The notes beneath the pieces are model-generated. The model did no database searches and was not told where the DNA came from. It saw only the letters and a list, made by a program, of their open reading frames with translations. A stretch of 64,000 nt of DNA, from positions 62,001 through 126,000 of the forward strand of contig JADZAP010000009.1 in NCBI GenBank assembly GCA_020852705.1, read 5' to 3'. The stretch's first letter is position 1. Each line of letters starts with the position of its first letter. The DNA comes from Ignavibacteria bacterium. Its GTDB lineage: Bacteria; Bacteroidota; Ignavibacteria; Tepidaquicellales; OLB5. Below are positions 1 to 64,000 of the stretch, piece by piece. The position numbers and the translations under genes were made by a program.

Positions 1-731
1 TAATACTGCTTGTAGGTATTACTGCTGCTATGATTTACTTTGTCTTCAGGTACAGTGAAAAAAATAACCCAAAACCTGACCAATCAATAACCGGCAGCAC
101 AACTCTTGAAATACTTTGGACTGTGGTACCGGTACTGCTTGTACTTGCAATGTTCTTTTACGGTTACGAAGGATTTAGGGAAATGAGAAACATACCGCCA
201 AACGCTATGCTTGTTAAAGTAACCGGCAAAATGTGGTTTTGGCATTTTGAATATGAAAACAAAAAGACAAGTGATACTGTTCTGGTTCTTCCTGCAGGAA
301 AAGATGTCAGGTTTGAACTTCAGTCAGTTGATGTTATACATAGTTTTTACGTACCGGCTTTTAGAGTTAAAGAAGACTGCGTTCCCGGAAGAACCAACCA
401 CTTGTGGTTTCATACAAGCACCGAAGGTGTGTATGATATTGAGTGCGCTGAATATTGCGGAATGAATCATTCATATATGCTTGGAAAAGTTAAAATTCTT
501 CCGGAAAAAGAATTTCTTGAGTGGGTAAATAAAGTTGATACAGTAAAAAAGTCTGATTCTGTTTCGGCACCGCCTACCGGGAATGTAAAAACTGATTCAA
601 CTAATAATTCACAGGTAAAAACAGATTCAAGTAAAACCACACAAGTAAAAACTGATTCAACTAAATCACCTGTAAAAAAGCCTGATTCGCTTAAGGTTAA
701 CCGCAAAGATTCTATAAAAAAAAATAAATAG
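1..731 (+). CDS. coxB: Cytochrome c oxidase subunit II (5'-truncated by window edge)
   Basis: This is the CuA-bearing subunit that takes electrons from cytochrome c and passes them to subunit I; it sits in the inner membrane with a periplasmic cupredoxin domain. The frame is open from base 3 leftwards, so the N-terminus and most of the first membrane helix lie outside the window. Seen are the end of that helix, a second helix (LEILWTVVPVLLVLAMFF, about nt 105-158), and the CuA site: a His codon at 339-341 in DVIHSFYVP, then CAEYCGMNHSYM at 444-479 supplying two Cys, His and Met. After the domain comes a tail of about 60 residues rich in Lys, Asp, Ser and Thr, with VKTDS repeated. That tail is not part of the family core. 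ctaB follows, as expected for an oxidase locus. Confidence 0.95.
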   Translation, partial: ILLVGITAAMIYFVFRYSEKNNPKPDQSITGSTTLEILWTVVPVLLVLAMFFYGYEGFREMRNIPPNAMLVKVTGKMWFWHFEYENKKTSDTVLVLPAGKDVRFELQSVDVIHSFYVPAFRVKEDCVPGRTNHLWFHTSTEGVYDIECAEYCGMNHSYMLGKVKILPEKEFLEWVNKVDTVKKSDSVSAPPTGNVKTDSTNNSQVKTDSSKTTQVKTDSTKSPVKKPDSLKVNRKDSIKKNK

Positions 732-793
732 GCGTCTAAAAAGGACATCTTAATAATTTTAGATTAGCAATAAATAAAAGTAATTATCCAATT

Positions 794-1741
794 TTGAAAA
801 AAAGTACGGTAAATATAAATTCAGTTGAAGCAAATTTAAGCAGGCAGCACTACATTGTTGCCGGCTCTTTTGCTAAATTACTGAATTTAATTAGTGAACT
901 TGTAAAATTCAAAATTACAGCTTTGGTATCATTTACAACGGGACTTGGATATATTCTTGCAACAAATAAGCTTGGATTTACTTTATTTTGGGTAATCGGA
1001 GGGATTTTTTTACTTGCTGCGGCATCATCTGTATTAAATCACTGGCAGGAAAGAGATACTGATGCCCTGATGGATAGAACTAAATACCGTCCTATACCTT
1101 CCGGAAGAATTGAACCTAAATTTGCACTTTATATTTCAATGTTCCTGCTTTTTAGCGGGTCAGTTTTACTTATTACAACAACAAACTTAACAGCATTACT
1201 TGTTGGTTTATTTACTTTTTTGTGGTATAACGGTGTTTATACTCCGTTAAAACGCAAAACAGCATTTGCAATTATACCCGGTGCTTTGGTGGGTGCATTA
1301 CCTCCTGTTGCAGGATGGGCTGCTGCTGGAGGAAATATTCTTGATAGCAGGATAATAATTATTGCGGCTTATTTCTTTATCTGGCAGATACCGCATTTTT
1401 GGCTCCTTTTGATTCTTTACGGTAATGATTATGAGAAAGGTGGTTTTCCAACACTTAACAAAATATTCAGTGAGTTACAGCTCAAAAGAATCACGTTTAA
1501 TTGGCTAATTGTGAATGTGCTTACTGCAATGCTGATACCGATGTTTATTTATATAAATTATACTGTAAGTTATGCTCTCCTTTTTATAATTTCTGCTTGG
1601 ATGATATGGGTTTCTGTAAAATTTGTACGTTCAAATGCAGAAAGAAAGAATATAATAAAAACATTTATAGCAATTAATTTTTATACCCTGCTGTTAATAA
1701 GCATATTATCTATTGATAAATTGTTAAAAGTATTTTTTTAA
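794..1741 (+). CDS. ctaB: Protoheme IX farnesyltransferase (heme O synthase)
   Basis: The enzyme transfers a farnesyl group to heme b to make heme O for the terminal oxidase. It is an integral membrane prenyltransferase of the UbiA superfamily. The 315 residues are close to the usual length and contain about nine hydrophobic segments. The first Asp-rich motif NHWQERDTDALMDRT begins near residue 82, and the second polar loop YGNDYEKGGFPTL lies after IPHFWLL. The start is TTG at 794; no ATG occurs before the conserved core, although the exact N-terminus is uncertain. It lies 62 bp after coxB on the same strand, consistent with one cytochrome oxidase transcription unit. Confidence 0.93.
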   Translation: MKKSTVNINSVEANLSRQHYIVAGSFAKLLNLISELVKFKITALVSFTTGLGYILATNKLGFTLFWVIGGIFLLAAASSVLNHWQERDTDALMDRTKYRPIPSGRIEPKFALYISMFLLFSGSVLLITTTNLTALLVGLFTFLWYNGVYTPLKRKTAFAIIPGALVGALPPVAGWAAAGGNILDSRIIIIAAYFFIWQIPHFWLLLILYGNDYEKGGFPTLNKIFSELQLKRITFNWLIVNVLTAMLIPMFIYINYTVSYALLFIISAWMIWVSVKFVRSNAERKNIIKTFIAINFYTLLLISILSIDKLLKVFF

Positions 1742-1809
1742 ATATTTTTAATAACCCGTTAGTTCTGCAATAAAAGTATTATGTAATTTTTGCATGATTC
1801 TTTGCACTA

Positions 1810-2418
1810 TTAATTTTTCTTATTATAGTCTTCCAATAGCTCGTCTATACGCTCTTCTATAGGTTTATATATTTTTTCATAACGCTTTTTTTCTCTTGCG
1901 GAAGCAAACCAGCTTAAGAGAAGAAGAAATATTATTACACCAATATGCATTAATATCCTGTTCAAAATAGTCAAATCTTGAAGTACCTCAAGATAAACTA
2001 ATGTAACACCAACAATAATTGCAGCAATATAAACCGGAATAACTATCCTTCGGATAAGCCTTCTGCGTCTGAATTTTACTTGAATACTTTTAATAAATTC
2101 AATGCTAGGACTTGATATTTTTTTATTTTTTGGTATAATTATCGTGCTCCAAACAAAAATTAATACGGTTATCATAGCTGCAAAAAGCAGATATATACCT
2201 GCATAAGTTAGAGGTTGGTAGTGTTTTAGACTTAAAACTTTTCCTCCAAGTGTATAAATTGTTATTGCTACAAAAATAGTCATAAGTATATAACGGGCAA
2301 ATGTTTTTCTTTCAGCCTTTTTAAGCACTTCCATTATTGACTCATAAATGTTACCAGAGGTATTTTTTCCCTCTGCTTTCTGTTCTTTCCAGATATTTTT
2401 TAATTCATCAGTTTCCAT
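1810..2418 (-). CDS. Membrane protein, possible anti-sigma partner of the adjacent ECF sigma factor
   Basis: I do not recognise a family. The 202 residues begin with about 40 polar, charged residues (METDELKNIWKEQKAEG) followed by about four hydrophobic segments and a charged helical C-terminus. The gene starts 3 bp after the stop of the ECF sigma gene on the same strand, so the two are almost certainly co-transcribed and translationally linked. That position is typical of an anti-sigma factor, but the HxxxCxxC zinc motif of the ZAS family is absent. The anti-sigma role is inferred from position only. Confidence 0.6.
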   Translation of the reverse strand: METDELKNIWKEQKAEGKNTSGNIYESIMEVLKKAERKTFARYILMTIFVAITIYTLGGKVLSLKHYQPLTYAGIYLLFAAMITVLIFVWSTIIIPKNKKISSPSIEFIKSIQVKFRRRRLIRRIVIPVYIAAIIVGVTLVYLEVLQDLTILNRILMHIGVIIFLLLLSWFASAREKKRYEKIYKPIEERIDELLEDYNKKN

Positions 2419-2421
2419 AAA

Positions 2422-2931
2422 TTATTCATCTCCCATAAGTCTAAAAAGTTCTTTTTTTATGCGGTTGATTTTTACTCCCGTGTTATTTACTGTAAGACCT
2501 GTTACATCTGCAATTTCTTTGTATGAAAGGTCGTCAAGTAGCATTGATATTATCAGTTTATCAAGTGAAGGGAGTTTATTAATATTTTCATATAGCTTTT
2601 CTATCTTAATTCCTGTATTTATTTTTTCTTCTCGTTCTTCAGGCAGCGTCTCAGTTATATCAATTGAATTCAAATTAAGCTCATTGTTAAAATTGCTTCG
2701 CCTTAATTCTTTTTTAACATGCATAAGAGAGGTATTTACTGCTATCCTGTATATCCATGTGCTAATTGCAGAGCGTCCCTCAAATTTATCCAGATTTTTC
2801 CAAATGTTAATGAGTATTTCCTGATAAAGGTCGTCACGGTCAATAGGATTCCGTTCATAAGCACAGCATATACGGTAGATTCTATCCTTATTTTCTTCCA
2901 GAACCTGCTTAAAAAAGCTATTTTTTTCCAT
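2422..2931 (-). CDS. ECF-type RNA polymerase sigma factor
   Basis: Alternative sigma factor that directs RNA polymerase to a specific promoter set. The 169 residues carry sigma region 2 (DRDDLYQEILINIWKNLDKF, then STWIYRIAVNTSL) and region 4 with a helix-turn-helix (LSYKEIADVTGLTVNNTGVK). Region 3 is absent, as in group 4 (ECF) sigma factors. The start is ATG at 2931. It is followed after 3 bp by a membrane protein that may hold it inactive. The regulon cannot be told from the window. Confidence 0.92.
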   Translation of the reverse strand: MEKNSFFKQVLEENKDRIYRICCAYERNPIDRDDLYQEILINIWKNLDKFEGRSAISTWIYRIAVNTSLMHVKKELRRSNFNNELNLNSIDITETLPEEREEKINTGIKIEKLYENINKLPSLDKLIISMLLDDLSYKEIADVTGLTVNNTGVKINRIKKELFRLMGDE

Positions 2932-3057
2932 TATCAGGCATAATTTTCATTGTCTAAATACTCATTCTATATCAATTTAGATGTGCATGTAACGGATTTA
3001 TTACAGAGAGATTTAATAAAATTCTTTACAAAAGAATTGTTCAGAAAGCTGATACTG

Positions 3058-3417
3058 TTATTCCTTTTTAAAGGATGAAATGATTACCATAAACCACCCC
3101 GTTAGAAAACTCATACCGCCAATTGGTGTGATAATTACAACTGGTTTAAAGCCTGATATGGAATAGATATAAAGAGAAAAAGAAAATAGAATTATTCCAA
3201 TTGAAAAGAAAAGAGCTGCTTTAAAATATTTAGAATTAGAATAAAATCCAATAGATGTAATTATTATTGCATGTACGAGATGGTATAATACCCCAGTTTT
3301 GTAATTATCCATCATTTGGGGCGAAAGCATATCTTTAAGCTGATGTGCTCCGAAAGCACCAATAGCTACTGCCAGAAAACCAAATACCGCACCAACCGTT
3401 ACCCAGTAGTTCTTCAT
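3058..3417 (-). CDS. DUF423 family small membrane protein
   Basis: The 119 residues form four hydrophobic segments and match the DUF423 (YgdD-like) pattern: GAFGAHQLKDML near residue 21, then YHLVHAIIITSIGFY, and a Gly-rich last helix with PIGGMSFLTGW. Function is unknown for the family. Its ATG directly abuts the stop codon of the protease gene upstream on the same strand, so the two are probably one transcript. No functional link to the protease is evident. Confidence 0.85.
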   Translation of the reverse strand: MKNYWVTVGAVFGFLAVAIGAFGAHQLKDMLSPQMMDNYKTGVLYHLVHAIIITSIGFYSNSKYFKAALFFSIGIILFSFSLYIYSISGFKPVVIITPIGGMSFLTGWFMVIISSFKKE

Positions 3418-4329
3418 TTACTTGTATCTTTTAATACTCTTTACAGCGGATAAATAAACAATTATGACTATTATACCTAAAAATACAAATGCAAAATAAA
3501 ATGCGCCAAATGAAATTAAAATATAAAAATACATTTCTATAAAAGCAATCTGTTTTTCAAATGTATATTCAATACGTTCTCTGATTGTTCTTTTCCTGCT
3601 CTCATGTTTGGTGATTTTTTTTTCACCAATTGACTTATTGTATACAATATTGTTATCATCAAGTATCCGTTTAAGCTCATTTACATGAATTGCATAATTA
3701 AGCGAATCGCTGTAAAAAAAAGTATTAATTCCAATCACTTCACCGCGGCTGTTAAGCAGCGGACCTCCGCTGTTGCCCGGTCTTATCATTGCTGTATGCT
3801 GAATTACAAATGCCTCATGAGTATAGTTCTCATCCTGATCATAAAACCATGAGTCATCGTCAATTTTTTTTATTCTTCCTTTAGTTAAATGAAAATAATC
3901 AACGTTCATATTTTCATCTGTTGGATTACCAATTGAATATACAACATCCAGATTATGAATTCCGCTTTCATCCGCAAGAGGAAGTATATCGTCACATTCG
4001 CTGGATATTTCTAATACAGCAAGATCAACCATTTTAACTTCTTTTACAATTCGCTTAACTTTATAAACGCGATTATCTTCCATTTCAATTTTTGCTGTAC
4101 GAAGATCAAGGTCATCGGTAACATGGTGATTTGTAACAAAATTCTTAGAGTTCACAAAAAAACCGCTAGCAATCGCGCCTGTTCTATCGGTAATTAACCC
4201 AACCGAAGCAATTGTTTTATTATAGACTTCAATTCTATCTTGCTGCTGTGTAAAGGATACTGCAGAAATTAACATCATAGATGTTAACAGTAAAATCAGA
4301 TTTATTCTTTTATTAAATATATATTTCAT
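3418..4329 (-). CDS. Trypsin-like (S1C/HtrA-like) serine protease with C-terminal membrane anchor
   Basis: A predicted extracytoplasmic serine protease. The N-terminus (about 28 residues) is a hydrophobic signal or anchor. The catalytic triad is visible: His69 in NHHV, Asp102 in MVDLAVLE, and Ser187 in RPGNSGGPL, the trypsin-2 signature. Unlike DegP/HtrA it has no PDZ domain; instead a second hydrophobic helix lies near residues 267-295, ending in a short basic tail. The protein is therefore likely held in the membrane. The arrangement recalls small membrane-tethered proteases of quality control, but the substrate is unknown. Confidence 0.85.
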   Translation of the reverse strand: MKYIFNKRINLILLLTSMMLISAVSFTQQQDRIEVYNKTIASVGLITDRTGAIASGFFVNSKNFVTNHHVTDDLDLRTAKIEMEDNRVYKVKRIVKEVKMVDLAVLEISSECDDILPLADESGIHNLDVVYSIGNPTDENMNVDYFHLTKGRIKKIDDDSWFYDQDENYTHEAFVIQHTAMIRPGNSGGPLLNSRGEVIGINTFFYSDSLNYAIHVNELKRILDDNNIVYNKSIGEKKITKHESRKRTIRERIEYTFEKQIAFIEMYFYILISFGAFYFAFVFLGIIVIIVYLSAVKSIKRYK

Positions 4330-4462
4330 ATTATTTTATTCACCTGCAATATATAAAAAGTGCCAAATCAATGCAACAACATCAATATGGCAAATTTTGT
4401 TGATTTTATTATATATTTTAACTAAAAATAAGAAATTATGTTCCCTAAAGCATTAAATTATA

Positions 4463-6244
4463 TTATTTAATTATAACCATTTTTTTTGTTTCAAAATATT
4501 TATTGGTTTTTAGTTTGTAAAAATATATTCCCGAAGAAATTCCTGATGAATTAAACTGGTATGTATAAAATCCTTCATCAAGCTCTGAATTTACAATACT
4601 TCTTACAAACCTTCCTGTTATATCATATACGCTCAAATCAACATAAGAAGGTTCGGGCAGTTCAAACGGTATTGAAGTAACGGGGTTAAAAGGATTTGGA
4701 TAATTTTGATCCAGCTTAAATGCAGCAGGGGGTAGCTCATATCTCAATTTTTTATATACCGGTAACCCCTCCCAGTCTGTTTTAAATACCCTGTAAGAAA
4801 AAATATTTGGCGGTAATGAAAGTTCAAGAACAACTTCACCTGATGGTTTTACTTCTGTTATTGTTGGGTTTGTTGCTCCCCATGAGATTATAGTATTACC
4901 GTTTTCAAGTCTTTGAGCAAATCCCATAGCAAAACCAAAATTATCAGGAGTGTTGCGGTATTGCCATACAAGTTCAGCTGTCTTACTTTGTTCATTAAGC
5001 CGGTACTCAACCGCTCTTGAGTGAGGCGGAGTGTGGAAATTTCCGTTATCAAATAATATTATATTTCCGTTTGGCAAACGTCTTATACCATGCTGGTAAT
5101 TAAAACCATCAGGATCGTTTATAAAAGTGAACATGTTTTCAGCTCCCCCAAGTCTCCAAATGATATTACCAGTATTTTTATTTATTTTTGTTATTTCATC
5201 AAGATGTCTGGAGGATATCAGATAATTACCGTCATTATCTACTTCTATAGCATTTCCGTGTACATAATCAATTTCAGATGCAACCAGATCCTGATGCTGT
5301 GTTTGTGTAATAGGAATATGGTCCCAGCTTCTCCACTGAAAAATAACATTTCTATCCCTGTCAATTTCCTGAATTATTAATCCTATTACAGTACAATTCG
5401 GGTTTCCTCCGTTAACAATTAAGGACATATCTACGGTCTGCTCATCATAGCTCATCAGAAGATAATTTCCATTTGCAAGAATTCTAAGTTCATGTCCATC
5501 TGTATTATAGCCATTTCCGCAATAAAAGCTATCAATAATATTATAGTCTTTATTGAGCTGGTAAAATTTTGAAGAATAATTATCAAAAAAAGTTAGACTA
5601 TTACCCTGCTTTTTAAAATCAAGTGCTGATGCTCTGGTTTTTAATCCGGTATAAATTATTCCGTTATTTTCAGCGATAATAAGATGAGGGGTATTTGGTA
5701 AATTTCCAAAAGGAAAATTTGATAGAAAAATTTTGCCGGGTGCAGGTGAGTTATTTACAATTACATTTATATGCGGAAGTTCTTCAGGTGTAAAAGAGTA
5801 ATCATTATTAAATAAATTTTCTGAATAGAATTCAACATTTGCTTTTCCGGTATTTGAATTTTCAACCGGAGCTTTTTCTGTTCTGAAAGTATATTGAAGA
5901 ATGTTTTTTACCCCGGCATTTTTAAGGTCAGTATTTGGTGATATTTGAACTCTAACTTGTTCATCATATTTAAAGTTTTCAACTGGATCTATTAGTATGT
6001 GCTTTTTATCAAATGATATTTTATATGTAAAGTTATGAATTCCGCTTTTTGAACCATTCAGGGATATATCATTTTTAAGCATATCATTAATAAATGGTAG
6101 TTTCTTATCGAAACCCAGAATTATACCTGTAGAAATCTTAACATATTTTGAGTTTTCGGAAGGATCCTTATAAATTATTTCGCATTTAGTTAAGGTAAAA
6201 TTTAACAAAATTAAAGAAATAATTATAAATCGTAATATATTCAT
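4463..6244 (-). CDS. Secreted arylsulfotransferase (ASST)-like protein with T9SS type A sorting domain
   Basis: The 593 residues start with a signal peptide (about 22 residues), then a beta-rich Ig-like region to about residue 120. The central part resembles arylsulfotransferase family 2: HGNAIEVDNDGNYLISSR, then NKNTGNIIWRLGGAENMF and QHGIRRLPNGNIILFDNGN, the His and Gly patterns typical of that propeller. The last 80 residues are a type IX secretion sorting domain (QNYPNPFNPVTSIPFELP, DLSVYDITGRFV, ending in a basic KMVIIK). The protein is thus probably exported across the outer membrane by T9SS and attached or released. Actual sulfotransferase activity is not shown; many such proteins are structural propellers. 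Confidence 0.85.
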   Translation of the reverse strand: MNILRFIIISLILLNFTLTKCEIIYKDPSENSKYVKISTGIILGFDKKLPFINDMLKNDISLNGSKSGIHNFTYKISFDKKHILIDPVENFKYDEQVRVQISPNTDLKNAGVKNILQYTFRTEKAPVENSNTGKANVEFYSENLFNNDYSFTPEELPHINVIVNNSPAPGKIFLSNFPFGNLPNTPHLIIAENNGIIYTGLKTRASALDFKKQGNSLTFFDNYSSKFYQLNKDYNIIDSFYCGNGYNTDGHELRILANGNYLLMSYDEQTVDMSLIVNGGNPNCTVIGLIIQEIDRDRNVIFQWRSWDHIPITQTQHQDLVASEIDYVHGNAIEVDNDGNYLISSRHLDEITKINKNTGNIIWRLGGAENMFTFINDPDGFNYQHGIRRLPNGNIILFDNGNFHTPPHSRAVEYRLNEQSKTAELVWQYRNTPDNFGFAMGFAQRLENGNTIISWGATNPTITEVKPSGEVVLELSLPPNIFSYRVFKTDWEGLPVYKKLRYELPPAAFKLDQNYPNPFNPVTSIPFELPEPSYVDLSVYDITGRFVRSIVNSELDEGFYTYQFNSSGISSGIYFYKLKTNKYFETKKMVIIK

Positions 6245-6385
6245 TTTTTCAAAGTTAAGTTAAAAATTTAATCAAACTTAAAGATTATCAAATACTTAAA
6301 CAATGGAAACAATTTCTTAATAGTTAGTTAAAAATATGATAAAAAATGATATTCTTAACTGAATTTATTAACAATTTTTCACAAC

Positions 6386-7648
6386 TTAATCAATTATTTC
6401 AAAATTAGTATATTTTTGAAGTGACTTAGGAACAATAATCTTTCCCTCAGGGGTTTGGTTTGATTCAATAAGAGATACGTATAGTCTTGAGGTAGCAAGC
6501 CCCGACCCATTTAGAATGTGAACATATTCAGTCTTTTTATCACGTTTAAATCGAATCATTGCCCTGCGTGACTGAAAATCGGTGCAATTGCTTACACTCG
6601 AAGCTTCAAGCCATTTGTTTTCTGCGGGTGACCATACTTCTATATCATATTGTTTGTTTGCTGCAAATCCCATATCACCCGTGCATACATTTACAATTCT
6701 GTAATGTATGTTCAGCATTTCAAGGATACCGCATGCATGATTTAGCATTTCTTCCATCTGTGCGTATGAATCTTCCGGCAGACAGAAATTAATAAGCTCA
6801 ACTTTGTTGAACTGGTGTACCCTTAAAAATCCCTTGGTATCTTTGCCGTAACTTCCTGCTTCTCTACGGAAGCAGGCGGTGTAACCGCAGTATTTTACAG
6901 GCAGATGCTTTGCATCCATTATTTCATCCCTGTGAATGTTAACAATTGGTACTTCCGCAGTTGGAATTGCAAACAGGTCATCCGGTTCTGTTCGGTACAT
7001 ATCTTCTTCAAACTTTGGAACTTTTTCTGCAGCTTCCATGGAAGTGCGGTTAACAAGAAAAGGCATTAGTACTTCTGTGTATCCGTTTGATTTATGAGTA
7101 TCAAGCATAAAATTAATTAATGCCCTCTCAAGTATGGCGCCTTTTCCTCTGTAAAAAGGAAATCCGCTACCTGAAATTTTTGCTCCAATTCCAAAATCCA
7201 GAATATCAAGCTTTTTACCAAGCTCAACATGATCAAGATATTTAAAATCACCAGAGGCTTTTTCTCCCCATATTCTGAATTGTACATTATCATCGCTGGT
7301 TTTTCCTAAAGGGACTGAATTATCTGGCAAATTAGGAATATCCCTAAGAAAGTTATCTATTTCATTTTCAGCATCAGCAAGTTTTTCATCCAGTTCTTTT
7401 ATATTATCAGATACTTTTTTCATATCAGCAATCTTTTCATCAGCATTAAGTCCTTCCTTTTTTATTTTGGCAATTTCGGCTGATACATTGTTGCGAAGCC
7501 CTTTTAGCTTTTCAACTTCGCTGATAAATTCACGCCTTTTAAGATCAAGCTTTATAATTGAATCAACCGGTTCAATTTTCATATTTCTTGCCTTAAGCTT
7601 CTCTTTTATTAGATCAGGGTTTTCGCGTATTAATTTTAGGTCTAACAT
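6386..7648 (-). CDS. serS: Seryl-tRNA synthetase
   Basis: Charges tRNA-Ser (and tRNA-Sec) with serine in the cytoplasm. The N-terminal coiled-coil arm that grips the tRNA long variable arm spans about residues 30-105. The class II catalytic core shows motif 2 (FRREAGSYGKDTKGFLRVHQ) and motif 3 (NGSGLATSRLYVSLIE). The open frame extends 24 bp further upstream to a TTG, but I chose ATG at 7648 because it gives the standard N-terminus MLDLKLIREN and is preceded by GGAG six bases away. At 420 residues it has the usual length. Confidence 0.96.
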   Translation of the reverse strand: MLDLKLIRENPDLIKEKLKARNMKIEPVDSIIKLDLKRREFISEVEKLKGLRNNVSAEIAKIKKEGLNADEKIADMKKVSDNIKELDEKLADAENEIDNFLRDIPNLPDNSVPLGKTSDDNVQFRIWGEKASGDFKYLDHVELGKKLDILDFGIGAKISGSGFPFYRGKGAILERALINFMLDTHKSNGYTEVLMPFLVNRTSMEAAEKVPKFEEDMYRTEPDDLFAIPTAEVPIVNIHRDEIMDAKHLPVKYCGYTACFRREAGSYGKDTKGFLRVHQFNKVELINFCLPEDSYAQMEEMLNHACGILEMLNIHYRIVNVCTGDMGFAANKQYDIEVWSPAENKWLEASSVSNCTDFQSRRAMIRFKRDKKTEYVHILNGSGLATSRLYVSLIESNQTPEGKIIVPKSLQKYTNFEIID

Positions 7649-7740
7649 ATTACTCCATCTATAATTTCCCAAATGGTAAATTATGAGTTATTTAGTATTT
7701 AAAACTATTTTAATATTTTGTGTTTGTTCGTCTAAGATTT

Positions 7741-8646
7741 TCATAACCCTAATTGAACTTTTAATAAATTCAATCCTTCGGTTATATTAAGGGGTTTTAT
7801 CCCAAGGTCAGTTTCAGCTTTAAGTAAAATAAATCCTGAATTCATTGGTCTTGCAGCTGCCTGATTAAGATCTCCTGTTTTAATTGGCATTATCAGATTT
7901 TCGTTTAGCCCGAAAATTTCTGCAAGTTTTACTGCAAATTCATAACGGCTGCAATATTCATTTCCGCATATATGGTAAATTCCTGATTTACCAAGATCAA
8001 CAATTTTTACAAGCCCCCAGCCCAAATCATCAACCATAGTTGGCATACCAAACTGGTCATCTACAATTGTTACTCGGTTCTTTTCTGTAAGCATATTAAC
8101 AAGCCAAACCGCAAAATTAGGTCTTAGATTTTTACCTGTTCCGTATATTATCATAGTGCGAACAATTGTAAAATCAATTCCGCTTGTAATAAGTGCATTT
8201 TCGCTTGCAAGTTTGCTTTTACCGTAATAGCTTAAGGGATTTGGTTTAGAGGTTTCGCTGTAATTGCCCAACCTGCCATCAAATATATAATCTGTCGAAA
8301 TATGAATTATCTTTGAAGAATTAATTCTCGAAGCAATAATAAAATTTTTTACTGCATCAACATTAACCCGCCAGCTTTTTTCACGATCAGTTTCGCAGCC
8401 ATCAACATTTGTATATGCAGCAGTATTGATTATAATTTCAGGATTACATCTTTTAACTGCTTCCTTCACTTCATCTTTTTTTGTAATATCCATAGTAAAG
8501 TAATCAAAGCCTCGTGGCTCGAAAGCTTTTTCTTGCAGGTCTGTTAAAATGACTTCATGCGGTGTTTCATGTCTGAAAAGTTCAGTAGTTTTCTGTCCAA
8601 GCAGACCGTTTGCACCTGTTATTAATATTTTTTTCGGTTTCAGCAT
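7741..8646 (-). CDS. rfbD: dTDP-4-dehydrorhamnose reductase-like SDR (RmlD family)
   Basis: A NAD(P)H-dependent sugar reductase of the extended SDR type; RmlD makes dTDP-L-rhamnose for surface polysaccharides. The Rossmann glycine motif GANGLLGQ is at residues 11-18, the STDYIFDG segment at 117-124, and the catalytic YxxxK at Tyr141/Lys145. Length 301 is normal. No other rml genes are adjacent, so an alternative is a related reductase such as a sugar epimerase or the MAT2B-like branch. The cytoplasmic location and NAD(P) use are family knowledge. Confidence 0.85.
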   Translation of the reverse strand: MLKPKKILITGANGLLGQKTTELFRHETPHEVILTDLQEKAFEPRGFDYFTMDITKKDEVKEAVKRCNPEIIINTAAYTNVDGCETDREKSWRVNVDAVKNFIIASRINSSKIIHISTDYIFDGRLGNYSETSKPNPLSYYGKSKLASENALITSGIDFTIVRTMIIYGTGKNLRPNFAVWLVNMLTEKNRVTIVDDQFGMPTMVDDLGWGLVKIVDLGKSGIYHICGNEYCSRYEFAVKLAEIFGLNENLIMPIKTGDLNQAAARPMNSGFILLKAETDLGIKPLNITEGLNLLKVQLGL

Positions 8647-8717
8647 TTTTTGTTAATAAATCTCAGTTACAATATGCAGGAATAATCTTTTTTAAAAAAA
8701 ATATGAATTAAAATTAC

Positions 8718-9662
8718 TCAATAATCAGCTAATTTAACAAGATCTTCAACACCATGCAGTGAAGCATTTACACTAGCCATTTTGTTAGCAAAATTTACTG
8801 CTGTAATTGGATCTGATATTTTATTTTCAGCATTTTTATAAAAAAAACCTGCAGCAAAAACATCTCCACAGCCGGTTGAATCAATAAAAGCGGGACAATC
8901 AATTCTTGGAATATCAGTTCTTTTTGGGTTTTTATCAATTACATTAAGTTCATACAAACTTACACCTGTACTTCCTCTTGTTACGACAATTGCTTTAGTT
9001 TGGCTGTTATTCAGAATATTTTGAGTTGTTTCATATTCTGAAACATTATCACCTGTTAAAATATTAAGTTCTGATTCATTCATTTGCAATGTATCAGACA
9101 TTGAAGTCCATTTTTGCCAATCTTTTACAGGCCGCTGCTCTCTTTTACCGTCTGGAAAAGTTTTCATTACCAGATTGTGCAGATCCATGTGTATGTATCC
9201 GCGGAAACTGCTGCGGATTTTTTGCAGACTGTTTAAAGTAATATCAACTCCGGAGACTAAATTAATCAAAATTCCGTTCAATTCAGGAAGCAGCTCTTTA
9301 ATCTCACGGTATTCTACTGGCAAAGTCGGTTCGGTTGAGTTTTCTTCTCTGTCATAAGTTTTTTTTGTTGATACATTAATTACAGAAATGTTATCTTTAT
9401 AGAAAAGATTTACAATTCTCGTTCTATTTTTGACTTTGTTTATAAAAGAAAGATTGATATTGCGGATATTCCTTAAAAATCCTGTAATATTTTCATATTC
9501 ATCTTCTCCAATGTTCATTACTGGGTAAACAGTTGCCCTGCCTGATGAAATTACTGCAAGCGAAACAAGCGAGTATAATATTCCCCCAAATTGCTTTGAA
9601 GCAGTATTTTTTCCCCTGTGAATATAATCCATACAGGGCTCTCCTATAACTGCTAATTTCAC
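8718..9662 (-). CDS. PfkB family carbohydrate kinase
   Basis: A ribokinase-like sugar or nucleoside kinase. The N-terminus MKLAVIGEPCMDYIHR is the typical first strand, and the C-terminal PfkB signature is DSTGCGDVFAAGFF at residues 261-274, with Asp267 as the catalytic base. The usual GAGD reads GCGD here, a tolerated variant. The start is GTG at 9662, immediately after the stop of the aldo/keto reductase gene, so the pair is co-transcribed. The substrate cannot be told; a joint role with the reductase in sugar or polyol metabolism is inference. Confidence 0.85.
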   Translation of the reverse strand: MKLAVIGEPCMDYIHRGKNTASKQFGGILYSLVSLAVISSGRATVYPVMNIGEDEYENITGFLRNIRNINLSFINKVKNRTRIVNLFYKDNISVINVSTKKTYDREENSTEPTLPVEYREIKELLPELNGILINLVSGVDITLNSLQKIRSSFRGYIHMDLHNLVMKTFPDGKREQRPVKDWQKWTSMSDTLQMNESELNILTGDNVSEYETTQNILNNSQTKAIVVTRGSTGVSLYELNVIDKNPKRTDIPRIDCPAFIDSTGCGDVFAAGFFYKNAENKISDPITAVNFANKMASVNASLHGVEDLVKLADY

Positions 9663-10622
9663 CTATGCAAAGATCTCCTTTATCTGCTTTTCCAGTTCCG
9701 AAGAAATTTTTAATTCACTTGCTTTAGAGTTTTCAATAATCTGCTTTGGCAAAGAAGCACTAGTAATTGTACTTGTAATATTCTGCTTTCTTAAACACCA
9801 GGCAAGTGCTAGCTGAGATGCAGTTGCATCTACACTTCTTGAAAGTTCAGTAAACTTATCAACTTGTTTAAGCAGTTCAATATTGTTGATGTTTTGCTTT
9901 ATAAAATGATTTACTTTATTGTTAGCAGCACGTGACTTCTTTGGGATTTTGCCTCCGGAATATTTTCCTGTAAGCACACCCTGTGCAAGCGGAGACCAGA
10001 CTACTTCACCCATTCCAAATTTTTCACATGTTTCCATTACACCATTTGTTTCTATTTGCCGGCGAATAATACTATATTGAGGTTGATTGCTTACTGGTCT
10101 ATGCAGGTTATATTTTTCGCATACATGCGATGCTTCTGAAATATTTTCTGCTGACCACTCACTTACTCCCCAATAAAGGATTTTTCCCTGAATAATAAGA
10201 TCATTAAATGCCCTGCATATTTCTTCCATTGGAGTATTTGGGTCATGCCGGTGGCATTGGTAAAGGTCAATATAATCAGTTTTCAGGCGTTTTAACGATT
10301 TGTGAACTGATTCAAAAACATGTTTTCTTGAAAGTCCCTGATCGTTTGGATTTTGAGACATTGGCCAGTAACATTTGGTTGCTATAACAGCATCTTCACG
10401 GTGAATTTTAAGTTCTCTGAAAAAAATTCTGCCTAATGAAAGTTCAGCTTGACCTTTATTATAAATATCTGCTGTATCAAAGAAGATAATTCCGCAATCG
10501 ATTGCTGTTTTTATGCAATTTAATGCAGTTTTATCATTAATTGACATTCCATATGTCAACCAGCTTCCTATTCCAATTTCTGAAAGTTTCAATCCGTATT
10601 TGCCAAGCTGTCTGTAATTCAT
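9663..10622 (-). CDS. Aldo/keto reductase
   Basis: An NADPH-dependent oxidoreductase with a TIM-barrel fold, closest in pattern to the Kv-beta/YghZ-like branch. The catalytic tetrad can be read: Asp49 and Tyr54 in FDTADIY, Lys83 in ATKCYW, His124 in LYQCHRHDP. The cofactor loop near the C-terminus has STITSASLPKQI. Length 319 fits the family. The ATG at 10622 follows a possible TATATTTG promoter box on the same strand (bases 10646-10653). The PfkB kinase gene starts directly after its stop codon. Confidence 0.88.
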   Translation of the reverse strand: MNYRQLGKYGLKLSEIGIGSWLTYGMSINDKTALNCIKTAIDCGIIFFDTADIYNKGQAELSLGRIFFRELKIHREDAVIATKCYWPMSQNPNDQGLSRKHVFESVHKSLKRLKTDYIDLYQCHRHDPNTPMEEICRAFNDLIIQGKILYWGVSEWSAENISEASHVCEKYNLHRPVSNQPQYSIIRRQIETNGVMETCEKFGMGEVVWSPLAQGVLTGKYSGGKIPKKSRAANNKVNHFIKQNINNIELLKQVDKFTELSRSVDATASQLALAWCLRKQNITSTITSASLPKQIIENSKASELKISSELEKQIKEIFA

Positions 10623-10781
10623 TTTAATTTTTTAAAAATATTCAGCAAATATACATATATGCCAATTTTGAATATAGTCATTAATAATATTATGAAAACA
10701 TAGAAAAACCTGTCATCCGCAGAGTTATAGATATATATTTCATTTTTGGTTAGTTTTGTTATTAAGGTCAGTGCAGAATTA

Positions 10782-11654
10782 ATGAAATTTTTGATTTATA
10801 TACTATTTGTTGTTTTAAAAAGAATAATCCCGATATTCCCATTAAAGCTTATCCAGCAAATTGCACGGTTTAAAGGCAGCCTTTTTTATTATATTTTACC
10901 AATTAGAAAAAGAACCGCTGTTGAAAATTTAACCCTTGCATTTCCGGAAAAGAAACGGAAGGAAATTAATGAAATTGTTAAAGGCTGCTATAAGAATGTA
11001 ATGACTGTAATTGCTGAGTTTTTTTATATGTCAAAACTAAACGATAATGAACTTGCAGAATTTTTAAAAATGGGAAATCCGGAATTGATCAGTAAAATGC
11101 ATAATAAAGGAAAAGGTTTGATTCTTATAAGCGGTCATTACGGTAATTGGGAACTGACTGCCTATGGTGCAAGCAGACTTGTGAATATCCCCTTTAATGT
11201 AATTGTAAAAGAGCAAACCAATGTAAAAGTAAACGAGGGTATCAATACAATAAGAGTCTCTGCAGGCAACAAACTCATTGATATGAAAAATTCGTTGAGA
11301 AATATACTTGAAGTATTAAAGAACAATGGTGTTATAGCAATGTTAGGTGACCAAGCTGCACCTAAAGAAAATGTAAAGATTAATTTTTTTATAAAAGATG
11401 TTCCAACCTTTGAAGGTACTGCACGAATTGCAATTAAAACAGGTGCAGCAGTACTGTTTGGTGTTTCAACAAGAAATAATGATGGTACTTATAATGTAAA
11501 ACTGCATGAAATTGATACATCAAAATATTCAGAATGCAGCGATGATAATGTAAGAGATCTTACACAACTCCATTCAGATCTTTTGGAAAAATATATCAGA
11601 AATCAACCTGATCACTGGCTTTGGTTTCACAGGAGATTTAAGAATGCAGGATGA
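10782..11654 (+). CDS. Lysophospholipid/lipid A acyltransferase (LpxL/HtrB family)
   Basis: Adds a secondary acyl chain to lipid A (or a related glycolipid) at the inner membrane. An N-terminal hydrophobic anchor is followed by the active-site motif SGHYGNWE, the HX4(D/E) signature, about 120 residues from the start, and later MLGDQAAP and the C-terminal WLWFHRRFK. The longest frame begins at a TTG at 10746, but a TAGTTTTG promoter-like box lies at 10751-10758 and the ATG at 10782 gives a normal N-terminus, so I chose that. The next gene, a GT9 glycosyltransferase, overlaps by 4 bp, which supports a lipid A/core role. Confidence 0.87.
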   Translation: MKFLIYILFVVLKRIIPIFPLKLIQQIARFKGSLFYYILPIRKRTAVENLTLAFPEKKRKEINEIVKGCYKNVMTVIAEFFYMSKLNDNELAEFLKMGNPELISKMHNKGKGLILISGHYGNWELTAYGASRLVNIPFNVIVKEQTNVKVNEGINTIRVSAGNKLIDMKNSLRNILEVLKNNGVIAMLGDQAAPKENVKINFFIKDVPTFEGTARIAIKTGAAVLFGVSTRNNDGTYNVKLHEIDTSKYSECSDDNVRDLTQLHSDLLEKYIRNQPDHWLWFHRRFKNAG

Positions 11655-12679
11655 ATAGTATGAAAAATAAAAGAATATTAATAATACAAACCGCTTTTCT
11701 AGGAGATGTAATTCTTGCATTGCCAATGGTGCAGACAATTAAGAATCATCTGCCTGAGGCATCTATTGATTTTCTTTGTATTCCGGCAATTGCATCAGTA
11801 TTAAAAAATCATCCTGCATTAAACGAAGTATTAGAATATGATAAAAAGGGTGGTGATAAGTTTGATAAATTCATAGATGTACTCAATAAGATACGTGAAG
11901 GTGAATATGATATTGTTATTACTCCGCACCGATATTTACGCAGTGCATTGCTTACATATTACAGCGAATCAAAAGTACGAATTGGCTTTAAAAACAGCAC
12001 CCTTTCTTTTTTGCTGACAAATAAAGTAGCTTATGTTAAAGATAAACATGAGATATTAAGAAATCTCGATCTTGTTAAAAATATACCTGATATACACAAT
12101 GATGAAAATAAAGTTTCACTTAAACCCGAACTATATCCGTTACCTGAACAAAAAGAAAAAGCAAGAAAATTAGCGGGAAGGTCAAATTTAATCTGTTTTG
12201 CCCCTTGCTCAAAATGGTTCACAAAACAGCTCCCGATTGATAAATCAAAGGAAATAATTAAGAATTTGATACTTAAAGGCTATAATTTAGCTTTGCTAGG
12301 AGGAGATGCCGATACTTCTTACTGCGGTGAACTTGAAATTTATTTTAAAGATGATTCATTAATAAATCTATGCGGAAAAACTGACCCGCTTGAATCTTAT
12401 GAAGTGATTAAACTTTCAAAAGGATTGATAACGGTTGATTCTGCTGCTCAGCACCTTGGTGCTGCAAGCGGTGTACCAATAATTCTTATTTACGGTTCCA
12501 CTGATAAATCATTTGGGTTTTACCCGCTGACATCAAAACATAAAATAGCCGAAATTGAAACTCTTGAGTGCAGACCTTGTACAGATCATGGCAGAGAAAA
12601 ATGTCCATTAGGACATTTTAAATGTATGAATGATCTTGATGCTAATAAAATTATAGAATATTTGGAAATGTTGATATAA
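11651..12679 (+). CDS. Glycosyltransferase family 9 (heptosyltransferase-like)
   Basis: Likely transfers a heptose or similar sugar to the LPS inner core in the cytoplasm. The N-terminus RILIIQTAFLGDVILALPM is the family start, and the donor-binding region has ITVDSAAQHLGAASGVPII. A Cys-rich C-terminal segment of the form CRPCxxHGxxxCPLGHxxCM is common in WaaF-like proteins. The ATG overlaps the stop of the upstream acyltransferase in an ATGA. It converges with uvrA. Confidence 0.88.
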   Translation: MNSMKNKRILIIQTAFLGDVILALPMVQTIKNHLPEASIDFLCIPAIASVLKNHPALNEVLEYDKKGGDKFDKFIDVLNKIREGEYDIVITPHRYLRSALLTYYSESKVRIGFKNSTLSFLLTNKVAYVKDKHEILRNLDLVKNIPDIHNDENKVSLKPELYPLPEQKEKARKLAGRSNLICFAPCSKWFTKQLPIDKSKEIIKNLILKGYNLALLGGDADTSYCGELEIYFKDDSLINLCGKTDPLESYEVIKLSKGLITVDSAAQHLGAASGVPIILIYGSTDKSFGFYPLTSKHKIAEIETLECRPCTDHGREKCPLGHFKCMNDLDANKIIEYLEMLI

Positions 12680-12719
12680 GCAATAATTTTCTGAATTTAA
12701 AATCAGCGGGATCAAACAA

Positions 12720-15560
12720 TTACTTAAGTTCAGGTTTAAGAAATTTTGCTGTAACGGAATCATTTAGATGATTTTTTACAATACCTTCGGGAGTGCCTTC
12801 GGCAATAATTTTTCCGCCGGCATCACCGCCCTCAGGTCCCAGGTCAATTATCCAATCTGCTGTTTTTATCACATCAAGGTTATGCTCAATAACAATCACG
12901 GTGTTTCCTTTATCAACAAGCTGATTAAGTACTTTTAAAAGCATTCTAATATCCTCAAAATGCAGTCCTGTAGTTGGCTCATCTAAAATATAAATTGTTT
13001 TTCCTGTTTGAACTTTAGAAAGTTCGGTTGATAATTTTACTCGCTGTGCCTCTCCGCCCGAAAGAGTTACGGCTGATTGACCAAGTCTGATATACCCTAA
13101 TCCAACATCATATAAGGTTTGCAGTTTACGTTTTAGTGACGGAATAGCTTCAAAAAAACTATAAGCTTCTTCAACTGTCATTTCCAGCACATCAGAAATG
13201 TTCTTTCCCTTATACCGTACTTCCAATGTTTCGCGGTTATACCGTTTGCCTCTGCAAACATCACAGGTTACATAAACATCAGGAAGAAAATTCATTTCAA
13301 TTTTTTTTAGCCCTCCGCCCTCACATGCTTCACATCTGCCTCCTTTAACATTAAAGCTGAATCTCCCCACTTTATAACCTCTGATTTTTGCTTCTGGCAA
13401 AGAGGCAAACAAGTCGCGTATGAACGTAAATAAACCGGTATATGTAGCAGGATTGCTCCGTGGCGTTCTGCCAATCGGTGACTGATCAACTTCAATAACT
13501 TTATTAACATTTTTTATTCCTTCAATTGTATCATAAGGAAGAGGCGGTTCAGGAGTTTTATAAAATCTCCTTGAAAGAACCCTATACATTGTTTCATTAA
13601 TAAGGGATGATTTACCCGACCCGCTTACACCAGTTATACATATAAATTTCCCTAGCTGTAAAGCAAGATTTACATTTTTAAGATTATTGCCTTTTGCCCC
13701 TTTTAATACAATTTTTTGTCCGGTACCTAAACGCCTTTTTATAGGCACTTCAATATTTTTTTTGCCAGAAATATACAACGAGGTTAATGAACTGCCGTTC
13801 AGCGTACCCGGTTTGCCGTAAGCTACAATATTTCCACCGTGCTCACCCGCTCCGGGACCCAGATCTACCAAAAAATCAGCTTCTTCCATCATTTGCTTAT
13901 CATGCTCAACAACTATTACTGTGTTACCAATATCACGCAGATTTTTTAACGACTTAATCAGCAGTTCGTTATCTCTTTGATGCAAACCGATGCTGGGTTC
14001 ATCCAGAATATAAAGTACTCCGCGCAGCTGTGAACCGATTTGTGTTGCTAGTTTTATTCTTTGAGCTTCACCGCCAGAAAGAGTTCTTGCATTTCGGTCT
14101 AAAGTGAGATAATCAAGCCCTACATTCAGCATAAACTCAAGGCGCATTTTTATTTCCTTAAGTATTTGCTTTGCTATAATTTCCTGACGCTCATTAAGCA
14201 CAAGGGTATCAAAGAAATTTCTTGCATTACGTATGGAAAGCTGTGATATTTCAAAAATATTTTTTTTACCATCAACTGAATCAATTAACACAGAAAGACT
14301 TGAAGGTTTAAGTTTTCCTCCTTTGCATGTATCACATGTATTGGATGTCATAAAACTTTCAGCCCAACTGGATATATATTCTGATGTTTGATTGCGGTAA
14401 TAATCTAAAATTATTTTTTTTACACCCTGAAATTTGTGCGAATACTCTCTTTGAACTCCGCGTGAATCAATATATTTATAATTCCGTTTCTGGCTATCGC
14501 CATTAAGTATTATATCAATTTGCTCTTTTGAAAACTTTTTAAGCTGTGTATCAAAATCAAGTTTCCATGATTCAATAAGCTGCTTTAAAACTGTAAAAGT
14601 CCAGTTGCTGCGTGGTTTACCAAGAGGTGCAATAGCACCTTCATTAACTGTAAGCTCAAAATCTGAAATTATCAGTCTTTCATCCAGTTCTTTACGGGCA
14701 CCAAGCCCAACACAATCTGGGCACCAGCCATAAGGTGAGTTAAAAGAAAATGAGTTAGGGGCGGGCTCATCAAAACCAATTCCGCATACTGGGCAGGCTA
14801 ACTTTTCGCTGAAAAGCATATCATCAGAACCATTGCTATCTGACTCGGTAATTATTACAATTCCGCTTCCAAATCGCAGAGCAGTTTCAATAGAGTCTGT
14901 TAGTCTTAAAGAAGTGGCTTTTGTTACCATGATTCTATCAACAACAATTTCAATATCATGTATCTTATATCTGTCAAGCTTCATTTTTGGTTCTATTTCT
15001 GTAATTTTTTTATCAATACGAACCTTCGTGAAACCATCTTGTTCTATTTGTTCAAACAGTTCACGGTAATGCCCTTTTCTGCCTTTTACTACCGGAGCAA
15101 GTATATTAATACGTTTTGTATCTAAATTATTGCTGATGTGATGTATAATCTGCTGAACGCTTTGCCTTTGAACGGGTTGCCCGCAATTTGTACAGTGCTG
15201 TGTGCCGCATTTTGCAAAAAGCAGTCTTAAAAAATCATATATCTCTGTTACAGTACCAACTGTTGAACGGGGATTGTGGGATATGGTTTTTTGTTCTATA
15301 GAAATTGATGGAGAAAGACCTTCAATTTTATCAACATCTGGGCGTTCAATTCCGCCAATGAACTGTCGTGCATAAGCAGAAAGAGTTTCTACAAATCTCC
15401 GCTGACCTTCTGCGTAAATAGTATCAAAAGCAAGGGAAGATTTCCCTGAACCCGATATACCTGTTATAACAATAAATTTATCTCTCGGAATATTCAGGTC
15501 TATATTTTTTAAATTATTGACTCTTGCGCCCTGAATGGATATTTTATCTAAAAATGACAA
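12720..15560 (-). CDS. uvrA: Excinuclease ABC subunit A
   Basis: Damage-sensing ATPase of nucleotide excision repair; forms UvrA2B with UvrB. The 946 residues have the standard architecture: first Walker A GISGSGKS at 34-41, a Cys4 zinc site [11 protein letters not shown]...CPDC near 255-285, the first ABC signature [12 protein letters not shown] near 490, the second Walker [10 protein letters not shown] near 642, the second zinc site with CEACEGGG and CDVCRGKRY, and the second signature [12 protein letters not shown] near 830. Both Walker B motifs read ILDEP. The gene stands alone on the minus strand. Confidence 0.98.
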
Positions 15561-15874
15561 TTAAGTTTTTAATTTAAAGGATACAATATTTATAATTACG
15601 GATTTAAAATTTGACTAAAGAAGGAAGTTAACTTATTTTGTTTGAAGAAAAAATGAACTAATTGGGTGGGGGAGGGGTGTGCTTACCTTTAATAATTGTT
15701 TAAGTATTAGTTTACATATGTTTTAAGTTTTAATTATTTATGTATGAAAGGGATAAATATAATGTATCATTATTACAGGATTGAGGATTTATTTAAACTG
15801 TATATTTTAGTATGTTATTATCTTTAAACAGCAATAAGTAAAAAAAATAAAATTTTTCTTTGAAATGATAAATT
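15561..15874. other. Intergenic region between uvrA and thyX
   Basis: No convincing gene. It contains an isolated G-rich tract at 15664-15682 (GGGTGGGGGAGGGGTGTG) that is strikingly different from the surrounding AT-rich DNA. A possible 21-codon frame at 15762-15827 has a weak upstream AGGG, but nothing else supports it. No TAnnTTTG-type promoter for uvrA was found in it. Confidence 0.6.
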
Positions 15875-16843
15875 TTACCATGGAGCTTTTAACCCTAGAG
15901 TTGCAAGTTTATCTTCAAACTCTATTCGCTCACGGTTTTTTTTAGCTTCGCCCTTATCATTTAGCCAATTGAATGATTTACCTAACTCTATAACCTTTTG
16001 TTTATCTCCCTGTGTCATTGCCGTTAAAACTTCCATTTCAAGTCTTGTAAAATGGCTTGAGTTTATCCTGTAATCCATAAATGCTTCCCAAACATTAGGG
16101 CACCATTTAGCAACAATTTCATGACCTATTGTTTCTGCATAGCGTCTAATTTCATATTGTGCATGTGAATCCATGCGTAGATATAAAAAATGCAGCAGGT
16201 TATGCAGATCAACTTTCCAGTATGCTTCTGTATATGTTGAAAGTGGTAAATCTTTGCGGGCTTGCTCGCGGGCAATACCCATTTTTAAACGTTCATCATA
16301 TATTTCACGGGCAAGTGACTGCAGGTATCGTTCTTTTTCTGTCAGGGTTTTTCCTTTGGCATTTTCTGCAAAACCAGCTGAACCCTGCCTGTTGCCTGCA
16401 GACTGCAGCCGCCACTCATCTTCTGTGGTAGTTTGGGCTGAATCAATTGCCACACTATAACGGGTAGAATACTCGTTTACATTTGCTGTACGATGTCGTA
16501 TCCACTGCCTCCAGCAATCCATTGGTACACGAACATGGAATTTAATCTCACACATTTCAAACGGAGTTGTATGATGATGACGCATTAAGTAGCGTATTAG
16601 TCCGCGGTCTTCATGGACTTTTTTTGTTCCTTTTCCGTATGATACTCGGGCTGCCTGAACAATTGATTCATCAGAACCCATATAATCAATAACACGTATA
16701 AATCCGTCATCTAGCACTTTGAACGGCTTGCCGAGAACTTCATCAAGCGGCTGTACTTTGGGACGTTCAAGTGATTCCATTTCAGGGTTTTGTTCCGGAG
16801 TTTCTGTATATTCTTTATTAATTTCTTCTTTTATATCAGTCAT
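15875..16843 (-). CDS. thyX: FAD-dependent thymidylate synthase
   Basis: Makes dTMP from dUMP with methylene-tetrahydrofolate and NADPH, using FAD. The ThyX signature is present as RHRTANVNEYSTRYS (RHR-x7-S), about residues 116-130 from the chosen start, together with RHHHTTPFE upstream. The C-terminal part has REQARKDLPLSTYTEAYW and LHFLYLRMDSHAQYEIR. The protein is longer than minimal ThyX by an N-terminal stretch of about 35 polar residues. The open frame reaches a TTG at 16852, but ATG at 16843 is preferred. Confidence 0.95.
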   Translation of the reverse strand: MTDIKEEINKEYTETPEQNPEMESLERPKVQPLDEVLGKPFKVLDDGFIRVIDYMGSDESIVQAARVSYGKGTKKVHEDRGLIRYLMRHHHTTPFEMCEIKFHVRVPMDCWRQWIRHRTANVNEYSTRYSVAIDSAQTTTEDEWRLQSAGNRQGSAGFAENAKGKTLTEKERYLQSLAREIYDERLKMGIAREQARKDLPLSTYTEAYWKVDLHNLLHFLYLRMDSHAQYEIRRYAETIGHEIVAKWCPNVWEAFMDYRINSSHFTRLEMEVLTAMTQGDKQKVIELGKSFNWLNDKGEAKKNRERIEFEDKLATLGLKAPW

Positions 16844-17026
16844 AGTAATCAAATTAATTTTACCGGAAAGCGGAAAAATATATGCGGTGATTTATTTGTA
16901 ATTCAGCAAAAATAATAATTTGATAAAGAACATAAAAGTCTAATCAATTTTCAATTTGGCACTACAGGGTTAATAAAGTCGTGCATATTTATGCAATATT
17001 ATGGAGTATGCATTTAAAGGCATTTA

Positions 17027-18907
17027 TTACTTAAAATTCCAGTAATTATTGGTAGTATCTGCATCGGGAATATATTTGCTGCCAAGTTCTATATATGCCG
17101 GTTTTATATCTGAATCAAAATCTATCCAAATTTCGTCGCTGTCTTCGTTTTTCCACACTGAAGCTGTTCTGTAAGCCTGTTTTACAGAGCCGTCTTTATA
17201 TTTTACCGTTAGTGCAACGGGTATTGGAAGATCTCCTTCTTTTGTTATCTGTATTTTAAGTGCATCATCTTTAACAAATGCTGTATCAATTGCCAGATCG
17301 GGATACCCGTGTTTAAAAAACCATGGTTCAAAAAACCAGCCAAGCTCATCATCTGTTACATCTTCAAAAGTATAGAAAAAATCGTAAGGTGAAGGATGTT
17401 TACCGTTCCATCGTTTAATGAATTCCTGAAGTGATTTTTTAAATGAGATATCTCCCATGAAATCCTTTAAAATATTATATGCATTTGCAGGTCTGAAAAA
17501 TGCATGATTAATATACATTTCTCCTCTAATCATGTAGCTCGGATACATCATTGGTATTTCATCAAATTGCCCGGAATAATCAAGATACCGGTTAACATTT
17601 CTTTCTCTGAAATCAATGGTTTTATCCAACTCGTACTGAATGTATTCAGAAAGCATCTGAGACCACCCCTCATCCATCCATGCATATTTACGTTCATTAA
17701 TACCCATATAAAACGGAAAATAAGAATGTGTAACTTCGTGAACGGTATTGTAAACATTCCAAATTCTTTGGTTTCCTGCGCTCAAATTTTCCATCATTGG
17801 CGATTCCATCCCGCCCCTTCCGTTAAATAAAGTTATCTTTGAATAAGGATACGGAATACCCGGCAGTTCCTTAGATAACATCTCTACACTCCTTACAGCT
17901 AAATCACAAATTTCAATAAAGCCAATTGAAGTTTGATCATAAACTGTATTGACAAATACTTTTTTTCCTCCTCCTCCATCTGCTGTTTTGCCATCCCAAA
18001 GATAATGAGCAGCAATACCAAATGTAAAATCCGGAATATTTTTTGATGAAAAATGCCATGTATTAGTTTCAGCTAAAGAGCTAAAAAGGGGCATATCGGC
18101 AGTAAGATCCTGCATAGAAATAATATTAACAAGCGAATCAGAATTTAGAGCTTCATTATATTTTAACAAGATTTTTTGTGAAAGAACTTCCGGAGGGTTT
18201 AAAAAATCTCCTGTAGCCCAAACTCCCAAATTATTAGGCACGGTTATATTTACATCATAGTTATTAAAATCGTTATAAAATTCGGCATTCCCTGTGTATT
18301 CTGTTAAATCCCACCCGTCAATATCGTCATATACTGATATTTGCGGATACCAATATGCAACGAAAAAAACATCAGGTTTATATCTGCCCATACGTATCCC
18401 TTCTTCACCGGGAATTTTAAAATCCCAGCTTAGTTTAAGGTTAATCTGTTTTCCGGGCAAAATAATAATATCTTTAATTATCAAATTTGTGCCTGTATAT
18501 TCCAATGATGTATCTGTTTCTGCATTGTAGCTTTTTTTACCTGCATTTAGTTGGCTAATCTTAAGCCCATATTGATCTTCGGCTGATTTATAAGGGAAAT
18601 CTCTCATAGCATCTTTTTTAAAAATATTTGGGTACAGTCTTAAAACTAATTTATCAAGTGTATCAGGACTTTGATTGTAGTAAATAATATCCTCTGAACC
18701 CGAAAGAATTCCTGTTTCTGTATTAATATTTACTTTGATCTTATAATCAGCATGATTCTGCCAATAATCAATGCCGGGTTTTCCGTCAGGGGAACGGGTA
18801 TTATCTTCGTAAGCTGACTGAAATTCAAGCGGAATAAACAACTGCTGAGCGTAGGAAGAGCTGTATGAGATGAGAGTTATAAAAATTATATAAAATTTAA
18901 CCGGCAT
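17027..18907 (-). CDS. Secreted M1 family metallopeptidase (aminopeptidase-like)
   Basis: Zinc peptidase of the gluzincin M1 family. A signal peptide of about 20 residues ends near SSYAQQ, so the enzyme is periplasmic or secreted. The zinc site is HEVTH near residue 390 followed 18 residues later by Glu (HExxH-X18-E), and the exopeptidase loop is GGMES, a variant of GAMEN. At 626 residues it matches the Bacteroidota M1 branch. It carries no T9SS sorting domain. It lies alone, with 117 bp to the next gene. Confidence 0.92.
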   Translation of the reverse strand: MPVKFYIIFITLISYSSSYAQQLFIPLEFQSAYEDNTRSPDGKPGIDYWQNHADYKIKVNINTETGILSGSEDIIYYNQSPDTLDKLVLRLYPNIFKKDAMRDFPYKSAEDQYGLKISQLNAGKKSYNAETDTSLEYTGTNLIIKDIIILPGKQINLKLSWDFKIPGEEGIRMGRYKPDVFFVAYWYPQISVYDDIDGWDLTEYTGNAEFYNDFNNYDVNITVPNNLGVWATGDFLNPPEVLSQKILLKYNEALNSDSLVNIISMQDLTADMPLFSSLAETNTWHFSSKNIPDFTFGIAAHYLWDGKTADGGGGKKVFVNTVYDQTSIGFIEICDLAVRSVEMLSKELPGIPYPYSKITLFNGRGGMESPMMENLSAGNQRIWNVYNTVHEVTHSYFPFYMGINERKYAWMDEGWSQMLSEYIQYELDKTIDFRERNVNRYLDYSGQFDEIPMMYPSYMIRGEMYINHAFFRPANAYNILKDFMGDISFKKSLQEFIKRWNGKHPSPYDFFYTFEDVTDDELGWFFEPWFFKHGYPDLAIDTAFVKDDALKIQITKEGDLPIPVALTVKYKDGSVKQAYRTASVWKNEDSDEIWIDFDSDIKPAYIELGSKYIPDADTTNNYWNFK

Positions 18908-19024
18908 TTATATAAAAATATTTATTATCAATTTGATATAAAAGGTTCTTTTAAATATTCAAATAAATATTCAAGATCCGAAATAATAGTTAAATTTAAT
19001 AAAAGGTAACAGAATTCAATATAT

Positions 19025-19573
19025 TTAATGGGTATAAAACCCGAATCCAACTCCTAAAGATAACTCAATGACACCCGGATAATTATTTTTCACGAATATT
19101 TTCCTTACTTTCAGGTTTGGATGAATTGATAATCCCTCCATAAATCCGGTTGTTGCCCAAATACCTATTGCCGCCTGAATAAAATATCCCTTATGGATAA
19201 AATCTGTATAATATCCTGCACCGGGAGAAATCATTATTATTGAGGGGTGTTTAAAACTTCCGTTTAACGGGATATCCAAATTATAAGATAAATGCAAAAC
19301 ATTTTTTCTTTCCTTTCTGAATATGTATGTGTAATCAAATTCGGCTCTGCCATAAGGGAATTTTCCAGCAGAAAATTCCTTTGATAAACCAAAATGCGAA
19401 TTACCGTTTTCAATTATAAGCGTTGGTGTTAAAACTAATATTGAACTTAAAATCAATGAATTTGCAGCATCGGTTTTCTTTGAAATATTAAAGTTATTTA
19501 TTGCGGAAACATGCAGATTTTGCGTGAATGCAGTTATACTTATAAATAATAATATAAATAACAATTTTTTCAT
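19025..19573 (-). CDS. Hypothetical secreted protein, possible small outer-membrane beta-barrel
   Basis: No family recognised. From ATG at 19573 there is a clear signal peptide (MKKLLFILLFISITAFTQN). The mature part alternates short hydrophobic and aromatic strands with polar turns and ends GVGFGFYTH, an aromatic C-terminal pattern that suggests an outer-membrane barrel of about 8 strands. A TATATTTG box on the minus strand (19577-19584) lies only 3 bp before the ATG, with TTGAC 19 bp further (19604-19608). Confidence 0.65.
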   Translation of the reverse strand: MKKLLFILLFISITAFTQNLHVSAINNFNISKKTDAANSLILSSILVLTPTLIIENGNSHFGLSKEFSAGKFPYGRAEFDYTYIFRKERKNVLHLSYNLDIPLNGSFKHPSIIMISPGAGYYTDFIHKGYFIQAAIGIWATTGFMEGLSIHPNLKVRKIFVKNNYPGVIELSLGVGFGFYTH

Positions 19574-19576
19574 AAA

Positions 19577-19650
19577 CAAATATAATAATTGTTAAGGTTT
19601 AACGTCAAATTTTAATTTGTTTGTATTGTAATTTCTTATATTTATTTTTG
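19577..19650. promoter_or_regulatory. Compact divergent promoter region
   Basis: Minus strand: TTGAC (19604-19608), 19 bp, TATATTTG (19577-19584), 3 bp, ATG. Plus strand: TTTG (19620-19623), 19 bp, TATTTTTG (19643-19650), 4 bp, ATG at 19655. Both match the Bacteroidota TTTG/TAnnTTTG form. The boxes lie so near the start codons that leaderless or nearly leaderless mRNAs would result. Confidence 0.5.
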
Positions 19651-19654
19651 AGCT

Positions 19655-20713
19655 ATGGATTTTGTTAAAAATACAAACGGCGGTTTTACTATCAACAATA
19701 AACCATTCAGGTTTATTGGCGCTAATGTTTATGAACTTGCAAATATTAATAGTGATATTGCAGTTAAGATTATTGAAGAATCAGCTGAATTTGGATTTAC
19801 AGCACTTAGATTCTGGCTGTTTGAAAATAAACCTCTAAATGAACAGATTAAAATACTTTCTAAGATCTGCGATACCGTAAAACCATTTGGAATTAAACTT
19901 ATCATTTCTTTGGCTGATAAGTGGGGTTACCTGCAGAATTACAAGATAAATGAGGCATGGTATCATAGCGGTTACAAAAATGAATATCTGAATTATATTA
20001 CAGATTTGACAGGTGTGTTTAAACACCGCACGGAAATAATGGTATGGGAGCTGATCAATGAACCTGAAACTGATGATTTTATTACTTTCTATAATTTTGC
20101 TAAAGAAGCATCAGAGGAGATAAAAAATGTTAATGAAAATCATTTGCTTTCGGTTGGCACAGTTGGAGGAGTAGGCGATAAATTTGGCGGATATTTTTCA
20201 GTATTCAAAAAATCAAACTTCAGAAAATTGTATTCCCTTAAATCATTAGATGCAATTTCTTTGCATGATTACAGTTATGACTCCTCCATATTTGAAAGGC
20301 TTGATATATTATACAGATTTAAAGGGGAGCTTAAAAAAGCCGAAAGATACTCAAAAATAGGCAGCTCAATTGAAATGCCATTTGCAGCTTTGGATAGATA
20401 TTTTCTGAAAAACAAAAAATTGTTTCGCTTTCCATTTACCCTTCGCTGGCTTTGGAACATTTATAATAACAGAGATATTAATTTTGCAAAAAAAATTGGA
20501 AAACCATTGTATATTGGTGAAATAGGATATAAAAATATTCCGGGCAGAAGCAGACCAAATATTATGGAACTTGACCTTTTTTCAAAGTTCAAAAAAAACA
20601 TAGGCGGGGTGATGCTGTGGTCGTTTGAATCTCAAGGGTGGAATAAAGACGGTCATGATTATGGTTTTAAACAGGGTGAAGGAATTGAAGAGGTTGTTAG
20701 AAAGCTGAAATAA
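19655..20713 (+). CDS. Glycoside hydrolase family 5-like (cellulase/beta-mannanase clan A)
   Basis: A TIM-barrel glycoside hydrolase. The acid/base site is WELINEPE with Glu136, the nucleophile is likely Glu289 in PLYIGEIGYKN, and the early FTALRFWLF and ISLADKW strands fit GH5/mannan endo-1,4-beta-mannosidase proteins. No signal peptide is visible, so the enzyme may be cytoplasmic and act on imported oligosaccharides, or its export signal is not recognised. Length 352 is usual. Substrate is not determinable from sequence alone. Confidence 0.85.
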   Translation: MDFVKNTNGGFTINNKPFRFIGANVYELANINSDIAVKIIEESAEFGFTALRFWLFENKPLNEQIKILSKICDTVKPFGIKLIISLADKWGYLQNYKINEAWYHSGYKNEYLNYITDLTGVFKHRTEIMVWELINEPETDDFITFYNFAKEASEEIKNVNENHLLSVGTVGGVGDKFGGYFSVFKKSNFRKLYSLKSLDAISLHDYSYDSSIFERLDILYRFKGELKKAERYSKIGSSIEMPFAALDRYFLKNKKLFRFPFTLRWLWNIYNNRDINFAKKIGKPLYIGEIGYKNIPGRSRPNIMELDLFSKFKKNIGGVMLWSFESQGWNKDGHDYGFKQGEGIEEVVRKLK

Positions 20714-20814
20714 TTATTAAAACTTTGTTCACCAAAGAAGTTTATAACAATTGATGTTGTTAAATTCAGATTTACTGTAAATAAAATGCACAGTAAAATT
20801 TTTTAAAATTTATT

Positions 20815-21291
20815 TTAAGGTAAGCCGTTTACCATTAAACCGTAATAAGTTTCTCTTGTTAAGTTAACCTTCAGGTTAAAGAATGCATTTCCGCCGTCAG
20901 CAACATAAAGTATGTCGGTTTTCCATTTTTTTAATATTTCGCTATCAGCATAAATAAAACAGTTTATCCAAATTATCTTATCTCCGCCTTCCATTTCAGC
21001 AGGAACAAACTGCCTGTAATATTGATCTAATTTTCTTCCAAAAAAAGGATTGTATGTACCCGAAACCTCCTTATTGAAGCATTCTGCAAGCAGTTTTTCT
21101 GCCAAATTAATATCATTTTGTGAAGGCTCGTAGGTTTTGTAATTCCTTCCAAATGCAAATTCCATTTTCTGCGAAGCAGCAATAACAGTTTGGTAATCTT
21201 TCAGAACCAGATCATTGGAAACAATTTCTTTTTTATCTGATGAGCATACAAACGAGAGTATCATGAGAGAAGCCAGAATTAAGTTGTGCAT
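20815..21291 (-). CDS. Hypothetical secreted protein
   Basis: The 158 residues start with a hydrophobic leader (MHNLILASLMILSFVCSSDKK) that may be a lipoprotein signal, although LSFVC is a poor lipobox. The mature part contains YNPFFGRKLDQYYRQFVPA and KIIWINCFIYADSE, features of conserved Bacteroidota proteins of unknown function. I cannot assign a role. It stands alone between the hydrolase (convergent) and ndk (divergent). Confidence 0.7.
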   Translation of the reverse strand: MHNLILASLMILSFVCSSDKKEIVSNDLVLKDYQTVIAASQKMEFAFGRNYKTYEPSQNDINLAEKLLAECFNKEVSGTYNPFFGRKLDQYYRQFVPAEMEGGDKIIWINCFIYADSEILKKWKTDILYVADGGNAFFNLKVNLTRETYYGLMVNGLP

Positions 21292-21461
21292 TTTTGTAAT
21301 TTTAATTTATTCTTATACGCTATATTTTTTATTGTGTTTCAGGAAATAAAATTTAAATTGTTGTGAAAGCCATCACATATTAAATTTTCAATTTTGGTAA
21401 AAATTTAAGAAATAAATCAATTGGCATAATTTAATGAATTTAATATAGGAAGAATACTTAT

Positions 21462-21469
21462 TAAATTTG
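21462..21469 (+). promoter_or_regulatory. Putative -7 box (TAAATTTG) for ndk
   Basis: TAAATTTG matches TAnnTTTG and lies 49 bp before the ndk ATG. No good -33 TTG element is at the right distance, so support is weak. Confidence 0.35.
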
Positions 21470-21518
21470 CAATATAATCACATAATAACTAATTAATTAA
21501 ACAATATATTAATATTTA

Positions 21519-21935
21519 ATGAAAGAAAGAACACTAGCAATTTTAAAGCCCGACTGCCTTGAAAAAAAGGTTCAGGGTAAAGTTATACAACTTATAATTG
21601 ATGCAGGATTTGCTATAAAAGGTATGCGGCTTCTTCAACTTAGCGAGGATTCTGCAAAGAAGTTTTATGCAATACATAAGGATAGACCGTTTTACGGTGA
21701 GCTTGTTGCTTATATGACTTCAGGTCCGGTAGTGCCTCTTTGCCTTGAAAAGGAAAATGCTGTTGCAGATTTCCGTAAACTGATTGGCGCAACAAATCCT
21801 GCAAATGCTGATGAGGGTACCATAAGAAAAATGTATGCTGATTCAATTGAACGAAATATTGTTCATGGTTCAGACTCACCAGAAAATGCTAAAAATGAAA
21901 TTGCACATTTTTTCAATGATTCAGATTTAGTTTAA
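21519..21935 (+). CDS. ndk: Nucleoside diphosphate kinase
   Basis: Balances NTP pools by moving the gamma phosphate through a phosphohistidine. The N-terminus [15 protein letters not shown] is the family nucleotide-binding start, and the active-site His116 sits in [12 protein letters not shown]. The 138 residues have the usual length. The gene is monocistronic: a 227 bp gap precedes it and a hairpin at 21951-21981 follows. Confidence 0.97.
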
Positions 21936-21950
21936 ACATTGTTAAATTTT

Positions 21951-21981
21951 AATACCTGCCGAAATAATTCCGGCAGGTATT
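21951..21981 (+). terminator. Terminator hairpin after ndk
   Basis: An 11 bp perfect stem (AATACCTGCCG / CGGCAGGTATT) with a short loop starts 16 bp after the ndk stop. The T-tract is weak (TAAGTT), so efficiency is uncertain. Confidence 0.7.
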
Positions 21982-22078
21982 AAGTTCTTAAATCAGCAGC
22001 CCAATACATTACCAATCCTATATTTAATTGCATTTAATAAAATTAGTTTGCCTGAACTTGAATATACTTAATTCACTA

Positions 22079-22109
22079 TTGACTTATTGCAATAATTACT
22101 TTATATTTG
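22079..22109 (+). promoter_or_regulatory. Promoter of the Lrp/AsnC regulator gene
   Basis: TTGAC (22079-22083), an 18 bp spacer and TATATTTG (22102-22109) form an excellent Bacteroidota-type promoter. It would give an untranslated leader of about 80 nt before the ATG at 22194. Confidence 0.65.
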
Positions 22110-22193
22110 AAGGTATAAAGCAGTAATATCCTTAATAATTAATAAAAATGTCTATAATATCCTAAAATATTAAGGTACCGCAAATTTAAGAAA

Positions 22194-22661
22194 ATGCAGT
22201 CAATTGATGAAATAGATTTAAAGATTCTTGATTATCTCCAGGAAAATGCAAGAATTAAAAGAAGCGAAATAGCAGAAAAAATAAACCTCTCACTTCCTTC
22301 TGTGGCAGATAGAATGAATAAGCTTGAAGAACTTGGTTTTATAGAAAAATACCTAACAAAACTTAACCACAAAAAACTTGGAAATGATATAACAGCATAT
22401 ATATTTGTAACCAGCGATTCATCAACCTACTATAAAGATTTTATTCAGCATACTCAAAACCTGAGGGAAATACTTGAGTGCCACGCAATAACCGGTGACG
22501 GCTCTCATATTCTTAAAATCAGAACAGAAAACACATCATCGCTTGAAAAACTTCTTGCCAAAATTCAATCATGGAAAGGTGTAAGTTCAACCCGTACTTC
22601 AATTGTTCTCTCAACCCATAAAGAAACATCAGCAATATCACTTAAACATTTTCTTAAATAA
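22194..22661 (+). CDS. Lrp/AsnC family transcriptional regulator
   Basis: The N-terminal helix-turn-helix (DLKILDYLQENARIKRSEIA, then LSLPSVADRMNKLEELGFI) is followed by an Lrp-type ligand-binding (RAM) domain from about residue 65 to 150. Such proteins bind amino acids and control nitrogen or amino-acid genes as dimers to octamers. It lies 84 bp upstream of glnA in the same direction, so glutamine synthetase is a plausible target or co-transcribed partner; this is inference from position. Confidence 0.92.
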   Translation: MQSIDEIDLKILDYLQENARIKRSEIAEKINLSLPSVADRMNKLEELGFIEKYLTKLNHKKLGNDITAYIFVTSDSSTYYKDFIQHTQNLREILECHAITGDGSHILKIRTENTSSLEKLLAKIQSWKGVSSTRTSIVLSTHKETSAISLKHFLK

Positions 22662-22745
22662 TAAGTTTTAAAATTTGGAAATTTTGCATAGAAAGCGTTG
22701 AAAACACAGCATTTAATTAACATATAAAAAAGGAGAATATAATAA

Positions 22746-24173
22746 ATGGCATCTAAGCAGCAGGCTGTTAAAAATGTTTTTGCTATGATCAAAAAGCATG
22801 ATGTTAAAATGATTGATTTCCGTTTTACAGATTTACCCGGTCAGTGGCAGCATTTCAGCATACCGGCAAAAAATCTGGATGAAAAAGTATTTACCGAAGG
22901 GTTAGGATTTGACGGCTCTTCAATCAGAGGATGGCAATCTATAAATGAATCAGATATGCTGGTTTTTCCTGACCCAAATACTGCAAATATAGATCCGTTT
23001 ATTACTTCAAAAAACCTTTCAATGATTTGTGATATCTATTCACCTGTTTCAGGTGAGCGTTACAGCCGCGACCCTCGCTATATTGCAAGTAAAGCAGAAG
23101 AATATTTAAGATCAACTAAAATAGCTGATACAATATATTGCGGTCCTGAAGCTGAATTTTTTATTCTGGATCATGTTGCATATAATGTAAATGAATACAG
23201 CAGCTGGTACAAAGTTGATTCAAGAGAAGGATTTTGGAATACAGGCTCAGAGCTTGAAGCAAATCTTGGTCATAAAATCAGAATGAAAGAAGGTTATTTT
23301 CCCGTGCCGCCTGCTGATAGCACTAATGATATAAGAAATGCAATGGTTGATCATTTACTGAATGCAGGAATTGAAGTTGAAACTCAGCACCATGAAGTTG
23401 CCACAGGCGGTCAGGCAGAAATTGATTACAGATTCTGCCCCATGCTTGAATGTGCCGATAAACTAATGATGTTTAAATACATTGTTAAAAATACTGCAAG
23501 ACAGTTTGGAAAATCTGCAACATTTATGCCTAAACCAATCTTTGGCGATAACGGAAGCGGTATGCATACACACCAGAGCTTGTGGAAAAACGGCAAACCT
23601 CTGTTTGCAGGTGATGAATATGCGGGCTTAAGTAAAACAGCTTTATATTATATCGGGGGTTTGCTAAAACACGCACCTTCTCTGCTTGCATTTACTAATC
23701 CAACAACAAATTCGTACAAACGTCTTGTGCCGGGATATGAGGCACCCGTTAATCTGGCATATTCTAAGGCAAACCGAAGCGCAGCAATCAGAATTCCGAT
23801 GTACAGCAGCAGCCCTAAAGCAAAACGGATTGAGTTTCGCTGCCCAGATGGTACAGCTAATCCTTACCTTGCATTTTCTGCAATGCTTATGGCAGGGATC
23901 GACGGAATTATTAATAAGATTGATCCGGGTGATGCAATGGAGATGGATATTTATCACTTAAGTTCAAAAGAGCTAAAAAACGTTCCTCAGGCACCTGATA
24001 ATCTTGAAACTGCCTTAAAATCACTTGAAAATGATAGTGAATATTTAATTAAGGGTGATGTATTTACTGAAGATCTAATTGAAACATGGATAGATTACAA
24101 AATGGAAAAAGAAGTAAAACCTATGGCTTTAAGACCTCATCCGTATGAATTCCATTTGTATTATGAAGTGTAG
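22746..24173 (+). CDS. glnA: Glutamine synthetase, type I
   Basis: Condenses ammonia and glutamate with ATP hydrolysis to glutamine; a dodecamer in the cytoplasm. Visible are the beta-grasp [14 protein letters not shown], the latch loop [11 protein letters not shown], the metal-ligand EAEFF, the ATP site [18 protein letters not shown], and the glutamate loop NRSAAIRIP. The adenylylation-type region is [17 protein letters not shown]. At 475 residues it is a GlnA of the alpha/beta type. A good AAGGAG precedes the ATG, and a terminator follows. Confidence 0.97.
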
Positions 24174-24206
24174 TAAATAAAATTTAAAAACGCAAAAATA
24201 AAAGAG

Positions 24207-24233
24207 AAAGGCAGCTTTACAGGCTGCCTTTTT
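24207..24233 (+). terminator. Rho-independent terminator after glnA
   Basis: Stem AAAGGCAGC / GCTGCCTTT (9 bp) with a 7-base loop and a run of T, beginning 34 bp after the glnA stop. A-rich bases on the left arm mean it can also act for the minus-strand bacterioferritin gene. Confidence 0.9.
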
Positions 24234-24260
24234 AATTGCTATAATCGGATGAATACAAAT

Positions 24261-24758
24261 TTATTTCCCTGCTGCAGGGTTGGAAATTGTTTTGCTTCTT
24301 TCAATTGACTGAAGTGCCAGATAATTTCCTCCGAACTTTGCAATGTTTTCAAGTTCTGTATCAAATTGATCAAAGTGACGTTCCTCATCAGCGATTAATG
24401 ACTCAAAAAGCTGTTTTGAAATTGCATCAGCATTTGCCTGACATTCATTTGCCCAAACATTATATTCCTTTGCGCTTTCTTCTTCCATTTTTCTTGCCAT
24501 ATTAAGCATTTCCTTTACATCTTTTATTTGTTCCGTTTTTTGAGAAGTTTCCATTTTAACATCACCTTTTAAGAAAAGAATTCTTTCAGCGAGTTTTTCT
24601 ATATGAATCATTTCTTCTATTGCTGTTTTTTTAAACAATCCTGCCAGTAAGTCAAATCCCTGATCATCACAATGAAAATGGAAATACATATACTGGTGTA
24701 TTGCGTTTAATTCATCAGCAGCAGCTTTATTAAGAAGCTCTATACTTTTTTCGTGCAT
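24261..24758 (-). CDS. bfr: Bacterioferritin
   Basis: Iron storage and ferroxidase protein that forms a 24-mer. Ferroxidase ligands can be read in order: Glu in ADELNAIHQY, Glu-x-x-His in EEMIHIE, Glu in MEEESAKEYN, and EERHFD. The Met in EEMIH is where Bfr binds heme, so this is the Bfr rather than plain ferritin type. The frame extends 78 bp upstream, but ATG at 24758 gives MHEKSIELLNK and is preceded by AAAGGA eight bases away. The mature length of 165 residues fits. Confidence 0.9.
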   Translation of the reverse strand: MHEKSIELLNKAAADELNAIHQYMYFHFHCDDQGFDLLAGLFKKTAIEEMIHIEKLAERILFLKGDVKMETSQKTEQIKDVKEMLNMARKMEEESAKEYNVWANECQANADAISKQLFESLIADEERHFDQFDTELENIAKFGGNYLALQSIERSKTISNPAAGK

Positions 24759-24978
24759 AATTTTAATCCTTTCATTATGAGTATTAGTACAAAAATAATT
24801 AATTATTTCAGATGAAAAAATGAGGAAGTATTTCACAATTTAGCGGATTCTGCGGGGACCATCTTTAATGAAAATCAGTATTATTAAAAATGTGTTTGAT
24901 TTGCAAGCAAAGTGAATGAAATTATCTGAAATTCTTACCCTTTGCCTGAAGTATAAAAATTTCTATCAATCTTATAGA

Positions 24979-27936
24979 TTAATTAACTTTTAAGGGAACT
25001 TTTGCCTGCAATTTGTTCAACTCAGTTTTATACCAATTATCAGCTCCAATATCAGAATCTGTGTTAATCTTATCTTTCAATAATTTTATCAAATTATATA
25101 TTACAGCATCATTGTTAAATACAGGTGAACTGCTTATTAATGTATATACCAGTTTGAAATCATTGCTGTTTAATGAAGAAATTGCAGTAATGAATGAAAT
25201 AAATGAAGTTTCTTCATTAAAAAACTCCGGAAGAGAATTATTTTCCAGTAAAAAATTAGTAAGCTCTGAATATTTTTTTAGATTTTCTGCTGCAACAAAT
25301 CTTGCACCATAATAATTGTTTGAAAGCATTTTAAATAATATCTCAATGCCTTCAGCAGAGATGTAATTTCCTAATGCAAATGCAATATCTTTATTATAAA
25401 TTTTCTTTTCTGATTTTTCTGAAGCAAGCTCTCCCAATCTATTTATTACCTTTTCAATGAAATCCTTATCGGATTTATTATAATTAATTTTCCCAAGTGC
25501 ATTTATTGCAGATGAACGAATGCGGTAATTGTTATCATAAGTTAATTGCAAAAGGTAATCTTTTGCAGATGGGTCTTTTGTTTCACCGAAAATATAGCAA
25601 ATCATGCTAAGCTCTGCCTGTGTTATCAATTCCTGCCCAAGAGTATATGCACGCAATCTTTCCAAAAGTACCTGTGCTATTGACCATTGAATTTTCTGAG
25701 AAAGTACTCTGAATACCTGCACATCACGGTGGTCTGTTGTGTTGAATTTTGTAAGGATATACCTTGCGGTATTTGAGCTGTCATCAATAAGCTTTTTAAA
25801 GCCATATTCCTGCCAAAGACTGAATCTTGGTTCTATGGTTTTTGCCATCATGAAATACTCTTCAGTAGAATATTTTCCGTTTGTGAAGTTACGTCCTTTT
25901 CTCCCCGTTGTATCGGTTACACCTGTTGAATCCACCAGAACTTTAAAATTATCACCGCTTACCTGCTCTGGCAGATCTTTATAATCATAATCAGTAAATA
26001 CTCCCCAGGTTGTAGAATTAATAAAAGTGCTGTCATTACCGGGCAGTGAGTAATAATCTGAACCTGAGGCATCAATAAAGATACCAATACTTCCATACTC
26101 TCTTCTTGGATTGCCATAACCGCGGGTATTGCCCGGAAATTTATTCAGATAGCCATCTGTACCGCTTTCATCAATCAAAATCCCTATTCCATCAGCATTT
26201 CCCGCTCCCTGTGAAAGTGAATATGCAGAATAATTATCATTACCCTTAACATCCCAAAGCATGCCAAATCCAAAATCATGTCCGCAGCCCTGTGAAACTC
26301 CGTTAGATTGGTAAAAATCCCAGCCGTCATAATCTTTAAGTAACCCAACAGCTAAATGAATTCCTGATCCTTGAGAGTATTGGTAACCATTGTATTTATC
26401 ATGACCAGATTTATCAACAATAGCGCCAAGGGAATACCAGTAAGCCCCTCCTTGCCCAAAAATATCAGTGTTATAAATATCATTTCCTTCATCTTCAATA
26501 ATCAGCCCAATGCCTCCGGCATAAAATGGTCTTAATCCCAAACCATACCCTTGACACATTGATACATAATGATCATTATATCTGCCAATATCAAGAGAAC
26601 GTGAGTCAACTAAATATGAATCATTGCCCTTGTTATCTATAATACAGCCAACACCTTCAGTCATACCGAATCCCTGTGAATATGAATTGGCTATATAGAA
26701 ATCATTTCCTTCGCGGTCAACAAGCAATCCAACACCAAAGCATCCGGCTCCGATTGAAAATGATAATCCTTTATATGTATCATTACCTTTTTCATCATAT
26801 AGTAAACCTAAACCGCCGATTGATGCACCAAGATTACCCATTCCATTTGATTCATAGTAATCATCGCCTGCTTTATCAAAGATAAATGATGATGAAAACA
26901 AACCTCCGGCTAAGGCAAAATCACTTGAAGAAGAGTAATAATCGTTTCCTGCTATATCGATAATGCAGGAGATACTACCTGATGAAAATCCCCCTTTTGA
27001 GTGAGGTGCATTAAGCGGGGAGTGTCCATCAATGTTATATACATCATCACCGCCGAGATCAATTATGAAATCAAAAACACCAGTGTAGATATTTTTGCCG
27101 CGTCCGCCTATTGCTATGCGTATACCTTCTTCATCTGAATAGTAATAGAAATCACCCTGGATGTTTTTATTGTTAATTCTAGTTAGACTTTCTTCTTTGT
27201 TGTTAAATTCTGTCACAAATCTCATGATATCATTACAAAACCTCAAATTTCCGCTGCTTTGATAATACAGATCAGAAACATGAATTTTACTTAAAATATT
27301 AATTGCAGTTTTAGAATATTGGATGGATGAATCACGCTCTAAATTATATTTTAAAATATCAAAAACAGCATTATCTTCATTTTCAGAATCTTCCAATATT
27401 GAAAATAAGTGTTTTTTTAAATAATCCAGATCATTTCTATCAAAAATTTTATTCAGTGTATTATTATTTTTTCTAAAACTTAAATATTTTTTAATTGATT
27501 TTGATAAATCTTTATAACTATTTGGCTTCTTTCTGTTTTCTATTGTTTCACTGCCTCTAATATTATCTGGATAAATGAAATATTCCTCAATTGTGTTTAT
27601 TCCATCTTTACTGTTTCCAACATCCAAAAAGTTCCATAAACGGTAATTAATCAAGTTAATTGATGTATTTTTATCAATTTCACTTAAGCTATCCAGCCAG
27701 GTCATGCTTCTTAGCGGATTTGTCATCATATCTTTTACCAGCGGGAGTATTAGCTTTACATCATTGGTTGGGTTTTTTTCTGCTGTTGAAAAAAACTCAA
27801 CGGGAATTGTTATATCTTCGCGTGTTAGCCCCCTGTTTCGGAGAGTTTGATTAAACAGTGAGTTAATATCTCGCTGCTGAGAGATAGCATTAGAGCAGAT
27901 CAGTACGAGTGATAATATGAATAAAAACTTTTTCAT
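24979..27936 (-). CDS. Large secreted protein with 12 DxxGxDxY repeats and HEAT-like C-terminus
   Basis: No described family recognised. The 985 residues have a signal peptide (MKKFLFILSLVLICSNAISQ), a helical N-terminal part to about residue 280, then a Gly/Asp/aromatic region to about 640 with 12 copies of a unit whose core is hydrophobic-x-D-x-x-G-x-D-x-Y (for example CIIDIAGNDYY, LLVDREGNDFY, MLWDVKGNDNY), separated by about 24-40 residues and often followed by SQGxG. Such spaced Asp/Gly turns suggest a beta-solenoid, perhaps calcium-stabilised, though not the standard RTX nonapeptide. From about 700 on there are helical repeats of HEAT type (YRIRSSAINALGKIN and others). Surface location is likely; the role is unknown. 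Confidence 0.8.
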   Translation of the reverse strand: MKKFLFILSLVLICSNAISQQRDINSLFNQTLRNRGLTREDITIPVEFFSTAEKNPTNDVKLILPLVKDMMTNPLRSMTWLDSLSEIDKNTSINLINYRLWNFLDVGNSKDGINTIEEYFIYPDNIRGSETIENRKKPNSYKDLSKSIKKYLSFRKNNNTLNKIFDRNDLDYLKKHLFSILEDSENEDNAVFDILKYNLERDSSIQYSKTAINILSKIHVSDLYYQSSGNLRFCNDIMRFVTEFNNKEESLTRINNKNIQGDFYYYSDEEGIRIAIGGRGKNIYTGVFDFIIDLGGDDVYNIDGHSPLNAPHSKGGFSSGSISCIIDIAGNDYYSSSSDFALAGGLFSSSFIFDKAGDDYYESNGMGNLGASIGGLGLLYDEKGNDTYKGLSFSIGAGCFGVGLLVDREGNDFYIANSYSQGFGMTEGVGCIIDNKGNDSYLVDSRSLDIGRYNDHYVSMCQGYGLGLRPFYAGGIGLIIEDEGNDIYNTDIFGQGGAYWYSLGAIVDKSGHDKYNGYQYSQGSGIHLAVGLLKDYDGWDFYQSNGVSQGCGHDFGFGMLWDVKGNDNYSAYSLSQGAGNADGIGILIDESGTDGYLNKFPGNTRGYGNPRREYGSIGIFIDASGSDYYSLPGNDSTFINSTTWGVFTDYDYKDLPEQVSGDNFKVLVDSTGVTDTTGRKGRNFTNGKYSTEEYFMMAKTIEPRFSLWQEYGFKKLIDDSSNTARYILTKFNTTDHRDVQVFRVLSQKIQWSIAQVLLERLRAYTLGQELITQAELSMICYIFGETKDPSAKDYLLQLTYDNNYRIRSSAINALGKINYNKSDKDFIEKVINRLGELASEKSEKKIYNKDIAFALGNYISAEGIEILFKMLSNNYYGARFVAAENLKKYSELTNFLLENNSLPEFFNEETSFISFITAISSLNSNDFKLVYTLISSSPVFNNDAVIYNLIKLLKDKINTDSDIGADNWYKTELNKLQAKVPLKVN

Positions 27937-27997
27937 TAAATAAATATATATGATAGATTGGATTAAAAGAATGAAGAAGGAAAGGACACCTATTTGA

Positions 27998-28301
27998 CCT
28001 CACCCCCTGACCCCCTCTCTTAAGAGGAGAGGGGGAAATAATATTTGGAGTTTTGGCTCTCCCTCTCCTTTCAGGAGAGGGAGTTGGAGGGTGAGGTGTA
28101 CATATTCAGACCACCTTCCTTCACACCGTTCAGTAAGGCGAGAATCTGCCCCTTATTCTTTTTCCTTCGGAAATAGATTTCTTCCCCTCCCGTGTCAAAG
28201 CCAGGTCTTCGATTTATCTATGGATGGGAGCTGATTCACTCATGAATATTGGCATTTGAGCTTTGACATTTTGAGCGAAGCGAAATCCCGCTCCGCGGGA
28301 T
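27998..28301. repeat. Intergenic palindromic repeat block
   Basis: This 447 bp gap (27937-28383) has no gene and is richer in G and C than its surroundings. It contains nested inverted repeats: outer CCTCACCC (27998-28005) with GGGTGAGG (28089-28096); CCCCCTCTC (28011-28019) with GAGAGGGGG (28027-28035); CTCCCTCTCC (28059-28068) with GGAGAGGGAG (28074-28083). Further right is ATCCCGC-TCC-GCGGGAT (28285-28301), next to GAGCGAAGCGAAATCCCGC. They look like a family of dispersed intergenic repeats. Confidence 0.75.
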
Positions 28302-28383
28302 GGCATTTTAAGTACTCCTACTCATGAAACATTTTATCTTTTAAACGAGTATATAAATTAACATAATAAATAGAGGATTATAA

Positions 28384-29325
28384 ATGAAATTCCAAAAAAC
28401 ATTAATTTTAGCTTTTATTCTGCCGTTTGTAGTTGCATTAAACGCATGTCAAAACGATAACGATAAAGTTTCGGTTAATCAGGAACAATCGGGTAATAAA
28501 AACTATAAAACTGATGCCCCTACTTCTACAGATTATGATAGACAAGTTAAGGGAAATGATAATGAAACATCTGGCGAAAATAAAACTAATGATGGCATAT
28601 TAAAACAGATTAATTATCAGCAGCCAATAGAAAACACTGCTCCGCAAGATAAGAGAATGATAATCCGTACCGGAACTATGAGTATAGAAAATGACAACTT
28701 TGATGAAACAGAAGTTAAAGCAAAGGAAATTGCCAAGAATATGGGAGGATATATTACAAACTCCACAGCCCAGGTAAATCAAAGCGGAAAGAAACAGGGA
28801 ACGCTTACAATCAGGGTACAGGCAGATAAATATGATGCACTTCTTGCAGAGCTTGCAAAAACCGGTAAAGTAATGAATCAGAATATTACCGGACGTGACG
28901 TTACGGAAGAATATGTTGATGCAGAAGCCCGGCTTAAAACTCAGCGTGAACTTGAAGCAAGACTGTTGCAATTACTTGCAGAAAAAACAGCTAACTTAAC
29001 TGCTGTTGTTGAAGTTGAGCAAAAGCTTGCATCAGTAAGAGAGAACATTGAAAAAACTGAAGGCAGAATGAGGATGCTGAAAGATCAGGCATCTTACTCA
29101 ACAATTACATTAAGCATTTATGAGCCTGCAATTTTAAATACATCGTCAGGCGGATTCTTTTACGAACTTGAACGCGGATTTGAAAATGGTTTAACTGGAT
29201 TTACAAAAGTTCTTGCCGGAATAATTACAGTAGTAATTGCTCTTGCTCCAATTCTTGCAATAATTGGATTGCTGATTTATGTAACAATTAAAATTATAAG
29301 AAAAAGAAAAACCGTGAAAGCTTAA
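28384..29325 (+). CDS. DUF4349 domain lipoprotein
   Basis: A lipoprotein signal peptide ends in LNAC (lipobox Cys about residue 22). A low-complexity polar linker leads to a DUF4349 domain from about residue 85 to 245: MIIRTGTMSIENDNFDE, then ENIEKTEGRMRMLKDQASYS with a coiled-coil middle. A single membrane helix (near 275-305) precedes a basic tail (RKRKTVKA). The family has no assigned function; anchoring at both ends suggests an envelope role. The start has GAGG six bases upstream. Confidence 0.88.
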   Translation: MKFQKTLILAFILPFVVALNACQNDNDKVSVNQEQSGNKNYKTDAPTSTDYDRQVKGNDNETSGENKTNDGILKQINYQQPIENTAPQDKRMIIRTGTMSIENDNFDETEVKAKEIAKNMGGYITNSTAQVNQSGKKQGTLTIRVQADKYDALLAELAKTGKVMNQNITGRDVTEEYVDAEARLKTQRELEARLLQLLAEKTANLTAVVEVEQKLASVRENIEKTEGRMRMLKDQASYSTITLSIYEPAILNTSSGGFFYELERGFENGLTGFTKVLAGIITVVIALAPILAIIGLLIYVTIKIIRKRKTVKA

Positions 29326-29386
29326 TTTTATAACTAATAAAAGTATTGTTTAAAAACTTCCCCAAAAACAATATAGAACGCAAAAA

Positions 29387-29408
29387 AGGGAGTTCGTAAG
29401 AACTCCCT
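29387..29408 (-). terminator. Bidirectional terminator between DUF4349 gene and TPR-like gene
   Basis: Stem AGGGAGTTC (29387-29395) / GAACTCCCT (29400-29408), loop GTAA. The A-run to its left gives a T-tract on the minus strand, so it best serves the gene at 29428-29973. Confidence 0.8.
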
Positions 29409-29427
29409 GTTCTATTCTTATAATAAA

Positions 29428-29973
29428 TTATTTATTATATTTCTTAAGATACTTTACACTTTTAATAAGCTGCTGAGCCTCTTCATATCGTTTTGATGTT
29501 GGCGGAATCCGTTTAAGGTAATAAACAGCTTTATCATATTTTTTTTCACTAATATATTTTGCACCAATAATATATTTATCTTCATCAGAAAGATCTTTTG
29601 TGTCTTCTTCATTTGCCGTTTCATTAACTTTTTCTTCTGATTTTTTCTCCTCTGGAGGATTAACCATTTTGTTTATTTTTTCCTCAAACTTTTTTTCAAC
29701 TGTGTCAGTGCTTTTAGAAATCAGGAAGAAAACTGCACCTGCCCCTGCTGCTACAAGAAATAATACAGCAATTACTATAAATTTTGTTCGGCTTTTAACG
29801 GATGTTGGATTTTTTTTACCCGTGCTTCTGAAAGGATTATCATAAAATGGTTTAATATATGTTCTGTAATATTCGGGATCTGCCTGCTGATAATGTTCTG
29901 CAAGTTCATCAAAATACTGACGGCTGTTTTGCCAGTAAAACTCTAAATCTTCTTTAGACGGTCCGTTTGACAT
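29428..29973 (-). CDS. Hypothetical membrane protein with TPR-like C-terminus
   Basis: The 181 residues contain an N-terminal acidic and aromatic region (YWQNSRQYFDELAEHYQQAD), one membrane helix (FIVIAVLFLVAAGAGAVFFL, about 65-84), an acidic Lys/Glu-rich linker (EEKKSEEKVNETANEEDTKD) and a C-terminal helical pair (YISEKKYDKAVYYLKRIPP) resembling one TPR repeat. No family recognised. It may be a scaffold in the inner membrane; no neighbour gives a clue. Confidence 0.7.
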   Translation of the reverse strand: MSNGPSKEDLEFYWQNSRQYFDELAEHYQQADPEYYRTYIKPFYDNPFRSTGKKNPTSVKSRTKFIVIAVLFLVAAGAGAVFFLISKSTDTVEKKFEEKINKMVNPPEEKKSEEKVNETANEEDTKDLSDEDKYIIGAKYISEKKYDKAVYYLKRIPPTSKRYEEAQQLIKSVKYLKKYNK

Positions 29974-30095
29974 ATTATTTGTAGTACTTTTACTACAATA
30001 ATACTCAAAAATTTGTAAAGTATTTACATATTTAGAGCAATTGGTAAAATCAATAAATATTCAGAAAAAAATTTCTTATACCGTAATTTTACCTA

Positions 30096-30125
30096 TTGAC
30101 TTATAAAATCTATTTATTATATTTG
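30096..30125 (+). promoter_or_regulatory. Promoter of the candidate ncRNA
   Basis: TTGAC (30096-30100), 17 bp spacer, TATATTTG (30118-30125): a near-perfect Bacteroidota sigma-A promoter. No protein gene starts within 400 bp downstream, which points to an RNA product. Confidence 0.7.
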
Positions 30126-30129
30126 TAAC

Positions 30130-30255
30130 AGACTGATATAAAAAGTTCATTTAAAAAAGTCAAGATTTTGCAGCAGGAGTTAGCTAGGTAAGGGTGGCTA
30201 ACGTTTTTAGTACGAACGCTCCCAGTGTTCCGAAAAAACCTGCTGCATTTTTTTT
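30130..30255 (+). ncRNA. Candidate structured small RNA (unidentified)
   Basis: Bounded by its own promoter (30096-30125) and a T8 run at 30248-30255. The fold reads as an outer 9 bp stem (TGCAGCAGG 30169-30177 / CCTGCTGCA 30239-30247), a hairpin GTTAGC/GCTAAC (30179-30184/30197-30202) and a terminal arm GAACGCT-CCC-AGTGTTC (30214-30230), the arm being extended by T5/A5 pairing (30204-30208 with 30233-30237). Together this is a three-way junction whose outer stem doubles as the terminator. It lacks the GGAAG/AGCA loop of SRP RNA, and it does not look like 6S, tmRNA or a riboswitch class I know. It may act alone or as a leader of the suf operon 290 bp downstream. Confidence 0.6.
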
Positions 30256-30281
30256 GTCCAAAATTGAAAATTAAACAAAAA

Positions 30282-30305
30282 AGCCGGTTTTTGACCGGTA
30301 TTTTT
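30282..30305. terminator. Second terminator after the candidate ncRNA
   Basis: CCGGT (30284-30288) pairs with ACCGG (30294-30298), loop TTTTG, followed by TATTTTT. On the opposite strand it is followed by T6, so it can act in both directions and insulates the RNA from the suf operon. Confidence 0.65.
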
Positions 30306-30473
30306 CATTTAGACAATATTTTTCCATTATAACTTTAACAATAAAAATATAAAGATTTAAGATTTTTTCTGTTTTGAAAAATATTAATATCTTTTCACAT
30401 TAATATAGTTTCATTTCTGTTTGAAAATGTGTTATGCAAAATAATTCTTTTAATTTATCCCAATTTTTTAATC

Positions 30474-30504
30474 TTGACTAAATTGTATAGATTAGTTAAA
30501 TTTA
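30474..30504 (+). promoter_or_regulatory. suf operon promoter and overlapping inverted repeat (operator candidate)
   Basis: TTGAC (30474-30478), 18 bp, TAAATTTA (30497-30504) form a promoter with one mismatch in the -7 box. An imperfect palindrome TTGACTA (30474-30480) - 12 bp - TAGTTAA (30493-30499) overlaps both boxes. A dimeric repressor bound there would block RNA polymerase; the Rrf2 protein encoded at the end of the operon is the natural candidate. Confidence 0.5.
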
Positions 30505-30546
30505 CACAATATAATTTCAGAAATTTATCAATTTTCAAAATAATTA

Positions 30547-31998
30547 ATGAGTACAGAAGTTGAAAACGTTGAAGAACTTACTTTAAAAGAATACAAGTAT
30601 GGTTTTGAAACAGATATTGAAACCGATGTTATACCAAAAGGACTGAATGAAGAAATTATAAAGTTAATCAGTTCTAAAAAAAATGAACCCGAATGGATGC
30701 TAGAATGGCGTTTAAAAGCTTACAAACACTGGCTGACAATTATGGATAATGAACCTTCATGGGCTAATATAAAACATCCTAAAGTTGATTTTCAGGATAT
30801 AATTTATTATGCTGCACCAAAAAAGAAACCTGAACTTAAATCATTAGATGAAGTTGACCCCGAACTTTTAAAAACTTTTGAAAAGCTTGGCATTTCTTTA
30901 CAGGAACAGAAACGTTTAACAGGTGTTGCAGTTGATGCAGTTTTTGATAGTGTATCAGTTACAACAACATTTCAGGAGGAGCTTTCAAAATTAGGTATAA
31001 TTTTTTGCTCAATGAGCGAAGCAATTAAAAATCACCCAGAGCTTGTTAAAAAATATTTAGGTTCAGTTGTTCCATACACAGATAATTATTATGCAGCTCT
31101 TAATTCAGCAGTGTTCAGTGATGGCTCTTTTTGTTTTATACCCAAAGGTGTAAGATGCCCAATGGAGCTTTCAACCTACTTCAGAATAAACACAAGCGGC
31201 ACCGGACAGTTTGAACGCACACTTCTGATTGCAGATGGTGGCGGTTATGTGAGCTATCTTGAAGGCTGTACAGCGCCCGTGAGAGATGAAAATCAGCTGC
31301 ATGCTGCAGTTGTTGAACTTGTTGCTCATGATAATGCAACAATTAAATATTCAACTGTGCAGAACTGGTATCCCGGCGATAAAGAAGGCAATGGCGGTAT
31401 TTATAATTTTGTTACCAAGCGCGGTGCATGCCGTGGAGTTAACTCAAAGATAACATGGACCCAAGTAGAAACCGGGTCTGCTATAACATGGAAATATCCA
31501 AGCTGCATTCTGCAGGGCGATAATTCAATTGGTGAATTTTATTCAGTAGCTGTAACAAACAACAAACAGCAGGCAGATACTGGTACAAAAATGATTCATT
31601 TAGGAAAAAATACAAAAAGTACAATTGTATCAAAGGGTATTTCTGCAGGAAAGAGCAACAATTCATACCGCGGACTTGTACGTGTTCATAAAAATGCTGC
31701 AAATGCCCGAAATTTTACTCAGTGTGATTCATTGTTGATTGGCGATAGATGCGGTGCTCATACTTTTCCGTATATTGAAGTTTGCAATAAAACAGCTAAA
31801 GTAGAGCACGAAGCAACGACATCAAAAATCGGAGAAGACCAGCTGTTTTATTTAAGGCAGCGGGGTATTTCACAGGAAGATGCAATTAATATGATTGTAA
31901 ATGGTTATTGCAAAGATGTGTTCCGTGAACTGCCTATGGAGTTTGCAGTGGAAGCTCAGAAACTTCTGAGCATTTCTCTTGAAGGAAGTGTTGGTTAA
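30547..31998 (+). CDS. sufB: Fe-S cluster assembly protein SufB
   Basis: Core subunit of the SufBCD scaffold that builds iron-sulfur clusters in the cytoplasm. The 483 residues fit the family, with the N-terminal region containing [14 protein letters not shown] and a right-handed beta-helix core containing [20 protein letters not shown] and [18 protein letters not shown]. The C-terminal [20 protein letters not shown] is the SufB/D signature. It opens an eight-gene SUF operon and has its own promoter. The Cys and His used for persulfide relay are expected in the core but were not individually assigned. Confidence 0.97.
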
Positions 31999-32059
31999 AA
32001 TATAAATACCAACTATCAGTAAATAATAAAAAATAAAATCATATAGGAATATAAAAATA

Positions 32060-32824
32060 ATGTTATCAGTAAAAAACCTTTTTGTAAAAGTTGAAGATAA
32101 AGAGATACTTAAGGGAATTAATTTAGAAGTTAAAGCAGGCGAAGTACATGCAATTATGGGTCCAAATGGCTCCGGAAAAAGTACCCTTGCAAATGTTATA
32201 GCCGGAAAAGAGGGTTATGAAGTTACCGGAGGTGAAGTTACTTTAAACGGAACGGACTTGTTAGATATGAATCCCGAAGAGCGTGCCAGAGAAGGAGTAT
32301 TTCTTGCATTCCAATATCCTGTAGAAATTCCCGGCGTTAGCAATGCAACATTTCTTAAAACAGCACTTAACGAAATAAGGAAGCATAAGGGGCAAGATGA
32401 GCTTGATGCTTTAAATTTCTTAAAATATATGAAGGAAAAGATGCGGGTAGTTGGAATTGATGAAAAACTTATCAACCGTCCGGTAAATCAGGGTTTTAGC
32501 GGAGGCGAAAAGAAAAGAAATGAGATTTTTCAGCTGCAAATGCTGCAGCCAACACTTGCGGTGCTTGATGAAACCGATTCAGGACTTGATATAGATGCAT
32601 TAAAAATAGTTTCTGCCGGAGTAAATTCATTTCGCAGCAAAACCAACGCTGTAATTGTTGTAACTCATTACCAGAGACTTCTTAATTATATTGTTCCTGA
32701 TTATGTTCATGTGCTTGTGAACGGAAAAATAGTTAAATCAGGCGGTAAAGAGCTTGCTCTTGAACTTGAAGAAAAAGGTTATGACTGGATATCAAACCCT
32801 AAAGGAGAGGCAGTTGCAGTTTAA
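32060..32824 (+). CDS. sufC: Fe-S cluster assembly ATPase SufC
   Basis: ABC-type ATPase of SufBCD; ATP binding drives rearrangement of the SufB-SufD dimer. Walker A GPNGSGKST lies near residues 35-43, the signature is FSGGEKKRNEI, and Walker B is LAVLDETDSGLD. The 254 residues are the usual size. It follows sufB by 61 bp and precedes sufD by 26 bp in the same direction. Confidence 0.97.
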   Translation: MLSVKNLFVKVEDKEILKGINLEVKAGEVHAIMGPNGSGKSTLANVIAGKEGYEVTGGEVTLNGTDLLDMNPEERAREGVFLAFQYPVEIPGVSNATFLKTALNEIRKHKGQDELDALNFLKYMKEKMRVVGIDEKLINRPVNQGFSGGEKKRNEIFQLQMLQPTLAVLDETDSGLDIDALKIVSAGVNSFRSKTNAVIVVTHYQRLLNYIVPDYVHVLVNGKIVKSGGKELALELEEKGYDWISNPKGEAVAV

Positions 32825-32850
32825 AAACTGTTTAAAGGCAATCATACAAA

Positions 32851-34155
32851 ATGGATAATACAACTATAAAAGAGCATTATATTACGGAATTTCGGAAAGC
32901 TGAAGAAAATATGAACGGTGAAGCTTCAACTGCATTTCATCTGATAAGGAAAAATGCTATTGCTAAGTTTGATGAACTCGGATTTCCTACAGCTAAAAAT
33001 GAAGACTGGAGATTTACAAATGTAAGTCCGCTTTTTAAATTTGATTTTAAAAAGGGAAATACTGTAAAGCTGAATAACAGCGATATTGAAAAATATCTGA
33101 TAAATGGTCTTAATGAAAACATTATTGTTTTTATAAACGGTATTTATTCTGTTGAACTTAGCAGCATTAAGAAACAGGATAACGGAATTGTAATTGATAG
33201 CTTGAAGAATGTTCTTAATACAAAACCCGAACTTGTACAAAATTATATTGGAAAATTTGCTGAAATAGATAATGGCTTTACAGCATTAAATACTGCATTT
33301 GCAAGTGAAGGTATTGTTATTATAATCCCCGATAACCTGCAGGTTAAAGGTCACATTCACTTGCTCTATATTACAGGCGAAGAAGGCAAACATGTTATAT
33401 CTCAACCAAGAAATTTAATTGTAACAGGTAAAAACTGCCGGGTAAATATTATTGAAAGCTATCACAGCCGCACAAATGAAGCAAATTTGGTAAATGCAGT
33501 AAGCGAAGTTGTAGTTGGAGAAAATTCATTTGTGGAAATTTACAGGCTGCAGCAGGAAAATGAAAGTTCATTTCACATTAACCGCACTCAAAGTATATTA
33601 GCTGCTTCTTCTACATATACTCATTACAGTGTAACATTAGGCGGAGCAATTGTTCGCAATGATACAAATATTAAGCTTAATGCTGAAAATTGTACCGGAA
33701 ATCTGTATGGGTTGTACTTGACAGAAGGCAGTCAGCATGTTGATAACCATACATTAATAGATCATGCAAAACCCCGATGCCAAAGTAATGAAATGTATAA
33801 GGGTGTGCTTAACGATAACTCCAGAGGTGTGTTTAATGGCAAGGTATTTGTAAGAGAAGATGCACAGAAAACAAATGCATACCAGTCAAATAAAGCAATT
33901 TTACTTACAAGTACTGCTATAATTGATACTAAGCCGCAATTGGAAATTTATGCTGATGATGTAAAATGTTCGCATGGTGCAGCTATTGGTCAGCTTGATA
34001 ATGAGGCGGTTTTTTACCTCCGCTCACGCGGAATAGATGAAGAGCTTGCCCGCAAGGTGCTTATCAGGGCATTTGCAAATGATATTTTTGAAACTATTGC
34101 AAATGATATTTTTCACGAACACTTAAATAATTTGGTTTTTGAAAAACTGAAGTAA
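32851..34155 (+). CDS. sufD: Fe-S cluster assembly protein SufD
   Basis: Partner of SufB in the scaffold, thought to help iron acquisition. The N-terminus has the Phe/Trp-rich TAKNEDWRFTNVSPLF typical of SufD, and the C-terminal signature reads KCSHGAAIGQLDNEAVFYLRSRGI. The 434 residues match the family. Followed after only 3 bp by sufS. Confidence 0.96.
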   Translation: MDNTTIKEHYITEFRKAEENMNGEASTAFHLIRKNAIAKFDELGFPTAKNEDWRFTNVSPLFKFDFKKGNTVKLNNSDIEKYLINGLNENIIVFINGIYSVELSSIKKQDNGIVIDSLKNVLNTKPELVQNYIGKFAEIDNGFTALNTAFASEGIVIIIPDNLQVKGHIHLLYITGEEGKHVISQPRNLIVTGKNCRVNIIESYHSRTNEANLVNAVSEVVVGENSFVEIYRLQQENESSFHINRTQSILAASSTYTHYSVTLGGAIVRNDTNIKLNAENCTGNLYGLYLTEGSQHVDNHTLIDHAKPRCQSNEMYKGVLNDNSRGVFNGKVFVREDAQKTNAYQSNKAILLTSTAIIDTKPQLEIYADDVKCSHGAAIGQLDNEAVFYLRSRGIDEELARKVLIRAFANDIFETIANDIFHEHLNNLVFEKLK

Positions 34156-34158
34156 AAA

Positions 34159-35406
34159 ATGCAGGATACGCTGACAAAAAAATTATTTGATGTTGATAAT
34201 ATCAGGAAAGATTTTCCGATACTTGGAACATTTTCCAATGGTAAACCATTGGTTTATTTTGATAATGCTGCTACTTCTCAAAAGCCCGTTAGCGTTATTA
34301 ATGCTATAGGTGATTATTACCGGAATTATAATGCCAATATTCACAGAGGAGTTTATTCTATTAGCATTAAGGCAAGTGATGCTTATGAGAGCTCAAAGCG
34401 GAAAGTTTCTGAATTTATTAATGCAAAAAGTGACCGTGAAATTATTTATACTAGGGGAGCAACTGAATCTATCAATCTGATTGCTTATTCATTTGGAGCA
34501 GATAATGTTAATGAAGGTGATGAGATAATTATTTCTGAAATGGAGCATCATGCAAATATTGTTCCATGGCAGGAGCTTTGCAAAAGGAAAAATGCGGTTC
34601 TTAAAGTAATCCCCGTGACCGATACAGGAGAACTGGAATTAGATGAATACATTAAACTGCTTTCAGATAAAACTAAAATAGTTTCTGTTGGACATATTTC
34701 AAATACGCTTGGCACTATAAATCCGGTTAAAGATATTATAAGCATTGCAAAAGCAAAAAATACGAATATATGCTGCATTGTTGATGGCGCTCAGGCAGTT
34801 CATCATACTAAGGTTGATGTAAGGAATATTGGAGCAGATTTTTACGTGTTTTCATCACATAAAATGTACGGACCAATGGGCACAGGAGTTCTTTATGGCA
34901 GGGCAGAGCTTCTTGAAGCAATGCCTCCATATCAGACAGGCGGAGATATGATTGAAAATGTCAGTTTCAGCCAAACAACCTTTAATGAAATACCAATGAA
35001 GTTTGAAGCAGGAACACCTAATGTTGAAGGGGCTGTTGGATTAAATGCTGCAATTGATTATATCAATTCTGTTGGATTCGATGCAATTTATGTACAGGAA
35101 TCAGAACTGCTTCAATACGCTACGGAGAAGTTAATGGAAATTAACGGACTAAGAGTTATTGGTACATCTCAAAACAAAGCATCAGTTATTTCATTTGTAG
35201 TTAAAGGGTTAAATGCATTTGATATTGGTGTATTGCTTGATGGCAGCGGTGTGGCGGTAAGAACCGGACAGCACTGCACCGAACCGCTAATGGATAAACT
35301 TTGCATACCCGGAACGGTAAGAGTATCATTTGCATTCTATAATACTATAGAAGAGATAGATATATTTATTGATGCATTAAAAAAAGCAATCGGGGTTTTA
35401 CAATAG
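34159..35406 (+). CDS. sufS: Cysteine desulfurase SufS
   Basis: PLP enzyme that takes sulfur from cysteine as a persulfide. The PLP lysine is Lys235 in SSHKMYGPMGTG, the substrate loop Cys373 is in RTGQHCTEP, and the FDNAATSQKP N-terminal signature is present. Group II type, length 415. The product is passed to the SufE encoded next, 14 bp downstream. Confidence 0.97.
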   Translation: MQDTLTKKLFDVDNIRKDFPILGTFSNGKPLVYFDNAATSQKPVSVINAIGDYYRNYNANIHRGVYSISIKASDAYESSKRKVSEFINAKSDREIIYTRGATESINLIAYSFGADNVNEGDEIIISEMEHHANIVPWQELCKRKNAVLKVIPVTDTGELELDEYIKLLSDKTKIVSVGHISNTLGTINPVKDIISIAKAKNTNICCIVDGAQAVHHTKVDVRNIGADFYVFSSHKMYGPMGTGVLYGRAELLEAMPPYQTGGDMIENVSFSQTTFNEIPMKFEAGTPNVEGAVGLNAAIDYINSVGFDAIYVQESELLQYATEKLMEINGLRVIGTSQNKASVISFVVKGLNAFDIGVLLDGSGVAVRTGQHCTEPLMDKLCIPGTVRVSFAFYNTIEEIDIFIDALKKAIGVLQ

Positions 35407-35420
35407 CTTTAAATGAAAAT

Positions 35421-35858
35421 ATGGATAAGACAATAAATGAAATTGAAAATGAAATAATTGATGAATTCAATTTTTTTGAAAGCTGGCAGGATAAGTATGA
35501 GTATATTATTGAACTTGGAAAAAAGCTGACAAACTTTCCCGATGAATGCAGAAATAATGAGTATAAAGTAAAAGGATGTCAGTCTAGTGTGTGGATAGTT
35601 ACAAATGAGCAAAGCAACAAAATAATTTTTAAAGCAGATAGTGACTCAACTTTAGTTAAAGGTTTAATTGCACTTTTATTAAGGGTTCTAAACAACAGAG
35701 GTGCAGATGAGATAATTAATGCAAAACTTGATTTTTTGGATATCACAGGTTTAAAACAGCATTTGGCTCAAACCCGGGCAAATGGACTTGCTGCAATGAT
35801 TAATAAAATTAAAATGTATGCCATAGCATATAAAACTAAACATGAATCAGTTAACTGA
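35421..35858 (+). CDS. sufE: Cysteine desulfuration protein SufE
   Basis: Accepts the persulfide from SufS and carries it to SufBCD. The active Cys53 lies in YKVKGCQSSVWI, followed by the family loop and DFLDITGLKQHLAQTRANGL near the C-terminus. The 145 residues are standard. Its frame lies between sufS and the SufT-like gene with gaps of 14 and 9 bp. Confidence 0.95.
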   Translation: MDKTINEIENEIIDEFNFFESWQDKYEYIIELGKKLTNFPDECRNNEYKVKGCQSSVWIVTNEQSNKIIFKADSDSTLVKGLIALLLRVLNNRGADEIINAKLDFLDITGLKQHLAQTRANGLAAMINKIKMYAIAYKTKHESVN

Positions 35859-35867
35859 AAAATTTTT

Positions 35868-36278
35868 ATGGAAAAGGAATTGATTAATAATAATCCGAAA
35901 AAAAACGAATTAGAAACAGGATCTTTACAGGATAGTTTACAATCAGATGTAAATGAAACTGTAAAAATGGATAAAACTGTATTAAATGAAGCTGTTCTGG
36001 AAGCATTAAGAAGTGTTTATGATCCTGAAATTCCTGTTAATATATACGAGCTTGGACTTATTTACTCTGTAGATATAAGTGAAACAGGAAAGGTTGAAAT
36101 TGAAATGACTTTAACTTCACCGGCATGCCCTGTTGCAGGCTCATTGCCTCCCGAAGTTGAAGATAAAGTAAGATCAATACCAGGTGTTACAGAATGTACA
36201 GTTAGAGTTGTTTGGGACCCGCCATGGGGAATGCACATGATGAGCGAAGAAGCAAAACTGCAACTAAATTTGTACTAA
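35868..36278 (+). CDS. SufT-like DUF59 (MIP18 family) iron-sulfur maturation protein
   Basis: Auxiliary Fe-S maturation factor that helps deliver clusters. After a 45-residue polar N-terminal extension, the DUF59 domain shows LRSVYDPEIPVNIYELGLIY and TSPACPVAGSLPPEVE with the conserved Cys, then VRVVWDPPWGMHMMSEEAK. The N-terminal extension is longer than in SufT. It sits inside the SUF operon directly after sufE. Confidence 0.93.
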   Translation: MEKELINNNPKKNELETGSLQDSLQSDVNETVKMDKTVLNEAVLEALRSVYDPEIPVNIYELGLIYSVDISETGKVEIEMTLTSPACPVAGSLPPEVEDKVRSIPGVTECTVRVVWDPPWGMHMMSEEAKLQLNLY

Positions 36279-36331
36279 GTATTAAAACGACAATAGATTT
36301 TTTTAATTCTAAATTTAACTTAATAAATAAA

Positions 36332-36868
36332 ATGTTCCAGATAAACACAAGAAATCCAATTTATGACCCTGAATCAGTTCAGCCAATGAGAGATGAATTA
36401 ACTGCAGCCGGATTTAAAGAAATGCTTACCCCGGCAGATGTTGATAAGTTTCTTGGTGAAAAAGAAGGCACAACATTAGTTATGCTTAATTCAGTTTGCG
36501 GCTGTGCCGCAGGAAGTGCAAGACCCGGTGTTACGCTTGCATTGCAAAACAGTAAAATTCCTGATAGAATTGTTACTGTATTTGCGGGACAGGACAGAGA
36601 TGCAGTTGATCATTTAAGAAATACATATCTTCCCGGTATACCCCCCTCATCTCCGTTTATGGCATTGTTCAAAAATGGCGAACCGGTTTTTATTATGCAA
36701 AGAATGCATATTGAAGGTAAAACTGCTGAAATGGTGGCAGAAGAATTAGTAGCAGAGTTTAATGAACATTGTTCCAAAGTAGGACCTTCAGTTCCAAAAG
36801 AACAATACGAAGCTATTTTACACGCTAAATTATGCAGTTCAAAAATTCCAAGATACAGCGGGAATTAA
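36332..36868 (+). CDS. BrxA/BrxB (YphP/YqiW) family bacilliredoxin
   Basis: Small thioredoxin-like protein that can reduce mixed disulfides on proteins or act as a thiol donor. The motif VCGCAAGSARPG holds Cys56 and Cys58 (CGC type), after MFQINTRNPIYDPESVQPMR. The open frame runs from 36212 inside the upstream gene, but ATG at 36332 gives the normal family N-terminus and length (178). Its presence in a SUF operon suggests a link between Fe-S assembly and low-molecular-weight thiol chemistry; the thiol used by this organism is not known from the window. Confidence 0.92.
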   Translation: MFQINTRNPIYDPESVQPMRDELTAAGFKEMLTPADVDKFLGEKEGTTLVMLNSVCGCAAGSARPGVTLALQNSKIPDRIVTVFAGQDRDAVDHLRNTYLPGIPPSSPFMALFKNGEPVFIMQRMHIEGKTAEMVAEELVAEFNEHCSKVGPSVPKEQYEAILHAKLCSSKIPRYSGN

Positions 36869-36948
36869 TATCTTTAAACGATTAATTTGATGGGCTATAA
36901 AACAATATTGTTCATAAATCATCAAAATAAACAGAAATTATAGTATAA

Positions 36949-37419
36949 ATGAAATTCAGTACACTGGAAGAATACGGCATAAGATGTTTGCTGCATGTTG
37001 CCAAAGAAGGTGCTGATAAAGGTTTAACAATTCCTGAAATCAGCAAAGCCGAAGGCATTACTACCCATAATACTGCAAAGATACTTCGTGTATTAAGAAT
37101 GGGAGGATTTCTTGCCAGTTCACGAGGTCAGATTGGAGGTTATACTTTAAGCCGTCCAGCTGATGAAATTCTTGTGAAAAATGTTCTTGATTCTCTTGGG
37201 GGGAAGCTTTTTGATGATGAGTTCTGCAGTGGTCATAGCGGAAATAGTGCTATTTGTACACATTCCGTAAATTGCTCTATCAGGTCGTTATGGCAGCTTC
37301 TGCAAAGTGCTGTTGATGGTGTATTAAAGAATATGACAATAAAGGACCTTATGACAAGTGAAGATTCAATTGTATCAAAAATTACAAATATCCCTTCAGA
37401 AGAAACAATAAAGGTTTGA
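36949..37419 (+). CDS. Rrf2 family transcriptional regulator (IscR/SufR-like)
   Basis: Winged-helix regulator of the Rrf2 class; the family often senses Fe-S cluster state. The recognition region is TIPEISKAEGITTHNTAKIL, and Cys93, Cys103 and Cys109 (FCSGHSGNSAICTHSVNCSIRS) form a likely cluster-ligating triad. The C-terminal tail beyond residue 120 is longer than in minimal forms. It is the last gene of the SUF operon, 80 bp after the bacilliredoxin gene, so it probably represses its own operon when clusters are plentiful (inference). Confidence 0.93.
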   Translation: MKFSTLEEYGIRCLLHVAKEGADKGLTIPEISKAEGITTHNTAKILRVLRMGGFLASSRGQIGGYTLSRPADEILVKNVLDSLGGKLFDDEFCSGHSGNSAICTHSVNCSIRSLWQLLQSAVDGVLKNMTIKDLMTSEDSIVSKITNIPSEETIKV

Positions 37420-37429
37420 AAGAAAAATT

Positions 37430-37464
37430 AATAATCAGCCGGTAATTGCCGGCTGATTATTTTA
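37430..37464 (+). terminator. Terminator of the suf operon
   Basis: A 13 bp perfect stem (AATAATCAGCCGG / CCGGCTGATTATT) with a 6-base loop and TTTTAATT tail, 10 bp after the Rrf2 stop. It marks the end of the eight-gene unit. Confidence 0.9.
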
Positions 37465-37637
37465 ATTATAATCCAGAGTTATTTTAGGATAATGACTTAC
37501 CCTATTAAGTTGATTCATTTTTATGTAAAATTCAAATAAAACAACGAGATATTTATTTTAAATAAGAAATTCTAACTTATTGTTGGATTTTCAAAATCAA
37601 ATTATCCCTATTTGATATATTTTGAAGGTTCAACTAT

Positions 37638-37907
37638 TTAATACTCCTCCTCATCAAATTCATCATCAGTATCTTCAATATCACCAGTAGGGTCATCCTC
37701 CAGGGCTTTTTCCAGCTCTGCAATATCTACTTCTTCCTTATATGCTTCGTCTTCACGGTCTTCGGGGTTATCCAAAAGCTGCGGGCTGCATTCCGGGCAC
37801 TCACTGCAATCAACGTACTCCGGAATGTTTCCTTCAAAATACTTTGCAGCTGCTCCTTCAAACTCATGTACTGCGCCGCAAGCACATTCTGTTTTTATTT
37901 TTGCCAT
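37638..37907 (-). CDS. Small zinc-ribbon-like protein with acidic tail
   Basis: Eighty-nine residues from ATG at 37907. The N-terminal half has Cys pairs (CACG, then CSECPECS) suggesting one zinc site, and the C-terminal half is almost entirely Asp and Glu (DDPTGDIEDTDDEFDEEEY). No family recognised. Such acidic zinc-ribbon proteins are common in this lineage with unknown roles. It stands alone. Confidence 0.7.
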   Translation of the reverse strand: MAKIKTECACGAVHEFEGAAAKYFEGNIPEYVDCSECPECSPQLLDNPEDREDEAYKEEVDIAELEKALEDDPTGDIEDTDDEFDEEEY

Positions 37908-38007
37908 TTGCAAAAATAATAATTAAGCATTAAAAAATAAATGAATATGATAATATAAAAAATAGAGTTAGAAAAAGGATCAAGATTTTTATGTTCCGGT
38001 TAATACA

Positions 38008-38868
38008 TTATTTCCATGTTCTAACCCTTACATCACCGTAGGGATAGTCAACTTTAAAATCAAGATAGCTTTGGTTTAGACTTACATTTTCCATTGTGAG
38101 TCTGAAATATTCATTTTGTTTTGGTCTTCTTATTTCAACTTTCTTTGCATACGTGCTTGTGCCGTAATTTGAGAAGTTTGAAAATTCAAACTGAATAAGA
38201 ATTTGCCCCTTTTTATTTAAGTAAATATATTTGTAAACAAAATAATTATCCTTATCTATCCAGTATTTCCTTGTTATTGTTCCGCGCTTTAATGAAAGTA
38301 CGTACATATTTCCGTCTTCAGTCATTGAAAGTTCATCTTTTTTCCCTTTGGAAATCCTTACTGTTCCGGAAAATGAATTTAACATATCATCAAACGTGCA
38401 GCGTATTTTTGTAAGGGTACCTATATTTAGTATAGTTGTTGAACCAGTAGTAACAATATCATTTAAGTCATCAAAAAAAGTGAAACGCTCACGGTTAAAA
38501 TGTGCAACTGCTGCATCAATTCCAAGCGGTCCTTCTATTTTAAACCAAACATCATTTTTTTTCTTTACGTGAATTTCAATATCGCCTGTTTCATCTACTT
38601 TAGGAGTTTTTATTTTTATTTCTCCTGAGGAAATAATATTATCCACTTCTTGTGAGCGTGAATTTACTTCCTTAACAATTCTGGAAACCTCTATTTTTAC
38701 GGGATCTGTTTCTGTGGTTTGTGTTGTATCTTCTGTAATTGTTGTATTTTCTTCAGTAGATAAAGTAGTATCCTGATTAGATAAAGTAGTATCTTGGTTT
38801 TCCTGTGAAAACACAAACATTGAATTTAAAAATATTGTAAAAATAAACAGTATAAAAATTCTAACCAT
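38008..38868 (-). CDS. LolA/DUF4292-like lipoprotein-localisation-type protein
   Basis: Signal peptide (MVRIFILFIFTIFLNSMFVFS), then a Thr/Glu-rich linker containing a 7-residue tandem repeat NQDTTLS (encoded by a 21 bp DNA repeat at 38759-38800), then a beta-rich domain from about residue 70. The pattern IISSGEIKIKTP, VWFKIEGPLGIDAAVAHFN and RFTFFDDLNDI fits DUF4292/LolA-like periplasmic proteins that bind lipid or lipoprotein. Whether it transports lipoproteins is inference. Isolated gene. Confidence 0.75.
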   Translation of the reverse strand: MVRIFILFIFTIFLNSMFVFSQENQDTTLSNQDTTLSTEENTTITEDTTQTTETDPVKIEVSRIVKEVNSRSQEVDNIISSGEIKIKTPKVDETGDIEIHVKKKNDVWFKIEGPLGIDAAVAHFNRERFTFFDDLNDIVTTGSTTILNIGTLTKIRCTFDDMLNSFSGTVRISKGKKDELSMTEDGNMYVLSLKRGTITRKYWIDKDNYFVYKYIYLNKKGQILIQFEFSNFSNYGTSTYAKKVEIRRPKQNEYFRLTMENVSLNQSYLDFKVDYPYGDVRVRTWK

Positions 38869-39024
38869 AATAATAAAATTACTAAATATTTTTATATATA
38901 ACTAATCATAATTAATTGTTAAATTAGCTATTATTTTGAAAGAAATCATCACTATTTAAGAGTAATTCCTATACTAAAAAAACAAATTTGATTAATATTT
39001 TATTCTGAAAGGCTTATTTTTTTA

Positions 39025-40413
39025 ATGAAAACAAGGGTAGAAAAGGATTCTTTAGGCGAAATTAAATTACCCGGCAGTGCATATTACGGTGTGCAAACTC
39101 AGCGGGCAATACAAAACTTTCCGGTTAGCGGCTGGAAGGCACACCCTGTTATGGTTGATGCCTATGTTTATATTAAAAAAGCTGCTGCGATGTCAAATTC
39201 TCAGCTTGGATTGCTTGATAAAAAAATTGCGAATGCTATTATTAGGGCTGCAAACGAAGTTTTAAGCGGAAAGTTAAGAGAGCATTTTGTTGTTGATGTT
39301 TATCAAGCCGGTGCAGGCACTTCACATAACATGAATACAAATGAAGTTCTTGCAAACAGAGGAATTGAACTGCTCGGAGGTAAAAGGGGTAATTACAAAT
39401 TAATAAATCCAAATGACCATGTTAACATGGCTCAGTCAACAAACGATACTTTTCCAACAGCAATGCGGATTGCATCTTTAATAATGGCAAATAGTTTAAT
39501 GCCTGTTATTAAACATTTTCAAAAAACCCTGGAAAAAAAATCAAAGCAGTTTTCCAAAGTTATAAAATCAGGCAGAACTCACCTGCAGGATGCATCACCT
39601 ATTACACTTGGACAGGAATTTGAAGGGTATGCTGAAATTACTGCAAGGCATTACGATCTGATTATTGCTTCACAGAAACACCTTGCAGAGCTTGGCATAG
39701 GAGGCACTGCAGTTGGAACAGGACTGAACACACATGTTAAATACCGCAGTTTAATGGTAAAGAATCTTTCAAAAGTATCGGGATTAAAACTTCGTCCTGC
39801 AAAAAATTATTTTGAAGCTATGCAAAGCATGATGCCGTTTATGGAGCTTTCCAGTGCCATAAACAACTTTGCAATTGATATGACAAAAATAACAAATGAT
39901 CTTCGGCTTTTGGCATCTGGTCCAACAACGGGTTTTGCTGAAATTATTATGCCTGCCGTGCAGCCCGGCTCATCTATTATGCCCGGTAAAGTTAATCCCT
40001 CTATGGCAGAAATGATGAATCAGGTATTGTATCAGGTAATGGGAAATAATCATACTATAATGATGTGCGCGCAGGCAGGTCAATTAGAACTTAATGTTAT
40101 GATGCCCGTGATGATATTTAACATTGTATGGATGATTGAAATATTAAAAAATGCCTTAAAGGCATTTGATGATAAATGTGTTTCGGGTCTTAAGGCAGAT
40201 GAAAAGAAATGCAGAGAATATGCAGAAAAATCTATTAGCATTGTTACCGCTTTAAATCCAATTATTGGTTATTCTAAAGCAGCAGAAATTGCCAAAGAAT
40301 CAGTTAAGACCCACCGCTCAATTATGGATGTGATAAGATCAAAAAATTTAATGCCTGAAAAGGAACTTAATAAGGTGTTAGATTTGATGAAATTAACCAA
40401 ACCGGGATTGTAA
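39025..40413 (+). CDS. aspA: Aspartate ammonia-lyase (aspartase/fumarase superfamily)
   Basis: Class II fumarase/aspartase superfamily enzyme. The signature GSSIMPGKVNP and the N-terminal EVDVYQAGAGTSHNMNTNEV-like stretch VDVYQAGAGTSHNMNTNEV resemble AspA more than FumC (FumC has QTGSGTQSNMNVNEV), and AGQLELNVMMPV is also AspA-like. The active-site NDTFPTAM is shared with FumC. So aspartase (aspartate to fumarate plus ammonia) is most likely, but a fumarase is the main alternative. 462 residues, ATG start. Confidence 0.85.
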   Translation: MKTRVEKDSLGEIKLPGSAYYGVQTQRAIQNFPVSGWKAHPVMVDAYVYIKKAAAMSNSQLGLLDKKIANAIIRAANEVLSGKLREHFVVDVYQAGAGTSHNMNTNEVLANRGIELLGGKRGNYKLINPNDHVNMAQSTNDTFPTAMRIASLIMANSLMPVIKHFQKTLEKKSKQFSKVIKSGRTHLQDASPITLGQEFEGYAEITARHYDLIIASQKHLAELGIGGTAVGTGLNTHVKYRSLMVKNLSKVSGLKLRPAKNYFEAMQSMMPFMELSSAINNFAIDMTKITNDLRLLASGPTTGFAEIIMPAVQPGSSIMPGKVNPSMAEMMNQVLYQVMGNNHTIMMCAQAGQLELNVMMPVMIFNIVWMIEILKNALKAFDDKCVSGLKADEKKCREYAEKSISIVTALNPIIGYSKAAEIAKESVKTHRSIMDVIRSKNLMPEKELNKVLDLMKLTKPGL

Positions 40414-40520
40414 ATTAGTAATCACAGCTTTTCTGCTTTTTAGAAAAGAGATGTAAGGCATATTGGAATATAATTTTATTTTGGGTAAAAAACATTTTGA
40501 AAATTTGACGGCAGAAATTT

Positions 40521-40534
40521 CCCGCCAATGCGGG
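40521..40534. repeat. Small GC-rich hairpin upstream of alr
   Basis: CCCGC (40521-40525) and GCGGG (40530-40534) pair across CAAT, 12 bp before the alr start codon. It could affect alr translation or be part of the same type of CCCGC/GCGGG repeat found at 28285-28301; no T-tract is present. Confidence 0.5.
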
Positions 40535-40545
40535 GATAAAAATAA

Positions 40546-41694
40546 TTGAATCCAACCCGAGCTGAAATAGATTTTGCTAAACTGGCATTTAATGTTGAGC
40601 AGGTAAGGCGACATATACATGGTGAATTTCCTAAGAAAAAAATAAAGATTTGCGGTGTTGTTAAAGCTAATGCTTACGGTCATGGTTTGGAAGAAATCAG
40701 CAAAAAATTAGTTGAACTTGGGATTGATTTTCTTGGTGTTGCAAACTATGATGAAGCTATTAGGCTTAGAAAGCTCATACCAAATACACCTATATTAGTT
40801 TTTGGTACACTTATTCATTCAAAGCTGGAGCCGGCTAAGTATGTATCAATACTGCACAAACATGATCTAACAGCAACAGTTGCTTCGCTTGATACAGCAA
40901 AGTTTCTTGATATTTACAGCAGGCGCTTTAAAAAAAGATTTAAAATACATATTGAAGTAGATACAGGAATGCGAAGAATAGGGTTGGATTTCAAGCGGGC
41001 ATACAGAACCATTCAACAGATTGCAGTTTTAAAAAATTTAGAACTTGAAGGAATTTTTACTCATTTTGCTTCTTCTGAAGAAAAAAATAAATCTTTTTCT
41101 AAACTGCAGCTTAAAAGATTTAATAAACTGCTTGCTGAACTAAAAAAAGCGGGAATTGAATTTCCGTTAGTGCACTCAGCAAACAGTGGTGCTGTTTTAG
41201 ACCTTAGGGAATCTTATTTCAATATGGTGCGTCCGGGTCTTTTGCTCTACGGATACTATCCGGGAAATAGTGTAAAAAATAAAATTTCTTTAAAGCCTAT
41301 AATGAACCTGAAGTCAAAAGTTACCTTTATAAAGAAAATTGATAAAGGTGAAAGTGTAAGCTATAACCAAAAATATTTTGCCTCTAAACCGGAATTTATT
41401 GGGTCAGTTCCTATAGGCTACGGAGATGGCTATCAGAGAAAACTTACAAATAAAGCACGGGTTTCAATTAACAAAAAACTTTACAAACAGGTTGGCGCTG
41501 TTACGATGGATTGGATTATGGTTGAGCTTGGCAAAAGGTATAAAATTAACATTGGCGATGATGTGATGCTTATGGGTGATGATAATGGCAACGAGCTTGG
41601 CGCTGATAAGATTGCTCAAATGTGCGGAACTATTACTTATGAAATCTTATGTGCTGTTGCTGATAGGGTTGAAAGAGTATATCTGAACGGATAA
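40546..41694 (+). CDS. alr: Alanine racemase
   Basis: PLP enzyme that makes D-alanine for peptidoglycan. The PLP lysine is Lys40 in CGVVKANAYGHG, the catalytic Tyr is in GESVSYNQKY, and the C-terminal MDWIMVELG and MCGTITYEIL are family features. Length 382. It starts at TTG (40546), the only start before the conserved core. It is followed by a 600-residue acidic protein after 18 bp. Confidence 0.93.
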   Translation: MNPTRAEIDFAKLAFNVEQVRRHIHGEFPKKKIKICGVVKANAYGHGLEEISKKLVELGIDFLGVANYDEAIRLRKLIPNTPILVFGTLIHSKLEPAKYVSILHKHDLTATVASLDTAKFLDIYSRRFKKRFKIHIEVDTGMRRIGLDFKRAYRTIQQIAVLKNLELEGIFTHFASSEEKNKSFSKLQLKRFNKLLAELKKAGIEFPLVHSANSGAVLDLRESYFNMVRPGLLLYGYYPGNSVKNKISLKPIMNLKSKVTFIKKIDKGESVSYNQKYFASKPEFIGSVPIGYGDGYQRKLTNKARVSINKKLYKQVGAVTMDWIMVELGKRYKINIGDDVMLMGDDNGNELGADKIAQMCGTITYEILCAVADRVERVYLNG

Positions 41695-41712
41695 AATAAT
41701 ATATGTTCAAAT

Positions 41713-43515
41713 ATGACATTTAAAAAAGATTACATTAATTACCTGTTGTACACAGTTGTAAATTCACCACAAAGTGAGTTCAAAGAAAACTACCGGCTTT
41801 GTAAGCTTGTTGATAGTATTATTGCCGTTGATGATGTTCTTAAGATCACATATCTTTTAGGCAAAACAGCTGGATTGGAACTGCTGTTTAAATATCTGCT
41901 TTATATTTCTGATAAAATTGATAAATCACAGGTTACAATATTTAATTTACAGGATAATTTTGAATATGATAAGCTGAATATAAAGAAGATTTGTTCTAAA
42001 ATAAATATTTACAAGAGTGAAAATGTACAAGATGCAATAAAGGAAATAACATCTGAAAAAGCTGTAGATTTTTCGGATGAAAAATCTGCCGGAAACCAAA
42101 AGGAAACCATTAAAATTAATACTGAAGAAAATGAAAGCTCAGCTAAAATTGTAGAACTTGACGATATTGAAAATACGGAATTTGATGAAGAAGAAAATGA
42201 AAAGCCGAGCTTAATGCTGATAGAAAATCCAGAAACATATACCGGTGAAGCAGAAGTGTTTGAATTGGAAAGTATAACCGAAGCAATTGAAAATCCGGAT
42301 AAAGCAGAAGAATTTGTTGAAGAAAATACCGGTAAATATCAAAATGAAAATGAAAGTCTGGATGAAGAAACAGGCGAAAGCTCGCCAATTGATGAAAAAG
42401 ATTTGATATTAGAAAGTGAAGAATCAGAAATAACAGATGGATCTAATTTAATTGAAAATACAGATGAAGGGCTTCCGGATATTGTAATAGAAGTGCATAA
42501 ACCGCTCGGAGCATCACAAGAATCAGAACATGTAAGAGAAGAAGCTATTACAAATGAAGCATATATTAAATTTGAAACTAAATTTTTTGAAGAAGTAAAG
42601 ATACTTGAAAAACTTTTAGCATCAGTATCAAAAGAACGCAGTACAGAAAGTTTTGGCAGCACGAGCGAAAAGAATCTGCAATGCATAACAGAAATACTTG
42701 GTATTACAAGTGAGCTTTCCAATCTTTCACGACAGTTGTCATTTGACCTTATTGCAGATATTTTTTTAACAATGAACATTTATTTTACCAAATCAATCAG
42801 CAATCCGCAAATTTTAAATGATGAACGTATAAAACTGCTCGATTCATCTCTTGCTTTAGTTAACAGTCTTATTAAGGGTGAAGATTATCTTAATTACGAT
42901 ACAATAGTTGAAAAAATAGAAAAACTTAAAAACGATATCAGCGGAGAGGACGAAGAAGAAATCGGAGAAGAATTTACCGAAAATGATGACTCTATTAAAG
43001 AACAATTGCCGGCTTTGAATGAAATTGAACATGAAAAATTTGAAAAAGAAAACGATGGATTAAGCAGAGAAGAATATATACAGCAATTTCTGCCAAAATC
43101 AACAGAAGAAAAACCTGCTGTTAAACAATCTCAGATAGAAACGGCTGTTTTTAAGTTAAAATATCTAATTAGAGAGTTTGAAAAAAGCTTTGCATATATT
43201 AATGATTTAAAAGGTGAATACAGCCGCTTTGATGCCATTGAGAAAATTAGTGATCTTTATAATGCTTTAAGGCTAATTGCCAAAATTTCTGCAGCAATTA
43301 AATACAATGATGTTTTAAAACTTGCGGAAGTTACTTATGTATTTTTAAAATATGTAAAAGATTACAGAATGGATATGCAGGAACCCGAAATTCAGCAGAT
43401 AATAAAGTATATTATTTTTACATTTAAAATGCTGTTAACAGAACGCAAACCTGAGGATTTTAATGTGCTTGTACAGCATCTTAATAATCCGGTAAAAATA
43501 TTTACTGATTCTTAA
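41713..43515 (+). CDS. Acidic protein with two possible Hpt-like helical modules
   Basis: Not recognised. The 600 residues comprise an N-terminal helical region (to about 110), a very acidic low-complexity middle (about 125-270, rich in Glu/Asp), then two helical regions: about 285-400 (YIKFETKFFEEVKILEKLL and following) and about 475-590 (LIREFEKSFAYIND and following). Their length and hydrophobic pattern resemble Hpt four-helix bundles of CheA, but the HTLKG-type phospho-His is not seen. No signal peptide, so it is probably cytoplasmic. It lies between alr and manC. Confidence 0.6.
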   Translation: MTFKKDYINYLLYTVVNSPQSEFKENYRLCKLVDSIIAVDDVLKITYLLGKTAGLELLFKYLLYISDKIDKSQVTIFNLQDNFEYDKLNIKKICSKINIYKSENVQDAIKEITSEKAVDFSDEKSAGNQKETIKINTEENESSAKIVELDDIENTEFDEEENEKPSLMLIENPETYTGEAEVFELESITEAIENPDKAEEFVEENTGKYQNENESLDEETGESSPIDEKDLILESEESEITDGSNLIENTDEGLPDIVIEVHKPLGASQESEHVREEAITNEAYIKFETKFFEEVKILEKLLASVSKERSTESFGSTSEKNLQCITEILGITSELSNLSRQLSFDLIADIFLTMNIYFTKSISNPQILNDERIKLLDSSLALVNSLIKGEDYLNYDTIVEKIEKLKNDISGEDEEEIGEEFTENDDSIKEQLPALNEIEHEKFEKENDGLSREEYIQQFLPKSTEEKPAVKQSQIETAVFKLKYLIREFEKSFAYINDLKGEYSRFDAIEKISDLYNALRLIAKISAAIKYNDVLKLAEVTYVFLKYVKDYRMDMQEPEIQQIIKYIIFTFKMLLTERKPEDFNVLVQHLNNPVKIFTDS

Positions 43516-43567
43516 TTTATATAATATACCATATTTTAAAAATTGATAATAAATTTTATTTGATAAA

Positions 43568-44656
43568 ATGAAATCATACGCAATTGTAATGGCAGGCGGT
43601 GTTGGTGCAAGGTTTTGGCCCTATGGCACATCAAAACTGCCTAAACAGTTTTTACCGATAACTGATTCTGCAGAAACAATGCTGCAGCTTACAATAAAAA
43701 GGTTGAAAGATATTTTCCCCATTGAACAGGTATTTATTATTACCAACAAGCAGTATATTGATTTAGTCAAAAAACAGCTGCCAAGGATTCCTAAAGAAAA
43801 TATAATTGGTGAGCCTGTTGGCAGAAATACCGCTCCCTGTATTGGTCTGGCTTCTACAATTTTAAAGCAATATGACGAAAAAGCAAAGATGTTTGTTGTT
43901 CCTGCCGATCATTTAATAGAAAATGTTGAAGAATTTACAAAAGCTGTTAAAGCAGGTTTAAAGTTTGTAGAAGAAAAAGATGCAATTGTTACATTAGGTA
44001 TAGTTCCAAATCACCCTGAAACAGGGTACGGATATATTCAGTTTATTGAAGATGCTTACTTTAAATCTGATATTAATAATATTAATATTTACCGTGTAAA
44101 AACTTTTGCCGAAAAACCTACATTGGAAACTGCGAAAGTATTTCTTGAAAGCGGTGATTTTTTATGGAATAGCGGTATGTTTATTTTCAGAGCAGATACA
44201 ATTCTTAAACAAATGAGCGAGCAACTGCCTGATTTGTATCACCAAATGCTGAAAATTGAGCAAGCATTACATACGCAAAAATACCGCAATGTGCTTGAAC
44301 AAGTATTTGCTGAAATAAAAAGTATTTCCATAGATTACGGCGTAATGGAAAAAGCTGCAAATGTTTATGTTATAAAAGCCGATCTCAAATGGAGTGATCT
44401 TGGAAGCTGGGATGAAGTTGCCAGACTTAAAACCAGAGATAAGAACAATAATACTATTATGGGGGATAATTATATAAAGGATTCGCATAATAATCTCATA
44501 ATGTCGCCAAAAGGATTTGTAGGTGTTATTGGTGCTGATGACTTAATAATTATAAACACAAAAGACGGACTTCTTGTGTGTAAAAAAGAGAGGTCACAGG
44601 AAGTTAAAGAAATTGTAGATTACCTGAAAAGAAAAGGATTAAGCGATTATATATGA
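43568..44656 (+). CDS. manC: Mannose-1-phosphate guanylyltransferase
   Basis: Makes GDP-mannose from mannose-1-phosphate and GTP, for LPS or glycan synthesis. Signature AGGVGARFWPYGTSKLPKQF (Gly-rich nucleotide loop with the catalytic KxPKQF) at the N-terminus, then FVVPADHLI, FAEKPTLETA, LWNSGMFIFRAD and DLGSWDEVA. Length 362 is the usual single-domain form without an isomerase domain. The next gene overlaps by 4 bp. Confidence 0.95.
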   Translation: MKSYAIVMAGGVGARFWPYGTSKLPKQFLPITDSAETMLQLTIKRLKDIFPIEQVFIITNKQYIDLVKKQLPRIPKENIIGEPVGRNTAPCIGLASTILKQYDEKAKMFVVPADHLIENVEEFTKAVKAGLKFVEEKDAIVTLGIVPNHPETGYGYIQFIEDAYFKSDINNINIYRVKTFAEKPTLETAKVFLESGDFLWNSGMFIFRADTILKQMSEQLPDLYHQMLKIEQALHTQKYRNVLEQVFAEIKSISIDYGVMEKAANVYVIKADLKWSDLGSWDEVARLKTRDKNNNTIMGDNYIKDSHNNLIMSPKGFVGVIGADDLIIINTKDGLLVCKKERSQEVKEIVDYLKRKGLSDYI

Positions 44657-45051
44657 TAAATAAAATTTCTCATCTGGGTATAGCAGTAAAAGACCTGAAA
44701 ACAGCTTCAGAAATGTACCGAAAACTTTTTCAAACAGAGCCTTCTGAAATGGAACATATTGAAGAACAGAAAGTAAATGTAGTAAAATTTACAATTGGGC
44801 AGTCAACAATTGAACTTCTGGAAGGAACATCAGAAGACTCACCAATTTGCAGGTTCATAGAAAAAAAAGGTGAAGGTATTCACCATATAGCTTATGAATC
44901 AGACAACATAAATATAGAGCTTAATAGACTTGAAAACGATGGTTTTGAGCTGATAAACAACAAACCGCTTACCGGCAGTGATAATATGCTTATAGCTTTT
45001 GTTAAGCCAAAATCCATTGGCGGAGTTTTAACTGAAATTTGCCAGCATTAA
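44653..45051 (+). CDS. mce: Methylmalonyl-CoA epimerase
   Basis: VOC-fold metalloenzyme converting (S)- to (R)-methylmalonyl-CoA in propionate metabolism. Metal ligands fit: His7 in KISHLGIAV, His in GEGIHHIAYE and Glu in VLTEICQH. The 132 residues are standard. It overlaps the manC stop by 4 bp (ATGA), although the functions are unrelated, so this is a shared transcript rather than a pathway operon. Confidence 0.92.
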   Translation: MINKISHLGIAVKDLKTASEMYRKLFQTEPSEMEHIEEQKVNVVKFTIGQSTIELLEGTSEDSPICRFIEKKGEGIHHIAYESDNINIELNRLENDGFELINNKPLTGSDNMLIAFVKPKSIGGVLTEICQH

Positions 45052-45098
45052 AATAACTCTAAAGTAATAAGTTCCGGCATTAAAAATATATTTTATAT

Positions 45099-46232
45099 TT
45101 GCAGGAGATAAAAAAAATACTTTTTCTGGCAGAAGGTCAGATGGGAGATTCAATTGTATTAACGCCTGCTCTTAAAGCATTAAAACAAAAATATCCTTAT
45201 GTTAAAATATCTATTTTACTTTTTCACCGCAGAAAATATTTAAAGTGTATTTCCAAACCACATCCATTTATTGAACTATCAAAATTTGAAGGTACTGCTG
45301 AAATTTTTAAAAATAATCCTTTTACAGATGAAGTGCTTGAGCTTGACCGCAAAGCAATACGGGAGCTTAAAGGGTTAAAACGATTAAAAGCTGAGCTTTA
45401 TTGTATTAAATTTTTAAGATCTCAGAAATTTGACGCAGTTATTTCTACTTTTCCTCAAAACAGATTTGTTTTGTGGTCATTTTTTGCCGGTATAAAAATT
45501 AGAATTGGTGAAAAAGGACAGCAATTCGAAGGTCTTTTAACACATAAACCGCAGATAAATCGAAGTGATTTTGGGGTACTTAATTATTTTTGCAATCTTC
45601 TGTTACCACTTGGAATTACAGTAAAGGATAAAAATACAATTTTTAATTTAACAGAAGAAGCAAGAGTTATTGCAAAAGAAATCCTGTTTAGCGAAGACAT
45701 TAAATCCGGTAAAAAATTACTGATAATACATCCGGGTGCAAGCGATAAAGACAGACAATGGTCCCCTGAAAAAATGGCTGAATTGTTCAAATTACTGAAT
45801 TCTCAAAATAATATACAGTTGATGACTGTATTCAGTGAGTATGATAAAGACTATATTAACATTTTAGAACATTTACTTGAAAAAAAAATAAGAAAAATAA
45901 AAACTGAAAAAATCTCTGAGCTTGCTGGATTATTTTCTTTTGCGGATGCTGTGCTTGTTCATAATTCAGGTCCAAGACATTTAGCTGCTTCTTTAGGAAT
46001 TAAAACAATTGCTCTACTTGAAAAATATGATGATATTATTTGGAAAGTTTACGAAAACGAAGATTTGCACCGGATTATACTTTCAGAAAAAATATGCAAA
46101 TTCTGTAATGCTAATAAATGCAGGGGAATAATTCCGCCTGGCAATATTTATGGTGCATCCTGTATAAATGATATTTCTGCTGAAGTTGTTTATAACAGTA
46201 TAACTTCATTTCTTGCTGATACAAATATATAA
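45099..46232 (+). CDS. Glycosyltransferase family 9 (LPS heptosyltransferase-like)
   Basis: Second GT9 enzyme in the window, probably for LPS core. N-terminus KILFLAEGQMGDSIVLTPAL is the family start; the donor-binding part has LLIIHPGASDKDRQWSPEKM and AVLVHNSGPRHLAASLGIKT. The start is TTG at 45099 giving LQEIKKILFL. A TATATTTG box at 45094-45101 overlaps this codon, so either the box is not a promoter or translation begins slightly downstream. Cys-rich C-terminal end (CKFCNANKC). Confidence 0.82.
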   Translation: MQEIKKILFLAEGQMGDSIVLTPALKALKQKYPYVKISILLFHRRKYLKCISKPHPFIELSKFEGTAEIFKNNPFTDEVLELDRKAIRELKGLKRLKAELYCIKFLRSQKFDAVISTFPQNRFVLWSFFAGIKIRIGEKGQQFEGLLTHKPQINRSDFGVLNYFCNLLLPLGITVKDKNTIFNLTEEARVIAKEILFSEDIKSGKKLLIIHPGASDKDRQWSPEKMAELFKLLNSQNNIQLMTVFSEYDKDYINILEHLLEKKIRKIKTEKISELAGLFSFADAVLVHNSGPRHLAASLGIKTIALLEKYDDIIWKVYENEDLHRIILSEKICKFCNANKCRGIIPPGNIYGASCINDISAEVVYNSITSFLADTNI

Positions 46233-46275
46233 ATAAATAGAAAGATTAAATATAAATCCTTAAATTTGCTGCAAT

Positions 46276-46734
46276 ATGAAAGTTGTTTTAATTTCAATTG
46301 TATTGTTATTTTCAACCAAAATTATGGCTCAGGAAAATGATATGCTGAAACTGCTATGGATTGTAGATAAATGGCGTTTATCAGAAAACGATAAAACAAT
46401 AGTTGAACAATGGGTTATTGTTAATGATAGTCTCTATACAGGAAGCTCTAATACCAGCATTAACGGAAAGGTTATCTTTAGTGAAACATTGACTATTGAA
46501 AATACTAATGAAGGTATTTTTTATTCCGCAGATGTATCGCATAATCCTGCACCGGTTAGATTTAAACTTACAAATATTAATGATAACTGTGCTGTGTTTG
46601 AAAATCCTGACCATGATTTCCCGAAGAAGATAACTTATGCTAACAAAAATGGCAACTTGCATGCTTTTATAGAAGGACCAGGCAATGATGGTACATATAA
46701 AATAATAAATTTTTATTTTTACAAAGAAAGATAA
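46276..46734 (+). CDS. DUF6265 family secreted protein
   Basis: Signal peptide of about 18 residues (MKVVLISIVLLFSTKIMAQ). The mature 130 residues fit the DUF6265 pattern: WIVDKWRLSENDKTIVEQW, SLYTGSSNTSINGK and CAVFENPDHDFPKKITY. Function unknown. A TAAATTTG box (46261-46268) lies just before the ATG, but without a clear -33 element. Confidence 0.8.
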   Translation: MKVVLISIVLLFSTKIMAQENDMLKLLWIVDKWRLSENDKTIVEQWVIVNDSLYTGSSNTSINGKVIFSETLTIENTNEGIFYSADVSHNPAPVRFKLTNINDNCAVFENPDHDFPKKITYANKNGNLHAFIEGPGNDGTYKIINFYFYKER

Positions 46735-46749
46735 AATCGGAAGTTTATA

Positions 46750-47565
46750 TTGTTAGATAATCACTCCATAGAAATTATCACGGATAAGATAATTAATTAT
46801 CTGCCAAAACTTGCTTTGGCAATTTTAACATTAATTATTGGTCTATACCTAATTAAATTCTTTTTAAAATTCATTAACCGAATAATGAATGTTAAAAAGG
46901 TTGATGAATCACTTCGTCCCTTCTTTAAGACAATTATTTCAATAGTACTTAAAGTTATGCTTCTTATAAGTGTTATGGGAATGATTGGAATTGAAATGAC
47001 ATCATTTATTGCTTTGCTAGGTGCTGTTGGAATTTCAATAGGTATGGCTCTTTCTGGCTCATTGCAGCATTTTGCAGGCGGAGTGCTATTGCTTATTTAT
47101 AAACCGTTTAACAAAGGTGATTTAATAGAAGCACAGGGTCAAAAAGGTACAGTTAAAGAGTTAAGAATGTTTAACACTGTATTAAGCACTCTTGATAATA
47201 AAACTGTATTTATACCTAATGGTCCTCTTTCTACCGGCACAATTGTAAATTATACCCTTGAACCAACCAGAAGAGTTGATACTGTTTTTTCTATCAGTTA
47301 TAATGATGATATTGATAAAGCAAAAGCAATTATTCTTAATGTAATAAGCAAAAATGATAAATTATTAAAGGAACCCGAACCTGTAATTGGAATAGTTGCA
47401 CTTGCTGATAGCAGTGTGAAAATTGAATCGAGAGTCTGGGTAAATACTCTCGACTATTTAGATATGAATTTTTTTATGTATGAAGAAGTTAAAAAGCAAT
47501 TTGATAAAGAAGGAATTACTATTCCTTTCCCGCAAATGAATGTAACAATAAAAAACCCTGAATGA
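46750..47565 (+). CDS. mscS: Small mechanosensitive channel (MscS family)
   Basis: Osmotic safety valve of the inner membrane. Three N-terminal helices, the third with the Gly/Ala-rich pore (ALLGAVGISIGMALSGSL), then the beta domain KPFNKGDLIEAQGQKGTVKEL and the C-terminal alpha/beta part. Size 271 matches MscS. The start is TTG at 46750; the next in-frame ATG would remove the first helix. It overlaps the next gene by 4 bp. Confidence 0.9.
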   Translation: MLDNHSIEIITDKIINYLPKLALAILTLIIGLYLIKFFLKFINRIMNVKKVDESLRPFFKTIISIVLKVMLLISVMGMIGIEMTSFIALLGAVGISIGMALSGSLQHFAGGVLLLIYKPFNKGDLIEAQGQKGTVKELRMFNTVLSTLDNKTVFIPNGPLSTGTIVNYTLEPTRRVDTVFSISYNDDIDKAKAIILNVISKNDKLLKEPEPVIGIVALADSSVKIESRVWVNTLDYLDMNFFMYEEVKKQFDKEGITIPFPQMNVTIKNPE

Positions 47566-49553
47566 AAAATCCGGCCGGAGAATCCAATTTTTTGCTTCGG
47601 CTTCAAATTAGTGTTTTCTTTCTTTTAACCGCTGTTCTTCCGCTTTTTATAACCAAACTTACATTTAGCCGCTCAGATCTTCCCAAAAGTACTGTATTAA
47701 TGATTTTAGGTGGTATATATATTCTTCTTACATTTTTAATTATTATTAAAAATGTTCACAAGTTAAATATAAAGTTGGTTTCATTAATTGATATTCCTGT
47801 AACATTATATTTTCTTTCAGTAATTATCTCATTTATATTTTCATTAAATAAATACAACAGCTTTTATGGTGCGTATGAACGCCATATTGGATTAGTAACC
47901 TATAGCTTTATTTTTCTGATTTACTTTTGTAATGCTGTTTTTAACGGGAATGAAAATTTTGTTCAACGTCTCTGTTTTACTATGGAGCTTACAGCAGTAA
48001 TAGTTGCTGTTTATGCACTTATTCAGCAGATAGGAACAGATCCTTTTTCAATTCAGCCTGCAAATGATACCCGCCCTGTGAGTACAATTGGCAATGCTGT
48101 TTTTGCCGGAGGGTTTCTTGCAATAGTACTGCCTGTCTCAGTATTTAATATTGCAGAGAAAAAGAATATTATTTTAAGATATATGTTTTCGGGATTAATT
48201 ATTGCAGGTATTCTTGTAACAAGAACTCGCTCCGCTTATACAGCTATTATAGCAGAAACAGCAGCAGGACTATTAATTTCAATGTTGATATTCAAAAACT
48301 CCGGCAGAAATAAATATTTATATTTTTTAATAACTATAACAGTATTGTCAATAATTTTTATTTATATTTTCCCCCACAATATGTTTTCTGAAAGGATACT
48401 TTCCTTATTTGCTCCGAACAATAATCCCAGATGGCTTATATGGAGAGATGCACTTGGTATAATTTATAAATATCCATTAACAGGAACAGGTTTGGGCAAC
48501 TTTCCAATAGCATTCAGTGAGTTTTATTCATATGAACTAAGATATTTTGATGTAATAAGATACATAGATAATGCTCATAATAATTACATTCAGATACTTT
48601 GTACTATGGGATTAATTGGCATAACTGGATTTTTTTCAATATTTACAGGTGCTTTTGTTTTATGCATAAAAAAAATAAGATCAACTTTGAGCGAAAAGAA
48701 AATTAAGTTATTTTATACAGCAATACTGCTTTCTTTAACAGGATATTTTTTTTATGGTTTAACAAATTTTGATGATATAACTATTTTATTTTACATTAAT
48801 GTCATTTTGATTCTGTTACGTAGTATGATTAAAGGAAAATCAATTGTAATAAAACCTGATTTTAAGAAAAATCTTACCGCAACGGTAATATTTATTCCAA
48901 TTTTAACTTTTAGTTTATATTATTCTTATGTATCTGCACTTCATTTAAGTTCTGATATGAATTTCCTTAAAGGAATGGAGTATTTTAACAATAATAATTT
49001 TAAAGAAGGTATTTCATTAGTTAATAAAGCAATTAATGATTGGCATCAAAATCCTGTTTACAGGTATTCAATTGCAATGGAAGTATATAAATTTGTCAGG
49101 CGTAATCCGGTTCTAGATGATAAAACCAGAGTGAACCTTCTAAGTCAGGCAGCTAATGAGGTGATAAAGGCAAAGAATAATCACACTAATCATAATGAAT
49201 GTGACGCACTTCTTTCGCTGATATATTTTGAAGAAGGCAGGCTTGATGATGCCGAAAAATTAAAATATGAACTGCTGAGAAATGATAAAGTAAATATTAG
49301 TTACCGAATAAATATTGCCTATTATTACGTTGGTACTATGCAGCTCCCAAAAGCTGCTGAACAGATTGAAGCAATAGATAAAATGGGTTTTCAGTCTGCG
49401 AATTTTTGGTTCCTAAAAGCATATTACTTTTACACTGTTAAAGATAATGATAAAAGCTTAAAGTTTATAGCAAAGGTGCTCCAAAGTGAACCCGGAAATA
49501 CAGATGCACTTAAATTAAAAAAAATAATAGAAATAAGTTTAATTAAAAAATAA
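47562..49553 (+). CDS. O-antigen ligase/polymerase-like membrane protein with C-terminal TPRs
   Basis: About 11-12 hydrophobic segments fill residues 10-460, with a large periplasmic loop containing PVSTIGNAVFAGGFL and later NPRWLIWRDALGIIYKYPLT, typical of the WaaL/Wzy (RfaL) family that joins or polymerises O-antigen. The C-terminal 200 residues are helical with TPR-like repeats (HLSSDMNFLKGMEYFNNNNF, then YYVGTMQLPKAAEQIEAID). TPR fusions are known in this family. The upstream LPS and GDP-mannose genes support a polysaccharide role; the exact reaction is not determined. Confidence 0.85.
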   Translation: MKNPAGESNFLLRLQISVFFLLTAVLPLFITKLTFSRSDLPKSTVLMILGGIYILLTFLIIIKNVHKLNIKLVSLIDIPVTLYFLSVIISFIFSLNKYNSFYGAYERHIGLVTYSFIFLIYFCNAVFNGNENFVQRLCFTMELTAVIVAVYALIQQIGTDPFSIQPANDTRPVSTIGNAVFAGGFLAIVLPVSVFNIAEKKNIILRYMFSGLIIAGILVTRTRSAYTAIIAETAAGLLISMLIFKNSGRNKYLYFLITITVLSIIFIYIFPHNMFSERILSLFAPNNNPRWLIWRDALGIIYKYPLTGTGLGNFPIAFSEFYSYELRYFDVIRYIDNAHNNYIQILCTMGLIGITGFFSIFTGAFVLCIKKIRSTLSEKKIKLFYTAILLSLTGYFFYGLTNFDDITILFYINVILILLRSMIKGKSIVIKPDFKKNLTATVIFIPILTFSLYYSYVSALHLSSDMNFLKGMEYFNNNNFKEGISLVNKAINDWHQNPVYRYSIAMEVYKFVRRNPVLDDKTRVNLLSQAANEVIKAKNNHTNHNECDALLSLIYFEEGRLDDAEKLKYELLRNDKVNISYRINIAYYYVGTMQLPKAAEQIEAIDKMGFQSANFWFLKAYYFYTVKDNDKSLKFIAKVLQSEPGNTDALKLKKIIEISLIKK

Positions 49554-49555
49554 AT

Positions 49556-49573
49556 CTGAAAGTATATTTTCAG
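49556..49573 (-). terminator. Weak terminator for RNase P RNA
   Basis: Stem CTGAAA / TTTCAG (6 bp), loop of six bases, followed on the minus strand by ATTTATTTTTT. It lies just beyond the 3' end of rnpB and before the O-antigen ligase stop. Confidence 0.4.
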
Positions 49574-49590
49574 GAAATTAAAAACAATTA

Positions 49591-49980
49591 AAGGAAAGCT
49601 CATAAGCCGGATTCTGTTAATAAAATACTTTATGTATTTTACCTGCAGCCATTTATCTATGCAGCCTACCCTGTATCACACTGCCAAAGGCAGATTCAAG
49701 CGGGCAGCCTGATGGTGATACTATACACGGCTTTGCACTCATGTGTGGTTTATCTTGCAGCTCATATTGCTATGAGCACGGTGGTCTCTTACACCGCCTT
49801 TTCACCTTTACCTGCAATAAACCTGAAAGAAAATTACAGGAAGTTTATTTTCTGTGATACTATCAGTTACAACGGGTTTGCCCTGCTGTACCCGCGTTTT
49901 CACACGGCACATTGCCCTGGAGTGTCCGGACTTTCCTCTTGTAAGCCAAATGCTTAAAGCGGCTGCAAGAGCTTTCCTTT
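49591..49980 (-). ncRNA. rnpB: RNase P RNA (class A)
   Basis: Catalytic RNA that cuts the 5' leader of pre-tRNAs. On the minus strand the P4 element GAGGAAAGTCCGGAC is clear (49924-49938) and the conserved 3' element AACAGAATCCGGCTTAT is at 49603-49619. The P1 stem GGAAAGCTC (49969-49977, minus sense) pairs with GAGCTTTCC (49593-49601), setting the ends at about 49591 and 49980, some 390 nt, the usual size. No protein gene overlaps it; the open frames here are chance. Confidence 0.97.
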
Positions 49981-50133
49981 TATTAAATTTTATTTTCCGT
50001 TACAATTTCTCAAATCAACACGTTTTGCAAAATTGATTAATTAAATAATTTGAGATTTTGTATCTAATAATATTTAACACAAAGATAACTATTATAAATT
50101 CCTAATGTGAGCTATAAATTTAAAGGATTCTGA

Positions 50134-50562
50134 TTAAATCTGTGCTTTTTTATTATCAATTCCCATATTTGCAAGCTTATCTGCTTCTTTGTTTAATTTT
50201 CGTTCTATATGTGTAATTTTATAAGGAAGATTAAGTGTGTTTATTTCTTTTTGTGCTTTTTCAAAAAGCGGTTTTAATCCTGCATCTTTAACTTTGTATT
50301 CAAGGTTCATCTGCTTTACCATTAACTGACTATCTGCAAAAAATTCAATAAAGTTTATTCCTTGTTTTTGTTTTAGCCCATTAATTAGCTCAATACTTTT
50401 AATTAATGCACGGTATTCAGCTTGATTATTTGTTAAGGTACCGGTGTATTCATTCCAGCTTTTCAGTTTTGTACCGTTTTCATCAAAGATAATAATACCT
50501 ATACCGCTTTCACCGGGGTTTGAGCGTGAAGCACCATCTGTATAAACTTTAACTCTTGACAA
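50134..50562 (-). CDS. Ribonuclease HI family protein
   Basis: Degrades RNA in RNA-DNA hybrids. The carboxylate tetrad is visible: Asp9 in VYTDGASRSNPG, Glu49 in NNQAEYRAL, Asp77 in FFADSQLMV, and Asp128 in LNKEADKLANMG. The 142 residues fit the short bacterial type. TTG start at 50562. It is 7 bp after a coiled-coil zinc-ribbon gene, the same pair seen in many bacteria. Confidence 0.93.
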   Translation of the reverse strand: MSRVKVYTDGASRSNPGESGIGIIIFDENGTKLKSWNEYTGTLTNNQAEYRALIKSIELINGLKQKQGINFIEFFADSQLMVKQMNLEYKVKDAGLKPLFEKAQKEINTLNLPYKITHIERKLNKEADKLANMGIDNKKAQI

Positions 50563-50569
50563 GTTTTAT

Positions 50570-51301
50570 TTATGCAGTTATTAGTTCTTCAGCTATTAAA
50601 ATCCTTCCGCATGATTCACATGTAAATATCTTATCAGCAGTACGTATTTCAATAGCTTTTTGGGGTGGAATTGAACTGTAGCATCCAAGACAAGAACCTT
50701 TCCTAACAACTGCAACTGCTTCCCCGAATTTTACATTTGCAATTCTATTATAATGTGCAATATCTTCCGGTTCTATTTTTTTTAAAAGATCATCTTTTTG
50801 TGTCTGAAGTTCTTTTTCTTCTTCACCTGTTTGTGTTGTAAGATCTTCAAGTTCTTTTAAATTCTGATTAAGTTCAACATTTACTTCTTCAAGCTGTCCG
50901 GCTATTAATTTCAGTTCATTATCAATTGTATTTTTTCTATCCGTGTTATCTTCCAATGCAGATTTTTCGTTTTCCTTGATCTTAGTCGAAGCATCTTCAA
51001 TTTCTTTTGCCAATGCATTGTACTCTTTATTTGATTTAACTGAACCTGAGCGAAGCAAATTATCATTCTTTTCAATTTTTTTAAGAAGCTCATCATTTTC
51101 TGCCTGTACTTTGTTTTCAATAGAATTGATTTCATCTAGCTCACCTCTAAGCTCATTTGTTCGTTCATCAAGTTGATTCTTTTCAGAGCTTAAGTCTTCA
51201 ATTTTTGCCGGTATATCACCTCTCAGACTAATTAGCTCATTAAGCTCATTATCAATTTTATTCAGATTGTAAAGCAGTAATATTCTTTCTTTCATACTCA
51301 T
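50570..51301 (-). CDS. C4-type zinc ribbon coiled-coil protein (CT398/DUF164-like)
   Basis: A long coiled coil (about residues 5-185, heptad-rich with many Glu/Lys) followed by a zinc ribbon with CxxC pairs (CLGCYSS and CESCGR) near the C-terminus. This fits the conserved DUF164/CT398 family, whose role is unclear but has been linked to secretion or division in some bacteria. ATG at 51301. Operon with RNase HI downstream. Confidence 0.9.
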   Translation of the reverse strand: MSMKERILLLYNLNKIDNELNELISLRGDIPAKIEDLSSEKNQLDERTNELRGELDEINSIENKVQAENDELLKKIEKNDNLLRSGSVKSNKEYNALAKEIEDASTKIKENEKSALEDNTDRKNTIDNELKLIAGQLEEVNVELNQNLKELEDLTTQTGEEEKELQTQKDDLLKKIEPEDIAHYNRIANVKFGEAVAVVRKGSCLGCYSSIPPQKAIEIRTADKIFTCESCGRILIAEELITA

Positions 51302-51377
51302 AAAATATACCTGTGATTATTTATTTAATAATTTAATTTTTTTGTTTTTAATTGATTAATTATAATATTTTAACCTT

Positions 51378-52019
51378 TTATATTATTGATAAGGCAAAAT
51401 TATTTTTAATTCTTCTTAATACAAGGGTTTTCATTCTGTGAGGTGTAATCTCAAAATCACGCTTTCGGCTTTCATCTATAAATATTCGTTGTACTTTTTT
51501 ATCAATCATTTTTGCATTAAGCAAATTGATATTTATGCGGGTATTTAGCTTCTTTAAAACAACACTTAACTTTATGGGCTTTTTAAGTTCAGCCATTACT
51601 CTATGTGTTTTAGTTTGTGTATCTTTTACTATAATCTGATAAATCTCACAGGCAGGTTCTTCATAGGGATGATATTTGTATATTGTATCAATAATTTTTT
51701 CAATGTTTTGCTCTTCGCATATCATTTCAAGCCTTGCTTCTTCTGTTTTCTGAAGTATGCCTTTTTTACCTATGGCCGGGTTTGACCTTGCAGAACCTTT
51801 AAATGTTCCTACCCCAGTTGTTCTGAATGAACAAAGTGTGTAGTTTCCAATTCTGCCTGCTCCGCTATTACCCATTTTATAAATTAATGTATCTGATATT
51901 TTTAAGGGAACAAATACAACTATTTTAAATTTTTTTGTAAAAAGCGGTGTAACAAAATTAATGCTTTTTATATTTTTTTTACCGAATAATTTTTCAGCTG
52001 TAGTTGCTGCGTTTTTCAA
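51378..52019 (-). CDS. NIF3-like remnant: inserted CutA1-like domain with linkers, both catalytic lobes missing
   Basis: The middle resembles the YqfO/NIF3 insert: KIVVFVPLKISDTLIYKMGN, GRIGNYTLCSF, GTFKGSARSNPAIGK, then YKYHPYEEPACEIYQI. A normal NIF3 has an N-terminal lobe with HH metal ligands and a second lobe after the insert; here only a linker precedes it and the C-terminal 75 residues are diverged, without the GHxxSE metal motif. The start is TTG at 52019 and the frame closes 12 bp upstream, so no lobe is hidden in-frame. Its position beside the DUF164 gene matches where full NIF3 commonly sits. It may be a functional small protein or a decaying gene. Confidence 0.65.
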   Translation of the reverse strand: MKNAATTAEKLFGKKNIKSINFVTPLFTKKFKIVVFVPLKISDTLIYKMGNSGAGRIGNYTLCSFRTTGVGTFKGSARSNPAIGKKGILQKTEEARLEMICEEQNIEKIIDTIYKYHPYEEPACEIYQIIVKDTQTKTHRVMAELKKPIKLSVVLKKLNTRININLLNAKMIDKKVQRIFIDESRKRDFEITPHRMKTLVLRRIKNNFALSII

Positions 52020-52058
52020 AATTAAACTTTAATTCCTGATGTTATGATACTTATGTAT

Positions 52059-52092
52059 AAAAAAAATGTCCCGCTTAAAAAGTTCGGGACAT
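52059..52092 (-). terminator. Terminator-like hairpin on the minus strand, upstream of the NIF3 remnant
   Basis: Stem ATGTCCCG (52066-52073) / CGGGACAT (52085-52092) with a T8 tract on the minus strand (A-run 52059-52066). It lies 40 bp before the start of the minus-strand NIF3-like gene, where a terminator is not expected unless there is a leader RNA or attenuation. Confidence 0.75.
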
Positions 52093-52310
52093 GTTAAAAT
52101 CTGTGATAAAATTGTGCCTTTAGTTTATATGATATATTAAATCTTGATGAATTATTTTTCATTTCAATACAAAAATAGTTTTTGTATGCCTTAAATTCAA
52201 TGTAAAAATATAATGTTACAATATTCATCATGAAAATTTATACAATTCAGCAATTAATGAGAACAAAATCCATTAATAAATGGTTAATGATATAAAGGGA
52301 ATATTAAAAT

Positions 52311-52718
52311 ATGGACTCATTTAAAGAAATATTTGAAAATACTAAAACTATTGCAGTAATTGGAGCAAAAAAAGATGAGAGGGAATATGCATATAAAGTA
52401 CCTATTTATATGCAGCAGCATTATTACAGAATTATCCCGGTAAATCCAAAATTAGAAGGCACAGATTTATTTAATGAACCTGTTTCTGATAGGGTTGACC
52501 ATGTTATTGACCCGGTTGATATGGTATTAATTTTCCGAAGGAGTGAGTTTCTTGATGAGCATGCACTTGAAATACTGCGAATGCAGCCAATACCAAAATA
52601 TGTCTGGTTTCAGCTTGGTATTTATAATGATAATGCAGCTAAGCTGCTGAACGAAAAAGGCATTCAGGTTATTCAGAACAGATGCATAATGGTTGAGCAT
52701 TCAGGTATATTTCACTGA
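52311..52718 (+). CDS. CoA-binding domain protein (YccU family)
   Basis: Small Rossmann-fold protein: KTIAVIGAKKDEREYAYKVP, YRIIPVNPKLEGTDLF, then YVWFQLGIYNDNAAKL and the conserved C-terminal NRCIMVEH with its Cys. The 135 residues fit YccU. It binds CoA or nucleotides; its role is unclear. An AAGGGA-like RBS precedes the ATG. Confidence 0.9.
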   Translation: MDSFKEIFENTKTIAVIGAKKDEREYAYKVPIYMQQHYYRIIPVNPKLEGTDLFNEPVSDRVDHVIDPVDMVLIFRRSEFLDEHALEILRMQPIPKYVWFQLGIYNDNAAKLLNEKGIQVIQNRCIMVEHSGIFH

Positions 52719-52720
52719 AA

Positions 52721-53185
52721 TTATTCCTCCGCTTGTTTTTTTGGTTTTGTCCTTGAAACCACATCAGCATTTGTAAGTGTTGTTTCTTTAAATGAGAAGT
52801 AATATTCATTTGTTTTAAAATCCACATACTTTTGCAGTATATAGTTTTTTACATTACCGCTTTTTTCAAATGAAACAAGCCATGTGCTCGGTGTAATTTC
52901 AATTACTGCTGCACCGTTATAGCTTGCACCCATTTTATATATCTCATTTTCCAGAAATGCAGCAAGATCATCGTCATCACTGTCATCCAGAAAATCCACT
53001 TGAATTGATGATGAGAATTTTTCTTCGGGGGTAAGATTGGTATCTGCAGGGTTATCACTTTCATCATTTTGGTTCTGGTTCTGTACTTTCTGCTGATTCT
53101 GCTGCTGTTGGGAATTATTTTCTTCTTTTGAGCAGCCAAATATAAAAAATGATGCAGCAAAAAATGTTAAAATTAAATATTTCAT
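52721..53185 (-). CDS. Hypothetical lipoprotein
   Basis: Lipoprotein signal with lipobox FIFGC (Cys18), then a Gln/Asn-rich stretch (NNSQQQQNQQKVQNQNQND) and a beta-rich C-terminal domain of about 90 residues (IQVDFLDDSDDDDLAAFLEN). No family recognised. It ends 2 bp after the convergent CoA-binding gene. Confidence 0.7.
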   Translation of the reverse strand: MKYLILTFFAASFFIFGCSKEENNSQQQQNQQKVQNQNQNDESDNPADTNLTPEEKFSSSIQVDFLDDSDDDDLAAFLENEIYKMGASYNGAAVIEITPSTWLVSFEKSGNVKNYILQKYVDFKTNEYYFSFKETTLTNADVVSRTKPKKQAEE

Positions 53186-53226
53186 AAAATTAATTTTTAC
53201 TTCTAAATAATATAATTAAATTGAAT

Positions 53227-53253
53227 TAAAAACCCACGGTTAAATACGTGGGT
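53227..53253 (-). terminator. Terminator of the serine palmitoyltransferase gene
   Basis: Stem ACCCACG (53232-53238) / CGTGGGT (53247-53253) with a T-tract on the minus strand, about 37 bp after the stop of the gene at 53290. Confidence 0.75.
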
Positions 53254-53289
53254 ACTGTAAAAAATAATAGTTCTAAAATCTAAAACAGG

Positions 53290-54486
53290 TTATTTAATAA
53301 TTCCAAGCTCCCTGCCAATTTCACCAAACAGCTCTAATATTCTGTCAAGGTGTTCTTTTTCGTGAGTTGTCATATAAGATGTGCGAAGCATAGCCATTCC
53401 AAGCGGAACCCCAGGTGAAATAAACGCATTGGTAAAAACCCCGGCATCAAATAATTTACGCCAGAAAATAAATGTTGGTGTATCTTCACCTATAATTACC
53501 GGAACAATACCGGTTTGCCCTTCAATTATCCTGTAGCCCATTTCTTTAAATCCTTTTCGCATATAATCAGCATTTTTAATAAGGTTGTTAACTCTTTCAG
53601 GTTCTTCTTCAAGAATTTCCAGTGCTGCCATTGCAGCTGCAACACTTGCGGGAGTTGGAGATGCACTAAAAATCAATGCAGGGGCATGATGCTTAATGTA
53701 GTTTAAAACTCTTTCACTGCCCGCAACAAAACCGCCAAGCGAAGCAAATGTTTTTGAAAATGTACCCATTGTTAAATCAACTTTATCCATAAGGCCAAAG
53801 TGCGAGCCGGTTCCTCTGCCGCCTTTGCCTATAACTCCAACTGAATGAGCATCATCAATTAAAAGTTTTGCTCCAAATTCCTGAGCAAGCTCTACCATTC
53901 TTGGCAAATGAACAATTTCTCCCGTTGTTGAAAATACACCGTCTGAAACTATTAATATACCTTTATCTTTTGGAATTCTTTTTAAAACTGCCTCAAGGTC
54001 ATCCATATTGTTATGCTTATAACGCTTAAATTCTGCAAAAGCACCCTTAGCCATTAGATTTGCCGCAACTATACATGCATGGTTATCTTTATCAGAAACA
54101 ATATACTCGCCTTTTTGAACGATTGTTGGAATAATACCCTGAGCAGTTTGATAACCTGTTGAAAATAGAAGTACAGCTTCAGTTTCAAAATACTTAGCCA
54201 TGCGCTTTTCTAATTCAACATGCAGGTCAAGTGTTCCTGTTAAATATCTTGACCCGCTGCAGCCCGTTCCGTATTTTTCAATTGCCCTTATTGCAGCTTC
54301 TTTTACTCTTGGATGGGCTGTTAAACCAAGGTAATTGTTAGAGCCCGCCATAATCATTTTTTTACCTTCAATCTGTACAACCGGTCCTTCGTTTTCCTCG
54401 ATTGGTCTGAAATAGGGATACAATCCTGATTTCTTTACATCATCTGCGCGGGTAAACTCATAACATTTCTGAAATATATCTGCCAC
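53290..54486 (-). CDS. Serine palmitoyltransferase-like alpha-oxoamine synthase
   Basis: PLP enzyme that condenses an amino acid with an acyl-CoA. PLP lysine Lys245 in [13 protein letters not shown], with DGVFSTTGE and [10 protein letters not shown] before it. The opening [15 protein letters not shown] and the GSNNYLGLT / [12 protein letters not shown] pattern match Bacteroidota serine palmitoyltransferases (first step of sphingolipid synthesis) more than BioF or Kbl. Length 398. GTG start preceded by GGAG. The divergent SDR gene downstream may reduce its product. Confidence 0.87.
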
Positions 54487-54756
54487 TTAAAAAGTGCTCC
54501 TTTGGCATTATTAATGCCGTAATAAATTGAATTTTCGCTTTTTATTGAATATGTTTGAAAGCAATTTACTCTATTTATGAAATTATAACAAGGATAAACA
54601 GATTATTAACTCAAAAGGCAATTATTAATATTTTTGTTAATTTAATAATCTGTTTTCCTAAGCATAGCTTTGATAATATGATTAGCTTACCAATGCAATT
54701 TTATTTAAAATTCAAAGAAATTGCACAATTAGAAAGATATTAGACTTTAAAAAATT

Positions 54757-55743
54757 ATGGCTAAAGTTTTTATAACAGGCGGAACCGGATTTATAGGTTC
54801 TCATTTAATTGACGAGCTTTTAAAAAAGAATTACGAAATAAAAGCTCTTGTACGAAAAAAAAGTAATACAAAATGGCTTAAAGGAAAACCTGTTGAATAT
54901 ATTGAAGGTGATCTGTTTACCGAAGATGTACTTAAAAAAGCAATAAGCAATGTTGAATATATTTACCATGTTGGCGGTGTAACCTTTGCCAAAAAAAAAG
55001 AAGAGTTCTACCGTGGAAATGTTGATGTTACAAAGAGTCTGCTTGAAGCATGCGTTAAATATAATGAGGGAATTAAAAAATTTATACATATAAGTTCGCA
55101 GGCAGCAGTTGGTCCTTCCTTTGACGGCAAGCCGATAGATGAAACAAGAGCTTACCACCCGTTAACTGCTTACGGTAAAAGCAAAGTTGAAGCTGAAAAA
55201 CTTGTTAAAAGTTTTTTTGATAAACTAAACTGTACTATAGTTAGACCTCCGGCTGTTTACGGACCTCGTGATTATGCTATTTATGAATATTTTAAATCAA
55301 TGAGCCGGGGGCTGCAGCCATTGATAGGGTTTGATAACAAACTTGTTAGCTTAATTCATGTTAAAGATCTTGTTGGGGGTTTTATACTTGCTGGCGAAGC
55401 CGATATTGCGAACTCAAATATTTATTTTATTTCTTCAGAGCAATTTTACAATTGGCGTGATATTGGTGATTTAACAAAAAAACTTTTGGGAAGAAAGACC
55501 GTAAAAGTTGTAATTCCGCATTTTGCCGTAAAAACTACTGCATTCTTTTCTCAGGTGTTTGGTTTCTTTTCACCAAAACCCGTTGTATTGAATATTGAAA
55601 AATCTAGAGAGCTTACTCAAAGATACTGGATTTGCTCAATTGAAAAAGCAAAACGCGAGCTTGGATTTAAGGAATCCCTTACACTTGAAGAAGGTTTTCG
55701 CGATACAATCAATTGGTATAGAAAAGAAGGATGGATAAAGTAG
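54757..55743 (+). CDS. NAD-dependent epimerase/dehydratase (extended SDR)
   Basis: Extended SDR: Gly motif GGTGFIGSH at residues 8-16, active-site YGKSK within TAYGKSKVEAEK, and C-terminal substrate region. The 328 residues fit UDP-sugar epimerases, dihydroflavonol reductases and the ketosphinganine/ceramide reductase (CerR) branch. The divergent placement next to a serine palmitoyltransferase suggests a lipid-reductase role; this is inference. Confidence 0.85.
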   Translation: MAKVFITGGTGFIGSHLIDELLKKNYEIKALVRKKSNTKWLKGKPVEYIEGDLFTEDVLKKAISNVEYIYHVGGVTFAKKKEEFYRGNVDVTKSLLEACVKYNEGIKKFIHISSQAAVGPSFDGKPIDETRAYHPLTAYGKSKVEAEKLVKSFFDKLNCTIVRPPAVYGPRDYAIYEYFKSMSRGLQPLIGFDNKLVSLIHVKDLVGGFILAGEADIANSNIYFISSEQFYNWRDIGDLTKKLLGRKTVKVVIPHFAVKTTAFFSQVFGFFSPKPVVLNIEKSRELTQRYWICSIEKAKRELGFKESLTLEEGFRDTINWYRKEGWIK

Positions 55744-55853
55744 AATACGCAATCCTTTAAAACTTACAAATTTAGTTCAATAAGCTATTGTAGTTCCTTA
55801 ACTTAATTGAATCCTAAGAAAGATTAGCTGCCTTTTTACTACTACCTTTTCAA

Positions 55854-55884
55854 TTGACTAAGTAGCAATTTTTCGCTATTTTTG
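55854..55884 (+). promoter_or_regulatory. Promoter of rplY
   Basis: TTGAC (55854-55858), 18 bp, TATTTTTG (55877-55884): strong Bacteroidota-type promoter, 47 bp before the rplY ATG. Confidence 0.7.
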
Positions 55885-55931
55885 TAGTTTGTAATAATTC
55901 CGCAAAAACAATTTAATTTAAAGGTTATATA

Positions 55932-56588
55932 ATGGCTACTATGAATTTATCTGCTCAGAAAAGAGAAGATCTGGGCAATTCCACTACAAAAAATGCACGA
56001 AAAAAAGGTGTGATACCCGGCGTTTTTTACTTCAAAAATGCTCCGGCTGTTGCTATTAGCGTTAAGGAAACTGCTCTAAATCCGTTTGTTTACACTTCTG
56101 AAGTTAGGATTATAAATTTACAGATTGAAGGTGCTGAAAAATCTCAAAATTGCATTTTAAAAGATATTCAATTTGATCCCGTAAGCGATAAACCTATACA
56201 TTTTGATCTCTTAGGGATTTCTGAAAACGAAACTATTAAAGTTGAAATACCTCTAAAGTTAGTTGGTTCACCTGTTGGCGTAAGAGATGGCGGAGTTATT
56301 CAGCATACATTGCACTCAATTGAAGTTGAGTGCTTGCCGGCAAATATTCCTTCACACATTGATGTAGAAATAAGTGCACTTGCAATTGGTGATGCAGTTC
56401 ATGTAGGTGACATTAAAATTGATAATGTGGAAATTCACGGCATTCCAACTGCAACTATAGTTGCTGTTGTACCCCCTGCAATTGAAAAGGTTGAAACTCC
56501 AGCTGCAGAAGGTGAAGAAACTGCCGAAACAGCCGAGCCCGAAGTTATTGCTAAAGGCAAGAAAGATGAAGAAGCAGAAGAGAAGTAA
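55932..56588 (+). CDS. rplY: 50S ribosomal protein L25 (CTC/TL5 form)
   Basis: Binds 5S rRNA in the large subunit. The N-terminal L25 domain begins LSAQKREDLGNSTTKNARKK and continues VIPGVFYFKNAPAV; the C-terminal TL5/CTC beta domain spans about 100-185, followed by an Ala/Glu-rich tail (EETAETAEPE). The 218 residues are the long form. pth follows on the same strand, a common pairing. Confidence 0.95.
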   Translation: MATMNLSAQKREDLGNSTTKNARKKGVIPGVFYFKNAPAVAISVKETALNPFVYTSEVRIINLQIEGAEKSQNCILKDIQFDPVSDKPIHFDLLGISENETIKVEIPLKLVGSPVGVRDGGVIQHTLHSIEVECLPANIPSHIDVEISALAIGDAVHVGDIKIDNVEIHGIPTATIVAVVPPAIEKVETPAAEGEETAETAEPEVIAKGKKDEEAEEK

Positions 56589-56648
56589 CTCTTTTGCTGA
56601 ACAATTAATAATTAACATTGAAAAATTTTTAATTTATCAGTGATAATT

Positions 56649-56677
56649 GCAGATTGAAAACTGCAGATTGAAAATTG
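56649..56677. repeat. 14 bp direct repeat in the rplY-pth gap
   Basis: GCAGATTGAAAACT and GCAGATTGAAAATT stand in tandem (56649-56662, 56663-56676) just before the pth start. Possibly a slipped duplication; no function seen. Confidence 0.5.
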
Positions 56678-56688
56678 CTATTTGAATT

Positions 56689-57336
56689 TTGTATTTAATA
56701 GTTGGATTAGGAAACCCGGGAGCCCGATACCATAACACAAGGCATAACGCCGGGTTTTTAGTTATTGATAAGCTTGCTGAGTTCTTTAACATAGAAACAT
56801 TTGAGATTGAAAACAACTACCTTTATGCAGTTACAGACTATAAATCAGATTCAGAAATTGCCGGTACTAATACAGCCGCCGCAGTGATTAAACAGGTTGT
56901 TTTGATGAAACCGCTTACATATATGAACTTAAGCGGAGAGGCAGTAAAGTATTTTTACGAAAAGTATGAAATTGAAATAGAAAATATACTAATTGTATAT
57001 GATGATGTTAACCTGGATCTTGGTGTTTTAAGAATGCGTCCCGATGGTTCTGACGGCGGGCAAAACGGAATAAAATCCATAATCTATAATATGGAAACTG
57101 ATAAAATCCCAAGATTAAGAGTTGGTATTAAAGGCGGCGATGAGTTTGAGAAGCTTAAAACAGATAAAGATTTTTCTCTGGCTGATTATGTGCTTACACC
57201 ATTTGATGAAAATGAAGATAATGTGATTGAACAAAGCATAAACAGGGCAAAGGATGCAGTTTTATGCTTTATTAATAACGGAATTAAAGAATCAATGAAC
57301 CTTTACAACGGCAGAATACCGGATGAAGAAATATAA
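56689..57336 (+). CDS. pth: Peptidyl-tRNA hydrolase
   Basis: Rescues peptidyl-tRNA dropped by ribosomes. Catalytic His19 in YHNTRHNAGF, then VVLMKPLTYMNLSGEAV, and YDDVNLDLG with the Asp. The insertion ENNYLYAVTDYKSDSEIAG is a little longer than usual. TTG start at 56689 gives the standard LYLIVGLGNPG. Likely co-transcribed with rplY. Confidence 0.93.
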   Translation: MYLIVGLGNPGARYHNTRHNAGFLVIDKLAEFFNIETFEIENNYLYAVTDYKSDSEIAGTNTAAAVIKQVVLMKPLTYMNLSGEAVKYFYEKYEIEIENILIVYDDVNLDLGVLRMRPDGSDGGQNGIKSIIYNMETDKIPRLRVGIKGGDEFEKLKTDKDFSLADYVLTPFDENEDNVIEQSINRAKDAVLCFINNGIKESMNLYNGRIPDEEI

Positions 57337-57381
57337 TTTTAAATAAACTATAATAGGATATAATACAAACTAAATAAATTT

Positions 57382-59778
57382 ATGAAGAAAAACATAATAC
57401 TAAGTACTTTGTTATTTCTTTTAAGTTCAAGTGTAGCTTTTGCAAGCGAAGCTGATCTTAAAATTCCCGAACTTAATCCAAACCAGAACACTATGCTTCT
57501 GAGCGGACTAATAGTCTGTGCATTAGGTTTATTGTTCGGTATTTTTCAGTTCTTAAAGGTAAAAAAACTCAAAGCACATCAAAGTATGCTTGATGTTGCA
57601 CAGGTAATTTATGAAACATGTAAAACCTATCTGCATCAGCAGGGCAGGTTTCTGATAATATTATTTGTTTTTATTGCGGTATGTATTGGGTTTTATTTTG
57701 GATTTTTACAGCATGCCGGTGCATTTGGCGTAGCACTTATTTTAATGTGGACCGTAATTGGTATTTTAGGCTCCTACGGTGTTGCAAAATTCGGTATCAG
57801 AATGAATACTCTTGCAAACAGCCGTATGGCATTTGCATCTTTAGAAAAGAAACCAATTAAACTGCTTAATATTCCCCTTGATGCGGGTATGAGCATTGGT
57901 GTTATGCTTATTTGCGTTGAGCTTATTATGATGCTTATAATTTTATTATTTGTCCCTCGTGAATACGCAGGTGCCAGCTTTATCGGATTTGCTATTGGTG
58001 AGTCACTTGGTGCATCTGCGCTTAGAATTGCAGGCGGTATTTTTACAAAAATTGCCGATATTGGCTCTGACCTTATGAAAATTGTTTTCAAGATAAAAGA
58101 AGATGACCCACGCAACCCGGGCGTTATTGCTGATTGTACCGGTGATAATGCGGGTGACTCAGTAGGTCCAACTGCTGATGGTTTTGAAACTTACGGTGTA
58201 ACAGGTGTTGCACTTATCAGCTTTATAGTTCTTGCAGTTCCAAATGTGATGTTTCAAACTGAGCTTTTAACATGGATCTTTGTAATGAGAATCCTTATGA
58301 TTGTTACTTCAATAGTTTCATTTTATATTAATAGTATATGGTCTAAAGCTAAATACAGCAAAGAAGAAGATATTGATTTTGAAAAACCGTTAACCTCCCT
58401 TGTTTGGATAACTTCAATTGTTTCAATGATTGTTACATTTGTAATCAGCAAAATACTTATAGGTCACTTAGCTGATAACCTTTGGCTTACCCTTTCAATT
58501 ATAATTAGCTGCGGAACACTTGGTGCCGCATTGATTCCTGAATTTACAAAAATATTTACATCACCCAAAAGCAAGCATGTAAATGAAGTGGTTACAGCTT
58601 CCAAAGAAGGCGGGGCATCGCTAACTATACTCTCAGGTCTGGTTGCCGGTAACTTTTCAGCATTTTGGACAGGGATGGTGTTTTTTGTGCTAATGCTTAT
58701 TGCATACTTTGCTTCACTTTCAATTCCAACTGCTATGATTCCGGCTTATGCATCAATATTTGCGTTTGGTCTTGTTGCTTTTGGTATGCTTGGCATGGGT
58801 CCCGTTACCATTGCTGTTGATAGCTACGGACCAGTTACCGATAACGCTCAGTCAATTTATGAGCTATCGCTGATTGAAACCCGTCCGAATGTATCAGCTG
58901 AAATTGAAAAAGATTTTGGTTTTAAACCTGATTTTGAAAAAGCAAAATACTACCTTGAAGCAAATGACGGTGCAGGCAATACTTTTAAAGCTACTGCAAA
59001 ACCCGTGCTTATTGGTACTGCGGTTGTTGGGGCAACAACTATGATATTTTCTCTTATACTTGTAATTAAAAATACACTTGGTATTCAGCCCGAAGCTGTG
59101 CTGAGCATACTTAATCCCTACTCAATACTTGGATTTATTTGCGGCGGTGCCGTTATATATTGGTTTACAGGTGCATCAACACAGGCGGTAACTACCGGTG
59201 CATACAGAGCAGTTGAGTACATCAAAAAGAATATTAATCTTGATGAAAACGCAAGCATGAGCGCCTCAACTGAAAAATCTAAAGAAGTGGTGCACATCTG
59301 CACAAAATATGCTCAAACAGGTATGTTTAATATATTTATTGCTATATTTTCATTCGCTTTAGCTTTTGCGTTCTTTTCAGCACCGGGCAAAACCAATGAT
59401 CCTGTTTCATTTTTTGTGAGCTTTTTAATTTCTATAGCAGTATTCGGACTTTTTCAGGCAATGTTTATGGCTAATGCCGGCGGTGCATGGGATAATGCCA
59501 AAAAAGTTGTTGAAGTTGACCTGAAAGAAAAAAATACCCCGCTGCATGATGCAACTGTTGTTGGTGATACTGTTGGTGATCCTTTTAAAGATACATCATC
59601 AGTTGCACTTAACCCTATAATTAAATTTACAACTCTTTTTGGATTGCTGGCAATGGAAATGGCAATTTCAGAGTCTTTCCGTGCAACTGCTCCTTATGTT
59701 GGCGGATTGTTTTTTATTGTAGCATTATACTTTGTATGGCGTTCATTCTTTAAAATGAGAATTACCGCAAAAGCATAA
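57382..59778 (+). CDS. hppA: Membrane-bound pyrophosphatase (ion-pumping), divergent clade
   Basis: Hydrolyses PPi and pumps H+ (or Na+) across the inner membrane. About 16 membrane helices in 798 residues. The catalytic EDDPRNPGVIADCTGDNAGD is present, but the next bases read DSVGPTADGFETYG where canonical enzymes have DCAGMGADLFESY. The K+-site region is GNTFKATAK with Lys at the position of the K+-independent type (Ala in K+-dependent enzymes). The N-terminal leader MKKNIILSTLLFLLSSSVAFA looks like a signal peptide. The ion pumped is not certain from sequence. Confidence 0.93.
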   Translation: MKKNIILSTLLFLLSSSVAFASEADLKIPELNPNQNTMLLSGLIVCALGLLFGIFQFLKVKKLKAHQSMLDVAQVIYETCKTYLHQQGRFLIILFVFIAVCIGFYFGFLQHAGAFGVALILMWTVIGILGSYGVAKFGIRMNTLANSRMAFASLEKKPIKLLNIPLDAGMSIGVMLICVELIMMLIILLFVPREYAGASFIGFAIGESLGASALRIAGGIFTKIADIGSDLMKIVFKIKEDDPRNPGVIADCTGDNAGDSVGPTADGFETYGVTGVALISFIVLAVPNVMFQTELLTWIFVMRILMIVTSIVSFYINSIWSKAKYSKEEDIDFEKPLTSLVWITSIVSMIVTFVISKILIGHLADNLWLTLSIIISCGTLGAALIPEFTKIFTSPKSKHVNEVVTASKEGGASLTILSGLVAGNFSAFWTGMVFFVLMLIAYFASLSIPTAMIPAYASIFAFGLVAFGMLGMGPVTIAVDSYGPVTDNAQSIYELSLIETRPNVSAEIEKDFGFKPDFEKAKYYLEANDGAGNTFKATAKPVLIGTAVVGATTMIFSLILVIKNTLGIQPEAVLSILNPYSILGFICGGAVIYWFTGASTQAVTTGAYRAVEYIKKNINLDENASMSASTEKSKEVVHICTKYAQTGMFNIFIAIFSFALAFAFFSAPGKTNDPVSFFVSFLISIAVFGLFQAMFMANAGGAWDNAKKVVEVDLKEKNTPLHDATVVGDTVGDPFKDTSSVALNPIIKFTTLFGLLAMEMAISESFRATAPYVGGLFFIVALYFVWRSFFKMRITAKA

Positions 59779-59796
59779 GGTCCAAAAATAATTATT

Positions 59797-59828
59797 TAAA
59801 AAGGCACTCAAAATTGAGTGCCTTTTTT
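59797..59828 (+). terminator. Terminator after the pyrophosphatase gene
   Basis: Stem AAGGCACTCA / TGAGTGCCTT (10 bp), loop AAAT, T6 tract; 22 bp after the stop. The A-run on the left makes it bidirectional. Confidence 0.92.
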
Positions 59829-60166
59829 CTTTTGCCAAAGCATGCTAGAAATTCTTTATTCCGCAAAATACTCCATTGAAGAATACAGTTTACTGTGCGT
59901 TATTTAATCAGAATCATTTTTTTGTTTCTTTTTATTCTTCTGTAAAAACAGTTTAAGTTTTTTAAATTAAGCACTTAAAAGTGAAAATCTGTAAATACAG
60001 CAGGTAATTTTTTAAATTCTATTTATCACATACTTATAAAAATATTCATTGACAAATATTATTCCGCAAACTATATTTGTAAAGTACTTTGAAAATTAAA
60101 GTAAATTTGCTGTATATATAATTTATTGTATAAAACAAAAAAACGATATTCAAACATATATAAGAT
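59829..60166. other. Intergenic region before the membrane cassette
   Basis: No gene seen. The last 120 bp hold the promoter TTGAC-18-TATATTTG (60049-60079) and an AT-rich leader of about 80 nt to the ATG at 60167. The rest shows nothing I can name. Confidence 0.7.
60049..60079 (+). promoter_or_regulatory. Promoter of the membrane cassette (60167-62809)
   Basis: TTGAC (60049-60053), 18 bp, TATATTTG (60072-60079): near-consensus. The cassette genes follow with gaps of 1-50 bp, so it probably drives all of them. Confidence 0.7.
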
Positions 60167-60754
60167 ATGGATACAAAACAAGCTGAGCTTGAAATATCAT
60201 TAATTAAAAAGATTATGGAAGACAGCCGGCTGGCTGTTTATGAACAAAGTTTCCAGGGGGTTTACTGGGTAATGGTAATGACGCCAGCTATTTTAATTAA
60301 TTATCTGTTAATGTTATTTAATACAGGTTACCGCTATATTGGGTTAATATGGATTGCTGCTGTTGCAATTGGTATAACAGGTTCAATAATAATTGCCCAA
60401 AAAGAAAAAAGAACTGTAAGGGTAAAAACATTTGCAGGAAAACTTCTTGCAGTTATTGGTTTATCAGTTGGCGGAGCAAATATAATATTTTCTTTTGCTT
60501 CAGCTGCCGCTGGTGCATTTAATCCAATATATCTTGTTTCTGTTGATTCCGTTGCACTTGGTTTGGCATTTTATGTTATCAGTTATATTCAACAGCTAAA
60601 ATCATTAAAGCTACTTTCATATATCTGGTGGACTGGTGCAATTTTTTTCTTTGTTTTCCCAAGTATCCATTGTTTATTATTTCTTGGGGTAATGTTATTA
60701 TTAACTTTATGGCTCCCTAAATTAGAAGAAAAAAGAACTGTTAAATCAGTATAA
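60167..60754 (+). CDS. Hypothetical membrane protein (paralogue A)
   Basis: 195 residues, a polar start with LIKKIMEDSRLAVYEQ, then about five hydrophobic segments. It shares the N-terminal IKKIMEDSR, the middle KTFAGKLL, and the C-terminal WWTGAIFFFVFPSIH with the next gene, so the two are tandem duplicates. Function unknown; first gene of the cassette. Confidence 0.75.
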   Translation: MDTKQAELEISLIKKIMEDSRLAVYEQSFQGVYWVMVMTPAILINYLLMLFNTGYRYIGLIWIAAVAIGITGSIIIAQKEKRTVRVKTFAGKLLAVIGLSVGGANIIFSFASAAAGAFNPIYLVSVDSVALGLAFYVISYIQQLKSLKLLSYIWWTGAIFFFVFPSIHCLLFLGVMLLLTLWLPKLEEKRTVKSV

Positions 60755-60777
60755 AAAAAATATTAACCAGAATTATT

Positions 60778-61380
60778 ATGAATACACTACAATCAGAAAC
60801 GGAACTAAAAGTAATAAAGAAGATAATGGAAGACAGCAGAAATATAATTGCTGATAACGGCTGGCATTATATATACTGGGGTGCAGCTGTAACTATTGGT
60901 TTGATCTCTAATTATGTGATGGTATTAAGCGATATAAACATAAATAGTCAGGGGTTACTGTGGTTTATACTTATGACTTGTACCTGGGTAACTGAAGTTA
61001 TTATTGAAAAAAGAATTTCGCGGGATAAAACTGAAAAAACATTTGCAGGAGAACTACTTGGTACTTTATGGTTTGCTGCGGGTATAACAATGTTTATTTT
61101 TGGATTTATAGGCACAATTACGAAAGCTTATTCTCCTTTATATATTTGTCCGGTAATTTCAACCATGCTGGGGACAGCATATATAATAAGCGGAGCTATA
61201 CAACAGGCAAAATGGCTGCAGATAGTTTCAATTGGCTGGTGGAGCGGAGCTATTTATACGTTTCTTTTTCCAAGCATACATACACTCTTAATTTTTGCAT
61301 TAATGATTATATGTTTTCAAATAACTCCGGGAATTATATTGTACCGCAAATGGAAAAGGAACCCTTTGGCAGTTTTTTAA
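60778..61380 (+). CDS. Hypothetical membrane protein (paralogue B)
   Basis: 200 residues, paralogue of the preceding gene (shared IKKIMEDSR, KTFAGELL, WWSGAIYTFLFPSIH) but clearly diverged, so the duplication is not recent. About five to six membrane helices. The stop codon is one base before the ATG of a winged-helix regulator, suggesting translational coupling. Confidence 0.75.
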   Translation: MNTLQSETELKVIKKIMEDSRNIIADNGWHYIYWGAAVTIGLISNYVMVLSDININSQGLLWFILMTCTWVTEVIIEKRISRDKTEKTFAGELLGTLWFAAGITMFIFGFIGTITKAYSPLYICPVISTMLGTAYIISGAIQQAKWLQIVSIGWWSGAIYTFLFPSIHTLLIFALMIICFQITPGIILYRKWKRNPLAVF

Positions 61381-61381
61381 T

Positions 61382-61690
61382 ATGACAGATTTTAATTACC
61401 TGGAAATTGATGATGTAATTCACTCACGCATAAGAACCGCTATTATGGCGGTTCTTATAAGCGTTGATGAAGCTGAGTTTACATTTATTCGTGAAAAAAT
61501 AAATGCAACTGACGGGAATTTAAGCGTTCATTTAAAAAAGCTTGAAGAACATAAATATATTTCTGTTACAAAAAAATTTATTGAAAGAAAACCTGTTACA
61601 AGATACAAAATTACAAAAACAGGAAGAAACGCTTTTGAAGATTATATTAAAAAACTTGAAAGTATTATAAGATCAAACAGCAAAAAATAA
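61382..61690 (+). CDS. Winged-helix transcriptional regulator (ArsR/MarR-like small type)
   Basis: The 102 residues contain a single winged helix: FTFIREKINATDGNLSVHLK (recognition helix TDGNLSVHL) and a wing IERKPVTRYKITKTG. No ligand-binding domain; probably a dimer. It follows two membrane paralogues by 1 bp and is likely to control the cassette, which is a common arrangement for this protein type (inference). Confidence 0.88.
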   Translation: MTDFNYLEIDDVIHSRIRTAIMAVLISVDEAEFTFIREKINATDGNLSVHLKKLEEHKYISVTKKFIERKPVTRYKITKTGRNAFEDYIKKLESIIRSNSKK

Positions 61691-61742
61691 AACAAAATTA
61701 TTGATCTTTAAATGTAAATATATAACTTTAAGTTTATACTAA

Positions 61743-62480
61743 ATGTTCAGGAAAAAATTAATAGAAAGACACGAAAAAAATCCGCATAAAGCACGGCACC
61801 ATGTAAGATGGCGCAGCAGAGAAGTTATGCGAATAGAAGCATTCAGCGATGCTGTTTTTGCATTTGCAGTAACCCTGTTGATTGTTTCTCTGGAGGTACC
61901 TGAAACATTTGATGAATTGATGCATATAATGAGCGGATTTCTGGCATTTGCAGTAAGCTTTCTTTTGTTAATGCAAATATGGTATTCACAGTATATATAT
62001 TTCAGAAGGTATGGTATAGAAGATACTTATACTATAGTGCTTAACTCAATTATGTTATTTTTTATTCTGTTTTATGTATATCCCCTTAAATTTTTGTTCA
62101 GAATGATGCTTACAATAGGCACAGTTCAAATTGAAACGGATAAACCCATTATCACATTGGATCAAGTTCCCGAGCTGATGATAATATACGGGTTAGGTTT
62201 TGCATCTATTTATCTGATACTTTTTCTGCTTTACCGCTATGCAGTTAAAAAATCCGCTGAACTGGAGCTTGATGAGAAAGAAATTTTTAATACCAAAACC
62301 AAAATGTATTTATACAGTATAAATACAATTATTCCATTAATTACTATAGTTGCTGCGCTTATTCTCCCTGAAAATCTGGCAGGCTTAAGCGGGTATATAT
62401 ATTTTATGCTTGGACCCGTTATCTATATATACTATAAAGTAAGAGGAAACCGTTATAAAAAATTATTCAGCACAGAGTAA
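61743..62480 (+). CDS. TMEM175-like (DUF1211) membrane channel protein
   Basis: Six hydrophobic segments in 245 residues, with the first helix RIEAFSDAVFAFAVTLLIVS matching the (F/Y)SDxxFA signature of TMEM175 proteins, which are K+ channels in prokaryotes and lysosomes. The second half lacks a second copy of the motif, as in the bacterial one-repeat form. A charged N-terminal stretch of 25 residues precedes helix 1. Channel function is from family knowledge. Confidence 0.85.
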   Translation: MFRKKLIERHEKNPHKARHHVRWRSREVMRIEAFSDAVFAFAVTLLIVSLEVPETFDELMHIMSGFLAFAVSFLLLMQIWYSQYIYFRRYGIEDTYTIVLNSIMLFFILFYVYPLKFLFRMMLTIGTVQIETDKPIITLDQVPELMIIYGLGFASIYLILFLLYRYAVKKSAELELDEKEIFNTKTKMYLYSINTIIPLITIVAALILPENLAGLSGYIYFMLGPVIYIYYKVRGNRYKKLFSTE

Positions 62481-62515
62481 TTGATTAAATTTTTAATAAA
62501 CTAAATAAATATAAA

Positions 62516-62809
62516 ATGGATACAGAAAATATAAACAATTCACAAATTAGAGATGAAAAGCTGTGGAAACTTGCCAAAAAAAGGGCAGAGTTCAAAAAGC
62601 ATCTGATAACATACGCTTTTGTAAATTTATTTTTGTGGGGTGTGTGGCTTTTTTCTTCATACAAAAGGGGAGATTACAGTTTCCCCTGGCCCGCAATTGT
62701 AACTTTTAGCTGGGGCATTGGAATTGGTTTCAACTATATTTCAGCTTACACCGGCTATAAAGATACTATGACTCAAAATGAATACAATAAACTTGTAAAT
62801 AAAAAATAA
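62516..62809 (+). CDS. 2TM domain protein
   Basis: 97 residues with two hydrophobic helices separated by a short loop (HLITYAFVNLFLWGVWLF and WPAIVTFSWGIGIGFNYI), matching the 2TM domain. The N-terminus is polar and charged (WKLAKKRAEFKKH). Function unknown; such proteins are often fused or adjacent to regulators or kinases. Last gene of the cassette. Confidence 0.85.
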   Translation: MDTENINNSQIRDEKLWKLAKKRAEFKKHLITYAFVNLFLWGVWLFSSYKRGDYSFPWPAIVTFSWGIGIGFNYISAYTGYKDTMTQNEYNKLVNKK

Positions 62810-62829
62810 TACCAACCACAGAGAGCAGC

Positions 62830-64000
62830 GTGAATAAAATATATTTAATTTTAATTTTTCTGTTTTTTTCATCAATTGTATACAGCCAGGATGCAAAAAT
62901 ATCAGGAAAAATAACCGGCATTGATAGCAAACCGTTATATGGCGCTAATGTTGTTATTGAAGGTACAATAGACGGCGCAACAAGTGATTCAGCAGGTTAT
63001 TATGAATTTGAAACTTCCAAAACAGGCACTCAAAACCTGCTTTTTACATACATTGATTATAACGATAAACATGTAACTATTACAATAGAAGCAGGTAAAT
63101 CACTTGAAGTAAATATTCAGCTTAAAAAAAACGAGGTATCAACGGATGAAATTATTGTTACTGCAAGTTCATATACATCAGGACAAAACTCACAGGTAAC
63201 AATTACACCTCTTGAGATTGTGCGAATTCCCGGAAGCGACGGAGATCTTTTTCGTGCAATTACAACATTCCCGGGCTCAAACCAAGTTGATGAAGGAAGT
63301 AAAATAACAGTACGAGGCGGAGATGCAAACGAAGTAATTACCATATTAGACCAAGCTTCATTATACAATCCGTTTATATTTGATGATGATTTTAATACTT
63401 CTTCATATACTACAATAAATCCCTGGGGTCTAAAAGGCATCAATTTTTCTAGCGGCGGATTTTCTGCTAAATTCGGCAATGCACTTTCAGCAGTGCTTGA
63501 CCTAAAAACTTATGATATGCCTCAAGGCACAGGCGGTTTCCTGTGGTTTGGTTTAGCTAATGTTGGCTTAAGCGGTGTGTATTTAAGCAAAGATAAAAAT
63601 TTTGGCGCAACATTAGATATGGGACAAACCATACTTGAACCATATTTCAAACTGAATGGTTTTTTAACTGATAAATATGACCCAATTCCGCTTGCAAGGG
63701 GATTAGGCGGCTCTATTGCATATAAGCCCTCAAATAACAGTGTAATAAAAGGTATTTTTAATTACAGCAAAGATAAAATTGGCATCAAAAATACAAGCCC
63801 TTCATTTGACGGATTTTTTAATAGCGGAAGTGAAACCGTGTTTGGAAATGTAAAATATTCTGCCGGACTTGGTGCAAAAACTTATTACAGCATGGCACTT
63901 TCATACAGTAATCATAATGATAATATTACATACGGAATTTTAAATACATTTACTAAACAAAAATATGCCAAGTACAGACTTGATGTAACTTATCAGCTTT
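62830..64000 (+). CDS. TonB-dependent receptor, N-terminal part (truncated by window edge)
   Basis: Begins at GTG 62830 and stays open to the window end (390 codons visible). Signal peptide (VNKIYLILIFLFFSSIVYSQ), then a carboxypeptidase-regulatory-like beta domain (KISGKITGIDSKPLYGANVV, about 25-110), then the plug domain (DEIIVTASSYTSGQNS, PGSNQVDEGSKITVRGGDAN) and the first barrel strands with many Gly and aromatics. It is an outer-membrane transporter of siderophores or glycans in the SusC/FecA style. The substrate cannot be told. Confidence 0.88.
   Translation, partial: MNKIYLILIFLFFSSIVYSQDAKISGKITGIDSKPLYGANVVIEGTIDGATSDSAGYYEFETSKTGTQNLLFTYIDYNDKHVTITIEAGKSLEVNIQLKKNEVSTDEIIVTASSYTSGQNSQVTITPLEIVRIPGSDGDLFRAITTFPGSNQVDEGSKITVRGGDANEVITILDQASLYNPFIFDDDFNTSSYTTINPWGLKGINFSSGGFSAKFGNALSAVLDLKTYDMPQGTGGFLWFGLANVGLSGVYLSKDKNFGATLDMGQTILEPYFKLNGFLTDKYDPIPLARGLGGSIAYKPSNNSVIKGIFNYSKDKIGIKNTSPSFDGFFNSGSETVFGNVKYSAGLGAKTYYSMALSYSNHNDNITYGILNTFTKQKYAKYRLDVTYQL

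Follow-up and report, generated by a model that had tools for sequence, protein, structure and literature searches.

Between a divergent gene and sufB, the 64,000-nt stretch of Ignavibacteria DNA analysed here (the window; GenBank assembly GCA_020852705.1, contig JADZAP010000009.1, positions 62,001 to 126,000) holds a segment that a preliminary description had read as an unassigned structured RNA equipped with a promoter and terminator of its own, possibly connected with Fe-S regulation. The locus raises the question of whether this is a free-standing RNA or a control element of the suf genes, and to which RNA family it belongs.

Organisation of the locus

Window positions 30170-30246 were assigned to a structured noncoding RNA core of ~77 nt, which runs into a T8 tail and is preceded by a leader of ~38-40 nt and a promoter of the RNA's own, of the Bacteroidota-like TTG/TAnnTTTG type (Table 1). 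The promoter, the three stems, the T8 tail and the second, bidirectional terminator of the preliminary description were all recovered where it had placed them, P3 as first described being GAACGCT/AGTGTTC (30214-30220/30224-30230). A fourth helix, an internal AGUA/GAA motif, a boxA-like leader element of the relatives and paralogous copies were added. P1 and a T-rich tail are present in every complete copy. Relatives have an opposite-strand gene that runs towards the RNA from its 3' side; the window lacks this gene.

The RNA had been described as noncoding, and the alignment agreed. Most copies have an open GTG frame, yet its changes follow the stems and are mostly non-synonymous, and the frame is shifted in one copy (L016). 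Conservation as a peptide was rejected on these grounds. With its own promoter and terminator, compensatory changes in its stems and no conserved reading frame, the locus has the properties of a free-standing structured noncoding RNA, as had been proposed.

Table 1. Features of the RNA locus in window coordinates.
Feature	Position	Strand	Details and evidence
Promoter	30096-30125	+	TTGAC 30096-30100, 17-nt spacer, TATATTTG 30118-30125; sequence and consensus scan
Leader, ~38 nt	30131-30168	+	5' end inferred from promoter; holds GTTCATTT 30145-30152
P1 5' strand, rising arm of terminator stem	30169-30177	+	TGCAGCAGG, paired with CCTGCTGCA 30239-30247; two-sided compensatory changes at 6 of 9 pairs
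P2 hairpin, 6 bp	30179-30202	+	GTTAGC/GCTAAC 30179-30184/30197-30202; covariation at 5 of 6 pairs
P2 loop, 12 nt	30185-30196	+	UAGGUAAGGGUG; near-invariant, sole exception one degenerate copy
P3a 5' strand	30205-30208	+	Partner 30235-30238; 97% paired; U-A/C-G/A-U exchange at one position
AGUA strand of putative bulged-G (loop E/S-turn-like) motif	30209-30212	+	Opposite GAA; near-invariant columns
P3b hairpin, 7-8 bp	30213-30231	+	CCC triloop, CU/AG closure (CUCCCAG 30219-30225); 6 of 8 pairs covary
GAA strand of putative bulged-G motif	30232-30234	+	Conserved columns
P3a 3' strand	30235-30238	+	Covariation
Intrinsic terminator	30239-30255	+	P1 3' strand 30239-30247 and T8 30248-30255; formed by closing helix
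Second terminator, bidirectional	30283-30299	.	Predicted on both strands

Fold and covariation

The 89-nt RNA gave a folding energy of -32.1 kcal/mol (z = -3.4), which was equalled by none of 200 shuffled sequences. Comparative support for the fold far exceeds this energy support. RNAalifold returned 24 pairs with two-sided change at 16. P3a and one further closing pair of P3b were added from reading the alignment, yielding a structure of 27 pairs. Across 18 distinct sequences 94.0% of pair cells were kept (94-95% when the 16-sequence set is included), against 36-52% in a control with slid partners, and the covariation score was 0.487 against 0.07-0.11 with partners slid. Covariation of the stems in relatives had been named beforehand as the test of the fold, and this test was strongly passed. 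Two-sided compensatory changes were found at 19 of the 27 pairs (shuffle mean 11.2; 19 reached in 0 of 500 shuffles), shuffle counts on the fold not being probabilities because the sequences compared share ancestry; all carrier genomes except two belong to one genus.

Covariation was found in all four helices. At the second pair of P3a, copies have U-A, C-G or A-U, and L016 has an extra base on each side. P3a arises unprompted in the minimum-energy folds of three copies (L016, L023 and L067); the minimum-energy fold of the window copy lacks it, and RNAalifold did not report it. The overall predicted fold is a three-way junction of P1, P2 and a P3 arm carrying the internal AGUA/GAA motif. AGUA opposite GAA is the usual sequence of a bulged-G/loop-E motif, and the assignment is putative here. 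The most conserved positions of the RNA are unpaired and comprise the P2 loop, CGUU...UUAGUA, CUCCCAG and GAA.

Two further pairings were considered and set aside. Kissing between the P2 and P3 loops (GGG/CCC) is permitted by the sequence, but no covariation supports it. Pairing of the leader GUUCUUU with the 3' strand of P3a is perfect in L013 and L014 only and is not sustained elsewhere (alignment by eye).

Family identity and distribution

The preliminary description had proposed an Rfam scan, and none of the 4227 families of Rfam 15 matched the region at gathering score. With E values up to 10, the best match to the region scored 21.3 bits against a 40-bit threshold and lay outside the core; matches of this kind are at chance level. 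RNase P RNA alone was matched at gathering score in the whole window, outside the region (49587-49979, minus strand, class A, 204 bits). The earlier judgement that the RNA is not SRP RNA, RNase P RNA, 6S RNA, tmRNA or a known riboswitch was upheld, since SRP RNA is encoded separately elsewhere in the genome (G000:C18, 70.8 bits), the RNase P RNA gene has its own place in the window, and the others gave no Rfam match.

Bacterial small SRP RNA (RF00169) is, like the new RNA, short, stable and free-standing, but it is a single hairpin where the new RNA is a three-way junction, and RF00169 was unmatched at any threshold used. 6S RNA, also free-standing, has ~180 nt and forms a long helix with a central bubble, whereas the new RNA is a three-way junction of 77 nt without an Rfam match. 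There is also a likeness in kind to candidate motifs of comparative genomics (such as those of PMC2864571), which are likewise lineage-limited structured RNAs found by covariation and without known role; the new RNA is unmatched by any Rfam 15 family.

A DNA search found the RNA in every genome sampled from the window's taxonomic family (15 of 15), and a covariance model (R1) found it in the same 15, at 1-5 copies each. Carriers in the GTDB collection are Ignavibacteria or Chlorobi MAGs, including Chlorobi bacterium OLB5. The RNA was not found in 29 genomes of the sister family of the order, where weak matches reached at most 29 bits over ~35-70 nt; those displayed as alignments cover little besides P1 and the T-run. 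Samples at class level (149 genomes) and phylum level (395), searched with stricter filters, held nothing outside the family beyond the level seen in the sister family. This is a real and previously uncatalogued RNA family, confined to one Ignavibacteria family in the sampled genomes. It is well supported, lies outside Rfam 15 and is universal in the sampled genomes of that family of uncultured bacteria. Phage, plasmid and viral collections held no matches to the RNA, and spread by those routes was rejected on that basis. Two pattern matches outside Ignavibacteria (L085 and L089) were dismissed as chance, the model giving nothing for the first and 10 bits for the second.

Gene neighbourhood

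In the window the start codon of sufB lies at 30547, ~300 nt 3' of the RNA. Nine relatives share the home locus; there, sufB begins ~2.5-2.6 kb past the RNA, separated from it by an ORF of ~485 aa and, in most of the nine, also by one or two small opposite-strand genes that face the RNA. In a tenth (G001) the distance is ~2 kb. The proximity in the window is best explained by loss of the intervening genes, which would also account for the leftover bidirectional terminator. The suggested connection with Fe-S regulation was not borne out, sufB being distant in the ten relatives and other copies adjoining unrelated genes, and control of suf was rejected on this gene order. The neighbour kept at the home locus in most genomes is instead the divergent upstream gene (29428-29973 in the window), for which no confident Pfam match was found. 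In the one genome of genus g3, the RNA adjoins a ychF-like gene rather than the usual home locus.

The same gene order bears on whether the RNA is a riboswitch or attenuator, its junction sensing a ligand that stabilises P1 and with it the terminator. Such a mechanism would suit a three-way junction whose joining and loop regions are conserved, a P1 fused with the terminator, and a leader resembling that of the family's SAM riboswitch. P1 is, however, long and G+C-rich and therefore stable unaided, and in the window it is backed by a second terminator. In the relatives checked, ~0.9 kb separates the home RNA from the next clear same-strand gene downstream, and the other copies have no consistent downstream gene. 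Because P1 is a strong terminator with another behind it and nothing consistent lies downstream, we hold this mechanism to be improbable. The conserved downstream pathway gene that marks a cis-regulatory riboswitch was not found, the neighbours differing from copy to copy. Purine-class three-way-junction riboswitches share with the new RNA a P1/P2/P3 junction in which loops and joining strands are conserved. The new RNA differs from them in a closing helix that is a stable terminator, a P3 arm far longer than P2, and the lack of both an Rfam match and a conserved downstream gene.

Leader and boxA-like element

TTGAC and TATATTTG precede each of the 14 home-locus copies that were compared. GTTCTTT is found in 13 of these 14 leaders, 23-36 nt 5' of P1, against 0.06 expected after shuffling, a contrast that overstates independence because the genomes are related; home-locus copies come mostly from one genus. 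The window copy is the lone exception, with GTTCATTT, a degenerate form one base off the boxA core. GTTCTTT forms the core of the boxA consensus of gamma-proteobacteria, GYTCTTTAANA (PMC5725501); the AACA part is not preserved cleanly in the home-locus leaders. Three genomes also have the motif in their 16S leaders, and two have it in the 16S-23S spacer.

As controls, GTTCTTT by itself is not rare (28 occurrences in 64 kb), and it was not seen upstream of the RNase P and SRP RNA genes of the same genome. The combined pattern of promoter and GTTCTTT gave 13 matches in six genomes and none in the reversed control. Five of the 13 are the RNA described here, three are leaders of a SAM riboswitch, and the remainder are apparently single cases. 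The occurrence before the SAM riboswitch means that the arrangement is not confined to rRNA. We read the motif as a putative boxA. If this element is real, a small RNA and a riboswitch leader would join the targets of the Nus complex beyond rRNA in this phylum; the gamma-proteobacterial boxA survey did not, by its own statement, consider noncoding RNAs (PMC5725501).

The three SAM riboswitch loci (L142, G007:C2:901009; L145, G014:C20:5928; L146, G000:C52:30919) consist of a TTGAC/TAnnTTTG promoter, GTTCTTT as a putative boxA-like element, the riboswitch (RF00162) and a terminator, and the gene 3' of them resembles a trans-sulphuration enzyme (named by eye). At L141 (G004:C1:867597-867658 and ~250 nt beyond), promoter and GTTCTTT are followed by an apparent second structured leader, unmatched in Rfam at gathering score, whose terminator CCCTCGAAC...GTTCGAGGG-T7 lies upstream of a 163-aa ORF.

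The RNA might act on rRNA or ribosome assembly, the P2 loop pairing with CCUUACCUA of 16S and boxA tying synthesis to rRNA output. A perfect 9-nt complement in 16S near 955-965 and the GTTCTTT common to the RNA and rRNA leaders would agree with this. A 9-nt match would arise by chance with a probability of 0.9-1.4% in 16S by itself and of 5-13.5% across the tested region of the rRNA operon; once the operon is counted, as one of several searches, the match is not significant, and the complementarity was set aside. The presence of promoter and GTTCTTT before the SAM riboswitch also weighs against this role, to which we attach little probability.

Paralogous copies and proposed function

Copies elsewhere are placed between uvrA and the rpsF region and beside ychF (all three genes named by eye), and no gene is consistently downstream across copies. 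TAnnTTTG starts 10-13 nt 5' of P1 in 5 of 10 non-home copies, a spacing consistent with a transcription start at P1, which suggests that such paralogues are autonomous genes too. The paralogues are without the GTTCTTT leader element, therefore not all copies need it. Some copies begin 9-62 nt past a gene end and might arise as fragments of a 3' UTR. Two copies, L038 and L034, are near genes of mobile-element type (a type IV coupling protein; ThiF, DUF2958 and HsdM).

That extra copies end genes or sit amid such mobile elements (T4SS coupling protein; HsdM/DUF2958/ThiF), and that one has a degenerate loop, would be expected of a dispersed terminator-like repeat maintained by copying rather than by a function in trans. 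Against such a repeat, conservation of the unpaired loops is at least as strict as that of the stems, a home copy with its own promoter is present in nearly every genome, and there are only 1-5 copies per genome. We regard a repeat as highly improbable.

A base-pairing sRNA has more in its favour, although we still think it unlikely. Its loops (GGUAAGGG; UCCC) would pair with the ribosome-binding regions of several mRNAs, in the manner of the C-rich-loop sRNAs of Firmicutes, and two invariant exposed loops, an own promoter and terminator and a multicopy family would all fit. With LhrC, a multicopy sRNA of Listeria (PMC4132741, where the UCCC motif is discussed), the new RNA has in common a C-rich exposed loop and several copies per genome. 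The new RNA differs in its G-rich second loop, in belonging to another phylum and in showing no target enrichment, complements of the P2 loop (at most one mismatch, irrespective of gene position) numbering 27 in the genome against 25 in the reversed control. The fold is different as well. A search that recovered Hfq in 5 of 14 control genomes gave none in this genome, and the loops of paralogues do not diverge as seeds with different targets would.

The reading we favour, with somewhat better than even confidence, is an autonomous trans-acting noncoding RNA of one Ignavibacteria family whose invariant loops contact a conserved partner. At the level of sequence, the fold, invariant loops, promoter, terminator, family-wide presence and lack of a conserved downstream gene are established. 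The promoter would give a transcript of ~125 nt that folds into the three-way junction, and P1 with the T-run would end transcription, making the RNA a complete unit from which read-through to a downstream gene is not expected. The P2 loop, the CUCCCAG hairpin end and the bulged-G-like motif would form the contact surface. A protein or another stable RNA would be a likelier partner than a range of mRNAs, since copies that are not orthologous retain the loops while their stems drift. The leader of the home locus would carry a putative boxA-like NusB/S10 site, and the RNA may then be transcribed by an rRNA-like elongation complex. The fixed fold, the two invariant exposed sites and the promoter give enough detail for direct tests. 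A bolder version, which we consider quite unlikely, would make this a new class of stable bacterial RNA with a compact three-way junction, transcribed under an rRNA-like boxA antitermination signal, on which a core machine such as ribosome assembly or RNA polymerase depends as its obligate partner in this one family, and which mobile elements have also acquired.

A degenerate copy of the RNA, L067 / L134 (G008:C84:1527-1617), 13 nt past a gene end, has an 11-nt P2 loop, UAGUUAGGGUA, and a weaker fold, and may be a decaying or specialised paralogue. A second syntenic copy common to two genomes (L032 and L035) lies, in both, upstream of the same secreted-looking ORF of ~300 aa, itself without a Pfam match.
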